A stretch of DNA of 64,000 bases, taken from NCBI RefSeq assembly GCF_902729355.1, contig NZ_CACVCC010000004.1, positions 1-64,000 of the forward strand. The letters are read 5' to 3'. Under the pieces are notes generated by a model. That model did no database searches. It was not told the DNA's origin and saw nothing but the letters and a program-made list of their open reading frames with translations. This DNA comes from Streptococcus sp. S784/96/1. GTDB taxonomy: Bacteria; Bacillota; Bacilli; Lactobacillales; Streptococcaceae. The translations under genes were made by a program, and so were the position numbers. Positions 1 through 64,000 of the stretch are shown piece by piece; position 1 is the first letter of the stretch; each line of letters begins with the position of its first letter.

Positions 1-845
1 TTATCGGAATAATCTTTAATAGCTTGAAATTCTTTTAAGTAACGTCCGAGTCTTACCGTCGGTTTCTGCGTCTGATTTCTTCTAACTTTTTGGCGCTAGC
101 CGTTCGAAGCAAAGCGAGTTACGGATACCCCTGCAAGGCTTGTCCAAGCGTTAGGCACAGGGTGACGACACGATTGGCAACAAGCAACTGCAAGCAGTCC
201 TACCTCCATCTCTAAATAGCGGTTGCGCTCTTCTAGTTGCTTGTTTTTGAGCTGTAACTCTTCTTCTGGGGTAAGGTTTGGTTTACTGTCTAACCCTTTA
301 CTTTTGCAATCTAGGGGTCCTTGACTACCATCCTTCTCAAACTTTCTCCCCCAGGAATAAACTTATTGGTAGGAAATACCATATTTCTCAATCGCTGCCT
401 GATAGTCCTTATCATGAATAATGGTGAAGTTAACAATCTCCACACGTTCTTCAAAAGTGGTTTTACGTCCCTGTTTCATACGACTTATTTATTCCTTTAC
501 TAGTTGCTTTGATTTCTTTACCACTAGTATACCGTTTTAGCCACTTTTCGAGAACACTTCCAGATGATATGTGATAAGTTTCAATGATTGTCTCCAAACT
601 TCCTCGTCCAGATAGATAATCTTGTACGGCTTGTTCTTTGATTTCTTTTGAGTACCTCATCCAAGTTTTACTTTCTCTTAGTCCTGCTATACCTAGCTGT
701 TTGTATTTACGAACCCAAGTTCTAATGGTGGTATCACTAACGCCATATTCCCTTATTAAGCTTGAAATGGATTTCCCTTTGACATACGAAAACTCCCCTT
801 TTAGTTTCTAGTGAATTTTTGTTTTTTCACTGTCCACTATAAGGG
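1..845 (-). pseudogene. IS3-family (IS150/IS861-like) transposase OrfA remnant
   Basis: Reading the minus strand from about 845 gives pieces of a helix-turn-helix OrfA in several frames. An early frame breaks about ten codons after an ATG near 783. A middle piece (660-463) begins MRYSKEIKEQAVQDYL and holds a second HTH. Further pieces read KTTFEERVEIVNFTI and later EERNRYLEMEV, then KKLEEIRRRNRR near the window edge. Between EMEV and KKLEEI lies about 110 bp (roughly 92-205) of different, GC-richer sequence that reads through no sensible OrfA residues. Multiple frameshifts and stops mean it is dead. OrfB, if present, lies outside the window. The right end is probably near 826-850, where TGTCCACTATAAGGGGAG occurs. 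The family call rests on the HTH pattern and the leucine-rich tail of IS150-group OrfA; the exact IS name is unknown. Confidence 0.7.
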
Positions 846-875
846 GAGTATATCAGATATCTCAACCTCTTTTAT

Positions 876-1502
876 TTATTTGGGAAAGTTATAAAGTTGT
901 GGATATTCGTGACATTCTGGATTTTTGGGATGACAAATGGCACGCCCAAAGTAAATCATTGCTTGGTGCGCAGCCAACCATTTTTCAGGAGGTAAAATAG
1001 AGCACACATAATCTTCGACCTCACGAGGCGTCGCTGATTTTTTGACAATATCATGATGTTTGCAAATACGTTCGACGTGAGTATCAACCGCAAAAGCAGG
1101 GATACCAAAACCAACCGACATAACCACGTTGGCAGTCTTGCGTCCTACTCCTGCTAGACTTTCCAATTCTTGACGTGTTTGCGGAACCACACCACCAAAA
1201 TCATTAACAAGTTGCTGAGCACATTTTTTCATAAACTTCGCCTTATTACGATAGAGTCCTAAGCGCGAAATGTACTGAGCAAGATCACTTTCAGAAGCTA
1301 CTGCCATTTCCTCTGGCGTCGGAAAAGCTTCAAACAGAGCAGGCGTTACCTGATTGACAGCCTTATCTGTCGTCTGAGCTGATAAAAGTACAGCAATGAC
1401 TAACTCAAAATGATTTTTAAAATCAAGGCTTGGTTCAGCATCAGGGAAAAGGGCAATAATTTCTTCGAGGACATGCCTCGCACGTTTCTTTGATAATACC
1501 AT
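876..1502 (-). CDS. nth: Endonuclease III (Nth), Fe-S ligands partly lost
   Basis: Base-excision-repair DNA glycosylase/AP lyase acting on oxidised pyrimidines. The 208-aa protein has the HhH-GPD fold: helix-hairpin-helix LAGVGRKTANVV around residues 115-128 with catalytic Lys122, and the GPD-loop aspartate Asp140 in AVDTHVERI. Typical Nth ends with a four-cysteine [4Fe-4S] motif (C-x6-C-x2-C-x5-C). Here only CHPKNPEC is visible, followed by HEYPQLYNF, so the third and fourth ligands are replaced and the cluster is probably absent. The length matches the family apart from that tail. It is a single gene; the start is followed upstream by AT-rich sequence and no partner gene. Confidence 0.93.
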   Translation of the reverse strand: MVLSKKRARHVLEEIIALFPDAEPSLDFKNHFELVIAVLLSAQTTDKAVNQVTPALFEAFPTPEEMAVASESDLAQYISRLGLYRNKAKFMKKCAQQLVNDFGGVVPQTRQELESLAGVGRKTANVVMSVGFGIPAFAVDTHVERICKHHDIVKKSATPREVEDYVCSILPPEKWLAAHQAMIYFGRAICHPKNPECHEYPQLYNFPK

Positions 1503-1706
1503 GTTTTTATTATATCAAAAAGCTCTACTATTGCTTAACATTATGATTTAATAAGACAAAAATATGATATTTGTGATAAACTCGATCTGTATTATAGCTC
1601 ACTATTGCCGATTTATAAAGCTTTCTACCATTAGTTTTCTCTTATTTATGTTTAATAAAGTATCAAAACGTCTAGTGTTCTCTTTTCAAATAATGGACTT
1701 TTCCCA

Positions 1707-3056
1707 TTACTTTTTACCTGTAAATTCAAAAAGTCGTGTTGGAATCCCCGCGAGCACTTCTGTTAATTGCTGAGAGAGTTCTGTTTCTAAAGCCTTGCGT
1801 ACCTTATTATCCATCTGGTTGAGTTCTTCCTCGGTCATGCCGATCAGCGTATAGTCTGGTGCCTTTAGGGTGTCAAACACTTTCTTACCGTTCAAGGTCA
1901 TCGTCACCCCAAAATCAAGGTCAACTGTTGCTACCAATCTGACCTCTTTCCACGGAATTGGCACGGTCACCTTTTTAAACAAGAATTTTTTATCAATACG
2001 ATACACTTCTTTTTCAGTCAACAAAACCTTGAGGCCTACGGTTCCATTAATCATACCAAAGATATTCTTATCATAAAGGTCTTTATAGTCATCATAGCAG
2101 ACCCAATACATTTGCGCTGCCTGTAGGCCGGTAAATTCTTTCGGCATCAGAAGGGAATCCTGCTCCCCCTTTTTCAACTTAAAAAGCCACTCCAGACCAC
2201 TGTCCACAATCGGTTGCCACAAAACAGTTTCGGCCAACTGAGTAAGGTAATCATAACGGTCTAAATCCAAATCGGATGGCATAAAATTCAGTTTTGACAT
2301 TTTTTCAACGAGTTCCTCTGAAAGCAGCTCAACATGGTCATAGCTGGAAGTATCTACCTGCTGAGCTTGCACCTCTGCACGGTCCTGATGGTAGTCCATA
2401 CCCAAAAGCTCTGCTAAGAGTAGTCCTAACTTCTCCAATTGATGGTCTGGCCAAAATGTTGACTGCGCAAACACATTCATTGGGGCAATACAGTAACCAT
2501 AAATCGCCATCACAAATTCTTCCTGAGTTGTCACCGTGAAAGATGGCTGAGCTACTTGGACCAATTTCCCAAGAACACATGACGCCAAATACTGCTCCCA
2601 GCTATCGTAGCTTGCCTGAATTCGTTCTGTCTGTTGGTCAAACAGCTCTTGAAATTCCGTCTCTGTAAGCAATTTTCCAGTGTAAGCCTTTGTCAACGTA
2701 TCAATGATTCGGCAATCGTCAAATCCTTGAACCCCTCTGCCTTTTGTCATGTCAAACAATTTCTGATAAAGAGACTGTATGTGAGTATCTTCCACATTCG
2801 CAATAACCGCCTCAACATCAGAGAAATTCTGATACTTTCCTTCCTGCAAGTTTGTGACTTCTCTAAGTAGACTGTCTTTATCTACAATGTCAAAATTATT
2901 CCTTAGCCCTAATTTAATCATAGGACGAGTCACTACCGTAACACCTGACATAATCGCACTATAAAGCTCTTTTTCGATACGACGCTGACTAAGCTTCATC
3001 AAAAAATTATCCTCAAATCGGTAAGGAGCACACAATAAAACGTATTCCGATAACAT
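1707..3056 (-). CDS. DUF1266-containing protein of unknown function
   Basis: A 449-aa soluble protein with no signal peptide or membrane segment. Residues about 105-190 (GVQGFDDCRIIDTLTKAY, then SWEQYLASCVLGKL) fit the DUF1266 pattern: an Asp/Arg-containing helix, then a SWeefaasyLlGr-like segment. The C-terminal 140 residues (about TVGLKVLLTEKEVYRID onward) look like a beta-rich PH-like or YokE-like module, which is inference only. The start has a good ribosome-binding site (AAAGAGG, 4-5 nt before ATG). A -10 box lies at 3101-3106 and a cre-like site at 3081-3094 between it and the gene, suggesting catabolite control. Function is not known. Confidence 0.72.
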   Translation of the reverse strand: MLSEYVLLCAPYRFEDNFLMKLSQRRIEKELYSAIMSGVTVVTRPMIKLGLRNNFDIVDKDSLLREVTNLQEGKYQNFSDVEAVIANVEDTHIQSLYQKLFDMTKGRGVQGFDDCRIIDTLTKAYTGKLLTETEFQELFDQQTERIQASYDSWEQYLASCVLGKLVQVAQPSFTVTTQEEFVMAIYGYCIAPMNVFAQSTFWPDHQLEKLGLLLAELLGMDYHQDRAEVQAQQVDTSSYDHVELLSEELVEKMSKLNFMPSDLDLDRYDYLTQLAETVLWQPIVDSGLEWLFKLKKGEQDSLLMPKEFTGLQAAQMYWVCYDDYKDLYDKNIFGMINGTVGLKVLLTEKEVYRIDKKFLFKKVTVPIPWKEVRLVATVDLDFGVTMTLNGKKVFDTLKAPDYTLIGMTEEELNQMDNKVRKALETELSQQLTEVLAGIPTRLFEFTGKK

Positions 3057-3080
3057 ATTTACCTCTTTCTCTAAGAAATT

Positions 3081-3106
3081 CGTTAACGCTTACATCATTC
3101 ATTATA
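3081..3106 (-). promoter_or_regulatory. -10 box and cre-like site upstream of the DUF1266 gene
   Basis: On the minus strand a TATAAT lies at 3106-3101, followed by TGTAAGCGTTAACG at 3094-3081. The latter matches the CcpA cre consensus TGNAARCGNWWWCA at all but the last base. No convincing -35 is seen because the upstream bases belong to the preceding terminator. A cre placed just after the start site normally means repression. Confidence 0.5.
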
Positions 3107-3141
3107 CCAAAAATACAGAAACGGTTAATCATTTCTGTATC
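3105..3141 (-). terminator. Rho-independent terminator of the MarR operon
   Basis: The minus strand reads ATACAGAAA, a ten-base loop, TTTCTGTAT, then TTTTGG. It lies directly after the stop codon of the last gene of the operon (3149). Confidence 0.75.
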
Positions 3142-3148
3142 CTATTCG

Positions 3149-3991
3149 TTAATTCTCTTCTGATAATTTGGCTAAAAGCGTTTCTAAACGGGTTGCCGGA
3201 CGTCCCAAGATACGCTCAATATCAGTTGAGACAACAGATAGCTCATCATTGGCAATGGCTGTATAAGTTGATACCCAGCTGTCGTACTCCCATTGCTCTG
3301 CTGGCCAGGCTTTTCGAGAGACGTAGGCTTCGTCAACCGTTTCTTCGATGTAAGTAATCGGTTTTCCCCAGACTTTTCCAATTCGTTCTGCTATGTCGCC
3401 TAAAGTCAACGCTTCTGGTCCAGTCATGTCCAAAACCTGATTGTCATAATATTCAGGATTTTGTAAAATAGCTAGCGCAACTCTTGCCACATCGTCTCGA
3501 ACCACAGCCGATACCTTTCCGCTACCCGCAGGCCCCTTAATCTCCCCGTACTCACGCGCCAACTCCACAAAGAAATCCATGTAGAAATTATCCCGAATAA
3601 AGGTATAGGTAAACCCATTTTCTTTGATATAATCTTCCGTTGCGGCATGGTCACGAGCGAGCGTGAACGTGCTGTCTAAAGCAGCGTTAAAAAAGCTAGT
3701 ATAGATAATATGGCGAACACCTGCTAGCTTAGCAGCATCAATGAAGGCCTTGTGTTCAGCCACGCGATGCTCTGATTCTCGCCCAGAAACCATAAAAAGA
3801 ATATCGACACCAGTGAGCGCCTCCACCGTCACCTGACTCTGGTCATAATACGCTTCATAAATGCTTGTGTGTGGGAGCTTTTCCACTGCCTCTGGCCGGC
3901 GAGCTAGTAATCTAGCCTCTATCCCTGTCTCTGACAAGTCACGCGCCAATTGTCCGCCTAGTTTTCCTGTTACTCCTGTTAATGCAATCAT
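3149..3991 (-). CDS. NmrA-like NAD(P)-binding oxidoreductase (QorB type)
   Basis: A 280-aa atypical short-chain dehydrogenase. The N-terminus MIALTGVTGKLGGQLARDL is the glycine-rich dinucleotide-binding loop (TGxxGxxG), with LLARRPE following the second strand as in NADP-preferring NmrA/QorB proteins. The region IIYTSFFNAA and TYTFIRDNFYMDFF matches the QorB-like family, which reduces quinones. There is no YxxxK catalytic pair, as usual for this subfamily. Last gene of the operon that starts at 8179; the preceding DinB-like gene ends 10 bp upstream. The physiological substrate is unknown; linkage to a MarR regulator and another quinone-oxidoreductase-like enzyme suggests a role in electrophile or quinone stress. 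Confidence 0.85.
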   Translation of the reverse strand: MIALTGVTGKLGGQLARDLSETGIEARLLARRPEAVEKLPHTSIYEAYYDQSQVTVEALTGVDILFMVSGRESEHRVAEHKAFIDAAKLAGVRHIIYTSFFNAALDSTFTLARDHAATEDYIKENGFTYTFIRDNFYMDFFVELAREYGEIKGPAGSGKVSAVVRDDVARVALAILQNPEYYDNQVLDMTGPEALTLGDIAERIGKVWGKPITYIEETVDEAYVSRKAWPAEQWEYDSWVSTYTAIANDELSVVSTDIERILGRPATRLETLLAKLSEEN

Positions 3992-4000
3992 TTGTCACTC

Positions 4001-4523
4001 CTAATCTGTCAACCCAAGTAAACGTCTCGCATAAAAGACTTGCCCAGAATGCATGGTAATGTCATCCAGTGTTGAAACCAGACGAACCCCACGAGTCACC
4101 GCAGGCGTCCAAGACTCATCAACAATATCAGAAAGACTATCTTCAGCCAAGCTATTAATATAAGCAACAGCTTGATCACGCGCAGCAGCAAAGTAATCAA
4201 AGAGATTATCAAAGCTATCAACTGTGATGGACTGGGCTTCTTCTAAAGTGTGAAGCCAGCTTGGGTTTTGCGTTTTGTTTTCTGGCAATTTTTCTTGCCA
4301 GCCTCGGTGATAAAGCCAGTCAGTTCCTGCTAATTCAGCAATCTGAACATCCAAAACCATAGCTGTGTGCCAAAGTAACCAAGTCATGGATTTTATTTGC
4401 GGTGCCATATTCGCTGCTGGAAAGGTGTTTGCCTGCTCGACTGTCACCCCTTCAAAAAGCACGCTCAAAACGCTTGTAAGCACGGATAAGATCATCAATG
4501 AGTAAATCTTTATAAGTTGTCAT
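4001..4523 (-). pseudogene. DinB-like (DUF664-type) protein with a one-base frameshift
   Basis: DinB-superfamily four-helix metal-dependent protein. The C-terminal part shows WLLWHTAMVLD and DDITMHSGQVFYARRLLG, with the histidines that bind metal in this superfamily. The ATG at 4523-4521 has a strong RBS (GGAGATAAG) and begins MTTYKDLLIDDLIRAYKRF, but this frame stops 24 codons in. Removing one base from the five-A run at 4454-4458 (plus strand) joins it to the remaining frame as AFEGVTVEQ. The remaining open frame can only start at a TTG near 4498 without an RBS. So the gene is broken by a homopolymer slip, unless this is a sequencing error or phase variation. It sits between the ABC transporter and the NmrA-like gene. 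Confidence 0.8.
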
Positions 4524-4534
4524 CGTCTTATCTC

Positions 4535-6061
4535 CTATTCTTTCACAAGTTCTTCGCCGACCAAGTAATCATGTGCGACATCTTTGGCTGACTTACCTTC
4601 GACATCAACTTGATAGTTCATGGCTGACATTTCCTCAGCTGTAATTTTTCCTGCCAGTTGATTAAGCATCTTCTCCAATTCTGGGTGTTTGTTGAGAAGT
4701 TTTTGGGACAATAGCGGAGCTCCCTGATAAGGTGGGAAAAGCTGTCTATCATCTTCTAAGACCACTAAGTCATATTGTTTGAGTTGACTGTCTGTCGAGT
4801 AAGCATCAATGAGATTGACATCTCCAGTCTGAATAGCTTGGTAACGTAGGCTCGGTTCCATCGTATTCACTGTAAAATCAAGCCCATAAAGCTTTTGTAT
4901 GCCAAGATAACCATCCGCACGGTCCTTAAATTCTAAAGAGAAACCTGCCACTAGCTGATCTTGCACCTTAGTTAAATCTGAGATGGTTTTCAAACCATGT
5001 TCATCAGCAAAAGCGCGCGTTACAGCAAGGGCGTAAGTATTTTGATAAGCCATTGGTTTTAACATGACTAAGTTGTCCTGAGCTAAAATACCTTCACGCG
5101 CCGCTTCGTAAACCTGTTCAGGATCCGTTGATACCTGAGGTGGATCGGTTAAGAGCGAGCCTGTTACAGTTCCTGTAAACTCAGGGTAAATATCAATTTG
5201 ACCAGCTTTTAAGGCTTCATAAAGGAAACTCGTTTTTCCAAAGGATGGCTTCAACTCAACCGTCATGTCCGTCTCCTGTTCAATCAGCTCCTGATACATA
5301 TTGATGAGAATTTCAGGCTCAGCACCGAGCTTTCCTGCAATCACAAGACGTTCACTTGCCATGCCACTCGTTTTAAGAATAGCTGGCGCATAGGAGCCTA
5401 AAAGTCCAACTAACATCAGACTGACGGTTACTAAAATAGTTCTCTGCTTTGCCTTTTCCAAAACCTTCAACAACCAGTTAATGAGAACGGCTAAAACAGC
5501 AGAAGATAGCGCACCAATCAAAATGAGCGAGCTATTGTTACGGTCAATGCCTAGCATGATAAAACTACCAAGCCCCCCTGCCCCTATGAGAGCTGCTAGA
5601 GTTGCGGTCCCGATAATCATCACCGCAGAGGTACGGATACCTGCCATAATGATGGGCATACTAATCGGAATGATAAAGTTTTTCAAGCGTTCCCAGCGGT
5701 TCATACCGAAAGCCGTCCCCGCCTCAATTAGGCTAGGGTCAATGCTATCAAGCGCTGTGATGGTACTCTGCATGATGGGAAAAAGAGCGTAAATAACAAG
5801 CGCCACGACTGCTGGTAGGGTACCAATCCCCATAAATGGAATAAATAATCCTAGCAATGCCAAAGAGGGGATGGTCTGAAAAATACCCGTGACTTGAAGA
5901 GCCAGCTCCGCTAAGCGTTTATTTTTGGAGAAAAAGATGGCTAGCGGTACAGCACAGATAATGGCCAACAAAAGGGACAGAAGAGAAATCTGCAAATGCT
6001 CGACGAGTGCCGTTGTCCAATCTCCAAAGCGATTCTGAAAAGTCGTTACCAAATCAGTCAT
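4535..6061 (-). CDS. Osmolyte/glycine betaine-type ABC transporter, fused permease and binding protein
   Basis: About 508 aa when started at the ATG 6061 ([13 protein letters not shown]), which overlaps the stop of the ATPase gene by 8 bp; a start at 6097 is possible but unlikely. Residues 1-215 form a BPD_transp_1 permease with five or six membrane helices and the EAA-like loop [17 protein letters not shown]. After a further membrane segment (about residues 210-230) the remainder is an OpuAC-type substrate-binding domain ([49 protein letters not shown]). This is the OpuABC/ProWX layout, in which the binding domain is tethered to the permease. Likely ligands are quaternary amines such as betaine, carnitine or choline; specificity cannot be told. 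Confidence 0.87.
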
Positions 6062-6782
6062 GAGCCACACCTCCAAACAAGTCAACCACAAAATCATCTG
6101 TAGGTTCTTCCAAAATCGTTTTTGGACTGGCTAACTGAACGATTTCTCCTTGATTAAGCACCGCGATACGGTCCGCCAAAAGCAGGGCCTCCCTCACATC
6201 ATGGGTGACAAAAATAGTCGTCATACCAAACTCTTGATGAAGTTCCTTGGTCAAACCCTGAAGTTGCTCACGACTAATTGGATCGAGAGCAGAAAAAGGT
6301 TCATCCATTAACAAATATTTGGGTTCGTGGATAATCGCACGTAAAATGCCAATCCGCTGTTGCTCTCCTCCAGATAGAGCATTTGGATAACGATGAAGGT
6401 ACTGCTCAGCAGGTAATCCCACCTTGTCCAGTAACTCAGCAGTTCGTTTAGCAATCTTCTCTTTGGACCAGCCTTTCATCTTGGGAATGACCGCAATATT
6501 CTCAGCCACGGTTAAATTGGGAAATAGGGCAATTTGTTGCAAGACATATCCCATTGAAAGCCGCAAGGCACGCAAATCTAACTGATTCTGAGCTTGCCCA
6601 TCAATCATGATGCGACCTTCTGTCAGGTCAACTAAGCGATTCAGCAATTTTAATAAGGTTGTCTTTCCAGAACCCGATGGTCCTACCAAGACTAAAAATT
6701 CACCATCCGAAATCTCAAACGATTGTTTGTTGAGAACCGTCTTGGTTTCAAAGATTTTTGTCACCTCTTCAAAGGTTATCAT
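6054..6782 (-). CDS. ABC transporter ATP-binding protein, OpuA/ProV type without CBS domains
   Basis: ATPase partner of the fused permease/binding protein. Start chosen at ATG 6782 ([12 protein letters not shown]) because GGAGACGGT lies just upstream. Protein 242 aa: Walker [11 protein letters not shown]-loop [18 protein letters not shown], signature [11 protein letters not shown], Walker [14 protein letters not shown]-loop IFVTHD. Classic OpuAA/ProV carries two C-terminal CBS domains that sense ionic strength; here the protein ends at LFGGVAHD soon after the nucleotide-binding domain, so osmosensing by CBS is absent. It overlaps marR by 14 bp and the permease gene by 8 bp, implying translational coupling. 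Confidence 0.9.
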
Positions 6783-7230
6783 ATACCGTCTCCATTTCTC
6801 GTTTAAAAGCTGCATTATATTTGAGGGTTAAGCGCGCTAGCAGGTCCTGCTCATCAGTCGTCAAGGTCGCTGTCGCTTGTGTTTCCATCTGCGTTAACTT
6901 TTGGTAAATGGTTGTCGCAAAAACCTCACCTTCCTCCGTCAGACGAATCCATTTGTGTCGCTTATCATCTGGATTTTCCACCAATTCAACAAATCCTTTA
7001 GTCTTCCAAGATTTAATGGTAGCATTCACCACCTGCTTAGAAGAGTATGTTTTTTGTGTCAAGACTTTTTGTGTCACATACCGTCCGGTCATAGCAGGGT
7101 AGTTTTTCACCCAAAACAAAATCTGCATTGACTTCCACTGCAAGCCATACTGCCTCGCAAACCACTCATACAAGCTGTATTGTTCATCCATAGAACGCAC
7201 ATAAGCATTCAAAACTAGGTCATCCTTCAT
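6769..7230 (-). CDS. MarR-family transcriptional regulator
   Basis: 153-aa winged-helix repressor. Residues about 50-105 hold the wHTH (YVTQKVLTQKTYSSKQVVNATIKSWKTKGFVEL, then wing ENPDDKRHKWIRLTEEG with the D-x-R signature). Flanking helices form the dimer interface. It is encoded second in the operon and overlaps the genes on both sides, so it is probably autoregulatory. A 21-bp inverted repeat between the operon promoter and the first gene (8198-8218) is a candidate operator. MarR proteins typically respond to phenolic or oxidising ligands, which fits the two oxidoreductases in the operon; the ligand is not deducible. Confidence 0.88.
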   Translation of the reverse strand: MKDDLVLNAYVRSMDEQYSLYEWFARQYGLQWKSMQILFWVKNYPAMTGRYVTQKVLTQKTYSSKQVVNATIKSWKTKGFVELVENPDDKRHKWIRLTEEGEVFATTIYQKLTQMETQATATLTTDEQDLLARLTLKYNAAFKREMETVYDNL

Positions 7231-8179
7231 TTACAATCACCACTTTCCCAAAAGCCTGCGAACTCTCCAAGTAGTCGTGGGCTTTTCTAATCTCCTCAAT
7301 CCTATAACATTTTTCTGGGATAACATCAACCTGATAGGTCTCAAGAAAGTCAAATAAGCTCTGCCATTGCTCCCTCGACACATTCCCAGAATAAAAGGTG
7401 GTTAAATACCCATTATTTGCCAAATCAAACGTCGGGTCAAAGGATTCTAAAAACCACTGTCCTCCTAGAAGCCCTGTGCAACAAATAATCCCTGAATTGG
7501 CTAGGTGGCTAATGGAATCCTTAATCACGCTAGGACCGACCAATTCCAGAATCTTAGTAAAGGTTTTCTCAGTCTCTAATGTCCCATCGGTCTCCAAAAT
7601 AACCCCATCATAGCCTACGGCTAAAAGCTGCGCTTCTTTGACGAGATGTCGTACCGAGCCATAGACGTTAAGATTAGGGTAAGCTGCTTTAACCAACTTG
7701 GTAAAACTGATTCCTACTCCGGAAGCTGCACCACGAACCAGCACAGTGTCATTTGAGGTCAACTGTAACTGTAACATAGAACCATAGGCTGTGTAAAAGG
7801 TCTCAGGAACCGCAGCAAATGAGGTCCAATCCAAGGCCGTTTCAATCGGAAAAATCTGTTCATTCGGTAAAAGCACATATTCCGCATAACTCCCATCAAA
7901 AGCACGTCCCATCTCGCCCATCGTGGACAGCACTTTCTGTCCCAAAGGCAATCGGTCCTCATCAGTCGTCTCTACAATTACACCGACACATTCAATACCA
8001 AGCACTCTCGGAAAAGTTACCCGAGGTGAATGCCCTTGCCGCGTAAAAATCTCAGAACGATTGACCCCAAACCCTTTGACTTTAATCAAAGACCACCCTT
8101 CTCTCACCTGAGGGATCGGTCTCTCCACAACTTCTAACACCTCGGAACCTCCGGGGCAATTAACCACAACTGCTTTCAT
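7220..8179 (-). CDS. Zinc-independent MDR-family alcohol dehydrogenase / quinone oxidoreductase
   Basis: 319 aa, medium-chain dehydrogenase fold. The N-terminal GroES-like half contains VKGFGVNRSEIFTRQG, where the position of a catalytic zinc Cys is Asn, as in quinone oxidoreductases (Qor/zeta-crystallin type). The Rossmann half has LVRGAASGVGISFTKLVKAAYP (nucleotide-binding loop). No structural-zinc cysteine lobe is present. First gene of the operon: GGAGATAAGG lies just before the ATG and a strong promoter is at 8223-8251. Likely reduces quinones or reactive carbonyls with NADPH; substrate unknown. Confidence 0.85.
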   Translation of the reverse strand: MKAVVVNCPGGSEVLEVVERPIPQVREGWSLIKVKGFGVNRSEIFTRQGHSPRVTFPRVLGIECVGVIVETTDEDRLPLGQKVLSTMGEMGRAFDGSYAEYVLLPNEQIFPIETALDWTSFAAVPETFYTAYGSMLQLQLTSNDTVLVRGAASGVGISFTKLVKAAYPNLNVYGSVRHLVKEAQLLAVGYDGVILETDGTLETEKTFTKILELVGPSVIKDSISHLANSGIICCTGLLGGQWFLESFDPTFDLANNGYLTTFYSGNVSREQWQSLFDFLETYQVDVIPEKCYRIEEIRKAHDYLESSQAFGKVVIVNEG

Positions 8180-8197
8180 CCTTATCTCCTAAATAGT

Positions 8198-8251
8198 CAA
8201 ATCATTTTACTATTTGATAATCAGTATAGCACTCCTAAATGATTTGGTCAA
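8198..8251 (-). promoter_or_regulatory. Promoter and candidate MarR operator of the 8179-3149 operon
   Basis: Minus strand: -35 TTGACC (8251-8246), 17-bp spacer, -10 TATACT (8228-8223). Downstream, between the start site and the RBS, is the inverted repeat TCAAAT-n9-ATTTGA (8218-8198). Binding there would block initiation. Assignment to the operon's own MarR protein is inference. Confidence 0.7.
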
Positions 8252-8273
8252 ATGTTTTGACTAAAATCAGAAT

Positions 8274-8308
8274 AAAAAAACTAGTCATTTTTAAAATAAC
8301 TAGTTTTC
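8274..8308 (-). terminator. Rho-independent terminator of ptsHI
   Basis: Minus strand AAAACTAGT, AT-rich loop, ACTAGTTTT followed by further T residues, ten bases after the ptsI stop. Confidence 0.8.
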
Positions 8309-8317
8309 CTTGTTCAA

Positions 8318-10051
8318 TTAATCAAAATCGACATACTCTTTAGCAAGTTCAAGAACTTCTTCTGCTGTTGAACATTCAGTAAGGGCACGATTTGCGTACT
8401 CTTGCATCTTAGCAGTGTCAAGTTTCTTCATCAAGCTACGTGTACGAAGAACTGATGTTGCTGACATAGAGAACTCATCAAGTCCCATTCCGACAAGAAG
8501 CGGAACAGCCTGTTGGTCACCAGCCATCTCACCACACATCCCAGCCCATTTACCTTCAGCGTGTGCTGCTTTGATCACATTGTTAATCAAACGAAGTATT
8601 GATGGGTTATATGGTTGATAGAGGTATGATACTTGTTCGTTCATACGGTCAGCAGCCATTGTGTACTGGATAAGGTCGTTTGTACCAATTGAGAAGAAGT
8701 CAACCTCTTTTGCAAATTGGTCAGCAAGCATCGCTGCTGCTGGGATTTCAATCATGATACCTACTTGGATATCATCCGCAACAGCTACACCTTCCGCCAA
8801 CAAGTTTGCTTTTTCTTCATCAAAGACTTTCTTCGCTGCACGGAACTCAGTGAGTAATGCAACCATTGGGAACATGATACGAAGTTGACCATGAACTGAG
8901 GCACGAAGAAGAGCACGAATCTGTGTACGGAACATCGCATCACCAGTCTCAGAGATAGAAATACGAAGCGCACGGAAACCAAGGAATGGATTCATTTCGT
9001 GTGGCATGTCAAAGTATGGAAGTTCTTTATCACCACCGATATCCATTGTACGGACAACGACAGGTTTACCATTCATACCTTCAAGAACAGCCTTATATGC
9101 TTCATACTGTTCATCTTCTGTTGGGAAGTCTTGTGAATCCATGTAAAGGAATTCTGTACGGTAAAGACCTACGGCCTCAGCACCGTTATCATTAACTCCC
9201 TCAACATCTTTTGGTGTACCAATGTTTGCTGCTAATTCAAAATGCTTACCATCAGCTGTAACTGTTTGAGCATCTTTAAGAAGCGCCCACTCAGCTTTTT
9301 GTTTAGCATACGCTTCACCAGCTGCTTTAAATTCTGCGATAATGTCATCCGATGGGTTGATAACAACTTCACCAGTAATACCGTTAACTGCTAGAACATC
9401 ACCATCTTTTACAATTTCAGTAATATTGTTAGTTCCAAGTACTGCTGCAATTTCAAGCGTACGTGCCATGATTGCAGAGTGACTTGTACGTCCACCAATG
9501 TTTGTCACAAAGGCTTTTACAAATTTCTTATCCAATTGAGCAGTATCAGATGGAGTCAAGTCATGTGCAATGACAATTGATTCTTCATCGATAGTTGCTG
9601 GATTTGGAAGTTTTACACCAAGAAGGTGTGCAAGAACACGTTTTGCTACATCACGGATATCAGCTGCACGCTCTTGCATGTATGGGTTGTCTTCCATGCC
9701 TTCAAAGATCGTGATAAACATATCAGTCACTTCTTTCAAACCAGTTTCTGCATTGGTTTGTTTTGCACGAATTGTTTCTTTAATTTGGCTAATCATCTCT
9801 GGGTCAGCCAATACCATGAGGTGAGCATCAAAAACTGCTGCTGCCTCTTCACCGAGCGTACCTACTGCTTTTTCACGGATAACAGAAAGCTCGTCTTGTG
9901 ACGCTGCTAGAGCAGCATCTAGACGAGCTTCTTCCGCAGTTGTGTCTTCAACTGTGATTGTCTCAAATGACAAGTCTGGTTGAACCAGTAGATATGCTTT
10001 AGCAACAGCAACACCATCAGATGCTGCGATTCCTTTAAGCATTTCTGTCAT
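8318..10051 (-). CDS. ptsI: Phosphoenolpyruvate-protein phosphotransferase (Enzyme I)
   Basis: Cytoplasmic Enzyme I of the PTS; autophosphorylates from PEP and passes the phosphate to HPr. About 577 aa from the ATG at 10051 ([19 protein letters not shown]). The phosphorylated histidine is His191 in [12 protein letters not shown]. The PEP-binding TIM barrel has [24 protein letters not shown] and the [13 protein letters not shown] / [13 protein letters not shown] segments, with the catalytic Cys region [11 protein letters not shown]. The start lies 4 bp after the ptsH stop, the usual ptsHI operon arrangement. Confidence 0.97.
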
Positions 10052-10055
10052 CATC

Positions 10056-10319
10056 TTAAGCCAATCCTTCTTTAGTCATTGTTTCTTCAATTGCTGCAAG
10101 TGCATCCGCTTCGTCCGCACCTTCAGCAGAGATAGTTACGTCTGCACCTTGACCAACACCAAGAGACATAACACCCATGATAGATTTAAGGTTTACTGAT
10201 TTACCTTTGTAATCCAAAGTGATGTCTGATGCAAATTTGCTAGCTGTTTGAACAAGCAAAGTCGCTGGACGTGCGTGGATACCTGTTTCTGCAACAATGT
10301 GGAATTCTTTAGAAGCCAT
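10056..10319 (-). CDS. ptsH: Phosphocarrier protein HPr
   Basis: 87 aa, full-length HPr. His15 in the [11 protein letters not shown] motif accepts phosphate from Enzyme I. Ser46 in [13 protein letters not shown] is the HPr kinase/phosphorylase site that makes P-Ser-HPr, the CcpA co-repressor. Good RBS (AAAGGAGAAACC) before the ATG. Relevant to the cre-like sites found elsewhere in this window. Confidence 0.98.
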
Positions 10320-10382
10320 GTGGTTTCTCCTTTGTAGTTTTTGAATTTCTGAGTCATCCGTTGATAACCCTTACAATCGTTA

Positions 10383-10411
10383 ATTATAGCATATTTGTAA
10401 GCTCTTTTCAA
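10383..10411 (-). promoter_or_regulatory. ptsH promoter
   Basis: Minus strand TTGAAA (10411-10406), 17-bp spacer, TATAAT (10388-10383), about 64 bp ahead of the ptsH ATG. Confidence 0.75.
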
Positions 10412-10423
10412 GTTTTGAGACAG

Positions 10424-11038
10424 TTATTTTCTATTTTTCTTGTAAATCTCGAAAGTAATAACGTCATTTTTCAAATCTATTTTTTTCGCCTTGACATAAA
10501 TATTTTGAGAATTCTTGATTTTAGTCACATCAATTGTAATAAGAGAATTCTCAGTATCTACGGTCACTAATTCAGGAAATTTATAGGCTTTTTTCAAATA
10601 TTTTAGCACTTCCCCTTCTGGCAACGAAAGAGTACCTGCTGAAAAAGAAGTTAATTTGAGTTGCACTGCTCCTTTTTCAGAAACATAAGGCTCGAAATAA
10701 ATATATAACGGAACTTCATATCCTAAAAACGTATAGGATCCTTCAAAAAGCATAGTTGTTGAACTAGCATAAAATTCAAAGGTAAGGTTTTTAGCCTTTA
10801 AATCTGATAAATATGAAGCCAATGTTGTATTTAGTTGTTCTTTAGTTGTCGTGATTGTTCCGATACTAATACTTTTATCTTTAGACTTAGTCGAAACAGA
10901 CTCCGTTATCGGTTCACGAACTTCAATCAAGCGACTTGCAATGACTGAGAATAGTGCAAACTGTGCTGATAGAAGCAAAATAAATGCCCATTTCCAACCG
11001 TTGATGCGTCTCTTATTTCCATTTTTTCTTTGTGTCAC
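10424..11038 (-). CDS. YpmS-like DUF2140 membrane-anchored protein
   Basis: 204 aa starting at GTG 11038, supported by ACGGAGGAAATAC immediately upstream. Basic N-terminus, one membrane helix (about residues 15-35, WAFILLLSAQFALFSVIAS), then an extracellular domain of the DUF2140/YpmS family (EQLNTTLASYLSDLK, LYIYFEPYVSEKGAVQLKL, LPEGEVLKYLKKAYKFP). Overlaps the 3' end of the SGNH hydrolase gene by 26 bp. The degV-ypmR-ypmS grouping recurs in Firmicutes; the function of YpmS is not established. Confidence 0.85.
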   Translation of the reverse strand: MTQRKNGNKRRINGWKWAFILLLSAQFALFSVIASRLIEVREPITESVSTKSKDKSISIGTITTTKEQLNTTLASYLSDLKAKNLTFEFYASSTTMLFEGSYTFLGYEVPLYIYFEPYVSEKGAVQLKLTSFSAGTLSLPEGEVLKYLKKAYKFPELVTVDTENSLITIDVTKIKNSQNIYVKAKKIDLKNDVITFEIYKKNRK

Positions 11039-11852
11039 GTATTTCCTCCGTCACGGCTTCAGCCATCAGTTGATAACCGGTATTATTGGGATGAAAAAGA
11101 TCATCAGCAAAAAGTGCATCATTGATAACAGTTGTTTGTTTTCCAGATGTTTGGACAATCCCTTCTTCCCCATTAATCCCCTTATAAAGTAGATCATTAA
11201 TAGGTACAAAATAAACATTTCGGTATTCATTGGTAACTTTTTGAGTTGCCTTATTCCAATTCTCCACAACAGTTTGCATTTCAGTTACCTCAGGAAAATT
11301 GAGATAAAACGGATTATAAATACCTAAAATATAGATTGGAAGATTTTTATTATTTTCTCTAGCTAATTCAATAATCTCTCTCAGACGTTTTTGATAATCT
11401 TTAGATGGTTTTTTAAAAGTATCTACATCTAAATCAGCTAAATTTTTTCGAATGACAGCCATGACATCATTACCGCCAACTGTCAAGGTCATTAAGTCAG
11501 CTTTTTCCAAACTTTCTTTAATGTCTTTATCGTCTTTCATACGATTTAAAATCTGGTTACTCGTATTTCCTGCAACCCCATAATTATGACTATCAATCTC
11601 ATAACCATAAGTAGCATTAAGGTTATTTCCAAGCAAGGGAATAAAACCTCCCTGACCTGTTGTATCACCTATCCCTTCAGTAAGTGAATCACCAACTGCA
11701 ACATAAGAAAAGGTTTGAACTTTTTGAGATAAAAAATCTTTTTTGGTTAACCTACTATCTGATTTTGGAACGATCAGGTTAAAGAGAGCCAAGAAAAAGA
11801 TATAAGCCATTAGAAATCCTATAACTCCCAACAAAAACCGTCGTTTATTCAT
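11013..11852 (-). CDS. YpmR-like SGNH/GDSL hydrolase, membrane-anchored
   Basis: 279 aa. An N-terminal signal anchor (residues about 5-28, [22 protein letters not shown]) is followed by an SGNH hydrolase: block [14 protein letters not shown] (nucleophile Ser), block [11 protein letters not shown], block [15 protein letters not shown] (catalytic Asp/His region). Probably acts outside the membrane on lipid or acylated wall substrates. Overlaps degV by 8 bp and ypmS by 26 bp, so the three are translated together. Confidence 0.88.
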
Positions 11853-12681
11853 AACGCACCATCACTGCAAATGCCCCTTCTCCAGTATGTGTCTGGATAA
11901 TAGAACCTGTCTCTAATACTGAAATTTTTGACTCTTCAACCACTTCAAGAAGGCTACTTTTTAAAGTATTTGCAAGTTCCATCGTCCCGGAATATGAAAT
12001 ACCAATCTCTGCAATCTTACGATTTCCGATTTGTAATTTCCAACTATCTAACCATTTGCTAAAGGTTTTCGTCCCCCTCCCTTTAGAAATTGGCGTTAGT
12101 TCATGGTTTCTAAGTTCCATAACAACTTTTATATTTAATAACGAACTAAGCATGCCCGTAACACGACCAATACGGCCACCTTTAACTAGATTTTCCAACG
12201 TTGAAACACCAATAAAGAGCTCTGATTTAGTTCGAATTTCTTCAATTCGAGCTAAAATCGTTTCTAAATCAGCACCTGATTTAGCTAATCTAGCAGCTTC
12301 TACAACTTGAAACTTCATCGCTTGATCTGTGAATGTAGAGTCAATAATCGTGACAGGTGCTTCTGAAATAACGGCTCCTTGGCGAGAGGCTTCCATAGTG
12401 CCTGATAAGGCATGTGTCAAATGGATGGCAATAATATGCTCTGCTCCGCTTTTCACCAAATTATCATAGGTTTCTGAAAAAAGCCCCACTGAAGGTTGGC
12501 TTGTTTTCGGAAGATTTTTACTAATCTGCATCAAACGGCGAAACTTACCAACGTCTTTGAGTTCAGCATCAGAATACAAGATTCCATCAACCATAACTGA
12601 CAAGGGAACAACCGTAATGCCAAGTTCTTCGACAAGTTCGGGCTCAATGGTTACAGAAGAATCTGTTAAAATTTTAATCAT
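11845..12681 (-). CDS. DegV-family fatty-acid-binding protein
   Basis: About 278 aa from ATG 12681 ([16 protein letters not shown]); an in-frame TTG at 12696 lacks an RBS. The N-terminal DegV domain has [10 protein letters not shown] and LVPLSV-like segments and [28 protein letters not shown], the C-terminal lipid-binding half [18 protein letters not shown]. In Gram-positives DegV/FakB proteins present fatty acids to the kinase FakA. No fakA is in the window. A hairpin with a T run lies between recN and this gene. Confidence 0.88.
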
Positions 12682-12697
12682 AGTATGTGATACCAAA

Positions 12698-12736
12698 AAC
12701 GTGCACCGATTATTCTCATCAATCGTACACGTTATC
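12698..12736 (-). terminator. Hairpin with T run between recN and degV
   Basis: Minus strand ACGTGTACGATT, short loop, AATCGGTGCACGT then TTTTTGG. It ends only about 15 bases before the degV start codon. It may terminate recN transcripts or act as an attenuator or start-codon structure for degV. Confidence 0.5.
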
Positions 12737-12823
12737 CTTTTTTAATTTAATGTCCTTATTATAGCAAAATTGCTTTCAAAAATGGTAAGAAAGGTATGGA
12801 TGCATTTATTCATTCACTCTCTT

Positions 12824-14488
12824 TTATTGATCATTTTTTAGCAATTCTCTAGCTTGACTTCGAGCGGCATCTGTAACATCGCTACCTGCTAACATTTTAG
12901 CGATTTCTTCCACACGTTCCTCGGTGCTAAGAAGTCGTACAGTTGAAACTGTTTTAGTCGTATCGCTCTGCTTTTCAATAAAGAACTGATAATCGGCAAT
13001 AGCAATAACTTGTGGTAAATGTGAAATAGCCAGAACTTGACCATGTCGGCCAATTTTATGAATTTTTTGGGCAATAGCTTGCGCCACACGACCTGACACT
13101 CCGGTATCCACTTCATCAAAAACAATACTAGTCTTATCTTCTCTACGCGAAAAGGCTGATTTAATTGCTAACATGAGGCGAGATAATTCACCACCAGAAG
13201 CCACTTTAACCAATGGTTTAAAGCCTTCACCTGGATTTGTTGAAATGTAAAATTCTACCGTCTCATTTCCTTCGCGGTTAAATTTACTTTTGGTAAATTT
13301 AACCTGAAATTCTGCCTTGTCCATATAAAGGTCTTTCAGCTCAGATTTGATTTCATCTTGTAAAACGACTGCTATTTGATGACGAGTTTGACTTAATTCA
13401 GTCGCTTTTTGCACCAATTTTTTTTCTAACGTTTTAAGGTCACGTTCCATATCATCCGACGACTGCCCTTGTCCTGTTAAATGATTGTACTCCGAACTGA
13501 TATTGGCAAAATAGTCAAGAACATCATCAACTGAACCACCGTATTTTCTAGTAATACTATAAATAACATCTAAACGTTGCTCTATGACTTGCAGACGATT
13601 ACCATCAAAATCTAAATCATCAATAATTCCACCTAAGCGCTTAGTCACTTCTTCCATGACATAGTACGCTTCAGAAAGACTGGTAGAAAGTTCTTTGTAT
13701 TCTAAATCAAATTCTTCCAAACTCATTAAGTCATTCATTGCTGAACGCACATTAGATAGACTTGAAAAATCGTCATTGTCTAGCATAACAAAAGCATTTG
13801 TCAAAGTATCTGCAATATTTTTATGGTTAAGTAATTTATCACGTTCTTGATTAAGGGATACCTCTTCACCTGAAACGAGATTTGCAGCCTCTAGCTCAGC
13901 TAATTGAAATTCTAACATTTCAATTCGAGCCTTGTGTTCTTGTTCATTTTTTTGTTTGGTAACAACAGCTTTACGAAGTATTCGATAATGGTCAAAGGTT
14001 TCCTGATACGATTTTTTCAAAGCAACAAACTCATCTTCTCCAAAAGCATCTAAGAGCCGACCATGAAGGGCAGGTCTCATCAATTCTTCTTGATCGTGTT
14101 GACCATGAATATCCACCAAATGTTGCCCAACCGCTTTCAGCGTTGTTAAATTAACCAGTGAACCATTGATACGACTAACGCTCCGACCATTTTGCAAAAT
14201 CTCACGACGAATAATAAGTTCATCAGTCACTTCAATGCCATTATCTTCCAAAATTTGTGTCAGCACAGCATTTTTTTCAACAGAAAATAATCCTTCAATC
14301 TCAGCCTTAGGAGCTCCGTAGCGAATAATATCAGTATTAGCACGCGCACCCAACATCAGATTCATCGCATCAATAATGATAGACTTCCCTGCTCCAGTTT
14401 CCCCCGTCAAGACCGTCATTCCTGTGTCAAAATTAAGAGAAATCTCTTCAATAATGGCAAAATTTTTAATGGCAATTTCTAATAGCAT
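12824..14488 (-). CDS. recN: DNA repair protein RecN
   Basis: SMC-like ATPase acting early at double-strand breaks. About 554 aa from ATG 14488 (MLLEIAIKNFAIIEEISLNF). Walker A GETGAGKS near residue 30; a long coiled coil from about 155 to 365 (EQEHKARIEMLEFQLAELEAAN and others); C-terminal signature VASGGELSRLMLAIK, Walker B TSIVFDEVDTGVSG, and a QVIAIADYQFFIEK tail. Length is usual. It follows argR by 15 bp as in other streptococci. Confidence 0.97.
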   Translation of the reverse strand: MLLEIAIKNFAIIEEISLNFDTGMTVLTGETGAGKSIIIDAMNLMLGARANTDIIRYGAPKAEIEGLFSVEKNAVLTQILEDNGIEVTDELIIRREILQNGRSVSRINGSLVNLTTLKAVGQHLVDIHGQHDQEELMRPALHGRLLDAFGEDEFVALKKSYQETFDHYRILRKAVVTKQKNEQEHKARIEMLEFQLAELEAANLVSGEEVSLNQERDKLLNHKNIADTLTNAFVMLDNDDFSSLSNVRSAMNDLMSLEEFDLEYKELSTSLSEAYYVMEEVTKRLGGIIDDLDFDGNRLQVIEQRLDVIYSITRKYGGSVDDVLDYFANISSEYNHLTGQGQSSDDMERDLKTLEKKLVQKATELSQTRHQIAVVLQDEIKSELKDLYMDKAEFQVKFTKSKFNREGNETVEFYISTNPGEGFKPLVKVASGGELSRLMLAIKSAFSRREDKTSIVFDEVDTGVSGRVAQAIAQKIHKIGRHGQVLAISHLPQVIAIADYQFFIEKQSDTTKTVSTVRLLSTEERVEEIAKMLAGSDVTDAARSQARELLKNDQ

Positions 14489-14503
14489 AGCCACTCCTGT
14501 TTG

Positions 14504-14950
14504 TTATGTCCAACGATTAATCCGTGATAATAAAGCTTCTGCAGTAGCCTCTGTCGGAGCTACGAGAAGCAAGCTGTCATCATCTGCAATTAAACTAAAA
14601 ATTTGATCTGAAAACTCACTCACGATATGACGCTTCAAAAAGCGACTGTTCCCTGGAATAACATCGATATGTAACATATTTTTTAAGCGTGAGATTCCTA
14701 CAATAATCGAAGAAATATTCAACGGTTGTGGTACGATAATTGCCGATTTATTTTTAGATAATCCGTAGATATAGCGACCTGATTTTGAAGGAACCTTAAC
14801 TATACCAATTTCATTCATGTCACGAGAAATAGTTGCCTGGGTTGGCGTCAATCCTTCTTTTTTCAAATAATCTAACAATTCATTTTGAGTTTCAACTTCA
14901 TGAGACAAGATAATTTTTTTAATTAATTCTAAACGTTCATTTTTCTTCAT
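14504..14950 (-). CDS. argR: ArgR/AhrC-family arginine repressor
   Basis: About 148 aa starting MKKNERLELIKKIILSHEV (ATG 14950), overlapping the end of tlyA. N-terminal winged helix with LTPTQATISRDMNEIGIVKV, C-terminal hexamerisation/arginine-binding part (HIDVIPGNSRFLKRHI, IADDDSLLLVAPTEATAEAL). Streptococci carry two or three ArgR paralogues; the one next to recN is usually called ahrC or argR2. No arginine genes are nearby, so regulation must be in trans. Confidence 0.92.
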   Translation of the reverse strand: MKKNERLELIKKIILSHEVETQNELLDYLKKEGLTPTQATISRDMNEIGIVKVPSKSGRYIYGLSKNKSAIIVPQPLNISSIIVGISRLKNMLHIDVIPGNSRFLKRHIVSEFSDQIFSLIADDDSLLLVAPTEATAEALLSRINRWT

Positions 14951-15764
14951 TTTTTTCAAATTCCTTATGTGCTTTTTCAATGATTTGAGTAATGGCAGAG
15001 CTAACTAAATTATCAGCAACCGCCGCTTTTTCTAAATGTATTAAAAATTCAATATTACCATGGCCACCCTGAATCGGTGAAAAATCTAGCTTCTTAGCTG
15101 TAAATCCATAATTCACAGCAAACTGTATCACGGTTTCTAACACTTTTTTATGTATCGCTTGATCTTTGACGATACCATTTTTTCCAATTTGATCACGCCC
15201 TGCTTCAAACTGAGGTTTGATAAGAGCAACAACTTGACCACCATCTGCCAATACCTTATGAAGAGCTGGCAAAATCAAATTCAGTGAAATAAAACTAACA
15301 TCTATTGAAGCAAAACTTGGTTGACCTTCTGTAAAGTCCGCTAGCTCAGCGTAACGAAAATTGTACTGCTCCATTGAACGTACTCTATCATCATTACGCA
15401 ACTTCCAAGCAAGTTGGTTGGTTCCAACATCAACTGCATAAACCAGCTTAGCACCACTTTGAAGCATGACATCTGTAAATCCTCCAGTTGACGCGCCGAT
15501 ATCAATAGTCGTTAAATTTTCAACTGAAATGTCAAAAACTTCTAAAGCTTTTTCGAGTTTTAAACCACCTCTACTAACGTATTTTAGTTTTTCTCCTTTG
15601 AGTTTTAGCTCTATACCATCATCAATTTTTTCACCTGGCTTATCGTAACGTTCGCCATTAATGACATTAATGACAAGGCCTGCCATAACACCTCTTTTAG
15701 CCTGTTCTCTCGTTTCAAAAAGACCTTGTTTATACGCCAGTACATCCACACGTTCTTTAGCCAT
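14937..15764 (-). CDS. tlyA: TlyA-family rRNA 2'-O-methyltransferase (hemolysin A-like)
   Basis: 275 aa. Residues 1-65 form an S4 RNA-binding domain (ERVDVLAYKQGLFETREQAKRGVMAG). Then an FtsJ-type methyltransferase domain: TTIDIGASTGGFTDVMLQSGAKLVYAVDVG (SAM loop), ASIDVSFISLNLILP, GQVVALIKPQFEAGR (catalytic Lys region). Family members methylate ribose in 16S and 23S rRNA; the hemolysin label is historical. Overlaps ispA by 8 bp and argR by about 14 bp. Confidence 0.93.
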   Translation of the reverse strand: MAKERVDVLAYKQGLFETREQAKRGVMAGLVINVINGERYDKPGEKIDDGIELKLKGEKLKYVSRGGLKLEKALEVFDISVENLTTIDIGASTGGFTDVMLQSGAKLVYAVDVGTNQLAWKLRNDDRVRSMEQYNFRYAELADFTEGQPSFASIDVSFISLNLILPALHKVLADGGQVVALIKPQFEAGRDQIGKNGIVKDQAIHKKVLETVIQFAVNYGFTAKKLDFSPIQGGHGNIEFLIHLEKAAVADNLVSSAITQIIEKAHKEFEKNEEK

Positions 15765-16626
15765 TTAAACGCAACCTTTCTATAACTTCCACGATTTTAT
15801 GTGACTTGAATCCCTGTTCTTCTTGAAGTTTTTGAAAAATAGCTGTCGCTTTATCCAGAGAATCATTCAACACCTGATGAGATTGTTTCAAACCTAAAAG
15901 TGATGGATAAGTTGATTTTTCTGCAATCAAATCTTTTTGAGGCGTTTTACCAAGTTCTTCAAAAGTTGCAGTCACATCTAAAATATCATCACGTACTTGA
16001 AAAGCCAAACCAATAAGCTCACCAGCAACTCGTAAGTCAGAAACAGTAGCCTCTGATTGCTCTGCTATAATTCCTGCAGCCACGAAAGGAAAGGTAAGCA
16101 GTTTACCAGTCTTATTAGCATGAACCTTTTGGATCTCTTTCAACGTTAGCTCCGCTTCTTCCCCATTAATGTCTAGCATCTGTCCACCAACCATGCCATA
16201 TGTTCCTGCGCTAAAAGATAGCTCTGAAATGACCTTTATTTTGATATCAGATGATAGATCGGTCTTTGCAACGAGACCAAAAGGATCCAAAAAGAGAGAA
16301 TCACCTGCCAAGATAGCTGTGGCTTCATTAAACTTTTTATGATTAGTTAGTCTACCTCGACGGTAATCGTCATTATCCATCGCCGGTAAGTCATCATGAA
16401 TCAACGAGCCTGTGTGAATCATCTCTAGTGCCGCTGCCACATCGAAATGACTATTGGTTAACTCAAGTCCAAATCCCTCTAAAATATCTAGTAGAATCAT
16501 TGGACGAATACGTTTACCCCCAGCAGTCACCGAATAAAGAATACTCTCTATTAAATCAGCCGAAATTGTCTTTTGACTGTAATAGTAACGACGAATAGCT
16601 TGATCGATCTCATGCAACTTATCCAT
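15757..16626 (-). CDS. ispA: Farnesyl/geranyl diphosphate synthase
   Basis: 289-aa trans-prenyltransferase joining IPP to allylic diphosphates for undecaprenyl and quinone precursors. First Asp-rich motif DDLPAMDND (about residues 82-90) after HTGSLIH, second motif DDILD (about 220). GGKRIRPMILLDILEGFG is the IPP-binding arginine region. Length matches bacterial FPP synthases. Stop and start with xseB overlap by one base. Confidence 0.95.
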   Translation of the reverse strand: MDKLHEIDQAIRRYYYSQKTISADLIESILYSVTAGGKRIRPMILLDILEGFGLELTNSHFDVAAALEMIHTGSLIHDDLPAMDNDDYRRGRLTNHKKFNEATAILAGDSLFLDPFGLVAKTDLSSDIKIKVISELSFSAGTYGMVGGQMLDINGEEAELTLKEIQKVHANKTGKLLTFPFVAAGIIAEQSEATVSDLRVAGELIGLAFQVRDDILDVTATFEELGKTPQKDLIAEKSTYPSLLGLKQSHQVLNDSLDKATAIFQKLQEEQGFKSHKIVEVIERLRLNG

Positions 16627-16844
16627 TAGGCATCAAATTCCTTTTCTGAGCCATCAGCCTGCATGACCTTGACCAAGGTTTTTTCAGCCTGAGCAAGCGT
16701 CTGTTGTAAATCCTTTGACAAGACCATTCCTTTTTGAAACTCGGCGATAGCCTCTTCCAAGGCGACATCACCATTTTCTAGCTTGGCCACAATAGCTTCT
16801 AATTCTTGTAAATTTTCTTCAAATGTTTTTTTCTTGCTTGGCAT
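16626..16844 (-). CDS. xseB: Exodeoxyribonuclease VII small subunit
   Basis: 72 aa with the family pattern [33 protein letters not shown], two helices that bind the XseA C-terminus. It is separated from xseA by a GNAT gene and 148 bp, whereas the two subunits are normally adjacent. Confidence 0.95.
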
Positions 16845-16938
16845 TATTTACAATCTCAGGTATTGTCAACAAAAATGAAATCCATAACACATCGCATTAA
16901 GCACATATGGTATTTCATCATTGAGAAATTTACCCATG

Positions 16939-16961
16939 TTCAGTTTAGATGACTAAACTGA
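16939..16961. repeat. Inverted repeat between the GNAT gene and xseB
   Basis: AGTTTAG-atga-CTAAACT, a short perfect hairpin without a T run. It could be an operator or an mRNA structure; nothing else is seen in this gap. Confidence 0.4.
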
Positions 16962-16992
16962 CATTTCCTTTCTAATAATTCTATCGAAATCC

Positions 16993-17472
16993 TTAATCAT
17001 TATCTTTTTCCATAATGATTAAGTTTCCAAAACGACCTGGAAAATCTTCCCGCAATCGTTTAAATCCTAACTTCTCATACATCGCTTGAGCTGGTATATT
17101 AGCCACATTGACAGCTAAAATAAGACTATCACACACCTTACCTAAAACGTCTTCAATAAAATCAAAAATCAGTAACATGGCTTGACTGCTGTAACCCTTA
17201 CGACGGTATCTATCATCAATGGACAAGGCTCTTAAAAGCACTCGCTTAGCGCTGTCATATCCGTAAGTTTCCGGACCACCCTCAAAATGCAAGGTAAAAT
17301 AACCCACAATCTGATTTTCATTAAGCACGATAACAGGTTGACGTGACGACTCCATGAAACAATCCTCAATTGCCTCTCTTGGATGAGCTGTAAAGGTCGT
17401 ATCACAAAGCTGATAATCCGATAAGTCTCCATGACTATTGATATCATATCTTTCTAAATGAATCTTAGACAA
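16993..17472 (-). CDS. GNAT-family N-acetyltransferase
   Basis: About 159 aa if begun at the TTG at 17472 ([15 protein letters not shown]), which has GAGG nine bases upstream and overlaps the xseA stop by 8 bp; no ATG is available. GNAT core: IVGYFTLHF (beta4), [24 protein letters not shown] (the Q/RxxGxG/A acetyl-CoA loop), [25 protein letters not shown] (beta6/alpha4). The substrate is unknown. It separates xseA from xseB and looks like an insertion into that operon. Confidence 0.85.
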
Positions 17473-18793
17473 TATTAACAACCTCAACTTCCAGCTGCCC
17501 ATCTTTCATGAGAACATTAAGGGTATCACCTTTACTGACTTCCTTACTACTCGCAACTATCTGATGATTTTTTTGAACCATTGCATAGCCACGCGCAATA
17601 ATTCTATTGGTATCCAGTGACAAAAGCGCATCTTGTGCCTTTTCAAATCGAGATAACTTGCTATCGTACTGGTTGGTCATGTGAGACTTAAGAAGTCGTT
17701 CCTGAACAGCCAAGCGCTCATAATAAGTGGTGAGTCTACCTTTCAAGTCCACCGCCAATAAACGCTGGTTTATCAAAGCTGATTTCTGCTGAGCTTGGCT
17801 CAATTGATTTTCAGTTTTTGTGACTAATCTCGTCGTTAATTTATCCAATTTCTGCACATAGCCATCGTAAAGACGTTCTGGCTGTCTAAAAATAACAGAA
17901 TTTGAAAGTTTAAACACACGCTCTTGATTAAATTGAATACGCCGTAGTGTCGCTTGATAAGCCCTATTTTGTCGTTCTGCAAGCCATGATACAATATCCG
18001 ATTTTGTTACAGGGGTTGCTAGCTCGGCTGCTGCTGTTGGAGTAGCTGCTCTGCGATCGGCGACGAAGTCTGCCAAAGTCGTATCAGTCTCGTGACCCAC
18101 AGAAGATATCACTGGCAATCTGGACTCAAAAATCGCTTGAACGACTATCTCTTCATTGAAAGACCAGAGATCTTCAATGGAGCCACCACCACGACCAACA
18201 ATCAGCAAGTCAAGGTCACTTCGTTCATTTGCCTTAGCAATATTTGTTGCCACTTCATGGGCACTTCCCTCCCCTTGAACCTTGGTTGGAAAAAGTAAAA
18301 TCTCAACACCTGGGAACCGTCTGCTTACTGTCGTAATGATATCTCGGATTACAGCACCACTTGGACTGGTAATGACACCAATTTTTTTGACAAATTGTGG
18401 CAGAGCTTGTTTATGGCGATCATCAAAATAGCCAGCTTCAGATAATTTTTTCTTGAGTTGCTCAAATTGAACAGCTAAAGCACCAACACCATCAGGCTCT
18501 GCCTTTTCAATAATAATGGAGTAAGAGCCGCTTGGCGGATAAAGCTCAATGCGACCAATAACATTGACTTTCATGCCTTCTTCAAGGTCAAAGCCAAGTT
18601 TTTTGTAAATGCCACCCCACATAGTCGCTTGAATAACTGCTCCCTCATCCTTGAGTGAAAAATACTGATGGTTAGGACGACGGCGAAAGTTTGAGACCTC
18701 TCCTGTCAGATAGACACGCTCTAAATAAGGGTCACGGTCAATTTTCATTTTAAGATACTTAGTCAAACTTGTAACCGATAAATAATCCGACAA
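17465..18793 (-). CDS. xseA: Exodeoxyribonuclease VII large subunit
   Basis: 442 aa. N-terminal OB fold ([37 protein letters not shown]), catalytic domain with [43 protein letters not shown] and [32 protein letters not shown], and a long coiled coil from about residue 270 to 390. Usual length. Degrades single-stranded DNA with XseB. Confidence 0.97.
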
Positions 18794-19159
18794 CTTTCTC
18801 CCTTTCTAATACATCTTTTTTTGATAATACTGGAGTCATCCATCATGCTATAGTTAACTTGTTACGCCTATTCTTTTCTGAACGTCTCCCCTCTAATTAT
18901 GGTAGGAAGTCATGTTGATCAGTTATGTTCTAGAATTACTTTTTAAATCATTGGACCTCAACTAGGATTTAAAAAGAGGTCGCTAAAAGACTAGGTAAAG
19001 CAAACTAACTAGGGCAACTAATTTAATATCTTAACAATTATACCAAAAATAGTCTAAAATAGTTATCTAGAAGTTGTTTTGTTTTTACGTTTTTTCTAAG
19101 AAAAAGAGGATGGAATCTTAACTGCCCAATCCTCAATTAGTTATATCGTGTAAAAAAAT
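18794..19159. other. Intergenic region between vicX and xseA
   Basis: About 365 bp with no credible gene. It holds the vicX terminator (19099-19136) and a weak GACCTC/GAGGTC inverted repeat near 18955-18985. A clear promoter for xseA was not found. Confidence 0.6.
19099..19136 (-). terminator. Terminator of the vicRKX operon
   Basis: Minus strand GAGGAT, 17-base loop, ATCCTC, then TTTTTC, about 25 bp after the vicX stop. Confidence 0.7.
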
Positions 19160-19966
19160 CTAAATCTGAGTCAACGGAGTTGCTGTATCTGGAGAGGTCT
19201 CTAAAATTTTAACCGTACGTTCAACATCAATATCTGCCTGTGCAAGATTGTTTTTAACAGTCAGGTGAGCTAATTCTTTGATATTATTTTCTTTAGATAA
19301 ATGTCCCAGATAAATTTTTTGCGTTCTGTTACCCAAACTATCAATCATAGCCTGTGCTCCAGCTTCATTTGATAAATGCCCATAATCTGATAAGATGCGC
19401 TGTTTTGTTGACCAAGGATAAGAGCCTGCTCTCAAAATTTCAATATCATGATTGGCTTCAATAAGATAGGCGTCAGCATTTTCAATAATCCCTGACATCC
19501 GATCAGAAACATAGCCAGTATCTGTCAACATGACAAAACTCTTATCATCTTTCATGAAACGGTAAAATTGCGGAGCTACAGCATCATGACTAACCGCAAA
19601 ACTCTCGATATCTATATCGTCAAAAGTGAGCACCTTTCCTGTCTCAAAAATATGTTTTTGACTCACATCAAGTTTACCTAGCATCTTGTCCATAGCTTGC
19701 CAAGTCTTACTATTAGCATAAACGTCTAAATTGTATTTACGGGCTAAAACACCGACACCGTGGATATGATCTTTGTGCTCATGAGTAACCAAAATAGCAT
19801 CTAAATCCTCTGGTTTTCGATCAATTTCATCAAGTAAACTCACAATTTTCTTACCAGATAGACCCGCATCAACTAAAATACGTTTCTTTGGGGTTTCTAA
19901 GTAAAAGGAATTCCCGCTAGAGCCTGAAGCAAGGATACTATACTTAAACCCCTTTTCCGTCAGCAT
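19160..19966 (-). CDS. vicX: WalJ/VicX (YycJ) metallo-beta-lactamase-fold hydrolase
   Basis: About 268 aa from ATG 19966 ([25 protein letters not shown]), overlapping the vicK stop. Metal ligands: THEHKDHIHG (HxHxDH), later SHDAVAPQF, LTDTGYVSD and EANHD. This is the third gene of the VicRKX operon; family members are proposed to coordinate cell-wall and DNA-related processes, and YycJ is an exonuclease-like protein in some work. Confidence 0.94.
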   Translation of the reverse strand: MLTEKGFKYSILASGSSGNSFYLETPKKRILVDAGLSGKKIVSLLDEIDRKPEDLDAILVTHEHKDHIHGVGVLARKYNLDVYANSKTWQAMDKMLGKLDVSQKHIFETGKVLTFDDIDIESFAVSHDAVAPQFYRFMKDDKSFVMLTDTGYVSDRMSGIIENADAYLIEANHDIEILRAGSYPWSTKQRILSDYGHLSNEAGAQAMIDSLGNRTQKIYLGHLSKENNIKELAHLTVKNNLAQADIDVERTVKILETSPDTATPLTQI

Positions 19967-21314
19967 TGTCTTCGTAATCCTCCCAATCATCTAATTCTAG
20001 AACTTCTTTGTCATAAGGCAAAACAATTGTAAAGGTTGAACCCTTACCTTCCTCACTTTTAGCCCAAATGAAACCTTGGTGCTGTTTCACAATCTCTTTA
20101 GCAATTGATAGGCCTAAGCCTGTTCCACCTTGTGCACGACTTCTGGCTTTATCAACTCGATAAAAGCGGTCAAAAATCATCGGCAAATCCTTTTTAGGAA
20201 TTCCTAATCCTTGGTCTGTAATAGAAACGATTAACTGACTATCCGTGGTTTTCATACTCACCTTAATCTGCCCACCATCAGGTGAATACTTGATTGCATT
20301 ATTTAAAATATTTTCAATGACCTGTGTCATTTTATCATTATCAATTTCCATCCAAACAGATGTCAAGGGATAGTCACGAACAATCTCAAAATTCTTATCA
20401 GATGTTGTGTGTTGACTTTTAACTTTATCAAAGCGATTCAAAATAGACGTCATAAAAGCTGTAAAATTTGTCATTTCTACTTCTAACTGCACCGCTCCAT
20501 TATCAATACGAGAGAGGTTAAGAAGGTCGGTAATCATACGCATCATGCGATTAGTCTCGTCTAAGGATACTTTGATAAATTGCGGAGCAACATCATCTTT
20601 TAGAGCCCCTTCATCAAGAGCCTCTAAATACGATTTTACCGAAGTTAATGGCGTTCGCAACTCGTGACTAACATTTGATACAAAAAGACGACGTTCACGC
20701 TCTTCTTTTTCTTGTTCTGTAACGTCATGCAATACCACAACCAATCCTGAAATAAAACCGGACTCACGACGATTAAGGGCAAATCGAAAACGTAAAGTGA
20801 TGAATTCACCAAACTCATCACGTCGATTCACTAAAATATTAGGTGTTTTTGCAACTAAATCATGGTAAGAATAAGGATTATCACTGCCAAGGATATCCAA
20901 AATAGTCATTTTTAATGCTTGGTCCTTGGTCAAATTCAATTGCTTTTGGGCAGTCTCATTGATTGTAATAACGTTCCCACCACGATCTGTCGCTATAACC
21001 CCATCTGTCATATAAGCTAAAAGACTGGTCAATCGATCTTTTTCTTGCGATAAATTACCATGTGTTAGGCGTACCACCTCTGACAAATCACTAAGACTAT
21101 TAGCTAAATCCTCTAAATCTGAATCAGCCTCAACCTCTAAAAGATCTGAGTAGTCTCCGTCAATCAGTGCATAAACGTTCTCAGTCAACTTCCGAATAAC
21201 TTTGGATTGCCTATAATCACGGTAGGCTCCATAGAGAAGGTAGATGGCAGCAACTGCTAAAAGTAATAAAAGGAAACGTTCAAAAATGCCAAAATTATCT
21301 GTTAAATTAGTCAT
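19944..21314 (-). CDS. vicK: Sensor histidine kinase VicK (WalK)
   Basis: 456 aa. One membrane helix (about residues 11-30) with almost no extracellular domain, the streptococcal form of WalK. HAMP-like segment about 35-90, PAS domain about 92-200, HisKA with His217 in [15 protein letters not shown], then HATPase_c ([56 protein letters not shown]). Controls murein hydrolases and wall homeostasis through VicR. Overlaps vicR by 8 bp and vicX by about 23 bp. Confidence 0.97.
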
Positions 21315-22017
21315 ATGCTTTCATATAATAGCCGACACCTCGACGGGTTAGAATGTACTCTGGACGGCTAGGAATATCCTCTATTTTTTCACGAAGACGT
21401 CGTACGGTTACGTCAACAGTACGCACATCTCCAAAATAATCGTAGCCCCAAACGGTCTCCAGAAGATGCTCTCGTGTCATAACTTGTCCAATATGAGTTG
21501 CCAAGTGAAATAATAATTCGAACTCACGGTGAGTTAACTCCAGTTCTTGACCACGCTTATGTGCCACATAGGCATCTGGTAAAATTTCTAGCTCACCAAT
21601 TTTCAAGAGACTCGATTTTTCCGAAGCATTTTCATCAGCAATTGCCAATTCAATATTTTCTGTTCGACGTAGGTGAGCTTTTACACGTGCCAAAAGTTCT
21701 CGATTTGAAAATGGCTTTGTCACATAATCATCCGCCCCAATTTCAAGACCAATGACTTTATCAAACTCACTATCCTTCGCAGAAAGCATGATAATAGGAA
21801 TATGACTTGTTTTACGCACTTCTTTGGCCACTTCAAGTCCATCCAGCTCTGGCAACATTAAGTCCAAAATAATTAAATCAGGATCTTCCGTTGCAAATTG
21901 TGTAAGGGCCTCTCGTCCATCAAAAGCCGTGACAACTTCATACCCCTCCTTCGATAAATTAAATTTAATGATGTCTGAAATTGGTTTTTCATCATCAACA
22001 ATAAGAATTTTTTTCAT
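21307..22017 (-). CDS. vicR: Response regulator VicR (WalR)
   Basis: 236-aa OmpR/PhoB-family regulator, essential in most streptococci. Receiver domain with Asp52 in [13 protein letters not shown] and K in [26 protein letters not shown]-terminal winged helix [65 protein letters not shown] upstream. Confidence 0.98.
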
Positions 22018-22063
22018 TGGTTACATTGACCTTTCTTTTAGGTTTGTTCTCATATCTGCGACT

Positions 22064-22074
22064 ATTATAGCAAA
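22064..22074 (-). promoter_or_regulatory. vicR promoter, extended -10
   Basis: Minus strand TTTGCTATAAT, an extended -10 (TGn-type) with TATAAT at 22069-22064; the -35 is weak. Confidence 0.5.
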
Positions 22075-22184
22075 TTTGTCCATAAATAGAAACTTTCCGC
22101 TTTGAATCAAAACAAGGAATCAAATGATACTCATTAAAAATCAAAATTTGATAACTTAATTTACAATTTTTGGGGACAATTAGA

Positions 22185-22265
22185 CTTATGTGGCAGGGAC
22201 ACAAGTGGCCTCCTAACGGAGTTCCATTGCTCATTTTCAAGCCTAAAATCTTGAAAATCCCCTCA
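22185..22265. repeat. Dispersed intergenic repeat, copy A
   Basis: Contains the core CCTCCTAACGGAGTTCCATT followed by the hairpin ATTTTCAAG-ccTaaaat-CTTGAAAAT. The related copy at 33125-33200 has the core with one base missing and a different but equally paired hairpin. No coding potential. Confidence 0.65.
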
Positions 22266-22428
22266 ACGACTGCTATATAGGCCAATCGTCTTTTTACCAA
22301 AGCAGCACTGTTTGTAACACATTCCCTAGGCCTACTCTTATCGTTTTACATCACATGAGGCAAGGTACCTATTTTCAGATTTTGAAATGAATTCAGTATT
22401 ATCATAGTATGGTTATCACTTCATAATC

Positions 22429-22462
22429 CAAAAAAGCAGATTCCAACGATAGAATCTGCTTC
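22429..22462 (-). terminator. Terminator of the ABC exporter genes
   Basis: Minus strand AAGCAGATTC, eight-base loop, GAATCTGCTT, then TTTT, about 20 bp after the stop of the second exporter gene. Confidence 0.88.
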
Positions 22463-22482
22463 TATAATAAATAATAAATGGA

Positions 22483-24231
22483 TTAAACTGATACTCTTTG
22501 TTGGATTTGATGCATTTCGGCATAACGTCCACCTAATGCCAAGAGTTCTGCATGTGTTCCACGTTCAATAATCTGACCTGCATCCAAGACAAGAATTTGG
22601 TCTGCATTTTGAATGGTCGAAAGCCGGTGGGCGATAATAAAGGTTGTCCGCCCTTCTTTCACCACATCCATGGCACGCTGAATGATTTCTTCTGTCTCGG
22701 TATCAATGTGCGAGGTCGCTTCATCTAAGATTAAAATTTTAGGATCTGTAATCAAAGTTCTAGCAAAAGCAATCAACTGACGCTCTCCTGATGAGAAGGC
22801 GGAGCCTTTTTCAACTACTGGTTCATGGATACCTTTATCTAATCGCTCCACCATGTCTTTGGCTCCAACCTTTTCAAGACTGGTTAAAATCGCTTCATCA
22901 GATAACCCTTTATTTTCCATAGACACATTACTAGCAATGGTTCCTGTGAAAAGGTACGGGTCCTGCAACACAATCCCCATATAGCTCCTGAGACTTTCAC
23001 GTGAAAAATGACGAATATCCTGTCCGTCAATCAGAACCTTTCCCTCTTGTGGGTCATAAAAACGATAGAGGAGATTCATGATAGACGATTTTCCTGAGCC
23101 TGTGTGTCCAACCAAGGCAACTGTCTCACCCGCCTTAGCATGAATGGTAATATCACGAAGCACCGCTTTTCCTTCCTCATAAGCAAAGGTTACATGGTCA
23201 AAGACGACATCACCATCTTCAACAAATAGCTGAGCGTCACCATCTGCTTCTTCTTGTTCTTCCAATAAATCAAGGACACGGCGTCCTGTCTCAAGTGAAC
23301 GATGGATGTTTGGTAGCTGTCTTACCAACATTCCCAACAAATCAAATAAGGTCGTGATATAGTTGATATAGACAAAGAGACGACCTGGGGTGACTCCTAG
23401 ATTTCCACCTAAAAATTGATAGCCAACCACTGTTAGAACACCTGAAATCACCATGTACTTGGCAAATTCTGTCAAAGTCCAAGAAGCGGTTGAATTGATT
23501 AAATGCATGCGATTATCTGCCGCCAACAATTTCCCAGAAGTCTTGTTAAAATCTTCCAAAACCTTTTCTTCTTGGTGGTAAAGTTGAATGAGACTCGCTC
23601 CGTTCATCGTTTCGTTGACTTGAGTATTGACCTCACTTCTGGCATCATAAAAGTCCTTCATCGGTTTATTAGTTGCTCGCCCGTACAACACCTGTAACCC
23701 ATAAAAAAGAGGAATTAAAATAAGCATGTAAAGACCGATTGTCACATCCAATCGAATTAAAATCACGTAAATGGCAATAATCCGAATGATATTAAGAAAA
23801 ATCATGGTCAACAGATTGCTATAGAATTGATTGCGTAGCGTCTCGGTATCATTGACAATCCGTGTCGCGATTTTCCCAGCAGGCTTGTCATCAAAATAAG
23901 AAATCGGTAGCCGCTGCATTTTATCAAAAGCTTGATTACGCAAGTAAGCCGTCACTAAAAAGGCACAGCGACTAAAAATGTATCGATCAAAATAGTAAAG
24001 AAATAACGACAGCACTGTCAGACCAGTATAGAGACTCATATACTTCATAAAAAGCGCTTGGTTGATAACCTTACCTTGGTCAAGAACTGTTAAACTACTA
24101 TCAATGACTTGTTGCAAAACTAGGGGTGATAATTGACTGACTGCGGTTGCTAGCAAAAGCATAACAACACCAAGTGTAAAAAGACCTTTCACAACAGTTA
24201 ATTGCTTCATTAAGTTTAATATTGTCTTCAT
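22483..24231 (-). CDS. Heterodimeric ABC exporter subunit with the canonical ATPase site
   Basis: About 582 aa from ATG 24231 (MKTILNLMKQLTVVKGLF), preceded by ACCTCC complement, i.e. GGAGGTGTAAA. Six membrane helices in the first 310 residues, then a nucleotide-binding domain: Walker A GHTGSGKSS, Q-loop GIVLQDPYLFTGTI, variant signature FSSGERQLIAFART, Walker B ILILDEATSHID with a catalytic Glu, H-loop IIAHRLST. The SSGER signature and Glu identify this as the LmrD/BmrD-like partner. Likely exports drugs or lipidic compounds; substrate not deducible. Its partner ends 10 bp upstream. Confidence 0.92.
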   Translation of the reverse strand: MKTILNLMKQLTVVKGLFTLGVVMLLLATAVSQLSPLVLQQVIDSSLTVLDQGKVINQALFMKYMSLYTGLTVLSLFLYYFDRYIFSRCAFLVTAYLRNQAFDKMQRLPISYFDDKPAGKIATRIVNDTETLRNQFYSNLLTMIFLNIIRIIAIYVILIRLDVTIGLYMLILIPLFYGLQVLYGRATNKPMKDFYDARSEVNTQVNETMNGASLIQLYHQEEKVLEDFNKTSGKLLAADNRMHLINSTASWTLTEFAKYMVISGVLTVVGYQFLGGNLGVTPGRLFVYINYITTLFDLLGMLVRQLPNIHRSLETGRRVLDLLEEQEEADGDAQLFVEDGDVVFDHVTFAYEEGKAVLRDITIHAKAGETVALVGHTGSGKSSIMNLLYRFYDPQEGKVLIDGQDIRHFSRESLRSYMGIVLQDPYLFTGTIASNVSMENKGLSDEAILTSLEKVGAKDMVERLDKGIHEPVVEKGSAFSSGERQLIAFARTLITDPKILILDEATSHIDTETEEIIQRAMDVVKEGRTTFIIAHRLSTIQNADQILVLDAGQIIERGTHAELLALGGRYAEMHQIQQRVSV

Positions 24232-24241
24232 TTTACACCTC

Positions 24242-25966
24242 CTATTCTGTTCCTTGTGCTTGCTGACGTTGGTATTGTTCAAAGTACCAGCCACCTAATT
24301 GAATAAGGTCATCAGGGGGCCCTTCTTCGACAATACGTCCATCATCCAAAACTAGAACCCAATCAGCATGTTGTATCGCAGATAGTCGGTGGGTAACGAT
24401 AATATTTGTCTTACCAGCACGCTCTTTCTGGATATTTTGAATAATTTTCTTCTCCGTTCTGGCATCAACCGCTGATAACGAATCGTCTAATATCAAGAGT
24501 TCTGGGTCCTTGATAAAAGCACGCGCTAGGGAAATCCGTTGTTTCTGACCACCTGATATAGACACCCCACGTTCACCAATAGTTGTGGCTAGACCATTTG
24601 ACATACGCTCCAAATCCTCTGTAAAGGCTGCGGTTTCAATAGCCTGATGAATAGTCATTTTGCCTGCATTTGTTTTTCCCATAGCAATGTTTTCACCAAC
24701 AGAACGCGAAAAGAGGATGTGTTCCTGTGGCACATAGCCAATCAGCCCCTCTACACTTTTACGAGCATACTCTGTGATTGCTCTGCCATTTAACCCAAAA
24801 CCACCAGAACCAACAGGGTATTGACGGAGAAACTGGCGCACCAGAGTCGTCTTACCTGACCCAGTCTTGCCGACAATACCAAGCGTTTGTCCTTTTTTTA
24901 GAGAAAAGCTGACGCTGTTAAGGCTAGCATGTGCTGCCTGAGGATAGGTAAAACTGTAATCTTTAAAGTGAGCCACTTCAAAGGCTTGCGCTTCTAACTC
25001 ACCATCCACTTCCATATCGTCACTGGTCTCAATCAAGCCCTGTAATTTCTCAAAAGAGGTCCGTCCCGTCTGGTAAACCAGAACAAGCTCTGAAAGCATA
25101 GAAATCGGTTCTGTCAATGAGACCGTATAAAGCTGCATCGCCAATACTTGACCAACCGTCATACTGCCGTCTGCGACAAATTGTGTTCCCAAAAGCAAGG
25201 TAATCAAAGTCGTTGCCCCAAACATGAGGGTATAGATAGGATTGTAAAGTGCCGTCACTCGCACCAAGCGATTTTCTCTGTCAACCAAATCCTGAGTTTT
25301 CTGACGAAAACGGGCAGCCTGCAAGTCCTTACGACTGTAAGCACGCATGACACGCACTCCTTCGATTGCCTCCACCACCTCATTACTGAGATTGGCCACA
25401 GCCTCACGATTATCATCAAAAAGGCTATCTGTTTTCCGACTGATAAAATAAATGACTGATGATAAGACAATGACTGGTAAGAGGGCAGCTAAAGTAATTT
25501 GCCAAGACATGGCAAACATGACTGGAATGATAAAAAGCAACATCCCTCCAGCATACAAGACCGTCATCAAACCATAGCCCACCAAATCCTGCAACATCTC
25601 CACATCAGACGAGAAGCGTGTCATCATATCACCTGAGCGAAATTTTTCATAAAATGGCGTCCGCATGGAAACCAATTTTTTAAAGGCATTTTGCTGCAAA
25701 TCAAACTTAAATCGACTGGCCTGCTGAAAGATTTTCAAACTCCAAAAGAAGGCTGTCACATAACTTACCACTGTGGCTCCAACCAAAATCCCGATATTCA
25801 ACCAAAGATTACTTTTTGTCAGACTCCCTGTCGTCATCAAATCAATCAATCGTTGAATAATCTGAGTCGGAACCACCAAACTGGCATCGTAAATAATCAA
25901 GACAAGACCTACTAAGACATATAGCCATTTGTGGTCTTTAATATATTTTCCAACTAATTTAAACAT
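24242..25966 (-). CDS. Heterodimeric ABC exporter subunit with the degenerate ATPase site
   Basis: 574 aa, RBS GGAGATAGG next to the ATG. Six membrane helices (about residues 15-310), then NBD: Walker A GKTGSGKTT, signature SISGGQKQRISLARA, Walker B LLILDDSLSAVD, where Asp replaces the catalytic Glu, and H-loop IVTHRLSA. This is the LmrC/BmrC-like half. The pair resembles LmrCD, BmrCD and PatAB multidrug exporters. Upstream lies a 19-codon leader ORF and a terminator (26088-26209), suggesting induction by translation inhibitors. Confidence 0.92.
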   Translation of the reverse strand: MFKLVGKYIKDHKWLYVLVGLVLIIYDASLVVPTQIIQRLIDLMTTGSLTKSNLWLNIGILVGATVVSYVTAFFWSLKIFQQASRFKFDLQQNAFKKLVSMRTPFYEKFRSGDMMTRFSSDVEMLQDLVGYGLMTVLYAGGMLLFIIPVMFAMSWQITLAALLPVIVLSSVIYFISRKTDSLFDDNREAVANLSNEVVEAIEGVRVMRAYSRKDLQAARFRQKTQDLVDRENRLVRVTALYNPIYTLMFGATTLITLLLGTQFVADGSMTVGQVLAMQLYTVSLTEPISMLSELVLVYQTGRTSFEKLQGLIETSDDMEVDGELEAQAFEVAHFKDYSFTYPQAAHASLNSVSFSLKKGQTLGIVGKTGSGKTTLVRQFLRQYPVGSGGFGLNGRAITEYARKSVEGLIGYVPQEHILFSRSVGENIAMGKTNAGKMTIHQAIETAAFTEDLERMSNGLATTIGERGVSISGGQKQRISLARAFIKDPELLILDDSLSAVDARTEKKIIQNIQKERAGKTNIIVTHRLSAIQHADWVLVLDDGRIVEEGPPDDLIQLGGWYFEQYQRQQAQGTE

Positions 25967-26087
25967 CCTATCTCCAAAAACATTTTTCTTTTTATAGACT
26001 AACTATTTTTCTAACCCAACAATTCTATATACTACATTTTCTCCACCTACATCATTTTTCTTTCTTGGTATTGGTTTCAGGACACAC

Positions 26088-26119
26088 AAAAAAACCTATG
26101 GACATACTCCTTCCATAGG
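26088..26119 (-). terminator. Intrinsic terminator between leader ORF and ABC exporter (attenuator)
   Basis: Minus strand CCTATGGA, nine-base loop AGGAGTATG, TCCATAGG, then seven T. It stands about 30 bp after the leader stop and 120 bp before the exporter start, with no gene end before it except the leader ORF. Confidence 0.85.
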
Positions 26120-26149
26120 CCTTTAGTCTTTTTTACAACAAAAAATAAA

Positions 26150-26209
26150 CTAACGAGACTGACTAGAAAGGAGAGATTTATTAACTTTTTGTGTGAATAC
26201 GTTGTTCAT
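26150..26209 (-). CDS. 19-aa leader peptide of the ABC exporter
   Basis: MNNVFTQKVNKSLLSSQSR. The ATG follows AAAGGAG at a good distance, within a short transcription unit: promoter at 26269-26241, terminator at 26119-26088. The RBS segment GAAAGGAGA (26226-26218) is perfectly complementary to TCTCCTTTC inside codons 12-15 (26174-26166). The same codons can instead pair with AAGGAG in the terminator (26112-26107) or, as CCTTTCTAGTC, with GACTAAAGG just before it. Mutually exclusive pairings plus a terminator are the hallmark of ribosome-mediated attenuation, as in bmrB-bmrCD of Bacillus. No similarity to known peptides was recognised. Confidence 0.6.
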   Translation of the reverse strand: MNNVFTQKVNKSLLSSQSR

Positions 26210-26240
26210 TGTTAAGTTCTCCTTTCATAAATATGTTATC

Positions 26241-26269
26241 AGTTTAGCATGAATTTATATTTTTGTAAA
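26241..26269 (-). promoter_or_regulatory. Promoter of leader peptide and ABC exporter
   Basis: Minus strand TTTACA (26269-26264), 17-bp spacer, TAAACT (26246-26241). No other promoter-like sequence was seen between the terminator and the exporter gene. Confidence 0.65.
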
Positions 26270-26325
26270 GATGGTTTTTATTTTTTTGACAAAATAAGAC
26301 TAGGCAACTAGACTAAATCGAATAA

Positions 26326-26475
26326 TTACCATTTTTTATCATTCCATTCTGCCCGACCCCAATCAAATTCATTGTGACGAACACCATCATCTTCCCAATC
26401 TGCAAATAACTCCTGTATTGTTGTTGGCTTTTGAATTTCAGGAGTTAAACTAATTGATTTATCTTTTACAGATAC
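26326..26475 (-). pseudogene. C-terminal remnant of an AbrB/MazE-type antitoxin
   Basis: An open stretch ends at the TAA 26328-26326 and reads in part SISLTPEIQKPTTIQELFADW, then EDDGVRHNEFDWGRAEWNDKKW. The ELFADW...DWG...W pattern is the toxin-binding tail of PemI/MazE-like antitoxins. The N-terminal DNA-binding half is missing: upstream the sequence runs directly into the IS982-type remnant. No toxin gene follows. Family assignment is from pattern recognition. Confidence 0.5.
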
Positions 26476-26955
26476 AGAAAACTTTTGGCTATCATGCGAC
26501 TAAAATCCATTATTACAGCTTGAAATTTTCAATTCTTGTCAGCGATAGTAGGTTTCCTATTGATTATGTTGTCACACCCGCATCTATTTATGATGGCGAT
26601 GTTGCTTTGGAGCTACTTGAAAATAGCCTCTTTCCAATCATTTATGGAGATAAAGGCAGAGTTAGCAGACTGCGGTATCCAGTTAATTTCTCAACTCAGA
26701 AAAAACATGATGGGTTATTCATGGCTAGAAAATTATAAAATCAGTAGATTGAGGAAACCATCAGAGACCGTATTTTCTAGTTTAGAGCAGTTTGGAATTG
26801 AATCTTTACGTTGCCGAAACATTCAAGCGCTCAAATTTAAGACAGAGGCAATATTACTTATCTATTCTCTTTTGCTCAAAAGCAGTCATGCTGATTTTGG
26901 GATCAGTCTAACTATTCCCTTATTAACTAGAACAACGGATATTAATAAGTTTTAG
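26470..26955 (+). pseudogene. IS982-family transposase remnant
   Basis: The C-terminal half of an IS982-type DDE transposase in two frames. Frame one: KTFGYHATKIHYYSLKFSIL, VSDSRFPIDYVVTPAS, ELLENSLFPIIYGDKG. After a shift near 26650-26690, frame two: QLISQLRKNMMGYS, SETVFSSLEQFGIESLRCRN. These match the YNATK, LVSDKG, VTPAS, LRQNM and IETTFSNL blocks of IS982. The N-terminal half and both ends are gone. Confidence 0.75.
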
Positions 26956-26989
26956 TGACTTCCAAAAGTGAGCTAGCTGAATTTCTAAT

Positions 26990-27022
26990 TCAAAAAGAGA
27001 GTGACTTCCCACTCTCTTTTGG
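26990..27022 (-). terminator. Terminator of the glucosaminidase gene
   Basis: Minus strand AAAGAGAGT, eight-base loop, ACTCTCTTT, TT, 15 bp after the stop. Confidence 0.8.
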
Positions 27023-27036
27023 ATTTATGTTATGTT

Positions 27037-27774
27037 TTATTGCGCTTGACCAATGTGAATCGCCCAAGCGTGATCAATATCAAGGATTTCTTGAGTGGTG
27101 TATTGACGACGGTAGTTGTTCCATACTAAGCCACCAGCAACCACACTACTTTCACCATTTGACGCTTGCATAGTATCATATTGTGTCAGATTGTGCAGTT
27201 CAATAATAGCATTCAACTTGTTTGCATAACTTGTATCAGTCGCATAAGTTCCTGTTAGGGCTTGCGTTGCGTCAGCATAGCTCAATGTATTTGAACGCCA
27301 CGCTCCACTAAAGTAATCTTGTTTGACAACACCAACATAATCCTGCAAGGATTCATGATAGCTTGGATAGCTACGGAAATGAGATAAAATCGTATAAGCA
27401 TTTCCTGCACCATCATCTTCCCAAGTCTCCATTTGGACAGCTTGACCTTGGTAACTTCCTTTTATTCCAAAAAGATTGTGATGCGGAGAAGCACCTAACC
27501 CTGATAACCCATAGTTACTTTCATGAATCGCTTGCGCAATCATAACAGATGGGTATAAATCATTAGCATTTGCTAGTACTTGAGCTGAACCTGCGATAGA
27601 ATCAATAAATTGTTGTCTATAGTCAACGACACCATATTCATTTGCCTCTGAGTTTTGAGTAAGACTCTTACCAAAAGCGAAAAGACACACGGCTAAAATA
27701 CCTAATGTCAACGCCATGATTACTGGTACAGGGTCTTTCTTACTCGCCTTACGGGCTTTATTTTTTAAATACAT
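27037..27774 (-). CDS. Membrane-anchored GH73-type N-acetylglucosaminidase (autolysin-like)
   Basis: About 245 aa from ATG 27774 (MYLKNKARKASKKD), preceded by AAGGAGAAAAAA; longer starts at 27795 and 27858 lack an RBS. Basic N-terminus and one membrane helix (VPVIMALTLGILAVCLFAFG, about residues 18-37), then a glucosaminidase domain: QFIDSIAGSAQVLANANDL, MIAQAIHESNYGLSGLG with the likely catalytic Glu, HNLFGIKGSY, and YADATQALTGTYATDTSYANKLN. Cleaves peptidoglycan glycan strands. No wall-binding repeats, so it is held by the N-terminal anchor. Confidence 0.9.
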   Translation of the reverse strand: MYLKNKARKASKKDPVPVIMALTLGILAVCLFAFGKSLTQNSEANEYGVVDYRQQFIDSIAGSAQVLANANDLYPSVMIAQAIHESNYGLSGLGASPHHNLFGIKGSYQGQAVQMETWEDDGAGNAYTILSHFRSYPSYHESLQDYVGVVKQDYFSGAWRSNTLSYADATQALTGTYATDTSYANKLNAIIELHNLTQYDTMQASNGESSVVAGGLVWNNYRRQYTTQEILDIDHAWAIHIGQAQ

Positions 27775-27894
27775 TTTTTTCTCCTTATCGTCCATATTGG
27801 TATTATAAAACACCTTTCTCAAACAAACAAGACACTTAATGTTACAAATTAGAGACAAATGTTGACTAAATCAAGACAACTCAAATATAAAGGG

Positions 27895-28512
27895 TCAAAA
27901 ATTAGTGATTTTCCGACACCAAAAATAGGTTCCTAACATGATGCCTTCATACAGCGCAAAAAAGAGGATGAAGCAATGCAAAAAGAACGTTTCTGGTAGA
28001 ACCCAAATGATAGGGTCAGTTGCTGGATTGAAAAGCCATGAGCTATCTCCTGGGAACAGAACCTGATGAAACAGTGTAAAGAAATTCTCAAACCCAATCA
28101 TCACTCCCATCAGACCAACAACTACTGGCACAAGTGCTGCTCCTAAAAAGACTTTTTGATGGAAAACTTTGTCTTTACCTTTGAAAAATAGTAGAGCAGG
28201 GACGATTGTCAATACCGCAATGATTTGAGCCAGATGAAAAAGCAGTTTCACATCTGCAAAGTGCTTGAGCCCACTCGCTGATGACGGAAAATCTGGCATA
28301 GCTAGCACCTGTGAAAAGGGACTAGTCAGATAAACCATAAGGACATTAAAATTATGCAACAGCTCTGCTTTGGTGATGATGACTTGATTCGTCAGTTTCA
28401 TCCAATCAACTTCCAAGGGATAAAGGAGCCAGGCTCCGTAAATCGTCCCCAGCACTGCCATTGCCAAAAGCCAAATAACAGTAAGATAAGCGTAGAATCT
28501 AGTTTTCATCAA
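27895..28512 (-). CDS. TIGR01906-family (DUF1461) integral membrane protein
   Basis: 205 aa with four membrane helices (about residues 8-32, 90-110, 120-143, 170-195) and an extracellular loop after the first containing [15 protein letters not shown], typical of TIGR01906 proteins of Gram-positive cocci. In Enterococcus and others this family has been tied to lipoprotein processing; whether that holds here is unknown. Overlaps the HAD phosphatase gene by 14 bp. Confidence 0.82.
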
Positions 28513-29272
28513 ATGACCACTCCGCTAGGCTTTCTAAGACATGGGTCGGTGCAGTCGGTAAGGTCGGCACGTCTTCTTTTGCCGTAAACCCTGTCAAGAC
28601 AAGGAGGGTATCAATGCCGTTTTGGATGCCAGCCATGATGTCTGTTAGGTAATTGTCACCAACCATAACGGCTTCTGCTTTTTCAACACCAAGACGAGCT
28701 AATGCTTTGTCCATAATGATGGCGTCTGGTTTTCCAATAATAGCTGGTTTGACACGGGTCGCTGCTTCGAGAAGGGCAATCAAGGAGCCTGCTCCCGGTA
28801 AAAGACCACGCTCTGTTGGAATATTGAGGTCAGGATTGGTACCAATAAAATGCGCCCCTTTTTGTATAGCGAGGGTCGCCGTTACAAATTTTTCATAATC
28901 AACTGCCCAATCCAAGCCAACCACAACAAAGGCTGGATTTTCAGTATCTTCTACAAAACCAGCTTCATAAATGGCTGATTTGAGCCCTTCTTCCCCGATA
29001 ATATAAACGGTATTGCCAAGATTAGCATCTTTCATGTAATCAACCGTCGCCAGCGTCGCCGTATAAACCGTTTCAAGTGGTGTCTCAATCTCAAACTTGT
29101 CACGGAGCATGGCTTGTACCTGCTCTGGCGTGCGCGTAGTGTTATTGGTCACCAGCATATAGGGAATCTCACGCGCCTGCAAGTCTCGGAGAAACTGCTC
29201 CCCAGCAGGAATGCGGTCGCTCCCTTTATAAATCGTTCCGTCTAAATCAATTAAATATCCTTTGTATGTCAT
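28499..29272 (-). CDS. NagD-type HAD phosphatase (TIGR01457)
   Basis: 257 aa from ATG 29272 ([17 protein letters not shown]) with AAGGAGCTAAG upstream. HAD motif I DLDGT, motif II VTNNTT, motif III region [18 protein letters not shown], motif [20 protein letters not shown]. Class IIA cap between. Acts on small phosphorylated metabolites; in Firmicutes often next to the TIGR01906 gene as here. Confidence 0.92.
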
Positions 29273-29282
29273 CTTAGCTCCT

Positions 29283-29735
29283 TTATAAATTTTTCCATTC
29301 CCAGTTGTCATCTTCTAAATAATAGTAATTCTCAGAAAGCGCCTCATCTTCAAAAATTGACAGCATCACATCGAAACCATCTGCCAACTGATACTGCTCC
29401 AATTCAGAACGTTTTACCCAGAAAACGTCACCTTCCTCAGAGGACTTAAGTTGTCCAGAAAAAGTATCCGTTTTGTACAAGAAAACAATATAACGATAAC
29501 CTTCCGGCATGGTGAACTGCTGATGTCCACACAGTTTAAGATCAGAAACGACTAAACCCGTCTCTTCATAAACTTCACGGACTGTTGAAGCAACAAAAGA
29601 CTCATTTGGTTCAATATGGCCTCCAGGAAAACAAATCCCTGGCCAATCATCCGATTTTCTAGCCATTACCAATATCTTATCATCATCGCTAACCATACAC
29701 ATATTAGCCAGAATCACACGTTCCTCTCTGGACAT
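29283..29735 (-). CDS. Nudix hydrolase (MutT-like)
   Basis: 150 aa with a complete Nudix box [24 protein letters not shown] (G-x5-E-x7-REVYEETGL). Related to the 8-oxo-dGTP diphosphatase group annotated in streptococci. Ends 11 bp before the HAD phosphatase start, so they probably share a transcript. A possible 42-codon ORF overlaps its 5' end. Confidence 0.88.
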
Positions 29736-29842
29736 TCTTGATCCTTTTTATCAATTACATAGATTTCTGTAGAACCATCCGCCCAACCAATAATGGTTGC
29801 TCTGGCTATTTTTCGCTTGTTCTTTTTAATGCGTTTTGTCAT
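29714..29842 (-). CDS. Possible 42-aa small basic protein upstream of the Nudix gene
   Basis: Begins MTKRIKKNKRKIARATIIGW and continues [22 protein letters not shown], overlapping the start of the Nudix gene by 22 bp in another frame. Amino acid composition is plausible for a real protein and a promoter-like TATAAT lies upstream near 29950. The RBS is weak. Not recognised. Confidence 0.35.
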   Translation of the reverse strand: MTKRIKKNKRKIARATIIGWADGSTEIYVIDKKDQECPERNV

Positions 29843-29949
29843 CTTAGTCAAATACCGTTTCCAAACATGTTGATTCTACTACTGTACAGCTTCTATTTTG
29901 TAGTCATAACCGTTTGGCGTAGCAGTTTCTTAAAATGGTTACGAGTCAA

Positions 29950-30362
29950 TTATACCATAAGAGCTAGAAACAACAAAGGTAGCTTGCTCTAACATCTAGG
30001 ATACACAACACATGAAGAAAAGGCATGTACTCATTTTCTGACTACATACCTTTTTAAAATATTTTTACACTTTCGACATTTCAAGATGAATAATTCCCCG
30101 TTTTCATCATTAATTATAGCAAATATCGCTATAAAAGTTCCAGCCTAAGCTTAGAAAAAGGAGAGTTATGGGAAATCAATACTTCTAAATTTCAACTTCT
30201 GTCCAATCTCAGATAATATTTTCCTTTGCTCCGACAATCAACTAAAAAACGAATAAATGATTAAAAGTTTTCAATATCTAGGTATCATCACTCGTTTTTT
30301 TACTATTATTTTTATCATTCATACCTTCTAAATAACTTTTCCAAAAAAAGCTTGTTAGAATA
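29950..30362. other. Intergenic region between the Nudix and GH3 genes
   Basis: About 410 bp without a credible gene. It contains the putative Nudix promoter (minus-strand TATAAT near 29955), an imperfect hairpin AAAAGG-c-ATGTA / TACAT-a-CCTTTT (30014-30056) and the GH3 terminator (30243-30304). Confidence 0.5.
30243..30304 (-). terminator. Probable terminator of the HAD-GH3 operon
   Basis: Minus strand AAAACGAgtgatgat, long loop, atcatttatTCGTTTT, TT. The loop is long and the stem has wobble pairs, so confidence is moderate. Confidence 0.5.
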
Positions 30363-32150
30363 TTATTTTCTCCAAATATGCGTGTCAATCAAGCCACAAT
30401 AAGCATCAACTGGTGATACACCTGTAAAGTCGGATTCTCCCGATAATTTCTTAACTAAGGCTTCCATTGTACTTGGCATACCATCGTAAGCATTGATATA
30501 AGTTCCAACTTGTGGCATATCTGCAAGGGCAAATGGATGTTGCACTGAAACAACAATGGTTGGGACTTCGTGAACATAGAATGGCTGATCTGGCGTTCCT
30601 TTAGCAGCTGGCCAAATGATACGTTGTGTTGTTCCACCAGAATTGACATCCACAAGGTTGATAATCAAATCATAATTATCGGTGATTTGTGAAATAGGAC
30701 GTTTAGATGCATAAACATTTTGAATGGCTGCTGGATGTTCTTCTTCTGGCAATTTTTTGATGCGTTCTTCAGTATTTTCCCAGATAGAAACCTCATGTCC
30801 ACGCGCTTCAAGAAGCTCTTTAAGCGTATCTGATGCCCGTTTTTTACCTGAGTTAATTAGGGCTCCAAAGCCACCTTTATAACCGTCCACTTCTACTAAC
30901 AAGATACGTTTGTAGCGTTCTGGGGTCACTGGGAAAATACCTTCTTGTTTTGCTTTAACAAGCGTAATTGCTTTATCAGAAACCTCTGAAGCAATCGTCT
31001 TAGCTTCATCAGTACCAATCAATGCCAACGCTTCTTCCCTTGGAAGCATGATATCTTCACGACGACCTTCAAAGGTATGAAGCCCCAATTTTGCCTTGAG
31101 ACCTAGTGTACGACGAAGAGCATCATGAAGGCGTTCATCTGTCAACAAACCATTTTCATAGCCTTCTTTCATCCACTGCAAATCTTCATCTGGATCATTA
31201 AAGAATAAGAAGAGGTCACAACCTGCTTCAATAGCTGTAGGTAATAGTTCGCGACGTGGTAAGGACGCCGTCATCCCAACCATGTGCGAGGCATCCGTAA
31301 CGATTGCTCCATTGTAGCCTAACTCTCCACGCAAAAGTTCATCAAGAAGCGTTTTATTAAGCGAAGCAGGAAGCATATCATCCAAGTCACGTTCTGGGTG
31401 CATTTCCTTTTCAACATTAGGCAAGTGAATATGCCCAGCCATGATTCCTGGAAGTCCCGCTTCTGCCATTTCACCATAAATACGACCAAAGGTTTCCATC
31501 CATTCTGCTTTGGTCATCGGATTTGCCGCATAAGAAAGGTGATGATCACGCTCATCAATACCGTCACCTGGGAAATGTTTGGCAAACGGCATAATACCAT
31601 GTTCCATGATACCACGCATGTATTCCTTAGAAAGTGTCAACACTTGTTCAACATCTGCCCCCCAAGTACGGTTAGCAATAATAGGATTACGCCAGTTTCG
31701 ACTTAAATCCATAATCGGTGCAAACGACGCATTGCAGCCAACCGCTGAGGCTTCAAGCCCTGCAATACGACCAAGTTCGTAAGCGTACTTTGGATCGTTA
31801 GTAGCAGCAATTTTCACTTCATCACCAATTTTTGTACCATCTGTTATAGCACCATTACCACCAGACTCCGTGTTCGCTGCAATAAGCAATGGAATTTTTG
31901 ACTTGGTTTGTAAAATGTAGTTTTGGTCCCAAATGTCTGCTGCAGGTCCAGGTGCATAACGTACTGCGCCAATCTTATAGTCATTAAGCACACCTGTCAA
32001 ATATTCTTCGGTACGTAATCCCCCCATATTGACAAAGAGCTGACCAATTTTTTCATCCAAGGTCATATTAGCAATGGTTTCTTCCACCCATGCAATAGCT
32101 TTTTCATCTAAGTTATAAGGTTTTTTTGTTAAATCTACTAAATGTGTCAT
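30363..32150 (-). CDS. Glycoside hydrolase family 3, beta-N-acetylhexosaminidase-like
   Basis: 595 aa, no signal peptide, so cytoplasmic. N-terminal GH3 barrel with VEETIANMTLDEKIGQLFVN, KHFPGDGIDERDHHL (NagZ-like loop, with DHH in place of DSH) and nucleophile Asp in NGAIVTDASHMVGM; C-terminal beta-alpha sandwich from about residue 390 (SDKAITLVKAKQEGIFPV, DYDLIINLVDVNSGGTTQR). GH3 enzymes with this loop act on N-acetylhexosaminides or as phosphorylases. Second gene of an operon led by a HAD phosphatase and controlled by the glucuronate-type operator. Acting on hexosamine-uronate disaccharides is a reasonable but unproven guess. Confidence 0.85.
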   Translation of the reverse strand: MTHLVDLTKKPYNLDEKAIAWVEETIANMTLDEKIGQLFVNMGGLRTEEYLTGVLNDYKIGAVRYAPGPAADIWDQNYILQTKSKIPLLIAANTESGGNGAITDGTKIGDEVKIAATNDPKYAYELGRIAGLEASAVGCNASFAPIMDLSRNWRNPIIANRTWGADVEQVLTLSKEYMRGIMEHGIMPFAKHFPGDGIDERDHHLSYAANPMTKAEWMETFGRIYGEMAEAGLPGIMAGHIHLPNVEKEMHPERDLDDMLPASLNKTLLDELLRGELGYNGAIVTDASHMVGMTASLPRRELLPTAIEAGCDLFLFFNDPDEDLQWMKEGYENGLLTDERLHDALRRTLGLKAKLGLHTFEGRREDIMLPREEALALIGTDEAKTIASEVSDKAITLVKAKQEGIFPVTPERYKRILLVEVDGYKGGFGALINSGKKRASDTLKELLEARGHEVSIWENTEERIKKLPEEEHPAAIQNVYASKRPISQITDNYDLIINLVDVNSGGTTQRIIWPAAKGTPDQPFYVHEVPTIVVSVQHPFALADMPQVGTYINAYDGMPSTMEALVKKLSGESDFTGVSPVDAYCGLIDTHIWRK

Positions 32151-32159
32151 AATATTCTC

Positions 32160-32963
32160 CTATGCTAAATTATTCCAAAAATTAGAATGATACATTTCTT
32201 GGTCTACAGATGTCAATTTCCCTTCAGCAAAAGCATCTGCTACTTCATCAGCTAAAAGTTTCCAAGACTCAGCTTCTTTTCCAACAAGAATCGGATAAAA
32301 CGCAACGCCATTTTGTTCAGCAGCCGCCAAATCTCCCGGAGAATCACCAATCATCATCATGCGATTCGGATCATACCCTTGATTGATGAGTTCAGCAATC
32401 ACATCCTCTTTCTTACCTCGATCCTGACAATACAAATCATCTATATGGGGCATTAGGCCCTGTTCAACCCACTCTTCTTCAACTGCTTCCTTATTAGCTG
32501 AGCTAACCACAAAAACACGACCTAATGCGTGTAATTTTTGTAAGCCTGCAAGAGTTCCTTCAAATGCCAAAGCATCACCATCATAGGATTTGATTTGACG
32601 ATTGACTTCATTAGACCATTCTAAAGCTTTTTTTAAATCATCTGATGGATTCTGAGAAAGCGCTGCTTCTAAGCTAGCATTTGAGAGCGAACTCGTCGTC
32701 TCTACCCATTGTTTCAAGTGTTCAATATTGCCAACACCTGCAAATTCAAGTCCCATAACAAGTCCAACAAAACGGTTGACACCTCTCGTTTTAGAAAAAA
32801 GGTTAACACGGTCCCACTCTGCCAAAAAGGCATCTCTGTCTTTCACCTCAAAAACATCCGCTGCAATCGGACCAAAGAAAAGCTGGTGCTTATAAGTCAT
32901 GGTATCCATTGCACAACCATCAGAATCTACACAAAAAACAACAGTCTCTAATTTGCTTGACAT
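32160..32963 (-). CDS. HAD-superfamily hydrolase in the glucuronide regulon
   Basis: 267 aa from ATG 32963 (MSSKLETVVF), RBS GGAGGG upstream. Motif I is unusual: VFCVDSDGCAMDTM, i.e. D-S-D-G-C instead of DxDGT. Motif II VVSSANKEAVEEEW, motif III K in RGKKEDVI, motif IV MIGDSPGDLAAAEQNG. Probably a sugar phosphatase; substrate unknown. The promoter carries a perfect 19-bp palindrome shared with the kdgA, kdgK and GPH promoters, so it belongs to the same regulon. Confidence 0.85.
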   Translation of the reverse strand: MSSKLETVVFCVDSDGCAMDTMTYKHQLFFGPIAADVFEVKDRDAFLAEWDRVNLFSKTRGVNRFVGLVMGLEFAGVGNIEHLKQWVETTSSLSNASLEAALSQNPSDDLKKALEWSNEVNRQIKSYDGDALAFEGTLAGLQKLHALGRVFVVSSANKEAVEEEWVEQGLMPHIDDLYCQDRGKKEDVIAELINQGYDPNRMMMIGDSPGDLAAAEQNGVAFYPILVGKEAESWKLLADEVADAFAEGKLTSVDQEMYHSNFWNNLA

Positions 32964-32981
32964 CAAATCCCTCCTAAACTC

Positions 32982-33029
32982 TAAATCATCTGATGATTTA
33001 ATTATATCAAAACAAGAAAAAGCTGTCAA
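32982..33029 (-). promoter_or_regulatory. Promoter and operator of the HAD-GH3 operon
   Basis: Minus strand TTGACA (33029-33024), 17-bp spacer, TATAAT (33006-33001), then a perfect palindrome TAAATCATCTGATGATTTA at 32982-33000 just after the -10. Here the operator is downstream of the -10, unlike the other three sites. Confidence 0.85.
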
Positions 33030-33044
33030 TATAAAACATTAGAT

Positions 33045-33076
33045 AAAAAAGGTTAAAAGTCGTATGACCTTTAACC
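33045..33076 (-). terminator. Terminator downstream of the GH79 gene
   Basis: Minus strand GGTTAAAGGT, loop, ACTTTTAACC, TTTTTT. It lies about 245 bp after the GH79 stop, beyond a dispersed repeat copy, and just before the HAD-GH3 promoter. Confidence 0.7.
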
Positions 33077-33124
33077 CGATATTTATACTTAACAAAAATC
33101 AAAAATTACTTTTTTGATTCTTTA

Positions 33125-33232
33125 TAAAAAGGTGCGGACGCAAGCAACCTCCTACGGAGTTTCATTGCTACTTTTTGAGCCTAGGTCTCAAAAAGTCCGT
33201 TCTTATCAAGAGTAAACTCTTGATAAGAATAC
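33125..33232. repeat. Dispersed intergenic repeat, copy B
   Basis: Core CCTCCTACGGAGTTTCATTG, then hairpin ACTTTTTGAG-cctaggt-CTCAAAAAGT, then a second perfect hairpin TTCTTATCAAGAGT-aa-ACTCTTGATAAGAA (33203-33232). The first hairpin occupies the position of the hairpin in copy A but with different paired bases. Confidence 0.65.
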
Positions 33233-33319
33233 CACCATGGCGAAAGAAGCTCAGGAAAATCAAGCCATTTATTGATGCTTTATTTTACTTAAACTGCTAA
33301 TTTTGATTTTGGATGAGTA

Positions 33320-34846
33320 TTAAAGTATGATAAATGCACAAGAGGTTTTGGGGATAACAATTTCTCCAGCTTCCACTTTATTAGCTACAATTTCTGGTAA
33401 TTGATTTTCTGATGTTAATTCTAAAACCTTACCATTTAAAGTCATTTGCCTTGCACGTTTGTCCTTGTTCTCACCTTCTAGTAAATAAAGCTCTGCTTCT
33501 TTGTCCAGCTTAATAACCGTATCATTGACTTCTGAATTATTGATAATAAGGTAAGCTTTACCTTGTCTACCATCTTTTCTAGAATGCACAAAAATATGTG
33601 CCCCTTCTTGAATCTCAAAACCACTATCAAAAACTTCTGTCCCCATCAATCGGTTCCAAAGAAGAACAGCAAAATAGTTTGGACGAGGGTCAAACACCTC
33701 ACGAGCAAGGTAACCATAATCAGACGAAGCTAAAGTATTGTGGAAAATAACGCCATTTGCAAGAGTAGCAAAGCTACCTAATTCATTAAGAGTACGGAAA
33801 ACATCTAAGAAAGTCGAAGCCCAAGTATTGCCACCACCACCAGCATCTCCAGATTCAGTGACCCACATTTCTGCATTAGGGACATATCTATCTCTTAAAG
33901 GAAGGTAGGTCCTACAAAAATCAGAAGCAACTTCTAAATAATCTTCAGTGAGTGCCTCCTCAGGTGACCAATGCCCACTAGGTATAACAGAAGCCAAACG
34001 TTCAGAAACACCATTGTAATAGTGGTATGAAAAGATATCGAGTGGTACTTGAGTCCCTTCCATCAAATCAGAGCAATTAACGATTTGTCGCGCAACTTGT
34101 TCAATACCACCTGCTCCTTGTTCATCTTTTTTACCAAAAACAACATTGTCTCCACCAGTAGTGCTTGGACCGACCTTTAAACAATCTGGGTAATTAACCT
34201 CCAACCAACTAAAGAAAATATCTTGATCACGACGATAATGCTGCGCAGTGTAGCCTTCTGGAAAACCTGTATCTTCTAACATATTAGGTTCATTAGTAAA
34301 TTCAACAGCTTCGATAGGTACACCATAAGATTGACTGAGTGAAAAGATTTTCTCAGCCTCTCCAGGATGCCAAGGTTCTTCGGCTGAATGTAATCCTGGA
34401 CAATTTGCCATTGAAATCATAAGTTTGCCGTTGATGGATTTCACAAAATCAAGAACGCCAATCCACTGCTCTTTGGTTAAAACATTGAGATAGCCTTTCG
34501 GAACTTCCCCCTGATACTGCCCTTCAAAATCATAATAGGTTTTAGTAGACCAGGTACCAGAAACACGAACCCAAGCTTGTCCCAACTCCTTAGACAAATA
34601 GCGAAGCTTTTCATCATACAGATTAATTGGTGAATAAACCTGCATCAAATCCTTGTACATAGCTGCAATACCATCTTCTGATGGCTCTACGTAAAATTCT
34701 TCTTCGCCAGAAATCTGTTTATCAGAATAAGCTTTCCAAAATGTTCCACCTGTTACCTCTGCAAACTCAACATTATAAGAGACCAAGAGTGGGTTGATAT
34801 CTCGAAGTTTTTTTAAACTGTCTGGCTTAAGTGCAATTATTTCCAT
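33320..34846 (-). CDS. GH79-type beta-glucuronidase / heparanase-like hydrolase, cytoplasmic
   Basis: About 508 aa from ATG 34846 (MEIIALKPDSLKKLRD) with AGGGGTTACATA upstream. Clan GH-A barrel: acid/base Glu in VEFTNEPNM (about residue 186) and nucleophile Glu in EMWVTESGDAGGGG (about 331), spaced as in GH79 heparanases and beta-glucuronidases; C-terminal beta-sandwich from about 425. No signal peptide, so it acts on imported oligosaccharides or glycosides. No copy of the regulon palindrome was found upstream. Substrate (plain, 4-O-methyl or glycosaminoglycan-derived glucuronide) cannot be told. Confidence 0.75.
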   Translation of the reverse strand: MEIIALKPDSLKKLRDINPLLVSYNVEFAEVTGGTFWKAYSDKQISGEEEFYVEPSEDGIAAMYKDLMQVYSPINLYDEKLRYLSKELGQAWVRVSGTWSTKTYYDFEGQYQGEVPKGYLNVLTKEQWIGVLDFVKSINGKLMISMANCPGLHSAEEPWHPGEAEKIFSLSQSYGVPIEAVEFTNEPNMLEDTGFPEGYTAQHYRRDQDIFFSWLEVNYPDCLKVGPSTTGGDNVVFGKKDEQGAGGIEQVARQIVNCSDLMEGTQVPLDIFSYHYYNGVSERLASVIPSGHWSPEEALTEDYLEVASDFCRTYLPLRDRYVPNAEMWVTESGDAGGGGNTWASTFLDVFRTLNELGSFATLANGVIFHNTLASSDYGYLAREVFDPRPNYFAVLLWNRLMGTEVFDSGFEIQEGAHIFVHSRKDGRQGKAYLIINNSEVNDTVIKLDKEAELYLLEGENKDKRARQMTLNGKVLELTSENQLPEIVANKVEAGEIVIPKTSCAFIIL

Positions 34847-35255
34847 TATGTAACCCCTTTTATTCTGTGTGATCATTTCGATTTTATTTAGTGATTTTTT
34901 TCCTAATGTGGTGTGGGAGCCCTTTGGAGGCGGGAAATTAAGTTAACAAAGTCAGTGTCAAGGCCTCCTACCGAGTTCCATTTCTTCTTGGCAATCCTAA
35001 TTCTCCTCGCGCTCTCATTTTAAGCTCCGACTGAAAACTGTCCACTGGACATTTTCACTCTCTCGAACAATTAAAACTTAACCATTTTAGTGTTTTCACC
35101 ATTACGGAAAGTGCTAGTTGTTGCGACTTCATCGCTCGTAAGGATTGCAGAAAATATAGTATATGATACATGATGAAGCAATCATATGTAAATGAGAAAT
35201 AAAATGTAACTAATCTTAGGGTTGCTGACTATTTTTAAACTAAATGACTATATTG
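34847..35255. other. Intergenic region between uxuB-type gene and GH79 gene
   Basis: About 410 bp, no gene. Contains a degenerate repeat copy with CAAGGCCTCCTACCGAGTTC (34952-34985) that lacks the following hairpin. A clear GH79 promoter was not found; TTGACA near 34970 on the minus strand has no well-spaced -10. Confidence 0.5.
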
Positions 35256-35306
35256 TAAAAAGAGCGAGAAAAACGACTGAACCTGTTCATTGTTATCTCC
35301 CGCTCT
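35256..35306 (-). terminator. Terminator of the kdgA-uxaC-uxuA-uxuB operon
   Basis: Minus strand AGAGCGGGAGA, a loop that itself holds GAACAGGTTC, TCTCGCTCT, TTTT. Confidence 0.8.
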
Positions 35307-35329
35307 AACAGCGGATGAGTTACCCTAAA

Positions 35330-36169
35330 TTACACCCCTGAATAAGCTGAGAAGCCTCCATCAATTGGCAGAACAACTCCATTCACGAAACTAGCAAGAT
35401 TTTCATCAGCTAAGAAGAAGATTCCCCCAACCAATTCTTCTGCTTCTCCGAAACGTCCCATTGGTGTATTGCGCAAAATTTTCTCCGCACGGGCTGATGG
35501 TGTGCCATCTTCATTAAATAGCAGAGCGCGATTTTGATTACTTACTAAGAAACCTGGTGCAATGGCATTGCAACGAATACCAACTTGCGAGAAGTGAACC
35601 GCTAACCATTGGGTAAAGTTAGAAATTGCAGCTTTCGCTCCTGAATAAGCTGGAATTTTTGTCAATGGTGTGTAAGCATTCATACTTGAAATATTGATGA
35701 TGTTTGCGCCAGGGCGGCCAACCATATCTTGCGCAAATACTTGTGTTGGTAAAAGCGTTCCAAGGTAATTGAGATTGAAAACAAATTCAATTCCAGACTT
35801 ATCTAAATCAAAGAAAGTTTTGGTTCCTTCTGGCAAGTCTGTAGCATGAAATTCATTATCCGTTGTTGCTTTTGGATTATTTCCGCCAGCACCGTTGATC
35901 AGAATATCTGTAGGTCCGAGGTCTGCAAGCACAGCTTTACGCACTTCTTCCAAGTTTTCTTTCTCAAGAACGTTAGCTTTATAGGCTTTAGCTATACCTC
36001 CTTCAGCATTAATCTCATCTGCAAATTTTTGAGCTGCTTCTTGATTAAGGTCAAGCAGAGCAACTTTAGCGCCAGCTTTGGCAAATTCTTTAGCAAAGAA
36101 GCCACAAAGTACACCACCAGCTCCTGTTACAACAACGACCTTATCTTTAAATTCAATCACTTTAGACAT
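35330..36169 (-). CDS. SDR-family D-mannonate (fructuronate) oxidoreductase
   Basis: 279 aa from ATG 36169 (MSKVIEFKDKVVVVTGAGG). Classical short-chain dehydrogenase: cofactor loop TGAGGVLCGFF, NGAGGN, catalytic Ser in INISSMNAYTP and Tyr/Lys in YSGAKAAISN. Interconverts fructuronate and mannonate with NAD(H). Gram-positive glucuronate operons use this SDR instead of the long-chain E. coli UxuB; the role is inferred from its place after uxuA, uxaC and kdgA. Confidence 0.88.
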   Translation of the reverse strand: MSKVIEFKDKVVVVTGAGGVLCGFFAKEFAKAGAKVALLDLNQEAAQKFADEINAEGGIAKAYKANVLEKENLEEVRKAVLADLGPTDILINGAGGNNPKATTDNEFHATDLPEGTKTFFDLDKSGIEFVFNLNYLGTLLPTQVFAQDMVGRPGANIINISSMNAYTPLTKIPAYSGAKAAISNFTQWLAVHFSQVGIRCNAIAPGFLVSNQNRALLFNEDGTPSARAEKILRNTPMGRFGEAEELVGGIFFLADENLASFVNGVVLPIDGGFSAYSGV

Positions 36170-36185
36170 AACATTCCCTTTCTTA

Positions 36186-37280
36186 TTACTTATCACCTAC
36201 AGTTTTGACACGGGTACCAAAATCTGGTGTCTTTCCAGCTGCACGCATATTTGCTTCATAAAGACCGTTGAAATACGTCGCTCCTAAGGCCCGGTCAAAT
36301 AGACCATAACCTGGTGTCTTCGTTTGGTCCCCCCAGATACGACGACCATGGTCAGGTCTCAAGCTACCTTGCCAATCATAATCCACAAGTAACTTCACAA
36401 TGGCATTCATGTCAATGTCACCTGCTTCAGACAAGTGCGCTGTTTCTTGGAATCCCCAATCTCCTGCAGTCACATTACGTGTGTGCATGAAGTTAATGCG
36501 GTTACGCTTCAATGCGTATTCTGTCATCGCAATCACATCATTTTTAGGATCAGAAGCATAAGAACCAACACACATGGTAATTCCGTTATTTTCAGAATCA
36601 TAGATATCAAGGAAGCGTTCAACTGCCTCTTGACCAGTGATAATGCGTGGCAATCCAAAGATACCATACGGTGGATCATCTGGGTGAATCGCCATTTTAA
36701 CACCTGCCGCCTCTGCAGTTGGCATAATCGCTTTAATGAAATAGTCTAAGTTTGACCAAAGATCTTCCTCAGAAATATTTTCGCGATAGTTTTCAATGAT
36801 AGCTTTCATTTCTTCTTTTGAATAAGAAGAATCCCAACCTGGTAAATTCAAATCATCCGCAACAGGATCAACACCTTCTAAATCAGATTTTAAGAAAGCA
36901 AGTGACGTCGATCCATCTGGTAGGGGATGATTTAGGTCAGAACGTGTCCAGTCAAAAACTGGCATAAAGTTATAACAAACCACTGGAATCCCAGCTGCTC
37001 CAACATTTTTAATGGAGGTCTTGTAGTTTTCAATTAATTCGTCACGGTTAGGTTTACCTTGTTTTATATCCTCATGAACAGGGATAGATTCAATCACTGT
37101 AATTTCAAGACCGGCATCTTCTACCATCTTTTTAAGTTCGAGAATATTTTCCAATGGCCAAGCTTGACCAACTGGCACATCATAAACAGCTGTTACAATT
37201 CCTTGCATGCCAGGGATTGCTTTGATTTCCTCTAGGGTAACAGGATCTTTTTTCCCGTACCAACGAAATGACATTTTCAT
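36186..37280 (-). CDS. uxuA: Mannonate dehydratase
   Basis: 364-aa xylose-isomerase-like barrel dehydrating D-mannonate to 2-keto-3-deoxygluconate with Mn/Fe. MSFRWYGKKDPVTLEEIKAIPG, CYNFMPVFDWTRSDL, MAIHPDDPPYGIFGLPRI (metal-binding His/Asp), FMHTRNV and LRPDHGRRIWGD are diagnostic. RBS GGAGATTAAAAA. Confidence 0.97.
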   Translation of the reverse strand: MKMSFRWYGKKDPVTLEEIKAIPGMQGIVTAVYDVPVGQAWPLENILELKKMVEDAGLEITVIESIPVHEDIKQGKPNRDELIENYKTSIKNVGAAGIPVVCYNFMPVFDWTRSDLNHPLPDGSTSLAFLKSDLEGVDPVADDLNLPGWDSSYSKEEMKAIIENYRENISEEDLWSNLDYFIKAIMPTAEAAGVKMAIHPDDPPYGIFGLPRIITGQEAVERFLDIYDSENNGITMCVGSYASDPKNDVIAMTEYALKRNRINFMHTRNVTAGDWGFQETAHLSEAGDIDMNAIVKLLVDYDWQGSLRPDHGRRIWGDQTKTPGYGLFDRALGATYFNGLYEANMRAAGKTPDFGTRVKTVGDK

Positions 37281-37327
37281 TTTTTAATCTCCAATTCTTT
37301 TTTCTCATTGATGTTCTATCATGAACA

Positions 37328-38725
37328 TTATGCAAAATAAGCTACTGCATTGTGATATGAAATGTTCTTAGCTACTTGACCAAGCGCTTCATAGTCTTCT
37401 GGTACTTCCCCATCAACAATCCATTCACCTAGACAATTAGATAAAATGCGTCTGAAATAATCATGACGTTGATAAGATAAGAAGCTACGCGAATCCGTCA
37501 ACATACCTACAAAATTAGCAAGCATACCTTGCTCAGCTAATGCATTCATCTGACTGATCATACCAAGTTTGGTATCAGCAAACCACCAACCAGCACCAAA
37601 TTGTAGGTAGCCAGGTACACCATCTTCATTAGCTTGGAAATTTTGAAGGGTGTTGGCAACCGCAATATTATAGGCTGGATTCAGGTTATACCAAATCATT
37701 CTTGGTAAAGCATCTTTCTGTACCAAGTCATCCAAAAGGCGGTTCATGCTGCTAGCAAGTGCCGTCTGATCACCAAGAGAATCTACACCAACATCTGCTC
37801 CAAGCTTATTGAAAATACCTGAGTGGTTATTGCGTAGCGCCCCAAAATGAACCTGAGTCACAAAACCGTATTTCTTATAAAGACGGCATAATTCTGCAAA
37901 AACAGCTGTTTGCCACTGTTTGATTTCGAAAAGATTAGGTCTGTCACCCGCTTTAACTTTTCCAAAAAGTTGATCCAATTCAGCTTTCGTCGCTAGCTCA
38001 AAAACAATTTCTGTAAAGCTGATATCACTTGCCTTACAACCATGTTCTGCAAAATAAGCGATTCGTTTTTCAAGCGCTCTGACAAAGGAGCTAAAATCAG
38101 TAATTTCAAGAGCTGTCTTATCACTGAGACGGTTAACAAAATTGACGAAATTACGATGTTCAATAAACGCTTCATCAGGTCGGAAGGTCGGAGCAACCAC
38201 AGTTTCAAAACTACTATCTGCTGCCAATTTTTGGTGCCACTCCAAATCATCTAAGGGATGATCTGTCGTACCGATAAATGTAACTTTACTATCAGCGATA
38301 AGCTTACGTGGGCTAATGTGATGCTCCACCAGATATGCATTCAACTGATGATAAAGTCTTTCAGCATTGCTTTCTGTCAAAGTCTCTTCAACGCCAAAAA
38401 CATTTTTTAGCTCCATCGCTGACCAGTGATAAACAGGGTTCCCATAGGCTTTTTCAAGAGTACGGGCAAAGGCTTTGAATTTATCTAGCTTTGATGCAGA
38501 ACCAGTAATTTCCTCTTCTGAAACACCATTAGCACGCATCAAGCGCCATTTATAATGATCCCCCCCCAACCAAAGGTCAACGATATTGTCATAAAGCTTG
38601 TCTTCAAAAATCTCTTTTGGATCAAGGTGACAGTGGTAGTCAAAAATTGGTTGATCCTTAATTTGTTCATAAATTTTTTGTGCTGGCTCATTTTTGAGCA
38701 TAAAATTACGATCATTAAAAGTCAT
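37328..38725 (-). CDS. uxaC: Glucuronate isomerase
   Basis: About 465 aa from ATG 38725 ([20 protein letters not shown]) with CAGGAGAATAATCGT upstream. Amidohydrolase-related fold: metal site [12 protein letters not shown] near residue 30, [16 protein letters not shown], and [20 protein letters not shown] near the C-terminus. Converts glucuronate to fructuronate (also galacturonate to tagaturonate). Starts 5 bp after the kdgA stop. Confidence 0.97.
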
Positions 38726-38729
38726 ACGA

Positions 38730-39350
38730 TTATTCTCCTGCTGCTTCAATAAATGCTTTTGCTATCTCTGTGACACTTTCATAACCATCAGTAGCGACTT
38801 TGCTTGCAAGAGCAGATCCGATACCAACTGCACAAGCACCAGCTTTTTTCCAAGCAGCAATATTATCAATAGATACACCGCCAGAAGGCATCAAATCCAC
38901 TTGTGGAATTGGACCATGAACATCCTTGATAAAACCAGGACCAAGTACCCCACCAGGGAATAGTTTGATAATCTGACATCCAGCTTCCATTGCTGAAACA
39001 ATTTCAGTTACTGTCGCACAGCCAGGGAAATAAAGGTTATCAGCTTTCTTTGCAACCTCTTGAATCGCTGATGAAAAATGAGGACTGACTAAAAATTTCG
39101 CCCCTGCTGCTATCGCTTCTTGAGCTAACTCTGTCGTCATAACTGTACCAGCCCCCACAACAACATCATCCCTATCTGAAAATTCATCTGATAATTCACG
39201 GATGACTTTGGCAGCATTTGGAGTGGAGAATGTAATTTCAATGTTTCGAATACCACCTTTTATGGCATAACGAGAAATTTCTTTAGCGTCTTCCTCTGTC
39301 TTTCCGCGCACTACTGCAAAAAAGTAATTTTGTTTCAACGTTTCTAACAT
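38730..39350 (-). CDS. kdgA: KDPG / 2-keto-4-hydroxyglutarate aldolase
   Basis: 206 aa from ATG 39350 ([18 protein letters not shown]), RBS GGAGG. Class I aldolase barrel with Schiff-base Lys129 in [27 protein letters not shown] and LMPSGGVS. Cleaves KDPG to pyruvate and glyceraldehyde-3-phosphate. First gene of the kdgA-uxaC-uxuA-SDR operon. Confidence 0.96.
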
Positions 39351-39363
39351 AACAACCTCCATT

Positions 39364-39413
39364 TGTAATCGTTATCATAGTTATATTATACAATTCATCA
39401 GATGATTTGTCAA
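39364..39413 (-). promoter_or_regulatory. kdgA operon promoter with operator in the spacer and a cre-like site
   Basis: Minus strand TTGACA (39413-39408), spacer AATCATCTGATGAATTG (17 bp, the near-palindromic operator), TATAAT (39390-39385). Between start site and RBS, plus-strand TGTAATCGTTATCA (39364-39377) matches the cre consensus with one mismatch. Confidence 0.88.
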
Positions 39414-39446
39414 TAATAAAGCACTGCGTCAATCTGTTATTACTAT

Positions 39447-39487
39447 AAAAAAAAGAAGGTTGAGATATTTATATTGTCCCAACCTTT
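39447..39487 (-). terminator. Terminator of the kdgK-uidA-gntR operon
   Basis: Minus strand AAGGTTGGGA, loop, CTCAACCTTC, eight T; ends just upstream of the kdgA promoter. Confidence 0.85.
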
Positions 39488-39495
39488 TCAATTTA

Positions 39496-40206
39496 TTATC
39501 GACGCATGCCATGCAATGGAATATCCTTATTAAACCACTCAGCTAAGACTGTCTGTCGCACTTCTAAAATATGTCCCAGCATACTATCATATGCAGCGAT
39601 AGGATGTCTCGTTTTAATAGCGTAAAGAATATTACGATGTGCTTTTAAACTAGAGTCCTTCATCTGACGACTTGTATAATCTTCATTGATTAAATGAATG
39701 GACTCATTAATGACAGGCGATAAACTAGTCATCGCAATATTCCCACTCATTTCAGCTAACATAGTGTGGAATTTGACATCTAAGTCTAAATGAACTGGGT
39801 CACCCTTTTCAACAGCTTCTTCAATGGAAATAACCACTTTTTCAAGGTTTTCAATATCTTCATCAGTGGCAAATTGCGCTGCTCGCTCTGCAATTCTTGG
39901 CTCTAACAAATAGCGCAATTCAAATAAATCTGTCGTTAATTTGACACGGTCTTTGACTAGCGAAAATCCTAGTGGATCTTCAGCAATCCCTTTTTTGCTA
40001 CTAATATATGTCCCAGAACCTTGACGAACTTCTAAGATATTACGCCCAGCAAGCGCTCTAACTGCTTCACGAACGGTTGAGCGTCCTACTTCTAAAACTG
40101 TTGCTAGCTCGTATTCATTTGGAAGCTTTGTCCCAACTTCCAATTCATTGTCCACAATATATTTCCAAAGTCGTTCTGCTGCTTGTTCCACACGTGGTTT
40201 CGCCAT
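39496..40206 (-). CDS. GntR/FadR-subfamily regulator, probable glucuronate-pathway repressor
   Basis: 236 aa. N-terminal winged helix (AAERLWKYIVDNELEVGTKLPNEYELATVLEVGRSTVREAVRALAGRNILEVRQGSGTYIS split across about residues 8-68) and a C-terminal all-helical FCD ligand domain with metal-type residues (DLDVKFHTMLAEMSGN, LKAHRNILYAIKTRHPIAAYDSMLGHI). FadR-subfamily members near uxu/uxa genes (UxuR, ExuR, KdgR-like) sense uronates or KDG. It is the third gene of the operon driven by an operator-bearing promoter, so autoregulation is likely. Confidence 0.88.
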   Translation of the reverse strand: MAKPRVEQAAERLWKYIVDNELEVGTKLPNEYELATVLEVGRSTVREAVRALAGRNILEVRQGSGTYISSKKGIAEDPLGFSLVKDRVKLTTDLFELRYLLEPRIAERAAQFATDEDIENLEKVVISIEEAVEKGDPVHLDLDVKFHTMLAEMSGNIAMTSLSPVINESIHLINEDYTSRQMKDSSLKAHRNILYAIKTRHPIAAYDSMLGHILEVRQTVLAEWFNKDIPLHGMRR

Positions 40207-40244
40207 GGCCTTTACTCCTCTATTAATTTCTTAATATTAGTATA

Positions 40245-42047
40245 TCATTTTTTCTTTTTATCATGGTAATGTGGAATGCTAGTCCAGCGTTTCTTAATGT
40301 CATAGACAATCATCTTAGGTTCACGATTACGTGAGAAAAGCCCTTTGTGATTCCCTTTGACACGGATTAACATCACATTAGTCTCAAAATCTGCAAAATT
40401 CCATACTTGCTCACCAATAAGATTAGGAATTGTATCAAAGACCTTATGATTCATTTCGTAGTAGTCTCGTTGATATTCCTCTGTGTAAGGAATATCCCAC
40501 ATACTGTGCAATCCAGGAAGTGTGTCAGCACCGTATTCTGTGATGAGAATCGGTTTGTCTGGGTAAAGATTTTGCCACGTTTCCAACTCTTTACGAAGTC
40601 CTAGCTCTGCTTTTTTCAAATCGCCATGAGCTACATACCAACCATAATAGCGATTTAAACAAACCACATCAACCAAATCTAGCACTTGGTCTTTATCAGG
40701 TGTAGCATTCATAATGTTGACCAAGGTAACAGGACGTTTTTGAGGGTCATTGTCACGATAGCGTTCAATTAATGGTTTGAAATAGTCACGCGCACCATCC
40801 TCATGGCTTGCAGGTTCATTTGCCACAACCCACATGACAACACAAGCGTGGTTTTTATCACGTGCCACCAGTTCATCAATCACTCGTTCGTGAGCTGCTT
40901 TAGTCTTCATCACTTCCCAAGTATTTTTTGGTTTTTCGCCATCTCCTAAGAGATCCAATGCTGCGCTAAAGTTTTGGAACAGTCCAACTGCAGGCACTTC
41001 ATCAATCACCAAGACACCCATTCGGTCTGCCAAACGCATCATTTCTTCAGAGTATGGATAATGAGAGGTACGGAAAGAATTGGCTCCCATTTCTTTGAGA
41101 AGGTTCAAGTCCATAAGGTTAGCTGCTTCGTTCAACCCACGGCCATTGATAAAAGTATCTTCATGTTTGCCAAAGCCTTTGAAATAAACTGGTTTTTCGT
41201 TGACCAAAAATTGTCCTTCAGCGACACGGACACTTCTAACCCCAAACGGTTCTGAATAGGTATCAACAAGCTCGCCACCTTTATAAACTTCTACCTGCGC
41301 CGTATAAAGATAGGCATCTAGAACTTCCCAAAGGCGGACATTTGGAATCACCGCTCTGCCATTTTCAGCAGTCGCAACAACATTTCTCTCTTCATCCAAA
41401 ATCGTCACACGAACCTCATCAACTGCTTCGGATGTTGCCACAGTTACAGCTACGTCAGCTGTTTGCAAATCGTTTGACAAAGTCGACACAATCACGATGT
41501 CTGAGATATGTGTTTTAGGACGTACCACTAATTTCACTGGTCGATGAATCCCAGCATAGTTGAAGAAGTCAAAATTCTCTTTCACAACTTTTTTGACTGA
41601 ACCATCTTCTTGTACTTCTTCAAAATAATTTCCTACTGGCAAGGTGGTATAGTTGAGCTCATTATTGGCACATACTGAGATTTTTAGCGTCTGCTCTTGA
41701 TAATAATTTTCTGGAACAATGATTTCAAACGGTGTAAAACCACCTTCATGCTCTCCAAGAAATTCTCCATTGACATACACTTTGGCACGGTGAGTTACAG
41801 AACCAAAGCGTATCACTAATTCTTCGTCACGACTAACTTTTGGAATCTCAACTTCACGCTCATACCAAAAGTCTCCGATGTAGTTACGAATGTCCTTATC
41901 AACTGAAACATCATTAAATGAAGTCGGAACAACCATAACAGTTTCAGAACTGAGCTTTTCTTGAGGATTGTGGTCACCCAATTTAAAGTTCCAAACGCCG
42001 TTCAAATCATAAAGGTTGCGTGTTTTTGTTAATTGTGGGTATAGCAT
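40245..42047 (-). CDS. uidA: Beta-glucuronidase, GH2
   Basis: 600 aa, the size of E. coli UidA (603). GH2 sugar-binding and immunoglobulin-like domains in the first 270 residues, then the barrel. Acid/base Glu411 in VVANEPASHE, nucleophile Glu504 in LITEYGADT, and the glucuronate-selecting N-x-K motif Asn566/Lys568 in KGNHKGLF; all three lie at or within two positions of the E. coli numbering. No signal peptide: cytoplasmic. Second gene of the kdgK-uidA-gntR operon. Confidence 0.97.
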   Translation of the reverse strand: MLYPQLTKTRNLYDLNGVWNFKLGDHNPQEKLSSETVMVVPTSFNDVSVDKDIRNYIGDFWYEREVEIPKVSRDEELVIRFGSVTHRAKVYVNGEFLGEHEGGFTPFEIIVPENYYQEQTLKISVCANNELNYTTLPVGNYFEEVQEDGSVKKVVKENFDFFNYAGIHRPVKLVVRPKTHISDIVIVSTLSNDLQTADVAVTVATSEAVDEVRVTILDEERNVVATAENGRAVIPNVRLWEVLDAYLYTAQVEVYKGGELVDTYSEPFGVRSVRVAEGQFLVNEKPVYFKGFGKHEDTFINGRGLNEAANLMDLNLLKEMGANSFRTSHYPYSEEMMRLADRMGVLVIDEVPAVGLFQNFSAALDLLGDGEKPKNTWEVMKTKAAHERVIDELVARDKNHACVVMWVVANEPASHEDGARDYFKPLIERYRDNDPQKRPVTLVNIMNATPDKDQVLDLVDVVCLNRYYGWYVAHGDLKKAELGLRKELETWQNLYPDKPILITEYGADTLPGLHSMWDIPYTEEYQRDYYEMNHKVFDTIPNLIGEQVWNFADFETNVMLIRVKGNHKGLFSRNREPKMIVYDIKKRWTSIPHYHDKKKK

Positions 42048-42056
42048 ATATTTCTC

Positions 42057-43088
42057 CTAACGTTTAATATCCTGAGCCCCTTTTTTCATCAGTTGCTCAA
42101 TATCCTTCTTGGTTACAATATTAATATCACCTTCAATAGTGTGTTTAAACTTAAAGCTTGCCATCGCAATATCCAAAACATCCTGCATTGGTACCTTTTC
42201 AATCAAGCCGTAGATAATGCCTGCGGTATAAGCATCTCCCGTCCCAACACGATCCAGAACTTGAATGGATTCACGATCTGTTTCATACAACGTTTCCATC
42301 TCGCCATCGTAAAGATAGGCTTTTAGCACATATTCATTCGTCGCACCAATTTCACGCTCAGTAAAGGCAATTGTTTTTAATTCATAGCGCTTCGCCATTT
42401 CTTTTAGGATTAATAGCAAAGCTTCTCGATCACGATAAGGTCTTGTAAACCCTGTCTCATCCTTTAAGTCTGTCCCTTTGTCAGTCAAGAGAGAAATCGG
42501 CTCAAGTCCAATACAGACATCTGCAAGTGATACTAACTTAGATAGCTCAACCCTAGCCTGTTCAAAAGACTCCCAAAGACTTTCGCGATAGTTTAAATCA
42601 AAAGAAATTGGAATCCCCTTTGCCTTCGCACGTTCCATCAAAGCTAATGAAATTTTATAGATTTCAGGATTAAGAGCAACCGTTATCCCACTGACATGGA
42701 GCCACTCCATATCATCACAGATAGCATCTAAGTCATAATCTGATAATGTTGATTCATAAAATGAAGAGTATTTTCTATCGTAAAGAACACGACTAGAACG
42801 CAGTGAGAAACCTTTTTGATAGTAATATATCCCCAACCTCTCACCGGATTTGACCAGATGTTCTTGTCCAATCTGATGGGCAAAAAGAAAAGATTCTGCC
42901 ATATGGCCAATGTCATTATCTGGAATTGCTGATATCATTGACACCTGATGACCTAGTTGTCCAAGAGTAGATAACACATTTAATTCTGACCCTCCAAATT
43001 GACAGTCAAAAGTCGTTGCCTGCGTCATCGTCTGATGTTGTGGAGGGGATAAACGAAGCATGATTTCCCCAAATGCCTTAATTTTCAT
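42057..43088 (-). CDS. kdgK: 2-keto-3-deoxygluconate kinase
   Basis: 343-aa PfkB-family kinase. FGGSELNVLSTLGQLG near the N-terminus (substrate-binding Gly pair), ISFDLNYRESLWES, VLDRVGTGDAYTAGIIYGL near the C-terminus with the catalytic Asp in the GTGDAY motif. Phosphorylates KDG to KDPG for KdgA. First gene of its operon. Confidence 0.94.
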   Translation of the reverse strand: MKIKAFGEIMLRLSPPQHQTMTQATTFDCQFGGSELNVLSTLGQLGHQVSMISAIPDNDIGHMAESFLFAHQIGQEHLVKSGERLGIYYYQKGFSLRSSRVLYDRKYSSFYESTLSDYDLDAICDDMEWLHVSGITVALNPEIYKISLALMERAKAKGIPISFDLNYRESLWESFEQARVELSKLVSLADVCIGLEPISLLTDKGTDLKDETGFTRPYRDREALLLILKEMAKRYELKTIAFTEREIGATNEYVLKAYLYDGEMETLYETDRESIQVLDRVGTGDAYTAGIIYGLIEKVPMQDVLDIAMASFKFKHTIEGDINIVTKKDIEQLMKKGAQDIKR

Positions 43089-43104
43089 GAACTCACTTCC
43101 TTTT

Positions 43105-43155
43105 TGTGAAAACGTTTTACAAGTACATTCTACAATTCATCGGATGATTTGTCAA
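43105..43155 (-). promoter_or_regulatory. kdgK operon promoter with operator in the spacer and a cre-like site
   Basis: Minus strand TTGACA (43155-43150), 17-bp spacer AATCATCCGATGAATTG, TAGAAT (43132-43127). Downstream the plus strand reads TGTGAAAACGTTTTACA (43105-43121), close to the cre consensus. Confidence 0.85.
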
Positions 43156-43175
43156 TTATTTGCTCATAAATTATA

Positions 43176-43213
43176 CCAAAAAACACCTTCAAACGTTTAT
43201 CGTCAAAAGGTGT
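43176..43213 (-). terminator. Terminator after the GH2 remnant
   Basis: Minus strand ACACCTTTTGAC, loop, CGTTTGAAGGTGT, TTTTT. Confidence 0.75.
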
Positions 43214-43239
43214 AGTTATTCTGTTAGAATGAAACTAAG

Positions 43240-43860
43240 TTATTTTTTTATCTTTTTCAGACCTTCATTAATTTTCTGAACATCTTCTTCTGAATAAGCT
43301 TCTCTCATATAAAAGATGACACGGTGCAAAGGCATATTTCCACCTCGTTCAATCATACTAGCAATATGTTTAGGCATTAATTTTTCTAATACTGACAGCG
43401 TTTCTGCATTGGATAATAAGACTGCTGTAGAGTCCATAATGGAATAAACATCTTCTGGGAAAAGCTTCTCCTTCTCCTCATCTGTTTCAAACCAATTTTG
43501 AACATTAACACCTGGATGAGCATCTTTATACGTGTATTCTTCAGGTAATTCTGTCACTTTTGTAAATACTGACCAGTCAGATACTGTACCAGCCGTTACC
43601 CTCACTGTAAGTTCTTGTTCAGTAAATGGAATTTCAATTGTAAAGACTCCAGTCTTGGAAGCGACAGAATAATGTTGTCCCATGACTTCAAAAATAATTT
43701 GCTTCTGATTTGAGTATGCTTTCAGTACCAGAACATCTCCTATACGTTTTGAAAAATCTTTTCCTGCTAGATGTACAAATGGCTGCTTAACCCATTTGGC
43801 CTTGTAGTAATAAAATGCATCTTTCTTGTTCTGACGATCATAAGTCACTAGACCTTTCAA
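43240..43860 (-). pseudogene. C-terminal fragment of a GH2 glycosidase
   Basis: 206 aa. MKGLVTYDRQNKKDAFYYYKAKW is the sequence that follows the barrel of long GH2 enzymes, and the rest is their C-terminal beta-rich part and helical tail (EDVYSIMDSTAVLLSNAETLSVLEKL). The catalytic barrel is missing. Directly upstream is a transporter fragment, so a deletion has removed most of two genes. The fragment itself is open, which suggests a recent event. Confidence 0.72.
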
Positions 43861-43861
43861 A

Positions 43862-44180
43862 TTACGGTACTTAATACCACATGACTGTAGAAAATAAGTA
43901 TTCCTACAGCTGCACCTACAATCACAAGAAAATAGTTCTTAACATTTGGTTACAATCTACATCCCAAACCATCATATTGATAATTGGCATGAAAAGGACA
44001 CCAACTACGATACCACCCAAGCTACGGGCACATGATAACTTCACGCGTTCCTCTAGTTTATCAGTGATAACTGAAGCCATCGCACCATAAGGCATAGAAG
44101 TACCTGTATAAGACAAATCATAGAAAAGATAAGCAAAAGCTACCCAAATTTGCTTATCTAAAATAGAACTAATTATCTTT
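43862..44180 (-). pseudogene. Fragments of a second GPH-family symporter
   Basis: Minus-strand translation gives DKQIWVAFAYLFYDLSYTGT, SMPYGAMASVITDKLEERVK and LSCARSLGGIVVGVLFMPII, matching an N-terminal segment of MelB-type symporters, then a frame change near 43920-43940 to FLVIVGAAVGILIFYSHVVL, a C-terminal-type helix. The middle of the gene is deleted. Distinct from the intact symporter at 44600. Confidence 0.72.
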
Positions 44181-44186
44181 TTTCCT

Positions 44187-44553
44187 GTGATTTAATCAAA
44201 AGCTATCGCAATACCTCTAACTATTCACTAATCATTCAAAATGCCCTACTCTATATATTGACCAACATTACCAAAGCAATATAAAGCTTAATCAATTAGC
44301 GGAGCATTGCCACATTTCTAAAAATTATCTCAGCAGTCTCTTTCATAAAGAAGTCAACATGTCACTGTCTGACTATCTCCAGCACTTCCGAATCGAAAAG
44401 GCCTGTGAATTGCTCTCTAACAAGGCCTTATCTATATTGGAAATTTCTGAACGTTGTGGCTTCCAATCCAGCGATTATTTCTCAAAAGTCTTTAAAGAAC
44501 TTAAGCAAATGACACCAAGTCAATATCGTAAAACCAATCACCATCTTCCCTAA
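44187..44553 (+). pseudogene. AraC-family regulator remnant
   Basis: Plus-strand pieces read DLIKSYRNTSNYSLIIQNAL, then after a stop NQLAEHCHISKNYLSSLFHK, ACELLSNKALSILEISERCG, FQSSDYFSKVFKEL, TPSQYRK: both HTH units of an AraC DNA-binding domain. The sensing domain is absent and a stop interrupts the first part. Divergent from the GPH and GH2 fragments, it was probably their regulator. Confidence 0.75.
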
Positions 44554-44554
44554 C

Positions 44555-44597
44555 AGACACAAAAAAACATGGACAATTCGCCATGTTTTTCTGTCTA
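44555..44597. terminator. Bidirectional terminator between araC remnant and GPH symporter
   Basis: AAAACATGG, seven-base loop, CCATGTTTT with T runs on both strands; serves the intact symporter (minus) and the remnant (plus). Confidence 0.85.
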
Positions 44598-44599
44598 TC

Positions 44600-46153
44600 T
44601 TATTTTTCGTCGTATTGATCAACTTTATATTTTGTAACGTCAACGTAATCCATATCAGTTAGAGGAACATTTTTCGCAATCGCACGAACACGTTCTTCAT
44701 CATCTGCCGCTTTCATGACATGAATTTTTTCTTGAATACGTGCCATTTCTTCACGGTCAAGTTTATAGAATTTCATCAAGAATAGTGACACTAAAAGAAC
44801 AACAATTGGAATAATAGCAAATAAAGTAATCAATGCCATCTTCAAATCATTTGAAAAAGGTGTCTCAACTGTTGGAAATTCTTTTCCAAAACCAATAGCT
44901 GCGAGTACGAAACCAACTACCATAGGAGCCAATGATGAAGCAATCGAGTCAGTCAAAGAGAAGATTGTTCCAATCATACCAGAAAGGTAACGACCTGACA
45001 CAGAAGTTTCGTAGTCTGTAATATCAGCTCCCATGGTCAATACAAGACTAGATGGTGCTGTTGAAGCATAACGTGCAATGATGAAGGTGATAAAGAAAGC
45101 TATTGTATAAAGATTCCATGCTTTCAAGTCAAGCATACCAGGTTTTGCAATTGTTAAAAGACCAGAAAAAGCAATTAAACCAATAATCCCAATTTGTAGA
45201 GCCGTTACATAGGCAAAACGAAGGCCTTTACGACGAGCTATTTGTGCAGCACCTACTGTTACAATAATTCCTGGAATGATAACAAGAAATGACATCTGTC
45301 CTGATAGAGCATAGTTACCAAAAATAATACCATAAAGCATTACACCTACAACTGAGTCACCAAATAATTGTGCGACGAACTTAACAAGAGCTGCTGAGAT
45401 TGAAAGAACTTGAAGTGGTTTGTTTCCCTTAATAACTTTCCAGTAATCACGCAATTTTGTTTCTTGTGTTTTTTCTCCAAGACCAAAATATTTTTTATTA
45501 TCTTTTTCCCAAATACCAATAATAGCAAGAACACCAAGGACAGCAGATATAGTAATCACCGTTAAGAAAAGCTCTTGGAAGAAACTTGGTGTAAAGCCGC
45601 CGTGTTTAGGAACCAAGGTACCAGATACATACATTTGGCTACCAGAGAACATCACTGTCGTTGCAATACCATCAACAATGTTAAAAATCGGACGTTGTTT
45701 CGGATCGTTAGTCAACGCAACTTGTCCTGCTTTAGTAATCGTCTGTTGCAGTGAGTAACCAATTTTATGAATAATTAAAACAAGGATAAACAATGAAAAA
45801 CGTAATCCCTCACTAACTTGACTCAACCCAAGCATCATTAAGAGTGAACTAGCAGTTATGAGATTACCAATGACCAAAATTGGACGATATTTACCAAATG
45901 CAGTTTCTGTTTTATCAATGATAACACCAATTGTTGGATCAATAAAACCATCAAAAATACGAATATAGCCCATTAATTGACTAACAAATATCGCTGCCAA
46001 ACCAAGAACACCTGTTGATAGATACGTTACAAACGTAAAAGCAACTAAATAAATATTTGTTGAAGTATTGTTCATAGCAAAAAGAATAATTTGCCATACT
46101 TTAGCACGGTTATACGTTACATCTTCGGTACGTTTTTCCAATGATTTTTCCAT
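44600..46153 (-). CDS. GPH-family sugar/glucuronide:cation symporter
   Basis: About 517 aa from ATG 46153 (MEKSLEKRTEDVTYNRAKVW), RBS GGAGG. Twelve predicted membrane helices; FDGFIDPTIGVIIDKTETAFGKYRPILVIG is the MelB/UidB-type conserved loop with the cation-binding Asp pair, and SLTDSIASSLAPM lies in the second half. Charged cytoplasmic tail of about 60 residues, without a PTS IIA domain. Likely imports glucuronides or uronate-containing disaccharides; its promoter has the regulon operator and a cre-like site. Confidence 0.9.
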   Translation of the reverse strand: MEKSLEKRTEDVTYNRAKVWQIILFAMNNTSTNIYLVAFTFVTYLSTGVLGLAAIFVSQLMGYIRIFDGFIDPTIGVIIDKTETAFGKYRPILVIGNLITASSLLMMLGLSQVSEGLRFSLFILVLIIHKIGYSLQQTITKAGQVALTNDPKQRPIFNIVDGIATTVMFSGSQMYVSGTLVPKHGGFTPSFFQELFLTVITISAVLGVLAIIGIWEKDNKKYFGLGEKTQETKLRDYWKVIKGNKPLQVLSISAALVKFVAQLFGDSVVGVMLYGIIFGNYALSGQMSFLVIIPGIIVTVGAAQIARRKGLRFAYVTALQIGIIGLIAFSGLLTIAKPGMLDLKAWNLYTIAFFITFIIARYASTAPSSLVLTMGADITDYETSVSGRYLSGMIGTIFSLTDSIASSLAPMVVGFVLAAIGFGKEFPTVETPFSNDLKMALITLFAIIPIVVLLVSLFLMKFYKLDREEMARIQEKIHVMKAADDEERVRAIAKNVPLTDMDYVDVTKYKVDQYDEK

Positions 46154-46194
46154 TTTGGAAACCTCCATAAAAATTAGTATCTGAACGCTTTTTG

Positions 46195-46299
46195 TGTAAG
46201 CGTTTTATTTACGTGTTTTATTCTACAATACATCAGATGAATTGTCAACATATTTTTCTATTTTGAACTATTTTTTCAAAATTAGTCTGATGATTTAAA
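46195..46299 (-). promoter_or_regulatory. GPH symporter promoter with operator in the spacer, cre-like site and upstream half-operator
   Basis: Minus strand TTGACA (46248-46243), 17-bp spacer ATTCATCTGATGTATTG, TAGAAT (46225-46220). A cre-like TGTAAGCGTTTTAT on the plus strand is at 46195-46208, within a wider inverted repeat AACGCTT/AAGCGTT. A partial operator AAATCATCAGA lies upstream of the -35 near 46285-46297. Confidence 0.82.
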
Positions 46300-46596
46300 A
46301 ATCATAGATACAATTTACTGATTCTACATTTATTTTCTCTAAAGATTTGGTGAATACAAAAAGCCCTAGAATCATCAAATTACTAAATTGTTGATTCTAA
46401 GACTATTTATAACAGATATCTATCCATCTCCAGCATAGTCAATTAATCTTAAGCATCACCAATCAATCATAAAGACTATTACCAGATAAAAATTTAGTAT
46501 CAAACTTGTTGCACTTGACTTTACAATACGTCGCTAAAAATAAGTCAATATTTCTCTACTTCTTACTGGTATCAAAGTAGCACTTCACAGCTATCA
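46300..46596. other. Intergenic region between pcrA and the GPH symporter
   Basis: No gene seen. Holds the pcrA terminator (46358-46400); the rest is AT-rich sequence without recognisable signals. Confidence 0.5.
46358..46400 (-). terminator. Terminator downstream of pcrA
   Basis: Minus strand TAGAATCAaCAA, loop, TTTGATGATTCTA, GGGCTTTTTG. It is about 195 bp after the pcrA stop. Confidence 0.65.
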
Positions 46597-48900
46597 TTAG
46601 CCTTTCTTTGTGATAGGCGCCACACTAGCTAGCAGTTTTTTTAGACCGACTTCTGAGAATTTTATTTTCAATTCTTGTGTTGTTCCGCTACCAGATACTT
46701 CTAGAACAATGCCTTCTCCCCACTTACGGTGGACAGCGATGTCACCAACTTGCCAGTCTGCACTTGCGTTATCATTGGTTTTACCAAACGGCGTGCCTCC
46801 TTTAATAAAAGGCTGTGCGGTACTTGTTTGTCGTGGTTGCGCTTGCGCTTTACGGGCTTGAATGGCTTGTGAGAGGCTCATTCCTTGACCAAATTGAGTT
46901 GCACTGCTATTTGACGACATCGCCATAAATGACGTATTGGCTGGTCGTGCCAAACCTTGATAAGCTAATAAGTCATCTGAAATTTCACGAAGGAAGCGAG
47001 TTGGACGGTTATAGCTAGTCTTACCAAAGAGGGTACGGGTATTGGCGTTAGTCATAAAGAGAATTTCTTCGGCACGGGTAATACCAACATAGGCTAGACG
47101 GCGCTCCTCTTCCAATTCATCTGGTTCCTCGGCAGTACGCGATAAGGGAAAGACCCCTTCTTCCATACCGATTAAGAAAACAACCGGGAACTCCAACCCT
47201 TTAGCAGCATGGAGAGTCATTAGGGTCACCTCTGCCGACTCCACATTGCCATCGTCTGTGTCTGCAATCAGTGCCAAATCATTCAAGAAACGGCTAAGAC
47301 GGTCTAAGCCTGTTTCATCAGGAATACCGTCGTCATTATTCTCATCAAAGTTTTTCGTTACCGAAAGAAACTCTTCAATATTTTCCACACGCGCTTGACT
47401 TTCTAATGTGTTTTGTAGACGTAAGGCTTCTAGGTAACCTGATTTAGCCAGAACCGTTTCAACTAGTTCTGTCACTGAAAATTTATCCAAGTCTGCTCGC
47501 AAATTGAGAATAAGGTTTGCCAAATCCCAGACCGCCTGTGCAGCTTTTCCCTTAATTGAAGACAACATGATATTAGCCGACGCATCTAGTAGGCTCAGCT
47601 CACGCTCATAGGCAAAGGTACGGATTTTTTCAAGAGTTCCTGGTCCCACACCACGTTTTGGTTCATTGACAATCCGTTCAAAACTAATGTTGTCTGCCGT
47701 GTTGGCAATGATATTGAGGTAAGAAATGACATCACGAATTTCCTTACGGCTATAGAACTTAGTTCCCCCAACCATGGTATATGGAATGTTGGATTTCAAG
47801 AGAGCTTCCTCAATGGTACGAGATTGTGCGTTGGTACGATAAAGAACCGCAAAATCTTTGAAATTTTTAGCTGTTTCGCTCACCATATTGCTGATGGTTG
47901 AGGCTACAAATACTGCCTCATCGCGCTCATCATTAGCACGATAGTAAACCAATTGTTCACCGTCGTCATTTTGGGTCCATAATTTTTTAGGACGGCGATT
48001 TTTATTATTGCTAATCACCTCATTTGCCGCTTGCAAGATTTTTTTCGTTGAGCGATAGTTTTCCTCCAAGAGAACCACTTTAGCCTCTGGATAGTCCTTT
48101 TCAAAATCAAGGATGTTTTGCATATCAGCCCCGCGCCAGCCGTAGATAGATTGGTCCGCATCACCCACGACACAGATATTTTTGAAACGAGAAGCTAATA
48201 ATTTCACCAACTGGTACTGGGCATGGTTGGTATCCTGGTATTCATCCACATGAATATACTGGTAACGTTGTTGGTAGTAAGCCAAAACATCTGGATTTTT
48301 ATCGAAAAGGCGAAGCGTCATCATGATTAAATCATCAAAGTCCATAGCCTCACTACGACGCAATTCTTCTTGATAAGCCTTGTAACACTTGGCTACAATC
48401 TGAGTGTACATCTCCCCAGCCATATGCTCATAGGCCACTTCATCCAGCAAATCATTTTTGGCATTGGAAATGGTCCCCAAAATTGACCGTTCACTCCATT
48501 TTTTCGGATCCAAATTCATATTTTTCAAAATCCGTTTCATCAGCGTGCGCTGTTCTCCAGGATCAACAATAGTGAAATTACGATTATAACCGATGTGGTC
48601 AGCTTCACGGCGCAAAATACGGACACACATGCTGTGGAAAGTCGCAATTAAAGTGTCCGCAGTAGCTGGATTTAAAGCCATAGCACGCTCACGCATTTCA
48701 CGCGCAGCCTTATTGGTAAAGGTAATGGCCAAAATATTCCAAGGATTAACCATCTTCTCATCAATGAGGTAGGCAATTCGGTGCGTCAACACACGCGTCT
48801 TACCAGACCCCGCTCCTGCCATAATCAGCAAGGGGCCTTCTGTCGTCTCTATCGCCTCCGCCTGACGATCATTCATTCCATTTAAAAGGGGATTTCCCAT
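46597..48900 (-). CDS. pcrA: ATP-dependent DNA helicase PcrA/UvrD
   Basis: About 767 aa from ATG 48900 (MGNPLLNGMNDRQAEAIETT), RBS GGAGAGATTAAA. SF1A motifs: GAGSGKT (I), AITFTNKAAREMRERA, VDEYQDTNHAQY (II), VVGDADQSIYGWRGAD (III), EENYRSTKKIL (IV), VTLMTLHAAKGLEFPVVFLIG (V), YVGITRAEE (VI). C-terminal Tudor-like domain (DWQVGDIAVHRKWGEGIV) as in Firmicute PcrA. Repair and replication helicase. Confidence 0.97.
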   Translation of the reverse strand: MGNPLLNGMNDRQAEAIETTEGPLLIMAGAGSGKTRVLTHRIAYLIDEKMVNPWNILAITFTNKAAREMRERAMALNPATADTLIATFHSMCVRILRREADHIGYNRNFTIVDPGEQRTLMKRILKNMNLDPKKWSERSILGTISNAKNDLLDEVAYEHMAGEMYTQIVAKCYKAYQEELRRSEAMDFDDLIMMTLRLFDKNPDVLAYYQQRYQYIHVDEYQDTNHAQYQLVKLLASRFKNICVVGDADQSIYGWRGADMQNILDFEKDYPEAKVVLLEENYRSTKKILQAANEVISNNKNRRPKKLWTQNDDGEQLVYYRANDERDEAVFVASTISNMVSETAKNFKDFAVLYRTNAQSRTIEEALLKSNIPYTMVGGTKFYSRKEIRDVISYLNIIANTADNISFERIVNEPKRGVGPGTLEKIRTFAYERELSLLDASANIMLSSIKGKAAQAVWDLANLILNLRADLDKFSVTELVETVLAKSGYLEALRLQNTLESQARVENIEEFLSVTKNFDENNDDGIPDETGLDRLSRFLNDLALIADTDDGNVESAEVTLMTLHAAKGLEFPVVFLIGMEEGVFPLSRTAEEPDELEEERRLAYVGITRAEEILFMTNANTRTLFGKTSYNRPTRFLREISDDLLAYQGLARPANTSFMAMSSNSSATQFGQGMSLSQAIQARKAQAQPRQTSTAQPFIKGGTPFGKTNDNASADWQVGDIAVHRKWGEGIVLEVSGSGTTQELKIKFSEVGLKKLLASVAPITKKG

Positions 48901-48972
48901 TTTAATCTCTCCATTCACAAAAATAAGCCCTACTATTTTACCATTTTTTAGGGAAAATAGCAGAGCTAAACC

Positions 48973-49725
48973 TTAATCTTTCTTTTTTAGTTTTTGAGCT
49001 TTCACAACCAAGAAATCGGGCTTATGTAGTAAATCCCTATACTCAGGATATTCTTCTAGTATCTTATTCTCTGGGAGAGGTTCAATCATTTTCTCAATAG
49101 TAAATCCAGCAGATATTAAGATATTTATAATCTCTGAAAATGTTCGATGATACTTTTTAACATTGTCCACAAACCAAACTGACTCACGTTCTCCTGAGAC
49201 GCTGTAATGAGCCAAATTCAAATGCAGACGATTTCCATCAGCATCTCTAGTCCACCGATCACCACCTGCATGGCAGGTATTGATTGGATGTTCCTGTGAA
49301 AATACTAGGGAGCCATTATCATTTAGTCTATCATAGATTTTAGTAATCAAATCCGAAAAATCTTTCACATAGTGAAAAGCCAGAGAACTGATAACTAAGT
49401 CAAAGTTCCCCTCCAGTTGATCAATATCCTCCATTGGTAGGTTGAGATAAGTGATATTTGTATGGCTATTTTCAGTTTCAGCTACTGCTAACATTTTCTC
49501 TGAAATATCAATCCCCAATACATGATTGGCCCCTGCCTCAGCAAATTTTCGACAATGGACACCGAATCCACAACCTAAATCAAGAATAGTTTTACCTTTC
49601 AAATCAGGTAACAGGGAAAACAATGCAGGAATTTCAAAAAGATTGTTGGCATTGCGTTCATTTTTTCTAATGGCTTGATATCCTTCAAAAAAAGTATCAT
49701 TATCATAGATATTTTGCTTAGACAT
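48973..49725 (-). CDS. Class I SAM-dependent methyltransferase
   Basis: 250 aa. Motif I ILDLGCGFGVHCRKFAEAG, motif II VLGIDIS, post-I LPMEDIDQ, motif IV FDLVISSLAFHYVKDF, motif VI NDNGSLVFSQEHPINT. Methyltransf_11/UbiE-like; small-molecule substrate likely but unknown. Stand-alone gene between pcrA and the flavoprotein. Confidence 0.88.
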   Translation of the reverse strand: MSKQNIYDNDTFFEGYQAIRKNERNANNLFEIPALFSLLPDLKGKTILDLGCGFGVHCRKFAEAGANHVLGIDISEKMLAVAETENSHTNITYLNLPMEDIDQLEGNFDLVISSLAFHYVKDFSDLITKIYDRLNDNGSLVFSQEHPINTCHAGGDRWTRDADGNRLHLNLAHYSVSGERESVWFVDNVKKYHRTFSEIINILISAGFTIEKMIEPLPENKILEEYPEYRDLLHKPDFLVVKAQKLKKKD

Positions 49726-49840
49726 TAACTACCTCCAAACCCATTTTTCATCTTAAAGTCATACCCATTATAGCATTTTTTAGTCATAGACTTAAAAGCG
49801 GCAGAAACACCTTGGTTTCTACCACCTGCAAAATGAGAAA

Positions 49841-51157
49841 CTAAAAATTAAAAACATCATTCAAATTCTCTGCCATTGTTGGATGAGTGAAGATTTGATT
49901 TTTGAGATAAGTATATGGAATTTTGTTATCCATAGCCATTTTGATGAGGTTAATGATTTCATGACTTCCTGATCCAAAGAGGGTTGCTCCTAGAATTTCA
50001 TTTGTTTCAGTATTGACAATCACTTTATAAACACCTCGAAGGTCATTATTGACATGGGCTCTTGGCATATTGGCTACCAACAATTCATTGGCTTTGTATG
50101 GTAGTCCTGCTTCTTGCGCAGCTTTTTCCGTCAAACCAACTTGAGATAGAGCTGGTTCAATAAAGAGGGAATTTGGCACATTTTGACGACTTTGAAGATT
50201 ATAATGACCATAGTCAGTCAATTTCCCAAAAACGATTCGGAAGTCATCAAGAGAAGTGTAAGTGAACTGAAGTCCACCATTAACATCACCAACAGCATAG
50301 ACCCCTGGAACAGTTGTCTCACAGTAGTCATCAACCTGTACTGCACCACGGTCAGTCACCACGATATCAGTATTTTCAAGACCTAACCCTTCAGTAGCTG
50401 GTTTACGTCCCATAGCATACATGACAGTATCAAAAACATACTCTTTACCACTTTCAGTAACAACCACTTCTTCACCACGGTTGGCAACTGCTTCAACTTG
50501 ACTTCCAAGAACAAAGCTGACGCCATCTTCTTCAAGGTACTGTTGAGCTAGTTTTGCAGCAACTTCTTCATAACGCCCCAAAATGACTGGCGAATTTTCA
50601 AAGACAGTAACTTGGCTACCTAGACGAGCATAAAGTGACGCAAACTCAAGACCAATATTACCGCCACCAATGATACCAAGCCGTTTTGGTTGCTCGGGCA
50701 AGTTTTGAATCCCTGTACTATCAACCACATTTTTACTCTCCAAGAGACCTGGAATTGGAAAGACATTTGATACAGCACCAGTATTGATAATAATGGTTTC
50801 AGCTGTTAAATGCTCTGTCTCATCACCAGCTGAAACTTCAATCACTTTGTTAGAAATAAATTTAGCATGAGCATTGATGAGATCAGTTCCGCTATTTTCC
50901 AAAACCATCTGATTTTTATTGCGAAGACGAGTCGTCACAGTCTCTTTGAGCGTCATTGCCTGTTCAAAAGTTAAATTGTTTTCTGCTGCCTGTATCAAAG
51001 TTTTAGTTGGAATACATCCAATATTGATACAAGTTCCACCGTAATTAGCCGCATTTTGCTCAACCAATGCTACTTTTTTACCTATTGCAGCCATTTTCCC
51101 AGCAAGCGTTTTTCCCGCCTTACCAAAACCAATCACGATAATATCATATGATTTCAT
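49841..51157 (-). CDS. RclA-like FAD/NAD(P) disulfide oxidoreductase
   Basis: 438 aa. FAD loop IIVIGFGKAGKTLAGKMA, redox pair in NYGGTCINIGCIPTKTLI (C-x4-C), NAD(P) loop LGIIGGGNIGLEFASLYARLGSQV, second FAD motif VPGVYAVGDVNGGLQFTYTS, and a dimerisation domain ending HPTMAENLNDVF. It lacks lipoamide-dehydrogenase or glutathione-reductase operon context; the GTCINIGCIPTKTL form and length match RclA/YkgC, a Cu(II) reductase active under reactive-chlorine stress. The His of the HPTM motif is retained. Confidence 0.88.
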   Translation of the reverse strand: MKSYDIIVIGFGKAGKTLAGKMAAIGKKVALVEQNAANYGGTCINIGCIPTKTLIQAAENNLTFEQAMTLKETVTTRLRNKNQMVLENSGTDLINAHAKFISNKVIEVSAGDETEHLTAETIIINTGAVSNVFPIPGLLESKNVVDSTGIQNLPEQPKRLGIIGGGNIGLEFASLYARLGSQVTVFENSPVILGRYEEVAAKLAQQYLEEDGVSFVLGSQVEAVANRGEEVVVTESGKEYVFDTVMYAMGRKPATEGLGLENTDIVVTDRGAVQVDDYCETTVPGVYAVGDVNGGLQFTYTSLDDFRIVFGKLTDYGHYNLQSRQNVPNSLFIEPALSQVGLTEKAAQEAGLPYKANELLVANMPRAHVNNDLRGVYKVIVNTETNEILGATLFGSGSHEIINLIKMAMDNKIPYTYLKNQIFTHPTMAENLNDVFNF

Positions 51158-51298
51158 AAACGATTCTCCATATCTTTTTTCTTTAGTTTAACAAACTTTA
51201 ACCGTACTGTCACAAATTTGCTACGGAAAAACCACTAAGCTATTTCCGAACGTTATGGTCATTTTTAGAGAAATTTATAGTTTTTACCAATAAATCAC

Positions 51299-51327
51299 TT
51301 GACATTTGCTTCATTATACCTTAAAAT
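51299..51327 (+). promoter_or_regulatory. Promoter of the glycine riboswitch/AGCS unit
   Basis: TTGACA (51299-51304), 17-bp spacer, TAAAAT (51322-51327). Confidence 0.75.
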
Positions 51328-51359
51328 AAGCACAATTAAATAAAACACCTACCGATTGA

Positions 51360-51525
51360 CGTCATTCTGGAGAAGATTTGATCTACCGAAGGAATTATAC
51401 TCTCAGGTGCCTTAGGGCAAGGACAGGATGACTGACGGACTTCTGGAGAGATTCTGCAAGACAGAACACCGAAGGGGCAAGGCGATTTTTCGCTCAATCT
51501 CTCAGGTAAAAGGACAGAAGGAAAA
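51360..51525 (+). ncRNA. Tandem glycine riboswitch
   Basis: Two consecutive aptamers. The first has TTCTGGAGAAGA, CTACCGAAGG, CTCTCAGGTGCC and GGACAGGATGAC; the second repeats TTCTGGAGAGAT, ACACCGAAGGGGCAAG, CTCTCAGGTAAAAGGACAGA. These are the conserved gcvT-type segments. Terminator-like hairpins follow at 51534-51572 and 51590-51619. It precedes an AGCS symporter; an equivalent riboswitch before a sodium:alanine symporter gene has been described in S. pyogenes. Confidence 0.95.
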
Positions 51526-51533
51526 TGATGCAC

Positions 51534-51572
51534 TTGTTAAAAAGGGAATATTGCCATTTTAACAGGATTTTT
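51534..51572 (+). terminator. Expression-platform hairpin of the glycine riboswitch
   Basis: TGTTAAAA, loop, TTTTAACA, gg, ATTTTTT. It starts about ten bases after the second aptamer and could be the regulated terminator. Confidence 0.6.
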
Positions 51573-51589
51573 TGCGACATTCTCCACCT

Positions 51590-51619
51590 CCAGGACTGTG
51601 ATTTTTCTCAGTCCTTTTT
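51590..51619 (+). terminator. Second terminator in the riboswitch leader
   Basis: AGGACTG, ten-base loop, CAGTCCT, TTTTT: a strong intrinsic terminator about 200 bp before the AGCS gene. Confidence 0.8.
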
Positions 51620-51822
51620 GTGTTCCGTGTGGGTGTTTGGCATTTATTATTGTTATCAAATAAATGCCCCTACTCAAAAGAAATTCAAAAGAATCATGAA
51701 AAACGTAATCTATTCAATAGGTGTTTTAACTAATATTAACACCGAAAATAAATAAAAAACAGTCTATCAGATATCATTTTGATTTTTCAAAGAGTATCAC
51801 ATCATATTTTAAGGAGTTTGAT

Positions 51823-53175
51823 ATGTCTACTTTTTTCACACGTCTTGAAAACATTCTTTCAACTGTTAATAATTTGGTTTGGGGAGCACCACTTCTTATT
51901 CTCTTAGTAGGAACTGGAATCTACCTTACAATACGTCTTGGTCTTTTACAAATTTTAAAATTACCAAAAGCCTTTCGTCTAATTTTTGTTCACGATGAAG
52001 AACACCACGGTGATATTTCAAGTTTTGCGGCTCTTGCAACAGCCCTTGCTGCAACTGTCGGTACAGGAAATATCGTTGGAGTGGCCACAGCCATCCAATC
52101 AGGCGGACCAGGTTCCCTCTTCTGGATGTGGGTTGCAGCCTTCTTTGGAATGGCTACTAAATATGCCGAAGGTCTTTTAGCTATCAAATACCGTACAAAG
52201 GATGATAACGATGAAATCTCTGGTGGACCTATGTACTATATCTTGAATGGTATGGGAAAAAAATGGCGACCGCTCGCTGTATTTTTCGCCTTAGCAGGTA
52301 TTTTAGTCGCGTGGCTTGGAATAGGGACCTTCTCACAAGTAAATTCAATTACAGGCTCCCTAAAATCTAGTTTTGGTCTTGCTCCACAGATGGTCAGCGT
52401 CTTTATTGCAATCATCGTTGCTTTCATTATCTTCGGAGGCATTAAATCCATTTCAAAAGTGGCTGAAAAAGTTGTTCCATTTATGGCAGTTTTATATATT
52501 CTTGCAGCCATTACTGTCATCCTCTTAAATCTAAATCTCATTTTACCTACTATCGGATTGGTTCTTGAATCGGCCTTTACCGAATCTGCTGCAATTGGCG
52601 GTTTTTTAGGTGCTAGTGTTCAAAAAGCTATGCAAATGGGGATTGCCCGTGGAGTTTTCTCAAATGAATCTGGTCTTGGTTCTGCACCGATTGCAGCGGC
52701 CGCTGCTAAAACGAATGAACCTGTAGAACAAGGGCTTATTTCTATGACCGGAACATTTATTGATACGATTATTATCTGTACCTTGACAGGTTTAATAATT
52801 CTTATTACAGGGGTTTGGACAAGCGATAACCTTAAGGGAGCTGATGTCACACAAGCTGCTTTTAATGGAACATTCGGCTCTATCGGAAGTTTTGTATTAA
52901 CTATTTCACTTGTTCTCTTCGCTTTCACTACTATTCTTGGCTGGTCTTATTATGGTGAGCGATGTTTTGAGTTTTTATTTGGAACAAAACATATCCGTAT
53001 TTACCGTATTATTTTCGTTCTTATGGTTGCACTGGGTGGTTTTCTCAGCCTTCACATCGTTTGGACGATTGCTGATATCGTAAATGGGCTAATGGCTATT
53101 CCTAACTTGATCGCACTCTTAGCCCTGTCACCGGTCATTATCAAAGAAAGCAGAGCCTATTTTGATAAACTATAA
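51823..53175 (+). CDS. AGCS-family sodium:alanine/glycine symporter
   Basis: 450 aa, RBS AAGGAG seven bases before the ATG. Ten or so membrane helices. Family signature FAALATALAATVGTGNIVGVATAI near residues 66-89 and GVFSNESGLGSAPIAAAAAKT around 285. Control by a glycine riboswitch implies that glycine is a substrate or its level is sensed. Single gene. Confidence 0.95.
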   Translation: MSTFFTRLENILSTVNNLVWGAPLLILLVGTGIYLTIRLGLLQILKLPKAFRLIFVHDEEHHGDISSFAALATALAATVGTGNIVGVATAIQSGGPGSLFWMWVAAFFGMATKYAEGLLAIKYRTKDDNDEISGGPMYYILNGMGKKWRPLAVFFALAGILVAWLGIGTFSQVNSITGSLKSSFGLAPQMVSVFIAIIVAFIIFGGIKSISKVAEKVVPFMAVLYILAAITVILLNLNLILPTIGLVLESAFTESAAIGGFLGASVQKAMQMGIARGVFSNESGLGSAPIAAAAAKTNEPVEQGLISMTGTFIDTIIICTLTGLIILITGVWTSDNLKGADVTQAAFNGTFGSIGSFVLTISLVLFAFTTILGWSYYGERCFEFLFGTKHIRIYRIIFVLMVALGGFLSLHIVWTIADIVNGLMAIPNLIALLALSPVIIKESRAYFDKL

Positions 53176-53223
53176 ACTAAACTCAGTCAAATTCAAAAAT
53201 TTCTTTTAGTGCTTCCTTCTAAA

Positions 53224-53262
53224 AAAATTGGATCTAAACATCTAATTTTGATTTTAAAAGAA
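53224..53262 (+). terminator. Probable AGCS terminator
   Basis: AAAATTGGAT, loop, ATCTAATTTT, gATTTT. The stem has one mismatch. Confidence 0.5.
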
Positions 53263-53501
53263 TATCAAATAGATACTTAAAACAGTTTGAACAACAAAAT
53301 ATAAAAAAGAAAAGATATTATCTCTTTAAATGTCTAATACTAGTGACTTTTTCAAAACGTTTGAGATAAAATAGCTCAGTTTTTGTGTTAAATAAATCTT
53401 CTCTCAAGAAGAAAACGGTTTAGACTAGAAACAGAGTAAATCTATCAAATACGAGATATCCAGACTCAACTAAGTAACCATGATTTTCTACGACACACTC
53501 T
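53263..53501. other. Intergenic region before mntE
   Basis: AT-rich with no ORF, repeat or convincing structure; the mntE promoter follows at 53502. Confidence 0.5.
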
Positions 53502-53530
53502 TTTACACCTAACAAATCATGTGCTATAAT
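53502..53530 (+). promoter_or_regulatory. mntE promoter
   Basis: TTTACA (53502-53507), 17-bp spacer, TATAAT (53525-53530), start codon about 29 bp downstream. Confidence 0.75.
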
Positions 53531-53558
53531 ACTTAGACATTATGATTTGGGAGGGATT

Positions 53559-54749
53559 ATGACAACTGCACTTGAAAAACTTCAACTGGCTAAGCGTGGC
53601 CCCATTGTTTCTATTACAGCCTATCTGATATTAACCACTACGAAGCTCGTATCAGGTTATTTGCTCAATTCAAGTTCTCTTATCGCGGATGGTTTTAACA
53701 ATCTTTCTGATATTGTTGGAAACCTTGCTTTACTTATCGGACTTCACTTAGCAAGCCGTCCGGCAGATAACGATCATAAATTTGGACACTGGAAAATTGA
53801 AGATCTCTCTAGTCTAATGACTTCATTCATCATGTTCACTGTTGGATTTCAAGTATTGCTTCAAACGATTAGAAAAATTCTTTCTGGACAAAGCTCTGCT
53901 ATTAACTTAGAAGGTGCTATTATTGGAATCTTATCGGGGATAGTCATGTACGGTGTGTACCTTTACAATAAAAGATTATCAAAAAAAGTCCAATCATCTG
54001 CACTAGCAGCTTCTGCTAAAGATAACCTTTCAGATGCCGTAACGTCCATCGGTACCTCTTTTGCTATCGTAGCAAGTTCTTTTCATCTCGTTTGGCTTGA
54101 CAATCTCTTCGCCTTACTCATTGCTTATTTTATCTTGAAAACAGCCTACGATATCTTTATTGAGGCCACCTTTAGCCTATCTGACGGTTTTGATGACAAA
54201 CATCTAAAAGCTTACGAGAAAGCTATCTTAGAAATTCCTAAAATTTATGCGGTCAAATCACAACGAGGTCGAACCTATGGTAGTAATATTTACCTAGATA
54301 TCATCCTTGAAATGAACCCAGATCTCTCCGTTTATGAAAGTCATGAAATCACCGAACAAGTAGAAAATCTTTTACGTGAACGTTTTGAAGTCTACGACAT
54401 TGATATTCACGTTGAACCCGCACCAATTCCAGAGGATGAAATTTTTGAAAATGTTTATCATAAACTCTACAAAAACGAAAAAATTATCCTATCAAAAATC
54501 CCAGATTATGAAGAATACCTCTCCGACAATTTTAGCATGATTGACAGCGATGGAAACCATTTAACAAAAGAAGACGTCATCAAACAAGATAAACATTATC
54601 TCAACAACTTCCAATATTTCAAAGTAACTTCTATTAGTCAAAAAACAAAGCTAATCACTTATCAATTAGAAAATCATCAACACACTAGCCTCTGGAGACG
54701 GCATGAAAAATGGTTCTTAATCTATCACCAAATCACAAAAATAATGTAA
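53559..54749 (+). CDS. mntE: CDF-family manganese efflux protein MntE
   Basis: About 396 aa from ATG 53559 (MTTALEKLQLAKRG), RBS GGGAGGG. Six membrane helices. The metal-site helices read LIADGFNNLSDIVGN (N-x3-D) and ASAKDNLSDAVTSIG (D-x3-D), the ND-DD site of Mn-exporting CDFs, whereas zinc CDFs have His in these places. Cytoplasmic CTD about residues 205-290 (YAVKSQRGRTYGSNIYLDIILEMN), then a tail of about 100 residues as in streptococcal MntE. Confidence 0.9.
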   Translation: MTTALEKLQLAKRGPIVSITAYLILTTTKLVSGYLLNSSSLIADGFNNLSDIVGNLALLIGLHLASRPADNDHKFGHWKIEDLSSLMTSFIMFTVGFQVLLQTIRKILSGQSSAINLEGAIIGILSGIVMYGVYLYNKRLSKKVQSSALAASAKDNLSDAVTSIGTSFAIVASSFHLVWLDNLFALLIAYFILKTAYDIFIEATFSLSDGFDDKHLKAYEKAILEIPKIYAVKSQRGRTYGSNIYLDIILEMNPDLSVYESHEITEQVENLLRERFEVYDIDIHVEPAPIPEDEIFENVYHKLYKNEKIILSKIPDYEEYLSDNFSMIDSDGNHLTKEDVIKQDKHYLNNFQYFKVTSISQKTKLITYQLENHQHTSLWRRHEKWFLIYHQITKIM

Positions 54750-54816
54750 AAAAGACCGAGACAAACCATCACGATGGCAGAGCCCATACCCACAAAACAA
54801 TGAAAACCAATAGGCA

Positions 54817-54857
54817 AAGCCCTCGCTAAGTGCTATACTCTTAGTGAGGGCTTTTTG
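54817..54857 (+). terminator. mntE terminator
   Basis: AAGCCCTCGCTAAG, loop, CTTAGTGAGGGCTT, TTT. Confidence 0.88.
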
Positions 54858-54882
54858 AAGTTTTCGTATAAATAAAACCGAA

Positions 54883-54934
54883 AACGAACAAAGATTATCT
54901 CCTATACATTGAAAGAGCATCTTTGTTCGTTTTT
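54883..54934. terminator. Second long hairpin between mntE and pepF
   Basis: AAAACGAACAAAGAT, 21-base loop, ATCTTTGTTCGTTTT: 15 perfectly paired bases flanked by T or A runs, so usable on either strand. Likely the distal terminator for convergent mntE and pepF. Confidence 0.7.
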
Positions 54935-55062
54935 ATGGCTCTATAATTTCTGTAATGGATAACTCCACTATGGAGATTATGGGGCTTTTTGAGTACCAAA
55001 AAAAGCTACATACATTTTTCGATCTATGCTCCCTTATTTAGAGGGGTGTACAAATCTTTATA

Positions 55063-56865
55063 TTATAAATGAACCCCTTTTTCAACTAAGGCTTCAAGTT
55101 CAGTCAAGCGTTCTTCAAAGACTTTGAAAGCTGCGTTGAGGTAGTCAACTTGTGTCATATCAACACCTGCTTTTGCAATCACATTAAGGGCATAGTCTGA
55201 ATTACCTGCTTTGAGGTAGTCAAGGTATTTATCCTTATCTTCTTGCGTACCGTGAACAATTTTATCTGCTAAGAAGTTGGCAGCCGCAAATCCTGTTGCA
55301 TACTGATAAACATAATAATTATAGTAGAAGTGTGGAATACGAGCCCACTCATATTGAATTTCTGGATTATCTTCCGCTGATATGCCATAATATTTCTCAT
55401 TAAGAGTCGCATAAAGATTATTGAGGTAATCACTTGTTAATACGTCACCGTTTTGATCAGCCACATGAATAGCGTGTTCAAATTCAGCAAATTGTGTTTG
55501 ACGGAAGATTGTTCCTCTGAAACCATCAAGGTAGTGATTTAAAATGGCAAAGCGTTGTTTATCATCCTCAACTTCTGCCAATAAAGCTTCTGTCATGATG
55601 TTTTCGTTAGTTGTTGAAGCAATCTCCGCTAAGAAAATACTGTAATCACCGTAAACGTATGGTTGGTTTTCACGAGTATAAGCCGAATGCATACTGTGTC
55701 CTGTTTCATGGACAAGTGTATAGAGATTATCAAGTGTATCTTGCCAGTTCAATAGCATAAAGGCATTGGTATCATATGAACCACCTGAATAAGCACCTGA
55801 ACGTTTTCCTTTATTAACATGAACATCAATCCAACGCTCTGTAAAGGCACGTTTCACACGCGCAGCATAATCTTCTCCCAAAACTGATAGAACCTGCTCT
55901 GCTTTTACCAAAGCCTCATCATAAGTAATAGCCATATCCACTTCTGAAAGCGCTGTGTACATGTCATACATTTTCAAATCGTCTAAACCAAGAACTTTTT
56001 GACGTAATTTAACGTAACGATGTAAGAGTGGCAAATGAGCATTTACTGCCTCAAGAAGAGTATCATAAACTGCTTCTGGAATAAAATTGTTAGACATCGC
56101 TGCTTCACGCGCAGATTTGAAACGGCGCACTTTGGCTTTAAAGTTATGAACTTTAACATTTGTTTGAAGTGTTTTCGCATAAGTGTGCTGGAATTGCTCG
56201 TAAGTTCCATACATTGCTTCATAAGCACCTTGGCGAACGTCACGATTTTTTGATTCCATCAAACTGATGTAATTACCGTGCGTCAATTCTTCAACCTCAC
56301 CCTTATCATTTGTTACCCAAGGAAAGGCAATATCCGCATTATCAAGAACAGAGAAAGTTTCGCTAGCACCTGAGAAAATTTCTTGAGCTCCAGCTAATAA
56401 TTCTTCCGCTTCTTGTGACAACACATGCTCTCTTGTTTTGAAAAGGCGCTCAAAGTGATGGTTGTAAAGTTCGAGTTCTGGCGTTTCTTTTAAAAATTCA
56501 GCATAGGCTTCTTCAGATAAAGCCATAAATTCAGGTTCGTAGAAAGCAAAGGTTTCACTGAGTTTCGCATAGAGAGCGCCTGCTTTAGCCTGAAGCTCTT
56601 GGTAATAGGCTACAGTAGTATCCTCGTCATTTTTCATAGAGGCATAAACATAGAGCTTCTCTAAACGACGCAAAAGCCCCATATAAGTTTCTGTTGTATT
56701 AAAAAGACTAGCACTGCTGTCCAAAAGATGACCAGCCAATCCTTTAGCAGCTTCTACTTCGCCAGTTAAGGAAGTTAGTTCCTCTTCCCAAGCACTATCT
56801 GTTGGGAAAATAGTGGATAAATCCCAAGTATACTTTTCGTCTAAATGACTACGATTTTCTGACAT
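55063..56865 (-). CDS. pepF: Oligoendopeptidase F (M3B metallopeptidase)
   Basis: 600 aa, usual length. Zinc site HETGH in [15 protein letters not shown], with the downstream Glu in [20 protein letters not shown]. No signal peptide; cytoplasmic hydrolysis of 7-17-residue peptides. The RBS AGGAGG precedes the ATG. Confidence 0.97.
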
Positions 56866-57023
56866 GTCATTCCTCCTAAATATGTAATAAGATTATTTTA
56901 TCATAAAACCTTGTCTTTCAACATTCAAAACTGGATTATCAATATATTTTCAAATTTTTCAAAAAAAAATTCAACTATTTTCAATAACTTCAACAACTTT
57001 TTTCTTAAAATAAGCTAAAACCG

Positions 57024-57051
57024 TTGACATCTCTTGCTAAAGTGCTATACT
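57024..57051 (+). promoter_or_regulatory. trmL promoter
   Basis: TTGACA (57024-57029), 16-bp spacer, TATACT (57046-57051). Confidence 0.8.
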
Positions 57052-57059
57052 AGAAAACA

Positions 57060-57161
57060 AGAATTCGTTGGTTTAACTCAAACCTGTTATGAGTTAAGTT
57101 AATGAGTCGCCATAACCAGGTTATCTGCCGAGACTAAACTCCGGGTAACCTGGTATTTTTT
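57060..57161 (+). ncRNA. Structured leader with terminator upstream of trmL
   Basis: The transcript starts with hairpin TTAACTCA-aacctgtta-TGAGTTAA (57073-57097). A terminator follows: ACCAGGTTA (57115-57123), loop, TAACCTGGT (57146-57154), then ATTTTTT. The first hairpin's loop plus closing base, AACCTGTTATG (57081-57091), is complementary to CATAACCAGGTT (57111-57122) with one bulged C, i.e. to the 5' arm of the terminator. That would allow an alternative, anti-terminating or pseudoknotted fold. It does not match riboswitch classes that I recognise, and no T-box consensus is present. Confidence 0.55.
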
Positions 57162-57177
57162 GTACTTGGAGAAAATT

Positions 57178-57687
57178 ATGACTAATCACATCGTTCTTTT
57201 TCAACCACAAATTCCACAAAATACTGGTAACATTGCCCGTACCTGTGCTGCAACTAATGCTCCTTTACATATTATCCGTCCAATGGGATTTCCTATCGAC
57301 GATAAAAAGATGAAGCGAGCTGGACTTGATTACTGGGATAAGCTTGACGTCCATTACTACGATTCATTAGAGGAGTTTTTAGAAAAAATGGCTAACGCTT
57401 CTAAACTTCATTTAGTCACCAAATTTGCAAATAAAACCTACTCAGATGAGAGTTATAACGATGGACTAACGCATTATTTCATGTTTGGTCGTGAAGATAC
57501 AGGACTTCCAGAAGAATTCATGAGAAAAAATCCTGAAAAAGCTATCCGTATTCCTATGAATGATGAACACGTCAGAAGCCTCAACGTTTCTAATACTGTT
57601 TGTATGATTGTCTACGAAGCTCTTCGCCAACAACAATTTTCAGGACTTGAATTGACCCATACCTATGCGAAAGATAAACTCAAATAA
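57178..57687 (+). CDS. trmL: tRNA (cytidine/uridine-34-2'-O)-methyltransferase TrmL
   Basis: About 169 aa from ATG 57178 ([20 protein letters not shown]), RBS TGGAGAAAATT. SPOUT fold with motif 1 [14 protein letters not shown], motif 2 [12 protein letters not shown], motif 3 [25 protein letters not shown] forming the SAM trefoil knot. Methylates the wobble ribose of tRNA-Leu. Formerly annotated CspR. Confidence 0.95.
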
Positions 57688-57784
57688 TTAGCATTTGTAA
57701 CCATATTTCAAGGTAATTCCCTTCCTTGTGGCTGGCAAAATAGTGATACCAACTTTCAAAAACACTAATTAGTTGTTTTACGTG

Positions 57785-57812
57785 AAAAGTCTTGCAATGT
57801 TAAGACTTTTTT
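57785..57812 (+). terminator. trmL terminator
   Basis: AAAAGTCTT, eight-base loop, AAGACTTTT, TT. It overlaps the ribU promoter. Confidence 0.85.
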
Positions 57813-57820
57813 GTTATGAT
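57792..57820 (+). promoter_or_regulatory. ribU promoter, embedded in the trmL terminator
   Basis: TTGCAA (57792-57797), 17-bp spacer, TATGAT (57815-57820). The -35 is in the terminator loop and the T run is in the spacer. Confidence 0.6.
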
Positions 57821-57828
57821 GAAATTGT

Positions 57829-58017
57829 CTTCAGGGCAGGGTGTGATTCCCGACCGGCGGTGACAAGCACAACTATTTTCTTTGAAACTAGTTAGCGATG
57901 AGTATATCGAGATAAGCTAATAACCTATGAGAGAAAAAGAGATTGTTTGAAGTCCGTGAGCGCAAGCTGATGTGGTGCGATTCCACAACCGACAGTAAAG
58001 TCTGGATGGGAGAAGAC
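57829..58017 (+). ncRNA. FMN riboswitch (RFN element)
   Basis: Diagnostic blocks in order: TCTTCAGGGCAGGGTGTGA, TTCCCGACCGGCGGTGACA, AAGTCCGTGAGCGC, GATGTGGTGCGATTCCACAA, CCGACAGTAAAGTCTGGATG, GGGAGAAGA. A variable arm lies between 57872 and 57950. Followed by the riboflavin transporter gene; a CCAA..TTTTTG / CAAAAA..TTGG pairing downstream may be the expression platform. Confidence 0.97.
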
Positions 58018-58095
58018 CAATGCTTTTTGTGCTACTTTTTGGGTGCAAAAATACTTGGAACTTCTTTCAAATTGTAAAATTTGGAGGAATTTTTT

Positions 58096-58665
58096 ATGTC
58101 TACACAGGCAAAGCAAACGCGTCGTTTGGTGTATATCGCCATTTTATCTGCACTGTCATTCTTACTTCTGTATGTACAGTTTCCACTTATTCCAGGAGCA
58201 GATTTTTTAAAAATTGATTTTTCAATTTTACCACTTCTAGTTGTTATGCTAGCCTTTGATCTTAAAAGTGCTTGGCTAGCTCTTATTCTACGAAGTGTTT
58301 TAACATTGATTCTCAACAATAGTGGTCCTACTACACTCATCGGTATTCCTATGAACATTATGGCCCTTGGTGTATTTATCACTACCTTGGCCTTTCTTTG
58401 GAAAAAAGAGCAGAGCCTTAAAAATTATGTCATCGCTTCAATTATTGGAACCTTACTTCTAACACTCGTAATGGTTGTACTAAATATCTTCTATGCAGTA
58501 CCAGCCTATGCAGCCTTTGCAAACTTTGACATCAACAAATTTATAGGTCTATCAAAATATATTTTTGCCATGGTTATTCCATTTAACATTGCTGAAGGAA
58601 CTATCTTCGCAATTTCTTTCTATCTTGTTCACCTTACAATGAAACCATTAATTACAAAATTATAA
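58096..58665 (+). CDS. ribU: Riboflavin ECF transporter S component RibU
   Basis: About 189 aa from ATG 58096 (MSTQAKQTRRLVYIAIL), RBS GGAGG. Five or six membrane helices; FPLIPGADFLKIDFSILPLL and ALILRSVLTLILNN are characteristic of RibU. Binds riboflavin and works with the shared ECF A/A'/T module encoded elsewhere. Controlled by the FMN riboswitch. Confidence 0.95.
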   Translation: MSTQAKQTRRLVYIAILSALSFLLLYVQFPLIPGADFLKIDFSILPLLVVMLAFDLKSAWLALILRSVLTLILNNSGPTTLIGIPMNIMALGVFITTLAFLWKKEQSLKNYVIASIIGTLLLTLVMVVLNIFYAVPAYAAFANFDINKFIGLSKYIFAMVIPFNIAEGTIFAISFYLVHLTMKPLITKL

Positions 58666-58687
58666 ATGATTATGTTATAATCAATAC

Positions 58688-59338
58688 ATGAAACAAAAAC
58701 AAACTTATTTTGTGAAAGCTAGTTTTGCTATTCTAGTTTTCGTCATGTTGGGCTATGTTGTTAAATTCTATCCTGAAGTTCTTACTGGATTTGACAACTC
58801 TATTCAATCTACTATTCGAGGACAGTTACCACAACTAGCGACTCACTTTTTTTCAGCAATTACGCTTATTGGCAATGCATCAACACAGATTGCCCTTGTG
58901 ATCATCACTTTTGCATTGTTACTGAACCAAAAATGGTATGCAGAAAGTGGATTTGTAGCTATCAGCGGGATTTTAGCTGCTATCGTCATTGCAGGGTTCA
59001 AAAACATCTACCAACGTCCTAGGCCTAGTCTCGAACACCTTGTTCATGCAGGAGGATTTTCATTTCCAAGTGGTCATTCCTTAGGGACTATGCTTATTAT
59101 CGGTAGTTTAATTGTTATCCTAAGTCAAAGAATTAAACAGCAACAGTTAAAACTAGTCCTTCAAATCATTTTAGAATTGACTATCTTACTCGTTGGACTT
59201 TCTCGGATTTACCTAGGTGTTCATTACCCAACTGATGTGATAGCTGGCTTCACTCTAGGATATGGGCTTTTAAATCTTCTCTATCCTATTTATGATCAAA
59301 AACGTTTTGAATGGCGTTTTCAAAATAAACAAAAATGA
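58688..59338 (+). CDS. PAP2-family membrane phosphatase
   Basis: 216 aa, six membrane helices. Phosphatase motifs KNIYQRPRP (C1), SFPSGHS (C2) and SRIYLGVHYPTD (C3) are complete. Similar to PgpB/undecaprenyl-pyrophosphate phosphatases; substrate not certain. Starts 22 bp after ribU, so it may be cotranscribed. Confidence 0.92.
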   Translation: MKQKQTYFVKASFAILVFVMLGYVVKFYPEVLTGFDNSIQSTIRGQLPQLATHFFSAITLIGNASTQIALVIITFALLLNQKWYAESGFVAISGILAAIVIAGFKNIYQRPRPSLEHLVHAGGFSFPSGHSLGTMLIIGSLIVILSQRIKQQQLKLVLQIILELTILLVGLSRIYLGVHYPTDVIAGFTLGYGLLNLLYPIYDQKRFEWRFQNKQK

Positions 59339-59371
59339 AGTTGGAATAATCCAGCTTCATTTTTGTTTATA
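59325..59371. terminator. Bidirectional terminator between the PAP2 gene and the amylopullulanase
   Basis: ATAAACAAAAATGAAG, TTGG-rich loop, CTTCATTTTTGTTTAT: about 16 paired bases with A/T runs on both sides. It overlaps the PAP2 stop codon. Confidence 0.88.
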
Positions 59372-59391
59372 GTCACTGAGACATTTCATTT

Positions 59392-62300
59392 TTAGCCTTG
59401 GTGATATTTTTGGGTTAGTACACCACCAAGTGCTAGCAACTGTACCAAACCAGCCAAAGCAAGATAAACACTATCATCATCTCCCGTGTCTGGCAAAGTT
59501 TGTGAATCTGAATGTGACGTTTGATTAGCAACTTTATGAAAAACATTATTAGAAACTTGATTTAGAACAAGCTGTGAACTATTATATGACAGCTCTTTCT
59601 CTAAATCCTGCTTCAATGGGTTTTCTTTCTGAGTTACAGACGTGTTACTCATCATCTGATAAATGATACCATAGTGGCTAAAATGCTCCGCAGTAAAGAA
59701 CACACCAATTTGATTATCATAGACAGTCTCTGTAAACTTAAGTTTTTCAGCCGTTTGCCCATTTGGCAAATAAACAACTGCCTTGACTTTTTTACCAGAG
59801 TCAGTTGGTAAGAAAACTTGAGCAGGGGCCGTTAACTCTAAAACACGACCAGCGGCATCTACCACTTCAATATCATAAAGATCAAAATCTATGCCTTCTA
59901 AGATTTGGGGAATCTGATCTGATGTTGGCTCTAAGTGAGTAATCTTAAGACCCGCAACAGGAACACTTTCCTTCTTATCCACCAAAACACGTACTCCCGT
60001 AGCAGCATCTGTTAATTCAAGAGAGGTTTTTTCATCATTTTTAGCTTTCAGGCGTAAAATGGTTGCTGTTAGAGCATTCAAGCGAATTCCTTTTTCTGTC
60101 CATGCAATACCAATAGGATTTTCAATAGCAATAACACCTGCTTGTTCAGCATCGGCAAGTACCTCTGCTCCTCTCAAAGCCTTGAAATCATCCGCCAAGG
60201 TAATCACTCGTTCTTTATCATCAGCATTTATCAAAACAGCATAGGTATCACCATTACTTGCTTTTACTTGATAGCCAATAACCAAATCATTTTCTGCTAC
60301 GCCATTTTCCCCAGGAATTGTTAACAAAGTAACCTGTTTATTAACACTTGCCAAATCTTTGAGACGGAAAGCATCTGTTGATTTCCTTAAGGCAATCACC
60401 CCTTTTGTATATGCTTGGCTTTTTGTATTTTCAGGGAAAAGCTGAGCATCGGTTGCTTTTGCCCAGTCAAAATGGTTAATAGCGTCCGTTGAATCATAAG
60501 AGTCATGGATAAAGTAAGGATATACAAATGGTTTGCCATCCTTATCAGTCAATAGATGTGATTTATTTGGTACCAGTTCTGCTGAGACAGGCGTTTTATA
60601 AGCCTCATCTTTAAATTGCTTGGTTCTTCCGTACTCTTGACCAGAGTGGATAAATGGTGTTCCCTGAGATGTCAAAATTAAAAGGTTTCCTAAACGCAAA
60701 CGACGGTGAATTTCAGCATTATTCTCAGGAATTGATGGATCTTTCTTAATAGATTGTGCAATAATGTCAAACAAGGTCAAATTGTCATGTGCTGCAATAT
60801 ATTGAATCACATCACCTGGATCATCTGCGGTGAAATTCGTTGGTTGTGCCTTAATATTTTTGAAGATTGTTCTAATATCACGCGCACCTCCTGTCAGAAA
60901 GGCAGGCGTTCCTTCATTTGGATAACCTGATTTTAGCTGGTTACGAATATCATCAGAGAAAGATGCTACAGTATCTGTTAATTTCATCCATGTTTGATCT
61001 GCTGGTTGACGCTCATCATTAGCATCACCTGTGTAAGTTACCCAACCCTCACCCAGCATCAAGATATTTGGATTGATGGCTTGCGCAGCTTTAAAGGCTA
61101 GTTCAATGCTTTCAGCATCATGATCCCCCATCATATCAAAACGGAAACCATCTACTTTATACTCAGATACTAAATACTTAATCGAATCAATCAGAACTCT
61201 GCGACTCATGTGATGCGTTGTTCCAAGTCGACCACCGCCAAAACTTGATTTTGCCTTACCTTCACCATCCATAAAGTGGTAATAATTTGGTTCTAAATCT
61301 TCAAAGAGATCGACTTTTGCCGTGTGATTGTAAACGACATCTAAGATAACCCCCATCCCCCGCTCGTGAATGGCATTCACTAATTCTTTAAATTCAGAAA
61401 TGCGCTTCTCAGGATCTTGAGGTTCTGTTGAATAGGCTCCTGTCAAGGCAAAATAACTTTGTGGGTCATATCCCCAGTTATAGTTGGTATCACTAGAATC
61501 ATAACCTGTCATACGTTCACGTGTTGACAGTTCATTGATAAAATAATAACTCATCACTGGTAGAAGTTGAATGTGGGTAACACCAAGGTCTTTAAGGTAA
61601 TCCAATTTTTCGATAAAGGCTGAGAAGGTGCCAAATGGATGTGATAATTTTCCTTCAAGAGCTTGATCTGATGTAAAGTCACGCACATGTGCTTCATAAA
61701 TAATAGCATCTTCACGACTAGTATATCCTTTTATCTTAGCTTCGCTAACTTTTGGCCCAATTGAACTTGGATCTACAAATGCTGCTTTAGCAACTTTAGA
61801 AGCAGGATTATCATCACTAACTAAATCACTGTTCCAAGCCGCTAAAGATTTGGCATATGGATCTAACACGAGAACCTCTTTGCCATCTCGGTTAATCTTG
61901 TAATGGTAATAATAGCCACGATAATCTGAAATTCCCAAATCATTTTGGTCAGTCAATGATAATTGCCAAATCCCCTTTTCAGAAGCAACCATGGCTACTT
62001 CACCCAGCATCTTAGTTTGGTCACCTTTGTCATAAATAACCACAGAGATGCTATCTGCACTCGGTGACCACAAGGTCATCTCAACTGTTTTACCACCATT
62101 TTTAACTCGTGAACCCAACTCACCATCATAGGCATAAAGAGAGTCTTTGTACTGCCAACTTTGGCGTGTCATCACGCTATCAGAATGGTAGGACACTTTA
62201 AACGGTGCCAATGTTTCCTTGAAATCACCAGTCAAAATAACTTTTTTACCTGCTGTATCCAGTTCAACATCTGTAACAGCAATTGTTTTACCAGCTTGAT

Positions 62301-64000
62301 CTGTTACTTTAATCTCTTGCAACAAGCTTGCGCTATCAATCTCAGCTAGAGTGCTAAAGTTTGCTTCAATTTTACTTTGGCTTAATTGAATGGCACCAGT
62401 TACACGAACTAGGTTTGTAAAATATGGATTAGTATAAATGGTTGGATCCTCATTTCTTAAGAAAATTTGTGTGTGGTTTTGTAAATCCTTAAAACTGTAA
62501 TTATTAGGATTGATTTTTGCAGCATCACCATCCTTACTTTCATCAAGAAGTAAGAAACCAAGTTCATCAAAATTAGCCAATGGCACATCGATATAGACAC
62601 CATATTTTCCTTTGTTTTCAAAGTCAACACCATTCGGCCAAGTGCCTAATTTATTTGTTATGGATGACTCAGCGCTTCCCCATAACCATAGAGCTTTCTT
62701 ATCATAATTACCATCTGTACGGAAATAATTGATACGGATGGTTCCCTTAGCTTGTGGACGATAATAGTGGGCTTTGAACTCCTCATCCAACCAAACTTCA
62801 TTCATCTCTTGACTAATAATATCGATAGATTTATCACCAGTCAGATTAGTGCCACCCACATTATTGATTAAATAAGAAATCTTTGATCGGTTGGTATCAA
62901 TCAGTTTGACATCTAGATAGTAACCGTAATCATCTTCTTTAGCATCTGCGAAACTTGTCGCACCTGTTGGCCAACCTGCTACCTTTTCAGAAGGTGTTTC
63001 CACATCACCCCAAGTCCATAAGCCAAGTGATTTCACGTCTTCACTTGCTAATTTCTTAAAGTGCATACGAAGGGTATTCTCAGCAATTGGAGCCTCATCG
63101 GTCGTCGGACTAGTCACACCGACAATGTTTCCAGCGCTTGTGGTCAAAAGCATCGTACCACCATCTGAAAGGCTTGGAACTTCTACCGTAACAAACCATT
63201 TTCCTGAGCTATCTTGAGTCGCTTGATAAGATTTCTGACTATAGGCATCTGTGACTATTGCTTGTTCACTGACTTCTAACTGCAAGGTTTGTACTTGGTC
63301 TTTTAATTGGTAGAGCATGTAGGCAGAGTCTTTATCTATCTCACGTTTTGCTAAAAGCCATTGCTGGCTATCATTGGCAGCAACCGTGGAACGATTACCT
63401 CTCGCCATCAACTCACTATGCGCATTTCGAAAGGCAAGAAGTTTTTGGTAATGGCTGAGCACTGAGCTTGTTGCGACCTTATCCCAATCAAAAAGATAAC
63501 GATTATCATAAACTGGCCAGTTATTAGCTCCGCTTTGTCCCAACTCTTCCCCATAATAAATCACAGGTTGACCTTTAGCTGTCAATAAAAGGCTTGCAGC
63601 TAGTTTTAGCTTTCCTTCATCTCCGCCAATACTGTACAAGAACCCGTCTTCATCATGACTTCCTAGAAATTGTGCTAGAGTATAATTGCTAGAAAGAACA
63701 TCATTTCTAGCTACTAACTCTTCATTAGCAGCTTTTAGACGTCCACCAACAGCTAATTTAGCGATCTCTTTAAAACCAAAGTCAAGAAGACTATCCATGG
63801 TTCCTGTTCCTAGATCCCCCTTGGTATCTTTATAGTTTGCTCCCCAAGATTCCCCAACTAAATGGAAGTCTGGATCTTTCAGAGCCAACTCATTTTTAAA
63901 ATGTTGCCAGGTCACATCATCAACATGCTTCACCGTGTCAACACGAAAACCATAGATACTATTTCCTTTTGGTGTCGTTGCTGTTTTTAACCATGCGGTT
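59392..64000 (-). CDS. LPXTG-anchored bifunctional amylopullulanase, 5' end outside the window
   Basis: At least 1535 codons; the frame is open to the window edge (SIYGFRVDTVKHVDDVTW just before and across a GTG at 63933), so the signal peptide is missing. Counting from 63933: an alpha-amylase-type GH13 barrel ends here (acid Glu28 in FHLVGESWG, Asp in GSHDEDGF about 96). Two CBM41-like starch-binding modules (about 287-400 and 400-510), a pullulanase-type N-domain, then type I pullulanase GH13 with YNWGYDP, FRFDMMGDHD (nucleophile), LMLGEGWVTY (acid/base) and AAHDNLTLFD. C-terminus LPDTG, hydrophobic stretch, KYHQG: sortase anchor. Layout matches S. suis ApuA; it degrades glycogen and starch at the surface. 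Confidence 0.92.
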   Translation of the reverse strand, partial: TAWLKTATTPKGNSIYGFRVDTVKHVDDVTWQHFKNELALKDPDFHLVGESWGANYKDTKGDLGTGTMDSLLDFGFKEIAKLAVGGRLKAANEELVARNDVLSSNYTLAQFLGSHDEDGFLYSIGGDEGKLKLAASLLLTAKGQPVIYYGEELGQSGANNWPVYDNRYLFDWDKVATSSVLSHYQKLLAFRNAHSELMARGNRSTVAANDSQQWLLAKREIDKDSAYMLYQLKDQVQTLQLEVSEQAIVTDAYSQKSYQATQDSSGKWFVTVEVPSLSDGGTMLLTTSAGNIVGVTSPTTDEAPIAENTLRMHFKKLASEDVKSLGLWTWGDVETPSEKVAGWPTGATSFADAKEDDYGYYLDVKLIDTNRSKISYLINNVGGTNLTGDKSIDIISQEMNEVWLDEEFKAHYYRPQAKGTIRINYFRTDGNYDKKALWLWGSAESSITNKLGTWPNGVDFENKGKYGVYIDVPLANFDELGFLLLDESKDGDAAKINPNNYSFKDLQNHTQIFLRNEDPTIYTNPYFTNLVRVTGAIQLSQSKIEANFSTLAEIDSASLLQEIKVTDQAGKTIAVTDVELDTAGKKVILTGDFKETLAPFKVSYHSDSVMTRQSWQYKDSLYAYDGELGSRVKNGGKTVEMTLWSPSADSISVVIYDKGDQTKMLGEVAMVASEKGIWQLSLTDQNDLGISDYRGYYYHYKINRDGKEVLVLDPYAKSLAAWNSDLVSDDNPASKVAKAAFVDPSSIGPKVSEAKIKGYTSREDAIIYEAHVRDFTSDQALEGKLSHPFGTFSAFIEKLDYLKDLGVTHIQLLPVMSYYFINELSTRERMTGYDSSDTNYNWGYDPQSYFALTGAYSTEPQDPEKRISEFKELVNAIHERGMGVILDVVYNHTAKVDLFEDLEPNYYHFMDGEGKAKSSFGGGRLGTTHHMSRRVLIDSIKYLVSEYKVDGFRFDMMGDHDAESIELAFKAAQAINPNILMLGEGWVTYTGDANDERQPADQTWMKLTDTVASFSDDIRNQLKSGYPNEGTPAFLTGGARDIRTIFKNIKAQPTNFTADDPGDVIQYIAAHDNLTLFDIIAQSIKKDPSIPENNAEIHRRLRLGNLLILTSQGTPFIHSGQEYGRTKQFKDEAYKTPVSAELVPNKSHLLTDKDGKPFVYPYFIHDSYDSTDAINHFDWAKATDAQLFPENTKSQAYTKGVIALRKSTDAFRLKDLASVNKQVTLLTIPGENGVAENDLVIGYQVKASNGDTYAVLINADDKERVITLADDFKALRGAEVLADAEQAGVIAIENPIGIAWTEKGIRLNALTATILRLKAKNDEKTSLELTDAATGVRVLVDKKESVPVAGLKITHLEPTSDQIPQILEGIDFDLYDIEVVDAAGRVLELTAPAQVFLPTDSGKKVKAVVYLPNGQTAEKLKFTETVYDNQIGVFFTAEHFSHYGIIYQMMSNTSVTQKENPLKQDLEKELSYNSSQLVLNQVSNNVFHKVANQTSHSDSQTLPDTGDDDSVYLALAGLVQLLALGGVLTQKYHQG

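What the first reader, a model, noticed from the sequence alone, without database searches (positions are those of the whole stretch)
26088..26269. Candidate ribosome-mediated attenuator with a 19-aa leader peptide upstream of a heterodimeric ABC exporter
Seen directly: promoter TTTACA-17-TAAACT, RBS, ORF MNNVFTQKVNKSLLSSQSR, stop, and an 8-bp hairpin with seven T, all within 180 bp, followed by the exporter genes in the same direction. Three pairings compete for codons 12-16 of the leader: with its own RBS (9 perfect bp), with AAGGAG in the terminator loop and stem (8 bp including one G-U), and, as CCTTTCTAGTC, with GACTAAAGG next to the terminator. Known precedent: bmrB leader control of bmrCD in Bacillus and erm-type leaders. 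Inference: a ribosome stalled by an antibiotic early in the leader frees codons 12-16 for antitermination and exporter induction. I do not recognise this peptide.
Basis: partly seen in the sequence, partly recalled or inferred. Interest (0 to 1): 0.85.

Follow-up and report, generated by a model that had tools for sequence, protein, structure and literature searches.

The report
Leader-peptide attenuator before ABC drug exporter
In front of a bacterial drug-pump operon lies a tiny gene whose ribosome-binding site, coding region and terminator can pair with one another in competing ways, a conserved RNA switch that probably turns the pump on when an antibiotic parks a ribosome at the start of the tiny gene.

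Summary
In detail: every element is at the stated coordinates, on the minus strand. It is far from chance: the module precedes the related exporter in 85 of 89 Streptococcus upstream regions read, and in four genomes of another family of the order. Three RNA segments are kept: S1 (the leader's own Shine-Dalgarno), S2 (CUCCUUUC inside the leader ORF) and T (terminator 5' arm and loop). S1:S2 and S2:T exclude each other, and S2 and T fit their own partner best. The peptide is not conserved except LLS, which S2 spells; at least five loci read S2 in another frame. I add a likely stop-codon hairpin overlapping S2 and a U-rich tract behind it. Relatives with the leader include Tet(46) (NCBIfam cut-off met) and TrexAB (primers match), tetracycline exporters. 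Best explanation: a ribosome-gated transcription attenuator, nearly independent of peptide sequence; a ribosome parked at the start masks S1 and frees S2 to pre-empt the terminator. Tetracyclines are the likeliest inducers, untested. Against: at equilibrium the terminator mostly wins; a longer window fragment folds into the antiterminator without any ribosome; the suis group breaks the S2-to-stop spacing. New variant of a known kind.

The parts
26241..26269 (-). promoter TTTACA-17-TAAACT with extended -10 TG
   Evidence: A promoter-like pair of hexamers (score >= 9) lies within 60 nt upstream of the SD in 33 of 35 clusters, against 22% of 660 control windows.
26219..26226 (-). S1: leader Shine-Dalgarno GAAAGGAG, also the anti-antiterminator strand
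   Evidence: S1:S2 pairs kept in 27 of 27 aligned leaders in an unguided RNAalifold
26150..26209 (-). 19-codon leader ORF MNNVFTQKVNKSLLSSQSR plus TAG stop
   Evidence: S2 in the LLS frame in 31 of 35 clusters; synonymous changes enriched within clusters (46 against 26.0 expected of 113, a crude count)
26166..26173 (-). S2: CTCCTTTC, pairs with S1 or with T
26150..26166 (-). stop-codon hairpin CUAGU-7 nt-GUUAG (two G-U pairs in the window, Watson-Crick in many relatives)
26140..26149 (-). T-rich tract after the stop (TTTATTTTTT, fits TTNTTT); possible RNA polymerase pause signal
   Evidence: function inferred from the vmlR precedent
26107..26114 (-). T: GGAAGGAG in the terminator 5' arm and loop, antiterminator partner of S2
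   Evidence: S2:T duplex over 35 clusters: own -11.87, permuted -10.29 kcal/mol, 0 of 20000 permutations as good (before one row was corrected)
26088..26119 (-). intrinsic terminator, 8-bp stem, 9-nt loop, seven T
   Evidence: 10 terminator pairs with changes on both sides among 27 leaders
24242..25966 (-). exporter half A (574 aa), Tet(46)A/TrexA-like
   Evidence: NF000474 733.6 bits, below its cut-off of 1250
22483..24294 (-). exporter half B; the profile match starts at residue 22, so the true start is probably further in
   Evidence: NF000475 789.0 bits, below its cut-off of 1250

Best explanation
A ribosome-gated transcription attenuator that reads where the first ribosome sits, not what peptide it makes. 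No ribosome: S2 pairs with S1 as soon as it is made, the terminator forms, OFF. Ribosome that finishes the leader: at the stop codon it covers S2, the terminator forms, OFF. Ribosome parked at or just after the start codon: it covers S1, S2 is free when the terminator's 5' arm and loop emerge, S2:T forms, the terminator is pre-empted and the exporter is transcribed, ON. The stop-codon hairpin plus U-rich tract probably pauses RNA polymerase so that the ribosome can catch up. The likeliest inducers are tetracyclines, the drugs that the two characterised members of the exporter family remove. Shown here: conservation, fit of S2 to its own T, frame, structure counts, constrained folding. Taken from papers: the substrate of TrexAB and the start-codon stalling by tetracycline (in E. 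coli); the substrate of Tet(46) from its NCBIfam name and from mentions in papers read. Inferred: readthrough, inducer, pausing. About 0.75 for the attenuator itself; about 0.5 for tetracycline as the main natural inducer.
For: The module was found in 85 of 89 upstream regions of the exporter read in Streptococcus, and by the model just upstream of an exporter half in four genomes of another family of the order. S1:S2 is kept in 27 of 27 aligned leaders by unguided RNAalifold; the terminator has 10 pairs with changes on both sides. S2:T energies are better for own partners than for permuted ones (0 of 20000). On transcripts ending before the terminator's 3' arm, some part of S2 pairs with T (P > 0.5) in 31 of 31 clusters with a ribosome masking the start and in 2 of 31 with one at the stop; control with the mean pairing of the S2 8-mer above 0.4: own 31 of 31, swapped T 79% of 310, shuffled T 55% of 310. 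S2-end-to-stop is 13 nt in 26 of 35 clusters while the leader varies from 19 to 34 aa. Tet(46) cut-offs are met by a relative with the leader. TrexAB primers match L186, whose leader is intact, and deleting trexAB lowers the tetracycline MIC 16-32-fold (PMC12256430). [quoted passage not shown] coli (PMC12121999, passages).
Against: At equilibrium on the full leader the terminator wins in 28 of 31 clusters even with S1 masked (27 of 31 with 12 more downstream bases), so antitermination must be kinetic in most species. The window itself is an exception in the other direction: on the longer fragment the ribosome-free RNA already prefers an antiterminator-like fold (MFE and centroid; terminator probability 0.15, S2:T 0.82), the only one of 31 to do so. 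On truncated transcripts S2:T exceeds 0.5 in 20 of 31 clusters without a ribosome and in 22 of 31 with one at codon 6, so the free state is not cleanly OFF in silico; the model ignores that a ribosome would sit in the S1:S2 loop. Nine of 35 clusters do not have the 13-nt S2-to-stop spacing; in the four of the suis group it is 10, 19, 22 or 28 nt. TTNTTT is present in 15 of 35 clusters only. bmrCD responded to 50S but not 30S drugs. No expression or term-seq data; the transcription start is not mapped.
Confidence: 0.75

Rival explanations
1. A plain constitutive terminator attenuator, as upstream of patA in S. pneumoniae: the hairpin lowers expression and no ribosome is sensed; mutations in it give overexpression.
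For: PatAB overexpression by terminator mutations is proven (PMC4319486). The terminator usually wins at equilibrium here.
Against: It does not explain a conserved SD, start codon, frame, S2-to-stop spacing and the fit of S2 to its own T. The wild-type patA upstream oligo printed in that paper has no room for such an ORF (my reading).
Confidence: 0.13
2. An attenuator that senses amino acid supply (leucine or serine) through the LLS codons.
For: LLS lies in-frame in most leaders.
Against: LLS is spelled by the RNA segment S2. L099, L108, L154, L179 and L183 read S2 in another frame as TPL or TPF. The gene controlled is a drug exporter, not a biosynthetic gene.
Confidence: 0.03
3. An antibiotic-specific arrest peptide of the erm or cat type, in which nascent-chain sequence decides where the ribosome stops.
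For: Synonymous changes are enriched within clusters, so the peptide is not wholly free; MN followed by N, K or T starts 24 of 35 cluster peptides.
Against: Mean pairwise identity of residues 4-12 between clusters is 0.098. Known arrest motifs were not searched for systematically; none was noticed (recalled motifs).
Confidence: 0.09

Closest known systems
bmrB leader of bmrCD, Bacillus subtilis (PMC4191407, passages seen)
   Same: Short ORF, terminator, predicted anti- and anti-anti-terminator, before a heterodimeric ABC exporter; start-site mutations abolish lincomycin induction.
   Different: There the terminator lies inside the bmrB coding region and 50S drugs induce; here it follows the stop codon. 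Homology of the leaders was not tested; whether a B. subtilis genome was among the 299 class-level genomes is unknown.
vmlR leader, Bacillus subtilis (PMC9226507, abstract and passages seen)
   Same: uORF with SD near a 5' anti-antiterminator, pause hairpin with NusG TTNTTT motif, terminator; drugs that stall initiating ribosomes induce.
   Different: ABC-F protein, tripeptide uORF, SD in a single-stranded region before SL-1; here the SD itself is the anti-antiterminator strand.
PatAB attenuator, Streptococcus pneumoniae (PMC4319486, abstract, passages, Methods and one Results section seen)
   Same: Terminator upstream of a heterodimeric ABC exporter, with predicted anti- and anti-anti-terminator.
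   Different: Terminator close to the -10 as I read it; only an ATG AAA AGG AGC TGA frame in the printed oligo (my reading).
toiL uORF of topAI, Escherichia coli (PMC12121999, passages seen)
   Same: A uORF that senses tetracycline through a ribosome stalled at its start codon.
   Different: Controls a toxin-antitoxin operon; Gram-negative; toiL itself pairs with the downstream ribosome-binding site.
TrexAB, Streptococcus dysgalactiae (PMC12256430, parts 1-3 of 5 seen), and Tet(46)
   Same: Exporter family downstream of this leader; tetracycline substrate.
   Different: The TrexAB main text has no 'leader peptide', 'terminator', 'promoter' or 'induc'; 'attenuat' only in a reference title. The Tet(46) paper was not seen.

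Membership tests
Ribosome-mediated transcription attenuators (leader-peptide class) | Translatable short ORF between promoter and terminator | tested here: met
   SD, start, open frame and stop in 35 clusters by the search criterion, S2 in frame 0 in 31 of 35; synonymous excess within clusters
Ribosome-mediated transcription attenuators (leader-peptide class) | Intrinsic terminator before the gene | tested here: met
   A hairpin plus T run found after the ORF in all 84 modules; in the Tet(46)-like clade (22 loci) the nearer hairpin was substituted
Ribosome-mediated transcription attenuators (leader-peptide class) | Mutually exclusive antiterminator and anti-antiterminator | tested here: met
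   S1:S2 and S2:T share S2; fit to own partner and constrained folding; but equilibrium mostly favours the terminator
Ribosome-mediated transcription attenuators (leader-peptide class) | Readthrough depends on ribosome position | not testable with these tools
   needs reporter or term-seq data
bmrB-type leader | Terminator within the leader coding sequence | tested here: not met
   terminator starts at least 16 nt after the leader stop in the modules listed, and after the stop in the Tet(46)-like clade
Tet(46) exporter (NF000474 / NF000475) | Score at or above the curated cut-off of 1250 bits | tested here: not met
   window proteins 733.6 and 789.0 bits; relative L185 with the leader 1320.7 and 1349.7, met
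NusG-dependent pause as in vmlR | TTNTTT after a pause hairpin | tested here: inconclusive
   15 of 35 clusters have TTNTTT within 14 nt after the stop, against 5.7% of upstream and 6.8% of within-ORF control windows; pausing itself not testable
Any Rfam 15 family | Match at gathering score | tested here: not met
   none over the leader (best 19.1 bits, on the other strand, against a gathering score of 40)

The most novel reading that the evidence does not exclude
A dedicated start-codon-occupancy sensor for tetracyclines, ancient in Lactobacillales: the leader's Shine-Dalgarno is itself the anti-antiterminator, so the ribosome competes with S2 for S1 and any drug that freezes the initiating ribosome flips the switch whatever the peptide. 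A hairpin that includes the stop codon and overlaps S2 may couple release of the ribosome to polymerase pausing. It would make the chromosomal Tet(46)/TrexAB exporters inducible rather than constitutive.
Probability: 0.45. Interest if true: 0.75.

Novelty: new variant of a known kind. Interest (0 to 1): 0.62.

Why it matters
TrexAB gives low-grade tetracycline resistance whose MIC distribution is cut by the clinical breakpoint in S. dysgalactiae (PMC12256430). An inducible switch could explain variable MICs and would matter for susceptibility testing. It would also be an antibiotic-sensing leader whose peptide sequence is nearly free, separating ribosome position from nascent-chain sequence, and it comes with natural variants for testing each pairing.

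Tried and rejected
PatAB homology: rejected as the same leader, because the patA oligo, as I read it, shows a terminator near the -10 without such an ORF. SatAB of S. suis: a different operon with a MarR gene, satR. Leucine attenuation: rejected on frame evidence. Rfam: nothing over the leader.

The pattern AAAGGAGN{40,70}CTCCTTTC hit 137 of 247 genomes, but it is not specific: the listing (cut short) shows many other places, and the pattern can match itself on the other strand. The covariance model was used instead.

Hits outside the order (G830, G653): I read G830 by eye as a coding region with a similar terminator; G653 was not inspected. G424 and G508 had only short frames downstream (longest 85 and 73 codons) and were taken as chance. 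G259, G305, G430 and G489 were not inspected. Genus hits with E between 0.001 and 0.01: 13 of 101. Of these G103 and G231 were read and lie upstream of a leuA-like gene (named from recall of the protein sequence); G021 was read and is a true module (L179); G026 was fetched (L189) but not analysed; nine were not inspected.

Errors in my own work: one search failed on a missing file and was redone. L037 was read in the wrong orientation and corrected. In one search the S2 of L028 was placed at a later CTCC; this stood (one of 35 rows) and was corrected; one search repeats the statistic with the right row. L055 was missed by the scripts and added by hand. In the Tet(46)-like clade the terminator finder took a second hairpin; the first was substituted.

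Rows dropped before counts: of 94 exporter hits (93 genomes), five upstream regions were not fetched (G006 at a contig end, G015 partial, and three hits of 36-37% identity: the second of G121, G040, G008). Clusters with more than 40 nt between stop and terminator (4 of 35, 16 loci, which I call the suis group because L063 is the S. suis locus L006) were left out of the position table, of the alignment, of the folding and of the third-pairing and long-fragment tests. L086, L099, L108 and L110 were also left out of that alignment (A2), so 27 of 35 clusters were aligned. Alignment A1 holds the 26 clusters with 13-nt spacing only.

Literature: 10 library searches. No listed title or abstract start was about this leader; the listings are capped. 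The Tet(46) paper was not among those listed and was not seen.

Full report
WHAT IS THERE. On the minus strand, 26269 to 26088, lie a promoter, a strong Shine-Dalgarno, a 19-codon ORF with a TAG stop, and an 8-bp hairpin with seven T. An ABC exporter of two half-genes follows. The genome is close to Streptococcus hillyeri: the exporter protein is 97% identical to that of L004. The exporter's best NCBIfam models are Tet(46) A and B, at 733.6 and 789.0 bits, below the curated cut-off of 1250.

CONSERVATION. Of 247 genus genomes (drawn from a larger group), 93 hold the exporter at E <= 1e-120, in 94 places. I read the upstream region of 89 of the 94. A leader module was found in 85 of 89 (84 by script, L055 added by hand). 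Of the other four, the covariance model places a module about 0.8 kb upstream of the exporter in G014, about 0.55 kb upstream in G021, and on a different contig in G229 (G014 and G021 read; the G229 region fetched was not analysed). G026 has only a weak match at E 0.0024. All seven named Streptococcus loci match the model (L002-L008, E 1.9e-18 to 8.3e-5).

The model R1 finds 101 of 244 genus genomes at E <= 0.01, 88 of them below 0.001, one place per genome except G214. In the order it finds 44 of 395, ten of them outside the genus. G271, G478, G287 and G403, all of one other family, carry the leader directly upstream of an exporter half (G287 and G403 judged by the look of the protein only). 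For G271 and G478 the Tet(46)A profile scores 659.3 and 535.8 bits. Of the other six, two were read and set aside and four were not read. In the class, 14 of 299 match, of which two lie outside the order and are not established.

WHAT IS CONSTRAINED. The 85 modules form 35 clusters at 80% identity. In them:
- S1 (GAAAGGAG) and S2 (CUCCUUUC) pair in 27 of 27 aligned leaders in an unguided RNAalifold. These eight pairs hardly vary, so they give almost no covariation; the terminator has 10 pairs with changes on both sides.
- S2 and the terminator 5' arm and loop (T) fit their own partner better than others: mean duplex -11.87 kcal/mol against -10.29 (sd 0.30) for 20000 permutations of partners, none as good. 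S1:S2 gives -14.17 against -13.55 (75 of 20000 as good). Shuffled S2 gives -5.4 with S1 and -7.8 with T. The clusters are related, so these are not strict probabilities.
- By eye, S2 and T change together: in the suis group ACUCC faces GGAGU; in the Tet(46)-like clade CUUCUCCA faces UGGAGGAG; in L068 AAUAG-CUCC faces GGAG-CUAUU (sequences).
- The ORF: 31 of 35 clusters have S2 in frame 0 (LLS) although the start-to-S2 distance varies from 36 to 81 nt. S2-end to stop is 13 nt in 26 of 35. Leader length is 19 to 34 aa. Within clusters 46 synonymous and 67 non-synonymous changes were counted against 26.0 synonymous expected (a crude count). Between clusters residues 4-12 are hardly alike (0.098).
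- L099, L108, L154, L179 and L183 read S2 as TPL or TPF. In four of these five the stop follows S2 by 12 nt (L099, L108; L154, L183 by my count); in L179 it lies further away. So the RNA, not the peptide, is kept.
- The promoter: 33 of 35 clusters score >= 9, against 22% of 660 control windows.

STOP-CODON HAIRPIN (new here). In the 26 clusters with 13-nt spacing, the last C of S2 and the next four bases can pair with the stop codon and the two bases before it: CUAA[C/G], 7-nt loop, [G/C]UUAG. 108 of 130 cells pair, against 79.7 (sd 4.0) after shuffling the 12 bases before the stop, 0 of 2000 as high. The tool's count gives 83.1% paired, 1 of 500 shuffles as high; covariation score 4 of 500; further pair types 434 of 500, so no excess there; sliding the partner by 1-3 columns gives 11 to 51% paired. 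The fifth pair is C-G in 7 and G-C in 7, but unpaired in 11. Covariation therefore rests on one pair. Stops are TAG in 28 of 35. A U-rich tract follows: T is 65 to 84% at seven of the first eight positions among 31 clusters, and TTNTTT lies within 14 nt in 15 of 35 against 5.7% and 6.8% in two sets of control windows. In vmlR of B. subtilis such a motif after a hairpin is a NusG-dependent pause (PMC9226507, passages). Pausing here is inference.

HOW IT WORKS. I folded each leader with a ribosome mask. On transcripts that end just before the terminator's 3' arm, part of S2 pairs with T (P > 0.5) in 31 of 31 clusters when the ribosome covers the start and in 2 of 31 when it sits at the stop; without a ribosome in 20 of 31, and with one at codon 6 in 22 of 31. 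As a control, with the mean pairing of the S2 8-mer above 0.4 as criterion: own T 31 of 31, T of another cluster 79% of 310, shuffled T 55% of 310. On full transcripts at equilibrium the terminator wins in 28 of 31 even with S1 masked; the exceptions are the window leader (terminator probability 0.02), L047 and L110. With 12 more downstream bases it wins in 27 of 31. Antitermination must therefore be won in time, before the 3' arm is made, in most species.

The window leader is special in one respect that speaks against a clean OFF state. On a longer fragment (26080-26232) the ribosome-free minimum-energy and centroid folds already pair S2 with T, and codons of the leader with the T run and the GTGTG behind it; one search gives terminator 0.15 and S2:T 0.82 there, the only one of 31 clusters below 0.5. 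On the shorter transcript the values are 0.87 and 0.00. So in the window, too, timing must decide.

WHICH SIGNAL. L185, which carries the leader of the Tet(46)-like clade, meets the NCBIfam cut-offs for Tet(46) A and B (1320.7 and 1349.7 against 1250). Two whole primers and the 23-base gene part of a third, printed for trexAB of S. dysgalactiae, match L186 exactly, and that genome's leader is intact (MNNSTKRMNFLENTLLSSRKS, my translation of L055). Deleting trexAB lowers the MIC of tetracycline 16- to 32-fold and of tigecycline 4-fold; the authors report no difference for erythromycin, clindamycin, gentamicin and ciprofloxacin (PMC12256430, parts 1-3 of 5). [quoted passage not shown] coli and induces topAI through a uORF in this way (PMC12121999, passages). 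A ribosome at the start codon is the state that masks S1 and frees S2. The link is an inference; I saw no induction data for this family.

WHAT ELSE SPEAKS AGAINST. The four clusters of the suis group have S2-to-stop of 22, 10, 19 and 28 nt and 42 to 127 nt between stop and terminator. No transcript data exist here.

WHAT IS KNOWN. PatAB of S. pneumoniae has a proven attenuating terminator with predicted anti- and anti-anti-terminator (PMC4319486: abstract, passages, Methods and one Results section); its printed leader lacks this layout as I read it. bmrB and vmlR are the closest mechanisms. Ten library searches listed no paper whose title or abstract start was about this leader; many papers are not held, and the Tet(46) paper was not seen.

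VERDICT. A real, widely conserved leader-peptide attenuator of a known general kind, in a new variant: the leader's own Shine-Dalgarno is the anti-antiterminator strand and the peptide sequence is nearly free.

Noticed in passing
window 26454-26955, + strand: Pieces of a broken DDE transposase (Pfam DDE_Tnp_1; one piece above, one below its cut-off) lie upstream of the leader promoter.
   Followed up: partly
window 51433-51527, 57062-57160, 57823-58021: Glycine riboswitch, 23S-methyl RNA motif and FMN riboswitch by Rfam at gathering scores.
   Followed up: no
L178 161-320 and L182 2060-2218: The model also scores a leader MKTAKFNQFALLLRYS(D/G) with a terminator before a leuA-like gene (gene named from recall), probably an ordinary leucine attenuator.
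   Followed up: partly
Tet(46)-like clade, for example L086: A second terminator-like hairpin lies about 90 nt after the leader stop, beyond the first.
   Followed up: no
suis group, for example L034 and L048: 42 to 127 nt lie between leader stop and terminator, with a GGTCTATTTTTGTGGAC-like element before the terminator in loci seen; a TTTTTGTGGAC element recurs in other clades.
   Followed up: no
L129 1500-2700 (G225) and L181 (G226): Leader intact while the exporter A gene looks frameshifted (G225) or its longest downstream frame is short (G226); neither was among the protein hits at the threshold used.
   Followed up: partly
window 26185-26195 with 26083-26093, - strand: Leader codons (CACACAAAAAG) can pair with the terminator T run and the GTGTG behind it in the window's minimum-energy fold; GTGTG or a near form follows the T run in many relatives.
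   Followed up: no
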